Shown here: in pieces, positions 1-32,845 of the stretch
How positions within the stretch are numbered: position 1 is the stretch's first letter
Layout: each line of letters opens with the position of its first letter
From: Gammaproteobacteria bacterium
GTDB taxonomy: Bacteria; Pseudomonadota; Gammaproteobacteria; DSM-19610
NCBI GenBank assembly: GCA_011371465.1
Contig: DRQL01000326.1
Span: 1 to 32,845, forward strand
Length of the DNA: 32,845 bases
Direction: 5' to 3'
Notes under the pieces: generated by a model
The model's input: only the letters and a program-made list of their open reading frames with translations
Told to the model about the DNA's origin: nothing
The model's database searches: none
Translations under genes and position numbers: made by a program

Positions 1-2
1 AC

Positions 3-989
3 CGCCACATGTGGAAATTCATCGAGGAAGGTGACGAGGAGGAAGCGTTCGAGGACGACCGCGATGTGCCGATGGAGGAAGTCGAGACCGAAGGCTTGCC
101 GCCGCGTCACTATCCCGAGTGGGACTACAACACCAAAACCTTTCGTCCCGACTGGGTGAGTGTCTACGAAGTCCTGCATCCACAGGGTAACCCTGCTGAC
201 ATCGACAAACTGCTGCGCAAACACAGTGCGCTGGCAAAACGCCTCAAGCAGATGCTGGAGATGCTGAAACCCCAGAACCTGGTGCGCATCCGTTACCAGG
301 AAGAAGGCAGCGAGCTGGACCTGGACGTTGCGATTCGTTCGCTGATTGACTATAAATGCGGTGCCGAGCCGGATCCGCGCATCAATATGAGCCACCGTCA
401 CGACAGCCGCGACCTGGCGGTTACCCTGTTGCTGGATCTTTCCGAGTCCGTCAACGAGATACCGGACGGCTGTGAGCAGAGTATCCTGGAACTCAGCCAG
501 GAAGCCGTTTCCCTGCTGGCCTGGGCGATCGAAAAACTGGGAGATTCCTTTGCCATTGCCGGCTTTCATTCCAACACCCGGCATGATGTCCGCTTCCTGC
601 ACTTCAAGGGATTCCGCGAGCACTGGGGAGACGAGGTAAAGGGACGGCTGGCAGCGATGGATGCCGCCTACTCCACCCGCATGGGGGCCGCCATGCGGCA
701 TGCGGCACACTACCTGGAAGCACAACAGGCCGACAAGAAACTGATGCTGATCCTGACCGACGGCGAACCGGCCGATGTCGACACCAGTGACGACCGCCTG
801 TTGATCGAGGACGCGCACAAGGCCGTGCAGGAGCTGGACCAGAAGGGCATCTATACGCACTGTATATCGCTCGATCCACGCGCCGACGAGTACGTTAGTG
901 ACATCTTCGGGAAAAGTTACACCGTCATTGACCGGGTCGAACGGTTGCCTGAAAAACTGCCGCAACTGTTCATGGCGCTGACCAGGTAG
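3..989 (+). CDS. cbbO: CbbO/NorD-like von Willebrand factor A domain protein (C-terminal part; gene begins before the window)
   Basis: ORF open to the left edge. VWA/MIDAS-like LLLDLSESVNE and LILTDGEPADVD. Nearby SQR and CbbR-like genes fit a cbb locus. The choice of CbbO over NorD is inferred. Confidence 0.7.
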   Translation, partial: RHMWKFIEEGDEEEAFEDDRDVPMEEVETEGLPPRHYPEWDYNTKTFRPDWVSVYEVLHPQGNPADIDKLLRKHSALAKRLKQMLEMLKPQNLVRIRYQEEGSELDLDVAIRSLIDYKCGAEPDPRINMSHRHDSRDLAVTLLLDLSESVNEIPDGCEQSILELSQEAVSLLAWAIEKLGDSFAIAGFHSNTRHDVRFLHFKGFREHWGDEVKGRLAAMDAAYSTRMGAAMRHAAHYLEAQQADKKLMLILTDGEPADVDTSDDRLLIEDAHKAVQELDQKGIYTHCISLDPRADEYVSDIFGKSYTVIDRVERLPEKLPQLFMALTR

Positions 990-993
990 ACCG

Positions 994-1605
994 GTGGCGG
1001 GCACCCTCGTTGATTTTATCCGCCACGGCGAACCGGTCGGCGGGCGTCGTTTTCGCGGGCATGGTGTGGATGACCCCTTAAGCGATACCGGCTGGCAACA
1101 GATGTGGGATGCCGTAGGCGATAACGTGCCCTGGTCGCAGCTGGTCTCTTCACCCATGCAGCGCTGTCACGCGTTCGCGGTAGCGCTGCAGGAGCGTTAC
1201 GGGTTGCCGGTGGAGGTTGACACGCGCTTCCGTGAAGTCGGTCTGGGTGACTGGGAAGGCCTCAGCGCCGAACAGATCATGGCGCGTGACGAAGCGGAAT
1301 ACCGGGCTTTCTACCGGGATCCGCAGCGCAACCGGCCGCGCGGTTCCGAGTCACTGGAGTCGTTCGGCGCGCGCGTTGCCGAGGCGCTCGAGTCTGTTTT
1401 CAGCGAGTACCGGGGCAGCCACGTGCTGGTCATCGCGCATGCCGGTGTGATCCGTGCGGCACTGGGGTACGTGCTGTGCTCTGAACCGGCCTCCTGGTAT
1501 CGTGCACGCATCGACAACGCGGCATTCACGCGTTTTCTGTGCGGCCGCTATGGCCGCAAGCTGGAGTTTCATAACCGGCCACGCCTGCCAGAAGGCAGCG
1601 CGTAA
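994..1605 (+). CDS. Histidine phosphatase family protein (phosphoglycerate mutase-like)
   Basis: N-terminal RHG motif (VDFIRHGEPVGG), SSPMQRCHAFA, and C-terminal VIAHAGVIRA. GTG start 4 bp after the previous stop. Confidence 0.85.
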   Translation: MAGTLVDFIRHGEPVGGRRFRGHGVDDPLSDTGWQQMWDAVGDNVPWSQLVSSPMQRCHAFAVALQERYGLPVEVDTRFREVGLGDWEGLSAEQIMARDEAEYRAFYRDPQRNRPRGSESLESFGARVAEALESVFSEYRGSHVLVIAHAGVIRAALGYVLCSEPASWYRARIDNAAFTRFLCGRYGRKLEFHNRPRLPEGSA

Positions 1606-1844
1606 CCGGGCAAACCCTCTTTTCCGACAGATTGACATGCAGCTGAGCTGACAATATTGCAGGGGCAAGACCTGTGATGCGCAGCAGGCATCGCTGAACC
1701 TGTGTCCACGTAAAGCCTCTCGGCCTGACTGCAGGTCTGGGTTATACTTTACCGCAACGTCGTTTCCTGCGCATATCCACGATGGATACGTTGTGTTCAG
1801 GCGTCGCAGATTCTGGTGGTTCGTTCCTGGAATGAGAATGCTAA

Positions 1845-3167
<1,323 letters not shown>

Positions 3168-3215
3168 CCGGGGCAGGAGTCAGGCTGCTGGCTGGTGGTG
3201 AGGTTAAGGAGTAGA

Positions 3216-3230
3216 ATAAGAACATCTTAT
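3216..3230. promoter_or_regulatory. Candidate LysR-type (T-N11-A) palindromic operator
   Basis: ATAAG-AACAT-CTTAT dyad about 32 bp upstream of the LysR ATG; contains T-N11-A (3217-3229). Confidence 0.35.
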
Positions 3231-3261
3231 CCTTTTTAGGGAGTTCATAAGGTTCAGGCCT

Positions 3262-4203
3262 ATGAATCTCACTCTTCGCCAGCTGACCATTTTCGAGGCC
3301 GTGGCGCGGCACCTGAGCTTCACCCGCGCCGCCAGTGAACTGCACCTCACCCAGCCGGCCGTTTCCATGCAGGTCCGGCAGCTGGAAGAGGGGGCGGGCC
3401 TGCCCCTGTTCGAGCAGGTGGGCAAACGGATTTTTCTCACCGAGGCGGGACAGGAGATGGAGCGGTATGCGCGCTCCATCCTGGGCACCCTGGAAGAGGC
3501 CAGCCTGGTTTTCGATGAAATGCGGGGGCTGGAGCGGGGCCGCTTGCATATTGCCGTTGCCAGTACCGCCAACTATTTCGTTCCACAGCTGCTGGCGGAG
3601 TTCTGCCGCCGTTACCCCGGGGTCCAGGTCAGCCTGGACGTCACCAACCGGGAAGGTCTGCTGCATGCCCTGTCCGACAATGACACCGACCTGGTGGTGA
3701 TGGGCAAGCCGCCGGACGACATGGACCTGGTGGCAACCATCTTCATGGAGAACCCGCTGGTGGCGATTGCGCCACCTGCACATCCGCTGTCCGGTCAGGC
3801 CAGGATCCCGCTGGAACGGTTGCAGCAGGAAACCTTCCTGGTGCGCGAAAAAGGTTCCGGTACACGTTCGGCCACGGAACGGTTTTTTGTCGAGCGCGGC
3901 CTGTCGCTGTCATCGACCATGGAGATGAGCAGTTCCGAGGCCATCAAGCAGGGTGTCGAGGCCGGCCTGGGCCTGGGCCTGTTGTCCCTGCACACACTGG
4001 AGATGGAGCTGGAACTGAAGCGGCTGGTGATCCTGGACGTGGTCGAACTTCCTATTGTGCGTAACTGGTACATCATGCACCGCAACGGTAAACGCCTGTC
4101 AGCAGTGGCACAGGGTTTCCGGGCCTTCGTGTGCGAGGAGTCGGCGCAGATGCTGAATCTGCCGACGCTCCAGCGTTTGCAGGAAAGCATCCCCGCAGGT
4201 TAG
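3262..4203 (+). CDS. cbbR: LysR-family transcriptional regulator, CbbR-like
   Basis: N-terminal wHTH LRQLTIFEAVARHLSFTRAASELHLTQPAVSMQVRQLE; LysR substrate-binding domain; genomic context with CbbO-like gene. Confidence 0.75.
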   Translation: MNLTLRQLTIFEAVARHLSFTRAASELHLTQPAVSMQVRQLEEGAGLPLFEQVGKRIFLTEAGQEMERYARSILGTLEEASLVFDEMRGLERGRLHIAVASTANYFVPQLLAEFCRRYPGVQVSLDVTNREGLLHALSDNDTDLVVMGKPPDDMDLVATIFMENPLVAIAPPAHPLSGQARIPLERLQQETFLVREKGSGTRSATERFFVERGLSLSSTMEMSSSEAIKQGVEAGLGLGLLSLHTLEMELELKRLVILDVVELPIVRNWYIMHRNGKRLSAVAQGFRAFVCEESAQMLNLPTLQRLQESIPAG

Positions 4204-4263
4204 CGCGAATTCCCGCAGGAGCGCCGGCCTTCGGCGCAATTATTCCGGCTTAACGTTGCGCTG

Positions 4264-5403
4264 TCAGGACTGTTGTCCGGGGACAAGCACCGCGCGGACT
4301 TCCTGTGCGAGGCTTTGTGCTGCGGACGGGTCTTTTGCCAGGCAGTTATAGTGTCCCATCTTGCGGCCGGGCCGCGCCTGGTGTTTCCCGTACAGGTGCA
4401 GTTTCACCTCCGGGTGCGCGAACAGCCGCTCCCAGCAGGGCGTACCCTGCTCCCACAGGTCGCCGAGCAGGTTCACCATCACTACCGGGGACAACAGTTC
4501 AGTGGAACCCGGTGGCAGTCCGCACAGGCTGCGTACCTGTTGTTCGAACTGGGATGTGAGTGCGGCATCCAGTGTGTAGTGTCCGCTGTTATGCGGGCGC
4601 GGTGCCATTTCGTTGATCAGCAGCTGCCCGTCCCGGCTCAGGAAAAATTCAACCGCCAGCACCCCGCAGTACTGCATGGCCTCAGCGAGCCTGACGGCCA
4701 TGGCTTCGGCCTGCACCTTCGTTTCCGGGCTGATGCCTGCGGGTACGCAGGTGGTATCCAGTATGCCATTGACATGCACATTCTCGCCCGGCGGGTAGAT
4801 CGCGATATCACCCCGGACGCTGCGCGCCAGGATCACCGAGAATTCCCTCGCCAGGTCGACACGTTCCTCCAGGACACAGGGTGCTTGCTGCAGTTGCAGA
4901 AAACCCTGCTCGGCGTCTGACCGGCTGTTGACGGCAAACTGGCCTTTGCCGTCGTAACCGAGCTGCGCGGTTTTCAGCAGCGCCGGCATGCGCAGTCCGT
5001 CGCAGGCCGGTTGCAGGTCGCCGCTGGCCTGGATGGCAAAGAACGGTGCGGTTGCCAGCCCCTGTTCCCGGATAAAGGTTTTTTCGAGGATGCGGTCGCG
5101 GGCAATGGCCACCGCGCGCGAACCCGGCCGGACCCGGGTGTGTGCTTCCAGGAATTCCAGCGTCTCGGCCGGTACATTTTCAAACTCGGTGGTGACGGCC
5201 GCGCAGTGTTCGGCCATGTCCTCCAGTACGGCGTGGTCGGTGTAGCCGGCCTGCAGGTGTCGGTCGGCGATTGCACCGGCCGGGCTGTCGGGGTCCGGGT
5301 CGAGCACCCATACCCGGTAACCCATGCTGTGCGCCGCCATACAGAACATGCGCCCGAGCTGGCCGCCACCCAGCACACCGAGGGTGGAGTCGGGGAAAAT
5401 CAC
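4264..5403 (-). CDS. purK: 5-(carboxyamino)imidazole ribonucleotide synthase
   Basis: ATP-grasp protein starting [34 protein letters not shown]...[15 protein letters not shown]; adjacent to purE. Confidence 0.95.
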
Positions 5404-5894
5404 GGTTGCGGGGGCAGTTCCATGTGCAGCGCTATGTCGGTCTGCGCGGAGCGGAAGTCATCGAGTCGCGCTGCCAGACCGGTATCTTCGCTCGCCAGCA
5501 GGCTGACCGCAAACAGGGCTGCATTGGCCGCGCCCGCCGTGCCGATGGCAAAGGTGGCGACCGGCACGCCTTTGGGCATCTGCACGATGGAGAGCAGGGA
5601 ATCCATGCCCTGGAGGTGACGCGAGGGAACCGGGACGCCCAGCACCGGCAGGGTGGTCTTGGCCGCCAGCATGCCCGGCAGGTGGGCCGCGCCACCCGCC
5701 CCGGCGATGATGCAGGCCAGGCCGCGCTGCCGCGCACTGGCCGCGTATTCGAACAGCAGGTCGGGTGTCCGGTGGGCCGATACCACGCGTGCCTCGAACT
5801 CCACCCCGAAGTGTTCCAGCTGTTGCGCGGCCGCCTGCATGACCTCCCAGTCGCTGTTGCTGCCCATGACCAGGCCGATTTTCCTGGGTCCCAT
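5400..5894 (-). CDS. purE: 5-(carboxyamino)imidazole ribonucleotide mutase
   Basis: [45 protein letters not shown]. Overlaps purK by 4 nt. The start was moved to the internal ATG (MGPRKIGL). Confidence 0.95.
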
Positions 5895-5983
5895 ACCTGC
5901 CCCCGGATTTGAGGAAACGCGCATTGTACCACTGCATCGGGCGCCCGCCACCGGTACAATGCGCCCCTGCCGTGGAGATCGCT

Positions 5984-6877
5984 ATGCTGGATACACTGTA
6001 TGAATCCCGAATCGACAGCCTGCCGCTGCTGGCACGCGGCAAGGTGCGCGACATCTATGCCGTCGGCGATGAGCACCTGCTGATCGTGACCACGGACCGG
6101 CTGTCGGCGTTTGACGTGGTGCTGCCGGACCCGATCCCGGGCAAGGGGGCGGTACTGACGGCCGTTGCCAATTTCTGGTTCGAGCGGACCCGCCACCTGG
6201 TCCCGAACCACCTGGCAGAGATTCCGCTGGCCACGGTGCTGCCGGACGCGCAGGAGCGTGCCCAGGTGGAAGGGCGCGCCATTGTGGTGCATAAACTCAA
6301 AGCGTTGCCGGTCGAGGCGATTGTGCGTGGCTACCTGATTGGTTCCGGCTGGAAGGATTACCAGGCCAGCGGTGCTGTGTGCGGTATCCGGCTGCCCGCC
6401 GGGCTGCAACTGGCCGAGCAGTTGCCGGAACCCATCTATACCCCCTCCACCAAGGCCGAGGTGGGCGGGCACGACGAAAATGTCGATTTCAGCCGTACCG
6501 AGACCCTGCTGGGTGCGGATATTGCCGCACAGGTGCGGGAACTCAGCCTGACGATCTACCGCGAAGCCGCCGCCTACGCCCTGCAGCGGGGCATCATTAT
6601 CGCCGATACCAAGTTCGAATTCGGCCTGGACAAAAGCGGCGGCCTGGTTCTGATCGATGAAGTGCTGACGCCGGATTCTTCGCGTTTCTGGCCGCAATCG
6701 GATTACCGGGTGGGTATCAGTCCGCCCAGTTTCGACAAGCAGTTCGTGCGTGATTACCTGGAGACGCTGGACTGGGACAAAACCCCGCCGGGGCCGTCCC
6801 TGCCGGACCGGATTATCCGCCAGACCGCGGAAAAGTATCGGGAGGCGCTGCAGCGACTGACAGATTTTTCCGGCTAA
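5984..6877 (+). CDS. purC: Phosphoribosylaminoimidazole-succinocarboxamide synthase
   Basis: [58 protein letters not shown] synthetase signature. Start at MLDTLYESR. Confidence 0.95.
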
Positions 6878-7073
6878 ATCAGACACAAACCGGCTGATCG
6901 CGGTACGGCGCCCGAATTGTGACTGAATTCATCAAATTTCCGGTGCGCCGGCCGATAAGGTTCCAGGATGCGGGATGCGGCGAACCCCGGTGCACCACGG
7001 CCCCGATTTCGCTGTCCGGTTAGCCTATACTTGTTATACCCGACTGGGGCATGCTCAACAGGAGACACAGATC

Positions 7074-7391
7074 ATGCAGATAATCACTAAAAAACTGGCC
7101 AGTTATCTTATGGTTTGCGTGCTGACCATGACCACGCTGAGCGTGCCGATGACCGCCAGTGCGAGTTCCTACGGTTACATGGCCGACAGCGAAGAGCCGA
7201 GCGGTGGCATGATGCTGGCCGATGCATTCCTGGTGCGGCCGTTCATGCTGGTCAGTACGGTAGTGACCACGGTAACCTTTATTCTCACCCTGCCATTCAG
7301 TGCGGCGGGCGGCAACACGGGGGAATCGGCGACCACGCTGGTTGCGGAACCGGCCGCGTACACCTTTACCCGACCGCTCGGCAAACTGTAA
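7074..7391 (+). CDS. Small membrane/exported protein of conserved unknown family (sometimes labelled multidrug transporter)
   Basis: N-terminal signal-like segment, then LADAFLVRPFMLVSTVVTTVTFILTLPFSAAGGN...AAYTFTRPLG. Followed by a terminator. Confidence 0.75.
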   Translation: MQIITKKLASYLMVCVLTMTTLSVPMTASASSYGYMADSEEPSGGMMLADAFLVRPFMLVSTVVTTVTFILTLPFSAAGGNTGESATTLVAEPAAYTFTRPLGKL

Positions 7392-7410
7392 CAAGCCGGC
7401 CGCGGCATGC

Positions 7411-7437
7411 AAAAAGGAGCCTGCGGGCTCCTTTTTT
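7411..7437 (+). terminator. Rho-independent terminator
   Basis: AAAAAGGAGCC-TGC-GGGCTCCTTTTTT dyad with T-run, 20 bp after the stop at 7391. Nearly symmetric, so possibly bidirectional for the convergent gene. Confidence 0.85.
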
Positions 7438-7879
7438 ATTGGGTAAACAGCAGGAAATAGCCGCTGTTGTAGAAGACATGCAGCGCGATCGGCGCCCCCA
7501 GCCGCCCGCTGCGATCCTTGAAAAACCCGAACAGCAGTGAGGGTACCAGCACCGCTGCCGCCCACAGGGGCGGGTGATGGATAAAGTGCAGTGCCGTGAA
7601 CAGCAGGCTGGTCAGGATATTGGCATGGCTGAGCGGGCCGAGTCGCCAGGGTTTCAGGTGCCGGTGGGCAAGTTCCTGGAGATAACCGCGGAAGATCACT
7701 TCTTCCACGACCGGGTAGAGCAGTGCCGGGTAGAGAAAGCGCAGTGGTTCACGCAGCGGCCAGGCGGGGTCGGGCGAGGGCTGAACCAGCAGGTAGAGCA
7801 CCCCCCAGTACAGCAGCGCTGCGCCGACGGCGGCAAAAAACAGCGGGTCTTTCCAGGAGCGGGCCTGTACAGCATTCAC
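7436..7879 (-). CDS. Short CPBP/glutamic-type intramembrane protease (MrtJ-like candidate)
   Basis: 147 aa, hydrophobic; [13 protein letters not shown] (EExxxR) and ALHFIHH, then LHVFYN: the CPBP/Abi motif set. Confidence 0.75.
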
Positions 7880-7963
7880 CGGCGTATCGTACGCGATTGC
7901 CTGGCCACAGACACCCGCTGGATCAAGTACAATTGCGCACCTTACTTATACGGGAGAACGACC

Positions 7964-8350
7964 ATGTATGGATTTAGTGTGCAGGTATCCGGCGGCTTCG
8001 ACGACGCCATCCACCAGGTGACGGAAGCGCTGAAAGCCGAGGGTTTCGGTGTGTTGACGGAAATCGATGTCAAGGCAACCCTGAAGAAAAAGATCGATGT
8101 GGACCGCAAGCCGTACACCATTCTCGGTGCGTGTAACCCCAAACTCGCCAACCAGGCGCTGAATGCCGATCCGGATATCGGTTTGCTGCTGCCCTGTAAT
8201 GTCGTGGTACGTGAGGAAGACGACGGCGCGGTTACGGTGGCCTTCATGGACCCCAATGCGGTGCTGGGCCTGGTCGACCAGCCCGGTGTGGAACAGCTGG
8301 CGGGCGAAGTGCGCGCCAAACTGGAAAAGGTGCGCGACGCGCTGGCCTAG
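7964..8350 (+). CDS. DUF302 domain-containing protein
   Basis: [46 protein letters not shown]...[35 protein letters not shown] preceded by gggaga. Confidence 0.9.
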
Positions 8351-8359
8351 GTATTGCGG

Positions 8360-9229
8360 TCAGGCGGCTTTCAGCCCGGTCAGCAGTGCCGACCGGGCTT
8401 CCCCGAACTGGGCGTCGGCCTCGGCGATGACCGGCTCCATGACGTCCACGGACAGACCGGTCAGTTCCCAGGCGCCGGGTTCCAGCGGCGCTGCCTGCCG
8501 GTCGCGGCTGGTGACGCCGTGCGCCATGCAGGTGATCACGTCGGACAGATGGATAACGGCCGTCTCCAGGCGGTAGCACTCGGCCGCTGAAGGCTGGTGG
8601 TGATGGCGTGCGACTTCAATAAAGCTCTCCGGCAGTTTCCAGGCATGCATCAGTGCAGCGCCCACTTCGCCGTGATCGAAATTGAAAATTTCGCGTTCGG
8701 CAATGTGTATGGGAATCAATCGTTCACTGGAGAGGTCCAGGGCCTGCCGGGACGGTTCCGGTTGTTGCCGGTACAGTACCAGGGTTCCGACATCGTGCAG
8801 CAGTCCCATGACAAAGCAGCGCTCGGTATTTGGTGCGCGCAGGTAACGGGCGAGGATCCTGGCGACGATGCCGGTGTACAGGCTGTGTGCCCAGAACTCC
8901 TCCATATCGACCAGCCGGTTGGGGATTTTTTCAAAGGTGTGAATGGCGCTCGAACCCAGGATCAGGTCGGTCAGTTCCAGGGTGCCGACAATGGTGATGG
9001 CGCGCGAGATGGTTTCTATACGCGACGGGAAACCGTAGAACGCACTGTTCACGATCTTGAGCAGGCGCACGCTCAGTGAGGGATCCTGGCTGATAATCCG
9101 GCCAATGTCCGAGGCCGAGGTGCCCGGGTCGTTGAGCAGTTCCATGGCCCGGATGACCACGGCGGGCAGCGAAGCGACCTCAACGGTGTCGCTGATCAGC
9201 GCGCTGGCGCCGGGCGACACCGCGTTCAT
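8360..9229 (-). CDS. HDOD domain-containing signalling protein
   Basis: LPAVVIRAMELLNDPGTSASDIGRIISQDPSLSVRLLKIVNSAFYGFPSRIETISRAITIVG is a typical HDOD core. Confidence 0.9.
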   Translation of the reverse strand: MNAVSPGASALISDTVEVASLPAVVIRAMELLNDPGTSASDIGRIISQDPSLSVRLLKIVNSAFYGFPSRIETISRAITIVGTLELTDLILGSSAIHTFEKIPNRLVDMEEFWAHSLYTGIVARILARYLRAPNTERCFVMGLLHDVGTLVLYRQQPEPSRQALDLSSERLIPIHIAEREIFNFDHGEVGAALMHAWKLPESFIEVARHHHQPSAAECYRLETAVIHLSDVITCMAHGVTSRDRQAAPLEPGAWELTGLSVDVMEPVIAEADAQFGEARSALLTGLKAA

Positions 9230-9526
9230 GCCGGCGGCTTCCGGTGAACGGGTACAAGCAGCGGCGGTGTGACTTCAATGTCCATTGGCTGTCCTGGCAA
9301 ACCGGGTGGGTGCCTGAATCAGGCGGCACAATCGGTACGGTCGACTGTAAAAATACGCCGGTCTGCGAAAACTGCAAGCGCCAGGGGCGGTTCAGGCACT
9401 TGAGAGATGTTATAACAATATGATATTAAAAGGTTAATAAATTTATTGCCGGTTAATTTACAGGGTAGGCGCCGTCTGCGAAAATAGCGCCAGTTTTCAG
9501 GTTGTGAACGATTACGGAGAGTGTCG

Positions 9527-9835
9527 ATGAAAAAAGTATTTGCAAGTGCCCTGGCCAGTCTGCTGCTGGTGTCTGTCAACGTGAGCATGGCTGCCGGTGA
9601 TGCCGCGGCCGGTAAGGCGAAGTCATCCGTCTGCGCCGGTTGTCATGGTGCCGCGGGTATCAGTGCCAACCCGCTGTGGCCGAACCTGGCCGGACAGAAG
9701 GAAGGCTATATCGTCAAGCAGCTGAAGGCGTTTCGTGACGGCACCCGCTCTGACCCGATGATGTCGCCGATGGCCAAGCCGCTCAGCGATGCCGATATCG
9801 ACAACCTGGCGGCCCATTTCTCCAGCCTGAAATAA
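9527..9835 (+). CDS. Periplasmic c-type cytochrome (cytochrome c553 family)
   Basis: Signal peptide; CAGCH haem site; [48 protein letters not shown]. Confidence 0.92.
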
Positions 9836-9863
9836 ACCCGGCTGCTGGAACCCGGTCACTGTG

Positions 9864-9888
9864 AAGCCCGGCGATGCCGGGCTTTTTT
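9864..9888 (+). terminator. Rho-independent terminator
   Basis: AAGCCCGGC-GAT-GCCGGGCTTTTTT; overlaps the last codon of the convergent ctaA. Confidence 0.85.
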
Positions 9889-10930
9889 ATGCGCTACGTA
9901 AACGATGAGTTACAAACAGCGCCACACTCAACAGGGTCAGAGCACCCCCCTGGTGGGTAACGCCGAGCGCTACCGGCACGTGCAGTAACAACGTGGAAAT
10001 GCCCAGGCTGACCTGGATGACTGCAACCAGCAGCAGCAGGTGGATACCCGTGCGCGCACTGCGCGTCTGCAGCCGGGTGCGCGCGTAGTTCCAGAAGGTG
10101 ACAATGGACACGAAGGTCAGTAGCGCCAGTACCCGGTGGTCGAATTGCACGGTGGCGATGTTTTCAAACAGATTGCGCCAGCCGGGTTGCAGCATCCAGC
10201 CGGCCGGCGGCAGCCATTGATCACCCATTTTGGGAAAGGTGTTGTAGGCCAGACCGGCCTTGAGGCCGGCCACGAAACCGCCGGAAAGGATGGTGGTCGC
10301 CACCAGTCCCAGCAGCCAGGGGGCTGCTTTCCGGGCAGCGCCCGCTGCCGGTTCCTCCGCCTGCCGGGAAAACAGCAGGCCGAACAGCAGCCACAGCAGC
10401 CAGGCGTAAATCAGGAGCGCCAGGCCCAGGTGGGCGGTAAGGCGGTACTGGCTTACGTGGGGCCGGTCGACCAGGCCGCTTTTGACCATGTACCAGCCCA
10501 GCAGACCCTGCAGGCCGCCCAGCACGAATGCAAAGGCCAGACGCGGGATCAGTCGTGCGGTCAGCATGCGCCGGAAAAGAAAGTACAGGAACGGCAGCAG
10601 AAACACCGTGCCGATGGAACGGCCCAGCACCCGGTGGCTGTATTCGTACCAGTAGATCGACTTGAAGCCGTCCAGGTCCATGCCGGCATTGATTTTCCGG
10701 TACTCGGGTGACGCCTGATACTTGTTGAATACCTCTTCCCAGGCCTGCTGGTCCAGCGGCGGCAGAATACCGAAGATCGGGTCCCACTCCACCATCGAGA
10801 GCCCGGACCCGGTGAGACGCGTGGCCCCGCCAAGGACCACCATGGCGAAGATCATGGCGCAGCACAGCAGCAGCCAGGCAGCGATCTGTCTGCGCGCGGA
10901 ATCTTCCAGCTGTGTCGGAAAGCGGTTCAT
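9887..10930 (-). CDS. ctaA: Haem A synthase (COX15/CtaA family)
   Basis: VVLGGATRLTGSGLSMVEWDPIFGILPPL; EYSHRVLGR; VQFDHRVLA; polytopic membrane protein. Confidence 0.92.
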   Translation of the reverse strand: MNRFPTQLEDSARRQIAAWLLLCCAMIFAMVVLGGATRLTGSGLSMVEWDPIFGILPPLDQQAWEEVFNKYQASPEYRKINAGMDLDGFKSIYWYEYSHRVLGRSIGTVFLLPFLYFLFRRMLTARLIPRLAFAFVLGGLQGLLGWYMVKSGLVDRPHVSQYRLTAHLGLALLIYAWLLWLLFGLLFSRQAEEPAAGAARKAAPWLLGLVATTILSGGFVAGLKAGLAYNTFPKMGDQWLPPAGWMLQPGWRNLFENIATVQFDHRVLALLTFVSIVTFWNYARTRLQTRSARTGIHLLLLVAVIQVSLGISTLLLHVPVALGVTHQGGALTLLSVALFVTHRLRSA

Positions 10931-11034
10931 ACAGGCCGGTCCGGTGGTTCAGGGACGCTTATTGTAGCGGATGTACTTGCGCTGTGCTGCCGGCTGGGAC
11001 ACCATGCACTACCCGTACCAACCCGGTGTTGTTC

Positions 11035-11544
11035 ATGTTACGTAACCTGCTGATCCTGGTCGTTGTTGCGCTGGGCTTCTGGCTCGCAGCGCAACGCCTG
11101 CTGACCGGTGAGCAGGCGCCGACGGAAACCGCAACGAACCCGCCGCCAGTGCTGGAACCCATCGTTCCGCCGCCGTCCCGGCAACCCCGCAACCTGGTCG
11201 CCGATATCAGCGTTCATACGGAACAGGAACTGGATATCCTGTTTACCCGGGTTGAGCAACTGCTGGACCGCCCGCGCAGTGAAAATGAGGCGCCGCTGGT
11301 CAGTATTGTATTGCACGGGCCGGAGGTCGCGTTCTTTGCCGTGCAGAACTACGCGAAGTACAAGGGGCTGGTCGACCGGGCCGCGAAACTGGCTGCGCTG
11401 GGGGCTGTGGACATCAGTATCTGCCAGACGCAGATGCGCAATCTCGGTATAGCCACGGACCAGGTACCGTCCTTCCTGCGCCAGGTGCCCTACGGACCCG
11501 GCGAAGTGGAGCGCCTGCTGGAAAATGGCTTTGTGTCGATGTGA
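11035..11544 (+). CDS. Membrane-anchored DsrE-family-like protein
   Basis: N-terminal hydrophobic anchor (LRNLLILVVVALGFWLAA), then VSIVLHGPEVAFFAVQNYAKYKGLVDRAAKLAALGAVDISICQTQMRNLGI, which resembles a DsrE/F fold with one Cys. Confidence 0.65.
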   Translation: MLRNLLILVVVALGFWLAAQRLLTGEQAPTETATNPPPVLEPIVPPPSRQPRNLVADISVHTEQELDILFTRVEQLLDRPRSENEAPLVSIVLHGPEVAFFAVQNYAKYKGLVDRAAKLAALGAVDISICQTQMRNLGIATDQVPSFLRQVPYGPGEVERLLENGFVSM

Positions 11545-11554
11545 CCTGGCGCTT

Positions 11555-11585
11555 TGTCGGGTTACGCTGCGCTAACCCGACCTAC
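11555..11585 (-). repeat. REP-like palindrome, copy 1
   Basis: TGTCGGGTTACGCTGCGCTAACCCGACCTAC. Confidence 0.85.
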
Positions 11586-11658
11586 AGGACACGTTCCAGG
11601 GTGCAGGTCAGCCCGGTACAACCCGGTCCGTAATTACCGGCCCGAAAGAGAATCCCCC

Positions 11659-11754
11659 GACACAACCGGCCCATTCCCACCGGCCCCACGAATCCCCCCG
11701 ACACAACCGGCCCATTTCTACCGGCTCCATGAATCCCCCCGACACAACCGGACA
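11659..11754 (+). repeat. 41-bp direct tandem repeat (two full units plus a partial third)
   Basis: GACACAACCGG starts at 11659, 11700 and 11741 (period 41). Unit: GACACAACCGGCCCATTyCyACCGGCyCCAyGAATCCCCCC. Confidence 0.85.
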
Positions 11755-11756
11755 CC

Positions 11757-11788
11757 CGTAGGTCGGGTTAGCGCAGCGTAACCCGACA
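11757..11788 (+). repeat. REP-like palindrome, copy 2
   Basis: CGTAGGTCGGGTTAGCGCAGCGTAACCCGACA. Confidence 0.85.
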
Positions 11789-11889
11789 GGACAACGCGCG
11801 ATAACGCCAGAATTTCACTGCGCAGGTTAACGAGGCAAAAACCGGTCCCTTTTCATTACCCCCAGAAATACCCGACACAACCGGAGGCT

Positions 11890-11921
11890 CGTAGGTCGGG
11901 TTAGAGCAGCGTAACCCGACA
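11890..11921 (+). repeat. REP-like palindrome, copy 3
   Basis: CGTAGGTCGGGTTAGAGCAGCGTAACCCGACA (one loop-proximal change). Confidence 0.85.
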
Positions 11922-11928
11922 AACCACA

Positions 11929-13137
11929 CTAAACCCGCAACCACTTCAACAGCGGTTCAACGAGCGGCGCCTGAACAAACAGCGAAAACAGCACCACCCC
12001 GTATGCGATCGATTGCACAGTCCACCAGCCCTCCAGTTCGACCGGCAGGGCGATGGCCAGTGCCAGTGTAACCGCGCCGCGCAACCCGCCCGCCGACAGG
12101 ATGACCCGGTAGCCCCGTGAGAGCGGCTGCTGCCCCGGCAGCACTGCGTTTACACCGGCTGTTGTCCATACACTCACTACGCGGGTGATGAGCACCGCGG
12201 CGATCCCCAGCAGCATGGCCAGCCAGCGTTCCTGGAACATGAGCAGCGTGACGGTAGCGCCGGCCAGCAGGAACAGCGAACTGTTGGCGAGCCAGCCGAG
12301 CCGGGACCACCAGTCCTGCAGGATCGTTAACTGTTCGGGGCGTTTCCGGCGCAGCATCTGGCTGAGCAGCAGACCACAGGCCAGCGTCGCCATGACCCCC
12401 GAGGTTCCCAGCTGTGTTTCTGCGACCAGGTAGCTGGCATAGCTGGCGAGCAGGCTGATGATGGTGGTTCGTTCCAGCCAGCGGATCAGCAGGAAAGCCA
12501 GCCAGCCGGTTGCCAGGCCGACGCCCAGGCCGCCCAGCGCCAGCCACAGGAATTCCTTTGCTGCGTTGGATAGTTCGATGTGTCCGGCCGGGCCGGTTGC
12601 TGCGGAGATCAGCAGCGTGAACAGCACCACCGTCGTGGCATCGTTCAACAGGCTTTCGCCTTCCAGCAGCGTCAGCAGGCGTGCCGGTACAGGCAGCCGC
12701 TTCGACAGTTCGGTAACCGCCACCGGGTCGGTGGCGGAGAGCAGGGCGCCGCATACCAGGGCAGTCAGCCACGGGAAACCGCTGCTGTGCCCGATGCTGA
12801 AGAATAACAGCGCAGCGGTCAGCACGGCGGACAGCAACAGCAGCGGCAGGGCCAGCACCAGGATCGGGACCAGGTTGCGGAACAGCAGGCGCGCGTTCAT
12901 GCCGCAGGCGGATTCGAAGATCAGCACCGGCAGGAACACGTAAAACACCAGGTCATGAAAATGGTACCAGCGCAGGCCGGTATCGATACCCAGGCTGACG
13001 ATGAACTGTGTGCCGGCAAAACCACCGGCAAACAGGGCTGCGCTCATAGGCAGGTGCAGGCGCCGCGCCAGTGGTTCCAGCAGCAGGGCGGCCAACAGCA
13101 TGGCCATGAAAAACAGTGCAACAGAAGCTGACGGCAT
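11929..13137 (-). CDS. CPA1/NhaP-type Na+/H+ (cation:proton) antiporter
   Basis: Polytopic; FLPVLIFESACGMN, LLSATDPVAVTELSKRL, LLEGESLLNDATTVVLF, and SAGGLRGAVTLALAIALP signatures. Confidence 0.9.
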   Translation of the reverse strand: MPSASVALFFMAMLLAALLLEPLARRLHLPMSAALFAGGFAGTQFIVSLGIDTGLRWYHFHDLVFYVFLPVLIFESACGMNARLLFRNLVPILVLALPLLLLSAVLTAALLFFSIGHSSGFPWLTALVCGALLSATDPVAVTELSKRLPVPARLLTLLEGESLLNDATTVVLFTLLISAATGPAGHIELSNAAKEFLWLALGGLGVGLATGWLAFLLIRWLERTTIISLLASYASYLVAETQLGTSGVMATLACGLLLSQMLRRKRPEQLTILQDWWSRLGWLANSSLFLLAGATVTLLMFQERWLAMLLGIAAVLITRVVSVWTTAGVNAVLPGQQPLSRGYRVILSAGGLRGAVTLALAIALPVELEGWWTVQSIAYGVVLFSLFVQAPLVEPLLKWLRV

Positions 13138-13284
13138 GGCACCACCGCTGTTGATCCGCCTGGCGGATCGAGTCGGGATTGCTACCTGGACACGGAATGA
13201 CAGCTAAGCCGGTTCATCAGACCGCTCTCTGTATATAGACCCACACGGTGAGCACAGGTTCAGATACAGGGAAATGCTGAATAA

Positions 13285-13345
13285 TCCGTCATACCGGCGG
13301 AAGCCGGTATCCATGTCTTTGAAAACACGAGATGCCTGGTTTCCT
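13285..13345 (+). repeat. Second hairpin-repeat family, copy A
   Basis: GTC-ATACCGGC-GGAA-GCCGGTAT-CCATGTCTTTGAAAACACGAGATGCCTGG; perfect 8-bp arms at 13291-13310. Confidence 0.65.
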
Positions 13346-13410
13346 TCTCCTCCGGGTCACCACGGCGGGCGTTCCATGTGCGCCGGAAAACCGGTGGATT
13401 CAGCGCTTGC

Positions 13411-13677
13411 CTACAGCAATTCGGCGCGACTGACCTGTCCGAAACGGTCCAGCGTCAGGCACAGTCTGCCCTGGCAGGGTATGCGGCCGGCGATACGGCC
13501 GGAGCCTTCCATGATGATCTCGTCGAATTGCACAAAGGCAATGACATGGTGGTCATTTTCTTCAAGGATTTCGTAACACAGGGTGTCCTTGTCGATCCAG
13601 CCGTTCTGTGAGCAGAACGCAGTCAGCTCGCGACAGGACATCAGGTACTGTTCGATGTGTTGCATCAGGTAGTGCAT
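13411..13677 (-). CDS. Conserved-looking small protein of unknown function
   Basis: 88-aa ORF 2 bp downstream of 13680-13877 on the same strand; protein-like composition (MHYLMQHIEQYLMSCRELTAFCSQNGWIDKDTLCYEILEENDHHVIAFVQFDEIIMEG). Confidence 0.6.
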   Translation of the reverse strand: MHYLMQHIEQYLMSCRELTAFCSQNGWIDKDTLCYEILEENDHHVIAFVQFDEIIMEGSGRIAGRIPCQGRLCLTLDRFGQVSRAELL

Positions 13678-13679
13678 GG

Positions 13680-13877
13680 TCAGGAGTGTTCTGGTGGGCC
13701 GCCCTTTGCATATCGGCTGGGATCATCCGGCAGGGCCATCAGGTAGGCGTGCCGGGTTTCCTCCGACTCAAAATATATTTTCATCGCAGCCACCCCGCTG
13801 CCTTCCACGACAAAGGGGTGGTGCTCCGGATCCGGCACCCTGTTTCCGGTGACTGGATCGATGGTGGTCACAATCAC
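13680..13877 (-). CDS. Small protein of unknown function (65 aa)
   Basis: GTG start with strong SD (GGAAGGAGGTCGAGCTGTG); VIVTTIDPVTGNRVPDPEHHPFVVEGSGVAAMKIYFESEETRHAYLMALPDDPS. Confidence 0.6.
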   Translation of the reverse strand: MIVTTIDPVTGNRVPDPEHHPFVVEGSGVAAMKIYFESEETRHAYLMALPDDPSRYAKGGPPEHS

Positions 13878-14012
13878 AGCTCGACCTCCTTCCGGGCGGC
13901 GCGCAGCTACAACCCTCCGGCCCGGATACCGGTGACCTGGGTAAAAGTATAGATGGCGACAGCCGAAGCGCAAGGCGGTCCATGCGTCAAAGAACAGGCG
14001 GTCTGGTGCGGG

Positions 14013-16433
14013 TTAGCGGTTGCGGTAGCGGTTCAGGTCAAACAGGCCGGAATCGACCGGCTGTTGCGCCGCGTAATGGTCCTGTAACCAGTCCGCCGTG
14101 TCCCAGAAGTCATAACGGGTGCGCCGGACACCGAACAGCCCTACAAAGCGTTCGTAGTCCTTGCGGGTCTCGATGTTTGCATAGCGCTCGGCAAAATCCT
14201 CTACCTGGGCCAGCTCGATGTCAAAAAAGAAATTGGGATAGGCGCCCTGCAGTCCCCGTACGACCGTCATGGTGTCGTGTTCCAGGTCACGTCGGTCATC
14301 CAGTTCACGACCTGCCTCGGTCGAGAACATGGAGCTGATGTTCTTGTAGGCCTTGTTATGGATCAGCGTGTAGGCGAGCCCCTGTTCCGTCGGGCTGTCG
14401 CTTCTGATCCTTACAAAGGTCAGGTCGGGAAAGACCTCCAGCTTCCGTCCCTGGATAGCGGCTACCTGCAGCATGGCCCGGTCCGCTCGTTGCACGGCCG
14501 ATTCGTTGCCACCCGGCTCGCAGGGTTGCGACTGGCAGTGGCCCAGTTCCCCGGGGGTTTCCGCCAGGCGGCCCAGCCGCTGCTGGATGCGCCGGTACAG
14601 CTCGGTTTGCGGGTCGTTGCTCCGGTAGCCGGTAACCACCTCGGTCTCCAGCCACTTGCTGGGAGCATGCAGGTATTTTTCCAGGTCGGCGCGAATGCCG
14701 GCGTACCAGGAATCGCGGATCTGCTTGCGCTGGCTGACCGGCAGGAAAGCCAGGAAATAGTCTTCGCCTTCCATGCGCAGGAAGTCCATGTACAGCCGGG
14801 TGTTCAGCTGGTGCCCTACATTCCCGTAGACATTGAAGCCCGCAACCAGCAGGTAGTGAATACGTTCCAGCAGCGGGTAGTCGATGACCCAGGCGGTCTC
14901 CGGGTAGTCACCTGCCAGACCGAAACTGACCGAGGCGCTGTCGAAATGCCGGAACACGGTCAGGGCGGCGTTGGGGTTGTTGCCATCCCCGTCCCAGATG
15001 AATCGCAGCGCCTGTTCCAGGTCCTGTTGCGGTAGCTTTTGAAAAAATGCCTGCTTGGCATTCATGTAGCCATTCAGCTTGCCCCAGTATTCCGTCCAGG
15101 CCGCAAACAGCCTCAGCGTATCGCCACGTTCCGAGGGCATGTCCAGGTCACCGGAAACGCTGTTAAGGAATTCGGGGTCGGCGGTGACCAGGTTGTGGTC
15201 CGGGTCAAAGAAGAACACCCAGAACTGGTCTTCGATGACATTGAGCGCGATCTGTCCGCGGCAAACCGGGCCCTTTACAAACCCTTCGATGAAGAAACGC
15301 GCGTCATCCAGCAGGAAGCGGTAGCGTGCATCGGGCGGTATGGCCTCAAAAACCCGGAACGGGTTCGATGCCACATCGAGCTGGTAGGGGGGCAGCTGGT
15401 CGACCGGGTAGTCGGGCTCCAGGAACAGCTGGCGATAGCGTGCCATCTTTTGTGGCGACAGCTCGTACACCACGTGGTTCTTGGCCACGATCGAAGCGCG
15501 GTAGGGGCGCAGGCGGTAGTAGAACGACGCCGTGCCCGGGTCGTCGTAGGGGCGCACGGTGGGGATTTCATCGATGGCCTGTCCGGGCGGGGTGAAGGAG
15601 CGGACCAGACGGTAGAATTCGCGCGGCGGGGTACCCGCAAAGTGGATGTGCGCCTGGAACAGGTGTTCGTACAGGTAGCGACTGACCAGTTTTTCCTTGT
15701 TGCCATCGGCATTGAAAAACGGCTCCCATTGCGCGATCTGCTGTGCCGCCTGTGGTGATGGCGCAGCCGGTGCCGGAACGGGAGAACCCTGGGCCAGCCA
15801 CTGCACCAGGGTTTTGTATTCCGTGTCACTGAGGTTGGGCATTGCATAAGGCATCCCCCACAGCGGGTGCCGGTCTGCATAGGCCTGGAATTCTTCGCGC
15901 TTCGGACAGACCTGCTCACGGTCCAGTGCCAGGTCGAAATCAGCCGACAGCATGCCGACCCGCGCCTGCGGGTGCAGCTGTTTGAGGCGCAACAGCTGGT
16001 ACAGCACCGATTGTTCCAGGTTCTCCCGTGGCGTCGCCTCCCCCTCGTTGAGCACGGTGTGGAAGCCCTTGTTGCGCCATTCCGCGGTGGTTCGGGCGTC
16101 GATGCCCAGGCGGGTCGGTTCGCTGCCGAGTATGCGAGTACCGTCATAGACCTTGACCGGGCTGGCGCCGCGTGTGATGCCGTCAAAAGAAGAAAGCTTC
16201 AGCTGGCAGGGTGCGTCGTAGCAGCCGTGGCAGACGATGCAGCGGCGTTCGAGTACCGGCTTGACACGGTGACGGTAGTCGACGGGCTGCTCCGGCAGGG
16301 TAAGTAACAGGTCATAGTCGACCCTTGCCTGTTCCCGGATCAGGTCGGGTTGTTTTACCGCGCAGGCTGCCAGGGCAATCATGGCGGCCAGCAGGGCGGC
16401 TAACAGGCGGTGTCTGTGCAGGAAGGCCGCCAT
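14013..16433 (-). CDS. cti: Fatty acid cis/trans isomerase (haem-binding, lipoprotein-like N-terminus)
   Basis: 806 aa; LAAC lipobox-like; RRCIVCHGCYDAPCQLKLSSFDGITRGASPVKVYDGTRI; GMPYAMPNLSDTEY; matches the known layout of the Cti family. Confidence 0.9.
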   Translation of the reverse strand: MAAFLHRHRLLAALLAAMIALAACAVKQPDLIREQARVDYDLLLTLPEQPVDYRHRVKPVLERRCIVCHGCYDAPCQLKLSSFDGITRGASPVKVYDGTRILGSEPTRLGIDARTTAEWRNKGFHTVLNEGEATPRENLEQSVLYQLLRLKQLHPQARVGMLSADFDLALDREQVCPKREEFQAYADRHPLWGMPYAMPNLSDTEYKTLVQWLAQGSPVPAPAAPSPQAAQQIAQWEPFFNADGNKEKLVSRYLYEHLFQAHIHFAGTPPREFYRLVRSFTPPGQAIDEIPTVRPYDDPGTASFYYRLRPYRASIVAKNHVVYELSPQKMARYRQLFLEPDYPVDQLPPYQLDVASNPFRVFEAIPPDARYRFLLDDARFFIEGFVKGPVCRGQIALNVIEDQFWVFFFDPDHNLVTADPEFLNSVSGDLDMPSERGDTLRLFAAWTEYWGKLNGYMNAKQAFFQKLPQQDLEQALRFIWDGDGNNPNAALTVFRHFDSASVSFGLAGDYPETAWVIDYPLLERIHYLLVAGFNVYGNVGHQLNTRLYMDFLRMEGEDYFLAFLPVSQRKQIRDSWYAGIRADLEKYLHAPSKWLETEVVTGYRSNDPQTELYRRIQQRLGRLAETPGELGHCQSQPCEPGGNESAVQRADRAMLQVAAIQGRKLEVFPDLTFVRIRSDSPTEQGLAYTLIHNKAYKNISSMFSTEAGRELDDRRDLEHDTMTVVRGLQGAYPNFFFDIELAQVEDFAERYANIETRKDYERFVGLFGVRRTRYDFWDTADWLQDHYAAQQPVDSGLFDLNRYRNR

Positions 16434-16435
16434 GG

Positions 16436-17563
16436 TCAGTTGAAAACCGTGAGTACGCCCGTGTATCCGTATAACTGGTCGTTGAAAATCTCGCCGTTGG
16501 CGAAAAAACCGACCAGCGGGAATTCACCGAGCGTAGCCTCGATCATCTTCAGCTCGGCGGAGGGTTCGCCGAACAGGTCCTGCCCACGGCCCAGGCAGGA
16601 GAAGTACAGGCCGCCACGCGGGGTCCCGGGTACCCGGCGTTTCAGGTCATCCAGCATGCGCTGCATATCCTCGCGGGCGGTGTTGCTGTCACGACGGCAG
16701 AAGTGCAGCGCCTGGCCCGGGTGCACCAGGTCCCCGATGGCGAGACGTTTGCCGCGGGTGTCGATGCCGACCAGATTGCGCACCAGGTAGTCGCCGGTGT
16801 CCGATCCCTTGATGGGCAGACCGGCAAAAATATAACCGGCGGCACGGTTGAGGTCGCGTGCCAGTATCTCACCAATGTCCTCGCGGAAGACATCCAGCGC
16901 CGGCCGATCGTCGATACGGTTGATGACGTTGTTGGCGCAGTCGGTAATGGCGTGTTTGCCCGCAATCGGGCTGCAGCCCTGGCTCAGCCCGGTGGCAATC
17001 GATACCTGGTCGTTGAAGACCACGCCCGACAGCCCGCCTTCCAGCAGTTCATCGGCAATCTGCGGGTGGGCGCCGTGCGAAGAACTCAGTCCGCCCAGCA
17101 GGTAGCCGCCGGGCAGCTCACCATGCAGCTGGCCCAGCAGCATGGGCAGGTTGTTATTGCCGGGATCTCCGTGCACTACCGCCACGTGGCTCTCGGACTG
17201 CTGCAGCCAGTCGTCCCAGGCGCCCGGCAGGTGGTCGGCGGCGCGGTTGTAAAAAGGCAGTACCCGGTAACTGTGTTCGGGGAAGCAGCCGATCATGGCG
17301 GCCATGGCGGATACCTGCGCGTATTCCGTACCGCTGGCGCAGATGCCGATGCCCACGGTCCCGATCCAGTGTTCGATGCCGGTTTCGGCACGAAAGCGGT
17401 CCAGGATCAGTTGCAGTTCATTGGCGAAACTGTCGGTAACGTACAGGAAACCCAGGTTGGCTTCTGCCGGGACGTCACCGATCTGGCGCAGGCAGTCCGT
17501 TACCGCCGGATCGCGGTCGGCTGAGCGGGTATGACCGAGCAGAAAAGCGGGGCATGTGTTCAT
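16436..17563 (-). CDS. FIST N/C domain sensory protein
   Basis: LGFLYVTDSFANELQLILDRFRAETGIEHWIGTVGIGICASG; YLLGGLSSS; SGVVFNDQVSIATGLSQGCSPIA; CLGRGQDLFGEPSAELKMIEATLGEFPLVGFFANGEI. Confidence 0.88.
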   Translation of the reverse strand: MNTCPAFLLGHTRSADRDPAVTDCLRQIGDVPAEANLGFLYVTDSFANELQLILDRFRAETGIEHWIGTVGIGICASGTEYAQVSAMAAMIGCFPEHSYRVLPFYNRAADHLPGAWDDWLQQSESHVAVVHGDPGNNNLPMLLGQLHGELPGGYLLGGLSSSHGAHPQIADELLEGGLSGVVFNDQVSIATGLSQGCSPIAGKHAITDCANNVINRIDDRPALDVFREDIGEILARDLNRAAGYIFAGLPIKGSDTGDYLVRNLVGIDTRGKRLAIGDLVHPGQALHFCRRDSNTAREDMQRMLDDLKRRVPGTPRGGLYFSCLGRGQDLFGEPSAELKMIEATLGEFPLVGFFANGEIFNDQLYGYTGVLTVFN

Positions 17564-17576
17564 CAGGGTTGCCTGT

Positions 17577-17612
17577 AAAAAAGGGGGCGTCAGCTGGCCG
17601 CTGTACGCCCCC
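17577..17612 (-). terminator. Rho-independent terminator downstream of phosphoribulokinase
   Basis: On the minus strand GGGGGCGTACAGCGGCCAGCTGACGCCCCC followed by TTTTTT. Confidence 0.8.
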
Positions 17613-17639
17613 TGGAATGCGGGTTGCCGAAGGGTCCGG

Positions 17640-18518
17640 TCAGCCCGTTTTTTTGTCGGACATCATTTTTTCAATGATGGGAGCCAGGATGATCTCGATG
17701 GCAAACCCCATTTTGCCGCCCGGTACCACGATCGAGTTGCGCCGCGACATGAACGAGCTGTCCAGCATGTTCAGCAGGTAGGGGAAATCCACGTTCAGCT
17801 TGGCGGGGTCGCGGAAACGAATCACCACAAAACTTTCATCCGGTGTCGGGATGTCACGGGCAATGAACGGGTTCGAGGTATCGACGGTGGGAACCCGCTG
17901 GAAATTGATGTCCGTGCGTGAGAACTGCGGGGTGATGTAGTGCACGTAATCGTGCATGCGGCGCAGGATGGTGTCGGTGACGGCTTCTGCCGAATAGCCG
18001 CGCTGCGCGCAGTCGCGATGAATTTTCTGGATCCACTCCAGGTTGACCAGCGGTACCACGCCGATCAGCAGATCGACGAACTGGGCGATGTTGGTGGTGC
18101 CATCCACGGCGCCGCCGTGCAGGCCCTCGTAGAACAGCAGGTCGGTGCCCGGCGGAATGGTTTCCCAGGGCGTGAACTCACCGGGCTTCTGGCCAAACGG
18201 TTCGGCTTCTTCCTCGCTGTGCAGGTAATAGCGGCGCTCACAGCTGCCCGTGTCGCCGTAGGTTTTGAAGGTCTCCGCGATCTTGTCGAACAGGTTGGCT
18301 TCGGGACCAAAGTGGCTGAAATTGCGGTTGCCCTCTTCTTCGGCCTTCGCCATGGCTTCTTTCATGGCCGCGCGGTCGTAGCGGTGGTAGCTGTCCCCTT
18401 CGATGACCGCCGGGTTGACGCCCTCTCGACGGAAAATGTGTTCGAAGGCCACCTTGACCGTGGTAGTGCCTGCGCCGGAGGACCCGGTTACCGCAATTAC
18501 TGGATGTTTCTTGGACAT
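17640..18518 (-). CDS. prk: Phosphoribulokinase
   Basis: MSKKHPVIAVTGSSGAGTTTVKVAFEHIFRREGVNPAVIEGDSYHRYDRAAMK P-loop and substrate motifs; internal ATG chosen, preceded by aggagat. Confidence 0.93.
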   Translation of the reverse strand: MSKKHPVIAVTGSSGAGTTTVKVAFEHIFRREGVNPAVIEGDSYHRYDRAAMKEAMAKAEEEGNRNFSHFGPEANLFDKIAETFKTYGDTGSCERRYYLHSEEEAEPFGQKPGEFTPWETIPPGTDLLFYEGLHGGAVDGTTNIAQFVDLLIGVVPLVNLEWIQKIHRDCAQRGYSAEAVTDTILRRMHDYVHYITPQFSRTDINFQRVPTVDTSNPFIARDIPTPDESFVVIRFRDPAKLNVDFPYLLNMLDSSFMSRRNSIVVPGGKMGFAIEIILAPIIEKMMSDKKTG

Positions 18519-18555
18519 GCCAATCTCCTGAAAAACAGTTCTTGAAAAGCTGTGG

Positions 18556-18575
18556 CACCCTGCCGGGGCAGGGTG
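18556..18575. repeat. Perfect inverted repeat in the prk leader
   Basis: CACCCTGCC-GG-GGCAGGGTG, 37 bp upstream of the prk ATG. Confidence 0.6.
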
Positions 18576-18739
18576 TCGATATTCGGTATTCCGGTTCGTC
18601 GCGCAGCGCACCCGTAGCGCGAAATCCGGTAGCGCACACCATCGGCTGCAGACCGGAACCGCGTATTGAACCACTTTTATACGGTGAGCGACAACTTCAA
18701 TATAACTATATGTAAATAAATATTATTTCAGCCGCGCGC

Positions 18740-18793
18740 GGGTCGGAACCCAGGTTATTGAAAACACTGGATCCCGGTCTTCACCGGGATGTC
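18740..18793 (-). repeat. Second hairpin-repeat family, copy B
   Basis: Reverse complement GAC-ATCCCGGT-GAAG-ACCGGGAT-CCAGTGTTTTCAATAACCTGGGTTCC; arms at 18771-18790. Confidence 0.65.
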
Positions 18794-18870
18794 GACAAAG
18801 ACGTCGTCCGGAGATCCCCGGAAATAACGGAATCTTGCCGGCAGTCACTGTTTGCAGCAGCGGCAATGGC

Positions 18871-19569
18871 TCAGCGGCGCTGGAACACGAGGTCCCACAC
18901 CCCGTGTCCGAGGCGCTGACCGCGACGTTCAAAACGGGTGACCGGCCGGTAGGCGGGTCGTTCGGAACAGGCTCCGGAAGTGTTGCAGTTGACGAAATCC
19001 GCCGCGGTTTGCATAACCGCAAGCATGTGCCGGGCGTAGGGCTCCCAGTCCGTTGCCATGTGCAAGCGGCCACCGGTTTTCAGTTTGCGCGCCACACGCT
19101 CGACAAAGGCAGGTTGCACGATGCGTCGTTTATGGTGTTTGCGTTTCGGCCAGGGGTCCGGAAAAAACAGCAGTACCCGGTCCAGGCAGCCGTCCGGCAG
19201 GCAACGGTCCAGTACCTCGACCGCATCGTGGCAATAGACCCGGACATTTTCCAGCGCCCGTTCATCCAGCTCGATCAGCAGGTGTCCCACACCGGGACGG
19301 TGCACCTCGATGCCAATAAAATCGGACTGTGGTTCCGCCGCCGCCATCGCGGCCAGGCTGGCGCCGTTGCCGAAGCCGATCTCCAGGGTCAGCGGCGCGT
19401 GGCGTCCGAATACCTGCGCCGGGTCCAGCTTGCCGGAGGCGGACAACCCGAAGCGGGGCCACAGTTCGTCCAGTGCCTTCTGCTGTCCGGGCGTCAGGCG
19501 GCCTTCGCGGCGGACGAAAGATCGAATGCGCCTGCGTTGCGCGTCTGTGGTATGTTTACTGCTATGCAT
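18871..19569 (-). CDS. trmB: tRNA (guanine-N7)-methyltransferase
   Basis: [73 protein letters not shown]. Confidence 0.95.
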
Positions 19570-19624
19570 GTAATGACCGTGTTGCTGTCAGCTCCGCTGT
19601 GGCGGAATCCGGGATTATACGGCC

Positions 19625-20926
19625 TTGTTTAACGAGTATCTGGGTAAAATAATCGACTGGCTGAGCCAGCTGAACTACGCCCACCTGGGTGCCGAGGTGG
19701 TCGTGCTTGCAGTGGCTGCCACGGTCGCGCTGGTAGTGCACCGCAAGCTGGGCCAGTTCCTGATCGAATCCACGTCCGGCATCGACAGTCGCCACATCAA
19801 GCGTTTCACGCTGCGCAGCCTGCAGCGTATTGTTTTTCCCCTGAGCATGTTGCTGGTTGCGCTGATCGGCAAGGGCATCCTGCAACACCTGCAGATGCAC
19901 GTGCTGCTGCTGGAACTGGTGGTGCCGCTGATGTTGTCGCTGGCGGGTATCCGCCTGGCGGTCTACGTGTTGCGCAAGGGGCTGCGGCCCGGTCCTGCGG
20001 CCAAAGCCTGGGAAACCCTGATCAGCACCTCGATCTGGCTGCTGGTCGCCCTGCACCTGCTGGGCTGGTTGCCGGACATCGCCAGGGTGCTGGATGCCTT
20101 TGGCTACACCTTCGGTTCCGTGCGTATCTCCCTGTTCACCGTGCTGCAGTTTGCCGTTGCGGTAGGTGCGCTGATGGTGCTGGCGACCTGGTTGTCGAAT
20201 GCCGTCGAGCAGGGCCTGTCGCGCTCGACGCATATCAGCGCGGGGATCAAGGTCGGGCTGGCCAAGACCATCAAGTTCGGGCTGTACACCCTGGCCGGCC
20301 TGTTGTCCCTCAACGCGGTCGGCATCGATCTCAGCGCCCTGACGGTGTTCGGTGGCGCGCTGGGTGTTGGTATCGGTTTCGGCCTGCAGCGTATCGCCAG
20401 CAACTTCATCAGTGGCTTCATCCTGGTATTCGACGGTTCCATCCGGCCCGGCGATGTCATCAGCATCAACCAGAAATTCGGCTGGGTACAGGAACTGCGC
20501 GCCCGTTATATCGTGGTGCGCGACCGGGACGGTGTCGAGACGCTGATCCCGAACGAGAACCTGATTACCACCGAGGTCATCAACTGGAGTTACAGCGACA
20601 AGCAGGTGCGCATCAAGTTGCCGGTGCAGATCAGTTACGACGATGATCCCGAAGAGGCCATGGAGATCCTGCTGAAAGCATCGGAGTGCTGTGAGCGCGT
20701 GCTGAAGGATCCACCTGCCGCGGCGCGCCTGACCGGGTTCGGGGACAGCGGTATCGAGCTGGAGCTCAGGGTATGGATCTACGACCCGGAAGACGGCGTC
20801 GGCAATGTGCGCAGTGATCTCAATGTGGTGATCTGGAAAGGGTTCAGGGAGGCCGGGATCACGATCCCTTACCCGCAACGTGACCTGCACGTCCGGGCGC
20901 TGCCCGATGGGGCGGTGGCTTCCTGA
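19625..20926 (+). CDS. MscS-family mechanosensitive ion channel
   Basis: ALTVFGGALGVGIGFGLQRIASNFISGFILVFDGSIRPGDVISI; VVRDRDGVETLIPNENLITTEVINWSY. TTG start is tentative. Confidence 0.92.
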   Translation: MFNEYLGKIIDWLSQLNYAHLGAEVVVLAVAATVALVVHRKLGQFLIESTSGIDSRHIKRFTLRSLQRIVFPLSMLLVALIGKGILQHLQMHVLLLELVVPLMLSLAGIRLAVYVLRKGLRPGPAAKAWETLISTSIWLLVALHLLGWLPDIARVLDAFGYTFGSVRISLFTVLQFAVAVGALMVLATWLSNAVEQGLSRSTHISAGIKVGLAKTIKFGLYTLAGLLSLNAVGIDLSALTVFGGALGVGIGFGLQRIASNFISGFILVFDGSIRPGDVISINQKFGWVQELRARYIVVRDRDGVETLIPNENLITTEVINWSYSDKQVRIKLPVQISYDDDPEEAMEILLKASECCERVLKDPPAAARLTGFGDSGIELELRVWIYDPEDGVGNVRSDLNVVIWKGFREAGITIPYPQRDLHVRALPDGAVAS

Positions 20927-20927
20927 T

Positions 20928-20959
20928 TGTTGGGTTACGCTGCGCTAACCCAACCTACG
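20928..20959 (-). repeat. REP-like palindrome, copy 4
   Basis: TGTTGGGTTACGCTGCGCTAACCCAACCTACG. Confidence 0.85.
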
Positions 20960-20996
20960 GAACCGGTAACAGCAACCTGACCACGTATCGTAATAC

Positions 20997-21028
20997 CGTA
21001 GGTCGGATTAGCGAAGCGTAATCCGACA
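20997..21028 (+). repeat. REP-like palindrome, copy 5
   Basis: CGTAGGTCGGATTAGCGAAGCGTAATCCGACA. Confidence 0.85.
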
Positions 21029-21074
21029 GACACATCAGAGGTAGTGCCGGTCTTGCCCCGTGGTTGAGCGGCAT

Positions 21075-21106
21075 TGTTGGGTTACGCTGCGCTAACCCAA
21101 CCTACG
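21075..21106 (-). repeat. REP-like palindrome, copy 6
   Basis: TGTTGGGTTACGCTGCGCTAACCCAACCTACG. Confidence 0.85.
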
Positions 21107-21135
21107 GAATCGGTAATAGTGGCGTGACTCCCAAC

Positions 21136-21167
21136 CGTAGGTCGGATTAGCGCAGCGTAATCCGACA
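21136..21167 (+). repeat. REP-like palindrome, copy 7
   Basis: CGTAGGTCGGATTAGCGCAGCGTAATCCGACA. Confidence 0.85.
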
Positions 21168-21177
21168 AAAGCACTAT

Positions 21178-21990
21178 TCAGAAAAACGTCCCGTCCACCG
21201 GCGAAGAGGCACTGGCAAAACGTTTTCTCGGAATCCGTCCGGCGAGGAAGGATTCACGTCCGGCTTCGATGGCCTTCTTCATGGCCGAAGCCATCAGCAC
21301 CGGGTCCTGTGCACCGGCAATGGCGGTATTCATCAACACCCCGTCGCAGCCCAGCTCCATGGCAATGGCCGAATCCGAGGCGCAGCCGACACCTGCGTCC
21401 ACCAGGATCGGCACGTCGGCATTTTCAACGATGGTACGGATGTTATACGGGTTACGAATCCCCAGCCCGGAACCGATGGGCGCGGCCAGCGGCATGACGG
21501 CAACACAACCCATCTCTTCCAGCCGTTTGGCGATAATGGGATCGTCGTTGGTATACACCATCACCCGGAAACCATCCGCGATCAGGGTCTCTGCGGCACT
21601 CAGGGTCTGGGTAATATCGGGGAACAGGGTCTTTTCATCGCCCAGTACTTCCAGCTTGACCAGGTTGTGCCCGTCCAGCAGTTCCCGCGCCAGGCGGCAG
21701 GTGCGTACCGCGTCGGCTTCGGTGTAGCAGCCGGCGGTGTTGGGCAGGTAGGTATAGCGGTCCGGCGGCAGCACATCCAGCAGGCTGGGTTCGTCTGCGT
21801 TCTGGCCGATGTTGGTGCGGCGTATGGCGACCGTGATGATTTGTGCGCCGCTGGCCTCGACGGCCAGCCGGGTCTCTTCCATGTCCCGGTATTTGCCGGT
21901 GCCGACCAGTAGCCGCGACTGGTACTCGACACCATCGATCATCAACGGGTCCGGGTTTCCGGGGGCTGCGCTTTTCATCACACTCGACAT
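21178..21990 (-). CDS. thiG: Thiazole synthase
   Basis: [94 protein letters not shown]. Confidence 0.95.
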
Positions 21991-22014
21991 GTTGTTCTCC
22001 TGAAAAAGGATGGG

Positions 22015-22221
22015 TCAGGTCTGGCCGCCACCGATGGCGCGCACGATCTCGACCCGGTCACCGGCCGCAAAACGGTGTTGCTCAAAATGGCTGCGCGGCA
22101 CGATTTCCTCGTTGACCTCCATGGCCAGGCGCTGGTCCGCCAGGCCGAGGTGCTCGATCAGTTGTGCTGCGTTGATTCCGTCCGGCAGTTGCTCGGGTTT
22201 GCCGTTGATGACAAGTTCCAT
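22015..22221 (-). CDS. thiS: Sulfur carrier protein ThiS
   Basis: 68 aa ubiquitin-like protein MELVINGKPEQLPDGINAAQLIEHLGL...VPRSHFEQHRFAAGDRVEIVRAIGGGQT; GG(Q) near the C-terminus; directly upstream of thiG. Confidence 0.9.
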   Translation of the reverse strand: MELVINGKPEQLPDGINAAQLIEHLGLADQRLAMEVNEEIVPRSHFEQHRFAAGDRVEIVRAIGGGQT

Positions 22222-22281
22222 AGCGCCGCATTCTACCGGAAAAGTTGCAATGGCGTAGATTCCATGCACAAATAGTGACTT

Positions 22282-24102
22282 ATGACCGAATGGCAGGAAG
22301 ACCTGATCACCGCCGAGGCGGCCGGTACACTGGACGGGCTGCTGTTCGAGCGCGTGCACCGCAGCCCCGATGCCGTGGCCTACCGCGACCATGACAAGGC
22401 GAGCGGGCAGTGGCTGGATATCCGCTGGCGGGAAGTGGCCGCGCAGGTGTCGCGCTGGCGCGCGGCGCTGGCCGGTGAGGGCTTCGAGCCGGGTGACCGG
22501 GCTGCGCTCAGCCTGCGCAACTGCGCCGACTGGGTGTACTTCGACCAGGCGGCGCTGGGCGAGGGCCTGGTGTCGGTACCGCTGTACACGGACGACCGGC
22601 CCGATAACGTCGCCTACATCCTGCACGACGCGGCGGTCAGTGTGCTGCTGTTACAGAACCTGCGCCAATGGAAAGCCCTGGTACCGGCGCTCGGTGACAA
22701 CACCACGCTCCAGCGTGTGCTGATCCTGGAGCCGGCTGACGTTGATGAAAAATCAGCCGCAACGGAGGCCGACCCGCGGTTGCGTTTCGTGGAAGACTGG
22801 CTGCCCGCTACCGCGCCCGACGCGCCGCGGCGTGACGGTGATCCGCACGCGCTGGCCTCCATCGTGTATACCTCGGGTACCACCGGACGCCCCAAGGGTG
22901 TAATGCTGAGCCACTACAACATGCTGTCGGTGGCACACGCCGCGGTGGCGGCGGTGGACTGTTACCAGCAGGACCTGTTCCTTTCCTTCCTGCCGCTGTC
23001 GCACACCCTGGAACGGACCGCCGGTTATTACCTGCCCGTCATGGCCGGCGCTACTGTTGCGCACGCGCGTTCGGTGCTCCAGCTCGCCGAGGACCTGGTC
23101 ACCGTCAAGCCTACGGTGATGATCGCCGTGCCGCGTATTTTCGAGCGCGTGCACGGGCGCATCATGGCCCAGCTGGAAAAGAAATCGCCGCTGGCGCGCA
23201 GCCTGTTCCAGGCAGCGGTGCGTATCGGCTGGCAGCACTTCCAGTGGCGCCAGGGCCGGGCGGCCTGGTCGCCGGAGTTATTGCTGAACCCGCTGCTGAG
23301 AAAACTGGTCGGCGACAAGGTGACCGCCAAACTGGGTGGCCGGATGCGTTTTGCCATCAGCGGTGGCGCGGCCTTGCCGCTGCCGGTGGCGCGTGTCTTT
23401 ATCGGGCTGGGGTTGCCGATCCTGCAGGGTTACGGGCTGACCGAGACCAGCCCGGTGATCAGCGTGACACGTGACGGCAACAACGACCCGGCCAGCGTGG
23501 GTGAGCCGCTGCGCGGTATCGAAGTGCGCATTGGTGACAAGGATGAGCTGCTGGTCAAGTCTCCCGGCATCATGCTGGGCTACTGGAACAACCACGCAGC
23601 AACGGCCGAAATGATCGACCCCGACGGCTGGTTGCATACCGGCGATCAGGCGCGCATTGAAAACGGCTGTATCTATATCACCGGGCGCATCAAGGACATC
23701 CTGGTGCTCTCCAATGGTGAAAAGATTCCACCCGGGGACATGGAATCGGCGATCTGCCTCGACCCCCTGTTTGAACAGGCGCTGGTGGTGGGCGAAGGCC
23801 GGCCCTGCCTGGCAGCACTGGTGGTACTGAGTTCGGATCTCTGGTTCGGCTTTGCCAAAGAGCAGGGGCTGGACCCCTTTGCCAGGGAGAGCCTGGAGGA
23901 CAGCCGCCTGCAGAAAAAGGTACTGGTACGGATCCAGCAACAGCTGCACGACTTCCCCGGCTACGCCAGGATTCGTCGCGTGTCGCTGATGCTGGACCCC
24001 TGGACCGTGGAAAACGGTTTGCTCACACCCACGCTGAAAGTGAAACGCGCAAAAGTGATGGACGCATACCGGGAGCAGATCGAAGCGCTCTACGCGCAGT
24101 GA
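22282..24102 (+). CDS. AMP-dependent long-chain acyl-CoA synthetase
   Basis: SIVYTSGTTGRPKGVMLSHYNM; LQGYGLTETSPVIS; GWLHTGDQARIENGCIYITGRIKDILVLSNGEKIPP. Confidence 0.93.
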   Translation: MTEWQEDLITAEAAGTLDGLLFERVHRSPDAVAYRDHDKASGQWLDIRWREVAAQVSRWRAALAGEGFEPGDRAALSLRNCADWVYFDQAALGEGLVSVPLYTDDRPDNVAYILHDAAVSVLLLQNLRQWKALVPALGDNTTLQRVLILEPADVDEKSAATEADPRLRFVEDWLPATAPDAPRRDGDPHALASIVYTSGTTGRPKGVMLSHYNMLSVAHAAVAAVDCYQQDLFLSFLPLSHTLERTAGYYLPVMAGATVAHARSVLQLAEDLVTVKPTVMIAVPRIFERVHGRIMAQLEKKSPLARSLFQAAVRIGWQHFQWRQGRAAWSPELLLNPLLRKLVGDKVTAKLGGRMRFAISGGAALPLPVARVFIGLGLPILQGYGLTETSPVISVTRDGNNDPASVGEPLRGIEVRIGDKDELLVKSPGIMLGYWNNHAATAEMIDPDGWLHTGDQARIENGCIYITGRIKDILVLSNGEKIPPGDMESAICLDPLFEQALVVGEGRPCLAALVVLSSDLWFGFAKEQGLDPFARESLEDSRLQKKVLVRIQQQLHDFPGYARIRRVSLMLDPWTVENGLLTPTLKVKRAKVMDAYREQIEALYAQ

Positions 24103-24108
24103 CGACTA

Positions 24109-24831
24109 TCAGGTAATCGGCGTCAGCCGGATTTCCACGCGCCGGTTCAGCGCACGACCTTCCGGTGTCTCGTTGCTGGCGATAGGGGCGTTCTGACCCA
24201 TCCCCAGCGTGTTGATGCGCTGCGGCAGCACTTTCTGGCTCTGCAGGTAGCGCGCCACGCTGCTGGCACGCGCTACGGACAGATTCTGGTTGTACTCAGG
24301 CGTGCCGGTGTTATCGGTATGCCCGATCACGTCGACATAGGTCTTCTCGAACTTGTTGATGACCAGCGCTACCGAGTCCAGCACCTGGTAGAAATCCGCC
24401 GAGATATTGCTCGAATCCGTGGCGAAGGTGACGTTGCCCGGCATGTTCAGGACCAGCGAGTCGCCAACCCGGGTAACGCTGACACCGGTGTTTCGCAACT
24501 GGGCGCGAAGTTCCGCTTCCTCCCGGTCCATGTAGTTACCAACCATACCACCGGCCAGCGCGCCGATCCCGGCGCCGATGAGGACTCCCTTGCGGCTGCC
24601 GCCGGTGAATATGGCCCCGGCGAGTGCGCCTGCCGCGGCGCCGATCCCGGTCCCCTTGGCCGCGTTGCTGGTTTTTTGTTCGCCGGTATAGGGGTCCGTG
24701 GTCTGGCAGCCGGCCAGCACAAACCCGATGGCTGTTGCCAGCACCAGGGTTCGCAGTCTGAATCGTCCGGGCCGGGGGTGTGCACAAATTCCACCTTGAT
24801 GTGAGACATGCTGCTGAAACTGCCTGGTCAT
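24109..24831 (-). CDS. OmpA-family outer-membrane lipoprotein with glycine-zipper domain
   Basis: Lipobox LAGC; GIGAAAGALAGAIF...GAGIGALAGGMVGNYMD; OmpA-C motif VIGHTDNTGTPEYNQNLSVARASSVARYL; ATG 24831 with AGGAG SD. Confidence 0.9.
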   Translation of the reverse strand: MTRQFQQHVSHQGGICAHPRPGRFRLRTLVLATAIGFVLAGCQTTDPYTGEQKTSNAAKGTGIGAAAGALAGAIFTGGSRKGVLIGAGIGALAGGMVGNYMDREEAELRAQLRNTGVSVTRVGDSLVLNMPGNVTFATDSSNISADFYQVLDSVALVINKFEKTYVDVIGHTDNTGTPEYNQNLSVARASSVARYLQSQKVLPQRINTLGMGQNAPIASNETPEGRALNRRVEIRLTPIT

Positions 24832-25005
24832 AACCACTCCTGTCTTGTCGGTTCGCTGATTGCCTGGAAAATATTGCTGCCCGGGACGCCCGCAACCGGC
24901 AGGTACCCAGACCGGTTGCGTGGGACTATAGCAGAGGCGGTTGCCGGATAGCAGTCGCCCGTGGGGTTGCTTGTCCCGCGTATTTTGCGACCGGCACAAC
25001 GAAAA

Positions 25006-25025
25006 CGGCCACCAGGTGGTGGCCG
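25006..25025 (-). terminator. Terminator-like hairpin downstream of an orphan PEP-CTERM-type tail
   Basis: CGGCCACC-AGGT-GGTGGCCG; read on minus it is followed by TTTTCGTTG. Confidence 0.6.
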
Positions 25026-25051
25026 AATCGGGAAGCATCAAATCGGAATGA

Positions 25052-25108
25052 TTACCGTTTCCTGCGGCGTGCGATCCCGGCCAGACCCGACAGACCGGAG
25101 CCGAACAG
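25052..25108 (-). pseudogene. 3' remnant of a PEP-CTERM (VPLPAAVWLFGSGLLGL-type) protein gene
   Basis: Minus-strand translation LFGSGLSGLAGIARRRKR*; in-frame stop (TAG, 25118-25120) just upstream; no attached ORF. Confidence 0.6.
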
Positions 25109-25227
25109 CGGTCGGCACTATAATCCGGGATGCGCGCCAGCGGTAGTTGGTTTTTCCCCGCCAGACAGAGAAGCAGGGTGACAGTCCGGTACGGTGAGTT
25201 GTAGAATCGCTGGGATTTTGACGTGCG

Positions 25228-25301
25228 GCGGGTGTAGTTCAATGGTAGAACTGGAGCTTCCCAAGCTTCAAACGTGGGTTCGATTCCCATCACCCGCTCC
25301 A
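25228..25301 (+). tRNA. tRNA-Gly (anticodon CCC)
   Basis: GCGGGTGTAGTTCAATGGTAGAACTGGAGCTTCCCAAGCTTCAAACGTGGGTTCGATTCCCATCACCCGCTCCA; encoded CCA; cloverleaf consistent. Confidence 0.95.
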
Positions 25302-25353
25302 TATTTTTCCATCGGCACAGATCCGCTAACCTCTTAAATAAAAAGGCATCAAG

Positions 25354-27441
25354 ATGGGCAAACTGTTACGGCTGGTTGTTTTTGCGCTGGGTGGACTGGT
25401 ACTGCTGATCGTTGCAGCGGCCATCATTCTGCCCCTGGTGGTGGACCCCAACGACTTCAAGAGCGAGATTGCCTCGGCGGTGGAGGCAAAGACCGGCCGT
25501 ACCCTGACCATGGAAGGCGATATCGGCCTGTCGGTATTCCCCTGGCTGGGGCTGGATATCGGGCCGGTGTCGCTGTCCAACGCGAAAGGGTTTTCACAAC
25601 GACCCTTTGCCAGTATGAAGGCCGTCCAGGTGCGCATCAAGCTGCTGCCCCTGCTGAGCAAGCAGGTGGAGATGGATACCGTGGTATTGCGGGGCCTGAA
25701 CCTCTCCCTGGAAACTGATCGGACCGGCAAGACCAACTGGAGTGACCTGGCGGGTGCGGCCGGGTCGGAAGAGGCGCCCCCCGCTGCAGAGGAGCAACCT
25801 GCATCGGCTGGCGAAGTCGCTTTGACGGGGTTGGCGATCGGGGGGGTCGAGATTACGGATGCCGGGGTGATCTGGGACGATCAGCAGGCGGGCGCTCATT
25901 ATGAAATCGATGGACTGAACCTGCGTACCGGCGCCATCGAACCAGGTGAGGCGGTACCGGTGGAGCTGGGGCTGGTGGTGGATTCGGAGCAACCGGCTAT
26001 ATCCGGCCCGGTGAATTTTAAAGCGACCGTGGCCCTGTCGGAAGACGGACAGACGATCCGGCTTAGCGACGCGCGGCTGACAACGGCGCTGGACGGTGAT
26101 GGCCTGCCCGGTGGCGAGCTGAAATCGGAGCTGGGATTCAACAGCGCACTGGACCTCAAGGCGCAGACACTGGCAGTGACTGACCTGTTGTTGCAGGCGA
26201 TGGGGCTACAGGTCGAAGGGGAACTGAACGGTTCGAAAGTCCTGGACGACCCCGCATTCAGTGGCGTGATCCGGGTGGCGGAGTTCGTGCCCAGGGAGGT
26301 AATGAAAAAGCTGGGTTTACCGCCGCTGGACGTGGCGGATGCCAGTGTGCTGGGCAAGGCGGACGCGCAGCTGGAGCTGCAGGCCACCACGGACAGCGCC
26401 CGGCTGGACAAGCTGCGGTTCCGGCTGGATGACTCCACCCTGGACGGCAATCTGGCGGTCAGCCATTTTGCCAGACCGGCGATTCGCTTTGACCTGCAAC
26501 TCGACCGCATCGATGTAGACCGCTACCTGCCCGCCGGTAGCGATGCGCCACCGGTTCCGCCTCCCGCCGCGGCGGCGGCCGGTGCGCAGATGATCCCGGT
26601 GGATACCCTGCGTGAACTGGACGTGGAGGGCGAGCTGAAAATCGGCCAGCTGAAAGTCTCCGGCCTGCGCAGCTCGGACATCCGCATGAAACTGACGGCA
26701 AAAAGCGGGGTGGTGCGCGTACACCCGGCCAGCGCCAGCATGTACGAAGGGCAATACAAGGGGGATATCAAGCTCGATGTACGCGGCCAGCAGCCAAAAA
26801 TTTTCATGGACGAACACCTGTCCGGTATCGAGGTCGGGCCGCTGCTCAAGGACCTGAGCGGCAAGGAAACCCTGTCCGGGAAAACACAGGCCAATGCCAA
26901 ACTGACCGCTTCCGGACAGACGCCGGAACAGTTTACCAAAACGCTGAACGGCAAGGTTGATTTCAAATTCACCGACGGTGCTGTGCAGGGGTTCAACCTT
27001 GCTGCCATGATCCGCAAGGCGCAGGCAAAACTGGAAGGCAAGCCGGTGCCGCCCGACAGCGGGCCTAATCAGACGGATTTCTCCAGCCTGTCGGGCAGCG
27101 CGAATATCACCAACGGTGTGATCCGTAACCGTGACCTGATGGCCATGAGCCCGCTGCTGCGCGTGCAGGGTACGGGCGACATCGACCTGCCCAGGGAATC
27201 ACTGGACTATACGGTGACCGCCAAGGTGGTAGGCAGCCTGGAAGGGCAGGGCGGCAAAGGCGCGGTCGACCTGAAAGGGCTTGAGGTGCCGGTGCGGCTG
27301 AGCGGGACCTTCGCCAAACCCGAATACCGGGTAGAGCTGGACAAGGTACTTAAAAAGAAAGCAGAAAAGAAGATCAGGAAGAAGCTGGACAAGGCACTGG
27401 AAAAGAACTTCGGTGACAAGTTCAAGGGGATCCTTGACTAG
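25354..27441 (+). CDS. AsmA family protein
   Basis: N-terminal TM, VDPNDFKSEIASAVEAKTGRTLTMEGDIGLSVFPWLGLDIGPVSLSNAKGF; C-terminal AsmA domain LNGKVDFKFTDGAVQGFNLAAMIRKAQ. Confidence 0.92.
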   Translation: MGKLLRLVVFALGGLVLLIVAAAIILPLVVDPNDFKSEIASAVEAKTGRTLTMEGDIGLSVFPWLGLDIGPVSLSNAKGFSQRPFASMKAVQVRIKLLPLLSKQVEMDTVVLRGLNLSLETDRTGKTNWSDLAGAAGSEEAPPAAEEQPASAGEVALTGLAIGGVEITDAGVIWDDQQAGAHYEIDGLNLRTGAIEPGEAVPVELGLVVDSEQPAISGPVNFKATVALSEDGQTIRLSDARLTTALDGDGLPGGELKSELGFNSALDLKAQTLAVTDLLLQAMGLQVEGELNGSKVLDDPAFSGVIRVAEFVPREVMKKLGLPPLDVADASVLGKADAQLELQATTDSARLDKLRFRLDDSTLDGNLAVSHFARPAIRFDLQLDRIDVDRYLPAGSDAPPVPPPAAAAAGAQMIPVDTLRELDVEGELKIGQLKVSGLRSSDIRMKLTAKSGVVRVHPASASMYEGQYKGDIKLDVRGQQPKIFMDEHLSGIEVGPLLKDLSGKETLSGKTQANAKLTASGQTPEQFTKTLNGKVDFKFTDGAVQGFNLAAMIRKAQAKLEGKPVPPDSGPNQTDFSSLSGSANITNGVIRNRDLMAMSPLLRVQGTGDIDLPRESLDYTVTAKVVGSLEGQGGKGAVDLKGLEVPVRLSGTFAKPEYRVELDKVLKKKAEKKIRKKLDKALEKNFGDKFKGILD

Positions 27442-28014
27442 ATGAGATTGCCGGGCCTGGTGGCCGGCCTGCTGGTTGGCGTGGCTGTCCATGCCGGCCA
27501 GGTTCATGTTGCGTCCGTATCCCACCAGAGTGGCAGTTACCTGGTCGAGGTGGACACCCTGGTCCAGGTGAACGAGCACCGGGCGCGTGCCCTGCTGACC
27601 GATTACAGTCACCTGGAACGTGTGAATCCCGCCATCGAGGTCAGCGAGATCCTGCTCACCCGGGGACCGGGGGATTACCGGGTGCGCACAGTCACCCACG
27701 CCTGCATCTGGTTCTACTGCCGGCGGCTGCGCCAGGTACAGGATGTCATCGAGTCGCAGGACGGTACGGTAACGGCGCTGGTCGTTCCCGAACTCAGCGA
27801 TTTTCGCTACGGTTACGCGCGACTGAACCTGTGGCAGGAGGCGGACGGCACGCGCATCCTGATTCGTGCCGAGGTGGAGCCGGATTTCTGGATCCCGCCG
27901 CTGATCGGCCCCTGGCTGATCAAGCGCAAGCTGCTGTCAGAGACCCTGGAGACCGTGGGACGGCTCGAGCAACTGGCGAAAACGACGTCGGTATCGCACA
28001 ATGAGCAACCCTGA
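27442..28014 (+). CDS. SRPBCC/START-like family protein
   Basis: Signal-like N-terminus; VDTLVQVNEHRARALLTDYSHLERVNPAIEVSEIL...; directly adjacent to asmA-like stop. Confidence 0.7.
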   Translation: MRLPGLVAGLLVGVAVHAGQVHVASVSHQSGSYLVEVDTLVQVNEHRARALLTDYSHLERVNPAIEVSEILLTRGPGDYRVRTVTHACIWFYCRRLRQVQDVIESQDGTVTALVVPELSDFRYGYARLNLWQEADGTRILIRAEVEPDFWIPPLIGPWLIKRKLLSETLETVGRLEQLAKTTSVSHNEQP

Positions 28015-28053
28015 AACGGCCGATCTGACGGTCAGGCGAGATTGAGACAAGGC

Positions 28054-29331
28054 ATGCGTACTGTAGAAGAAACAAGAATAGGTGTAGTAGGTCTGGGCTA
28101 TGTGGGACTGCCGCTGGCCGTGGAGTTCGGCAAAAAGATGCCAGTGGTTGGTTTTGATATTAACTCCAGCCGGGTCAGTGAGTTGAAGTCCGGCAGGGAC
28201 AGTACACTGGAGGTCAGCGAGGCGGAACTGAAAGAAGCCGGCTGTCTTGAGTATACCGACCAGGTCGATGAACTCAGGTCGTGTAACGTTTTCATCGTCA
28301 CGGTTCCTACGCCCATCGATCGTTACAAACGCCCTGATCTTTCTCCCCTGGAGTCCGCCAGTCGCATGCTGGGGAAAATACTGAAGCAGGAAGACGTGGT
28401 GATTTTTGAGTCAACGGTGTACCCGGGGGCGACGGAAGAAGTTTGTGTGCCGATTATGGAGTCCGAATCCGGTTTGACCTTCAACAGGGATTTTTTTGCG
28501 GGCTACAGTCCGGAACGCATTAACCCGGGTGACAAGGAACACCGGGTAACCAGTATCCTGAAGGTGACGTCCGGCTCGACGCCGGAGGCCGCCGATTTTG
28601 TCGATGCACTGTATCGCGAGGTTATTAGCGCGGGTACCCACAAGGCCAGCAGTATACGGGTTGCCGAAGCAGCCAAGGTGATCGAGAACACGCAACGTGA
28701 CGTCAACATTGCATTGATCAACGAACTGGCGCTGATTTTCAACAGGCTGGACATCGATACCATTGAAGTGCTGGAAGCAGCGGGCACCAAGTGGAACTTT
28801 TTGCCTTTCCGCCCCGGCCTGGTGGGCGGACATTGTATCGGTGTTGATCCCTATTATCTGACACACAAGGCCCAGGAAATAGGTTATCACCCGGAGGTGA
28901 TTCTTGCCGGGCGGCGTATCAATGACAGCATGGGTGCCTACGTGGCCGGGCAGGTATTCAAGCTGATGAATCGTTCGCATATAAAGGTGTGCGATTCACG
29001 AGTGCTGGTGATGGGGCTGACCTTCAAGGAGAATTGCCCCGATCTGCGCAACACGCGGGTAATAGATATCCTTGAAGAACTGCAGAGTTACAATATTAGT
29101 GTCGATGTCTATGATCCGTGGGTCGATGCCGATGAGGCCGAGAGCGCGTATGGTGTAAGGCCGCTGGAGCAGCCTGAAAAAAATACCTATGATGCTGTTG
29201 TGCTGGCGGTAGCTCATGATCAGTTCCGGGATATGGGTGTTTCCGGTATTCGGTCCTTTGGCAAGGCAGCCAGCATAATCTACGATGTAAAGCACCTCCT
29301 GCCGGTCGATGATGTTGACGGCCGGCTGTAA
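28054..29331 (+). CDS. tviB: Nucleotide-sugar dehydrogenase, TviB/WbpO-type UDP-HexNAc 6-dehydrogenase
   Basis: [103 protein letters not shown]. Confidence 0.9.
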
Positions 29332-29361
29332 GATTTTGAATCCATTTTCCGGGAAAATTAA

Positions 29362-30378
29362 ATGAAAGTTCTGATCACCGGCGCAGCCGGTTTTATTGGC
29401 AACAACCTGGCGCTCCGCTTGCTGGAGCGCGGTGACGAAGTCATCGGTATCGATAACCTGAATGATTACTACGACCCGACACTAAAACAGGCGCGGCTGG
29501 CACGCGTGGCTGATAACCCGGCTTTTGTCGACGTGCGCATGGATCTGGAAGATCGGGATGGCATTGCCGCAGTATTCAAAGAGCACAGGCCCGAACGCGT
29601 GGTTAACCTGGCTGCGCAGGCAGGTGTGCGCTACTCGCTGGAGAATCCGCATTCGTACATAGATACCAATATCGTTGGCTTCATGAATATCCTTGAAGGA
29701 TGCCGCTATAACGATGTCGAGCACCTGGTATATGCTTCCAGCAGTTCTGTGTATGGTTCCAATACCAACATGCCCTTTTCTGTGCACGACAATGTTGATC
29801 ACCCGGTCAGCATTTATGCGGCCACCAAGAAGGCCAATGAATTGATGGCGCATACGTACAGTCACCTGTATCGCCTGCCCACCACCGGGTTGCGCTTTTT
29901 CACGGTTTATGGACCGTGGGGGCGCCCTGACATGGCGCTGTTCCTGTTTACCCGAAAGATACTTGCCGGCGAACCGATCGATGTATTCAACTATGGAAAA
30001 CATCGTCGTGACTTCACCTATATCGATGATATCGTTGAGGGGGTCATTCGGACGCTTGACCGGGTAGCGGAGCCCAATCCGTCCTGGAGTGGCGATGCGC
30101 CCGATTCGGCCAGCAGCACAGCGCCATACCGCCTGTACAATATTGGTAACAACCAGCCGATTGAGCTGATGCATTACATCGAGGTGCTGGAAGACTGCCT
30201 GGGGAAAAAAGCGGAGAAAAATATGCTGCCGCTGCAGGCAGGCGATGTTCCTGATACCTATGCCAATGTGCAGGATTTGATTAATGATACCGGTTACAAG
30301 CCGGATATGTCGGTTGAAACCGGTGTAGCCAACTTTGTTGACTGGTACAAGGAATACTACGGGATAGCCACGACCTGA
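29362..30378 (+). CDS. NAD-dependent epimerase (UDP-glucuronate 4-epimerase-like)
   Basis: [89 protein letters not shown]. Confidence 0.92.
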
Positions 30379-30381
30379 ACA

Positions 30382-31470
30382 GTGGGGCAGGAGGTGTCAG
30401 GGGGCTTATTACAGAAAGGACAGACGAATTTTTCTGACCAGGTCCTGCAATGGTTCGACGCCCACGGGCGCAAGGATCTGCCCTGGCAGCAACAGGTGAC
30501 CCCGTATCGCGTCTGGGTATCGGAGATCATGCTGCAGCAGACCCGGGTGCAGACCGTCATCCCGTATTACCTGCGTTTTATGCAGAGTTTCCCGACCCTG
30601 CAGGCACTGGCTGGCGCATCGCTCGATCAGGTGCTGCACCACTGGTCCGGTCTCGGCTATTATGCGCGCGCGCGCAACCTGCACAGGGCGGCACAACAGG
30701 TGCGCGACGACTTTGCCGGTGTCTTTCCCGATGACATCGAAACCCTGCAGCAATTGCCCGGTATCGGTCGTTCAACGGCGGGCGCCATCCTTTCGCTGGC
30801 GTGTGGGCAACGCCACGCTATCCTCGATGGCAACGTGAAACGGGTGTTGACCCGTTACCACGCAGTAGAAGGCTGGCCGGGCAGGACAGCCGTGCTGAAG
30901 CAGCTATGGTCGCTGGCGGAGACATTGACCCCGGCTGAACGTGTGGCTGCGTACAACCAGGCCATGATGGACCTGGGCGCAACCCTGTGTACGCGCAGCA
31001 AACCGGATTGCGCGGTTTGTCCGCTGCAGTCGGGGTGTGAAGCGCGCAGGCAACAGCGCCAGCAGGATTTCCCGGCACCAAGGCCGCGCCGCGCGCTGCC
31101 GGTGCGCGAAGTCAGGATGCTATTGCTGGTAAACCCGGAGCAGGAAATCTACCTGCAGCAGCGTCCCGCCAGCGGTATCTGGGGCGGCCTGTGGGGGTTC
31201 CCGGAATTCGAAACCCGGGATGCACTGGATGGCTGGTGCGATCAGCATACCGGCGCCGGAAACAGTGAAGTAACCGTCTGGCCGGTGGTGCGCCACACCT
31301 TCAGCCACTTCCACCTGGATATCACCCCCTGTTACCTGCAGCTACAAAACCCGGCGCATTGTGTGATGGAAGACGGAAACGGGCTCTGGTATAACACGCG
31401 TCACCCGGAAACACTGGGATTTGCCGCCCCGGTCAAACGATTGCTGGCACAACTGCAAAAACTCAACTGA
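30382..31470 (+). CDS. mutY: A/G-specific adenine glycosylase
   Basis: [55 protein letters not shown]; 4Fe-4S cluster C-x6-C-x2-C-x5-C ([17 protein letters not shown]); NUDIX-like C-domain. GTG start. Confidence 0.95.
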
Positions 31471-31483
31471 GGAGATCCCGAGC

Positions 31484-31753
31484 ATGGCCAGAATGGTGCA
31501 TTGTGTCAAACTGGGAAAAGAGGCCGAAGGCCTCGATCGGCCTGTTTATCCCGGTGAACTGGGCAAGCGAATTTTCGAGAACGTATCAAAAGAAGCCTGG
31601 CAGCAGTGGATGCAGCAGCAGACCATACTCATCAACGAATACCGGTTGTCACCCGTCGAACCGAAGGACCGCAAGTTCCTCGAAGAACAGATGGAAAAGT
31701 TCTTTTTCGGTGAAGGCGCCGAGACCCCGCCGGACTACCAGCCGCCTGCCTGA
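31484..31753 (+). CDS. yggX: Fe(II)-trafficking/oxidative damage protection protein
   Basis: [57 protein letters not shown]; next to mutY as in many gammaproteobacteria. Confidence 0.95.
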
Positions 31754-31862
31754 CAGGGCAAAAAGCACCGGAAAGTGTGTAAATACCGGGCTCTGCGTCA
31801 AAAATACGGCTTCCACTTGACTGCCCCGGTCACTCCCGGTTTAATACGCGCTCTTCACCAAA

Positions 31863-31938
31863 GGCCAGATAGCTCAGTTGGTAGAGCAGGGGACTGAAAA
31901 TCCCCGTGTCGGTGGTTCGATTCCACCTCTGGCCACCA
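31863..31938 (+). tRNA. tRNA-Phe (anticodon GAA)
   Basis: GGCCAGATAGCTCAGTTGGTAGAGCAGGGGACTGAAAATCCCCGTGTCGGTGGTTCGATTCCACCTCTGGCCACCA. Confidence 0.96.
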
Positions 31939-32021
31939 TATTTATCAACAAGATAAAAGTTTTCTGCTTTTAGTCCCCGTGTCACTCGGTACACTTTCGG
32001 TACACCTGTACTGGAAGTGCC

Positions 32022-32084
32022 GTGGCGGCCATCACCAGGACGCCTCCGAAGACCTGGAAGGCGATCATCCGCAAGCGCGATTGA
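32022..32084 (+). pseudogene. N-terminal remnant of a tyrosine-recombinase/phage-type integrase
   Basis: GTG-initiated VAAITRTPPKTWKAIIRKRD* closely resembles the start of integrases (M-AxIxKTPSGTWKAxIRKxG...), 83 bp after a tRNA 3' end. Confidence 0.6.
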
Positions 32085-32347
32085 AATTGAATGATATTTC
32101 CAGGTTCTGGAGGTGATTTTGTGGTCCAGGCTTTCGTTTTGGACTCAATAACGTCCACGCTTGACAGGAAGACTGAATCTCCCGATCCTTGAATTCTGCC
32201 TTCGTTCGATCTGTGATCCGACCGGCCTGTTGGTGGTCTCTCCGGGCCGATAGAACACTAATCGCAGTGCGGGGAATATTACAAAAATGCTTAAAGAGCG
32301 AAGTGCAGCAACTTAATTCAAAAAATAATTTTCAGGAGGAAACTATT

Positions 32348-32734
32348 ATGTCTGTTAATCCAGTAAAGCTGGCTGTTCTGTTCGTGGTCACCGCAAATCT
32401 TGTTTTCAGCAATGCATTTGCGACAACGCTGGTCGCACGGGACTGGCAGGCCGCCGGGGATAATGCGTTGACTTATGATAGCAGCACAAACCTCGAATGG
32501 CTGGATCTCACGCAAACACTCGGTGAGTCGGTAGTCTATGTCGATTCACAACTCGGTGCCGGCGGAATGTATGACGGATTCAGATACGCAACGCGCACAG
32601 AGGTTCAACAACTGTTTATCGACTTTGGACTGTTTTCAGCACCAAATGATGATGCAAGGGTTGCAAGGATCGATGAGTTGGCTGCGTTAATGGGGCAAAC
32701 CTATCCGGCCAACCCGTCTGCCAATCCGGCGTAA
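32348..32734 (+). CDS. Short secreted protein with LEWLDLT motif (PEP-CTERM-associated-like), no sorting tail; possibly truncated
   Basis: SD CAGGAGGAAACTATTATG; signal peptide AVLFVVTANLVFSNAFA; ARDWQAAGDNALTYDSSTNLEWLDLTQTLGESV...GFRYATRTEVQQLF. Confidence 0.6.
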   Translation: MSVNPVKLAVLFVVTANLVFSNAFATTLVARDWQAAGDNALTYDSSTNLEWLDLTQTLGESVVYVDSQLGAGGMYDGFRYATRTEVQQLFIDFGLFSAPNDDARVARIDELAALMGQTYPANPSANPA

Positions 32735-32813
32735 GCGCCAAATGAACCCCACCCTGTTGGCCTGAGTATTTTCTCTGCACGCTGTGCCATTTCAAACATA
32801 GCGGAGCAAGAAG

Positions 32814-32845
32814 ATGAGTGTAGCAGAAGAGGATGCTCTGACGGA
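32814..32845 (+). CDS. Possible start of a further CDS running off the window
   Basis: GCGGAGCAAGAAG-ATG AGT GTA GCA GAA GAG GAT GCT CTG ACG; SD-like GGAG upstream; only about 10 codons visible. Confidence 0.3.
   Translation, partial: MSVAEEDALT

Follow-up and report, generated by a model that had tools for sequence, protein, structure and literature searches.

An integrase stub behind tRNA-Phe as the probable left-end scar of a lost integrative island in a marine gammaproteobacterium

What does a frame of only 20 codons record when it lies just behind an intact tRNA gene? Near the right end of a contig from a marine gammaproteobacterium, a tRNA-Phe gene located by ARAGORN is followed by a leader of 83 bp and then by a frame that starts with GTG and ends with TGA (Table 1). 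The window analyzed here is the whole of that contig (G000:C326; 32,845 bases), taken from a draft assembly of 361 contigs that is 91.8% complete. The host is Thiohalobacter/Thiogranum-like; its closest relatives among the genomes searched are G016 and G012 (Thiohalobacter-type) and G005 (Thiogranum-type). Its order was represented by 20 genomes, and the comparison draws on draft assemblies.

Table 1 Features of the tRNA-Phe locus at the right end of the window
Feature	Position	Strand	Evidence
tRNA-Phe (GAA), intact; 3′ end is the attachment (core) site	31863..31938	+	ARAGORN; 3′ end repeated at both island ends in G005 and G014
Left-end leader (attL arm) of the presumed lost element, up to the GTG	31939..32021	+	with the stub, 92% identity over 141 nt to L066
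GGTACACTTTCGGTACAC, direct repeat of period 11 bp; putative arm-type sites for the integrase	31988..32005	+	leader conservation; pairs near right ends of relatives
Integrase stub: 19 integrase codons, then junction-made Asp and stop	32022..32084	+	profile E = 3.8e-8; tblastn 74% over 19 aa
Probable deletion junction; last homologous base 32079	32079..32080	.	blastn end point in several intact loci; alignment
PEP-CTERM-type secreted protein gene, truncated; stop supplied by IS66-type end	32348..32734	+	78% identity over 125 residues to intact G016 gene
Left end of IS66-type insertion sequence, runs off contig	32731..32845	+	repeat at contig ends in G010 and G011; copy in G018

The frame reads VAAITRTPPKTWKAIIRKRD* and had been predicted to be the start of a tRNA-targeting tyrosine integrase. 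Scored against a profile built from 58 distinct N-termini of related integrases, it ranks first among the 1077 stop-to-stop frames of the window, the next best having E = 0.04. At the DNA level, leader and stub together (31939–32079) are 77 to 92% identical to intact integrase loci. The 92% match extends across the full 141 nt to L066, which carries an intact 346-codon tyrosine integrase; identity is 89% to L065, where the integrase is likewise intact, and 83% to L037, the intact island of G005. These matches agree with the predicted identity of the frame. The frame is short and has both a start and a stop, as it would if it encoded a functional 20-residue peptide or resembled an integrase by chance, no island ever having been there; the profile score and the 92% DNA identity to an intact integrase locus refute chance resemblance and leave such a reading with negligible likelihood. 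No Pfam model covers the first integrase residues in the intact relatives. A tblastn search of plasmids with the 20 stub residues returned no match, which for so short a query means little, and the leader contains no match to a consensus sigma-70 promoter.

How much of the integrase remains? The similarity to integrases expected right of the tRNA was found when 31939–32845 was searched with whole integrases by tblastn: residues 1 to 19 match, there is no other credible match, and no integrase sequence past residue 19 was detected in that interval. The frame had been described as ending abruptly with no continuation, and homology to intact integrases indeed extends no further than 32079, where codon 20 begins. 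Because homology ends after 19 codons plus one base, the final Asp and the stop of the stub come from the joined sequence.

We compared the site with its counterparts in relatives, where the original prediction had suggested looking for full islands, and such islands are present in G005 and G014. G005 (L037) has the same leader behind tRNA-Phe, then a 347-aa tyrosine integrase (PF00589), and its island ends 12.5 kb away at a second tRNA-Phe 3′ end. The island of G014 (L038) is 15.3 kb long, is likewise bounded on both sides by tRNA-Phe 3′ ends, and encodes a type I restriction–modification set and a Fic protein. These two islands, in which tRNA-Phe is directly seen, and the L066 locus resemble the window in leader, integrase N-terminus, and start position; unlike the window, all three have an intact integrase, and G005 and G014 also keep cargo and right end. 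In the window, only 19 codons are left where an intact island would have a complete tyrosine integrase with its catalytic domain, and the tRNA 3′-end direct repeat (attR) of an intact far end is missing. The original prediction had proposed searching for such a repeat; a genome-wide search found none, the tRNA-Phe 3′ end being single copy in the source genome (91.8% complete). The same genome contains no second copy of the leader, and its sole full or long integrase of this family is a separate intact copy at tRNA-Met on contig C162. At L042:416–1456 this integrase adjoins tRNA-Met, with rpoD- and dnaG-like genes on its other side. Thus, what is found is an integrase start and leader homologous to those of intact islands at the same tRNA, with the remainder of the integrase missing from the assembly; given how fragmented the draft genome is, the missing parts could be located in DNA that was not assembled.

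Decay of such elements is also seen in relatives. Beyond attR of the G014 island lies a further island leader without an integrase. Contig C56 of G016 starts inside the 3′ half of tRNA-Phe and continues with an integrase cut down to its N-terminus and a catalytic scrap. After these integrase remains come helicases that match models of Druantia DruE, Dpd DpdE, and DISARM DrmD/DrmMI; the segment beside the decayed integrase (L045:2573–11999) encodes a 1733-aa MZB-domain helicase, a 938-aa DpdE/DrmD-like helicase, and a DrmMI-like protein. From these model matches, the cluster is possibly a mixed defense system, and related islands bear restriction–modification and other defense-like genes. In G219, the integrase at tRNA-Phe (L163:1400–1520) is frameshifted near codon 20 to 21, close to the cut point in the window. 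A breakage hot spot near integrase codon 20, based on the window, G016 C56, and the L163 frameshift, was considered and dropped as resting on too few cases.

Right of the junction, 32085–32345 has no match in its own genome or in 55 relatives, so the junction can be placed on its left side only, at 32079. The accessory genes that had been predicted to follow to the end of the window reduce to one, the PEP-CTERM-type gene, which is itself cut short: its stop at 32732–32734 is made by the IS66-type repeat that starts at 32731. The copy of this repeat in G018 encodes TnpB_IS66 (IS66 Orf2). In G016 the PEP-CTERM-type gene is intact (232 aa, with a PEP-CTERM motif just below the Pfam cut-off) and begins 328 bp past tRNA-Phe, with no leader or stub between; further right, G016 has genes common to the right flanks of G001, G003, G007, and G018. 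At high similarity the gene occurs only in the window and G016 among 30 genomes searched, and G005 has two distant copies elsewhere in its genome. Cargo genes of related islands were sought in 32060–32845 and none was found. Because G016 has the gene beside tRNA-Phe without the integrase leader, it is probably an older flank of this species pair rather than island cargo.

This arrangement in G016 bears on two further explanations. The contig ends at 32845 within the IS66-type repeat, and the DNA beyond is therefore unseen; other DNA could have inserted into the integrase at codon 20, with the rest of the island lying past the contig end. Such an insertion is very unlikely, as no further long match to this integrase was found in the genome at E ≤ 1e-60, no attR-like repeat was found, and the next gene of the window adjoins tRNA-Phe in G016 too. 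An assembly artifact, in which an island-bearing and an island-free strain were falsely joined, has to be weighed in draft metagenome-type assemblies, and contigs of G011 and G012 do break within the same leader or just inside the integrase. We nevertheless regard a false join as highly improbable here: G016 independently has tRNA-Phe beside the PEP-CTERM-type gene, and 32085–32345 occurs once in the assembly and thus offers no visible shared repeat on which a misjoin could have formed.

We therefore return to an island end from which the element was lost. On this account, the 3′ end of tRNA-Phe would formerly have held an integrative island with a tRNA-targeting tyrosine integrase, whose gene pointed away from the tRNA and lay behind a leader with two direct arm-type binding sites. 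A later, non–site-specific deletion starting after integrase codon 19 would have removed the remaining integrase codons together with the cargo and the right end, and an IS66-type element would then have inserted into the neighboring PEP-CTERM-type gene. We give this account, a left attachment end left behind by ragged deletion and followed by IS66-type insertion nearby, a probability of about 0.88; deletion as the cause and its order relative to the IS66 insertion are what we infer. A ragged deletion is favored over clean excision because precise excision leaves no leader or integrase codons. Of the scar of an "excised or decayed" element originally proposed, the decayed alternative thus stands and the excised one does not; the proposal of a left island edge with a deleted or truncated integrase is upheld by the homology of leader and stub and by the islands of G005 and G014. 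Having lost most of its integrase along with its cargo and right end, the element would be unable to move.

In the tRNA-Phe genes of the window and of G016 (L036:2416–2491), the T-arm reads GGTGG..CCACC; ten other relatives have GGCAG..CTGTC. An acceptor base pair of the window and G016 genes also differs from those ten, with compensation. Import of a new tRNA-Phe 3′ half by the element was considered but not adopted as an explanation, because the 5′-side base of the acceptor stem has changed too, which fits compensated substitutions equally well.

Arm-type integrase sites lie outside the core near both ends of an element and are spaced by one helical turn. The two direct GGTACAC motifs that had been noticed behind tRNA-Phe are there, at 31988–31994 and 31999–32005, with starts 11 bp apart. 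Of 78 unique leaders from this integrase family, 68 contain a GTACA pair of period 11, against a mean of 0.02 in mononucleotide shuffles, although related loci are not independent and the counts therefore run higher than the true number of separate cases. The leaders adjoin six kinds of tRNA (Met, Phe, Leu, Lys, Thr, and Asn). Similar pairs, mostly GGTACAC-type, lie about 130 to 143 bp inside the right end of the G005 and G014 islands, and in G009 one pair (L055) has this spacing from a fragment of the tRNA-Phe 3′ end; the window retains only the left pair. From this conservation and placement, the GGTACAC pair probably represents integrase arm-binding sites. Further, we think it moderately likely that one large integrase family has a common arm-site code, the 11-bp-period GGTACA pair, which it kept while moving among at least six tRNA kinds. 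In G001 (L039:1667–1900) and G007 (L052:7800–8040), a different leader behind tRNA-Phe contains GGCGCAC-type direct repeats about 11 bp apart, and in G007 a further GGCGCAC pair precedes a tRNA-Phe 3′ fragment by roughly 130 bp. These leaders perhaps belong to a second integrase family with the same architecture.

Known systems have a comparable layout. The KplE1 prophage has its attL arm-type sites in the interval separating the argW tRNA from intS, where they overlap the promoter of intS (PMC2951348). With KplE1 and related tRNA–integrase arrangements the scar shares an integrase gene adjoining a tRNA, with arm-type sites, putative in the scar, between the two in attL and over the promoter region. 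KplE1 differs in having another integrase and arm sequence and in being experimentally tested, and the integrase of the scar is destroyed. The Escherichia coli GI-pheV islands (PMC11537424) resemble the scar in lying at a tRNA-Phe 3′ end with a tRNA-proximal integrase, and reduced remnants of them are known; unlike the scar, they have a P4-type integrase, and intP4 is the gene retained there, whereas in the window the integrase itself is cut.

The scar is thus a clear but ordinary fossil of an already known kind of element, itself without any known function. It belongs to a tRNA-Phe hotspot where intact, decaying, and deleted states occur side by side, in a marine gammaproteobacterial genus that has received little study. 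The pattern GTACA, six bases, GTACA provides a simple DNA signature by which ends and scars of this element family can be sought. If the shared arm-site code is real, the arm code would be independent of the core target, and islands and scars such as this one could be found without an integrase gene.
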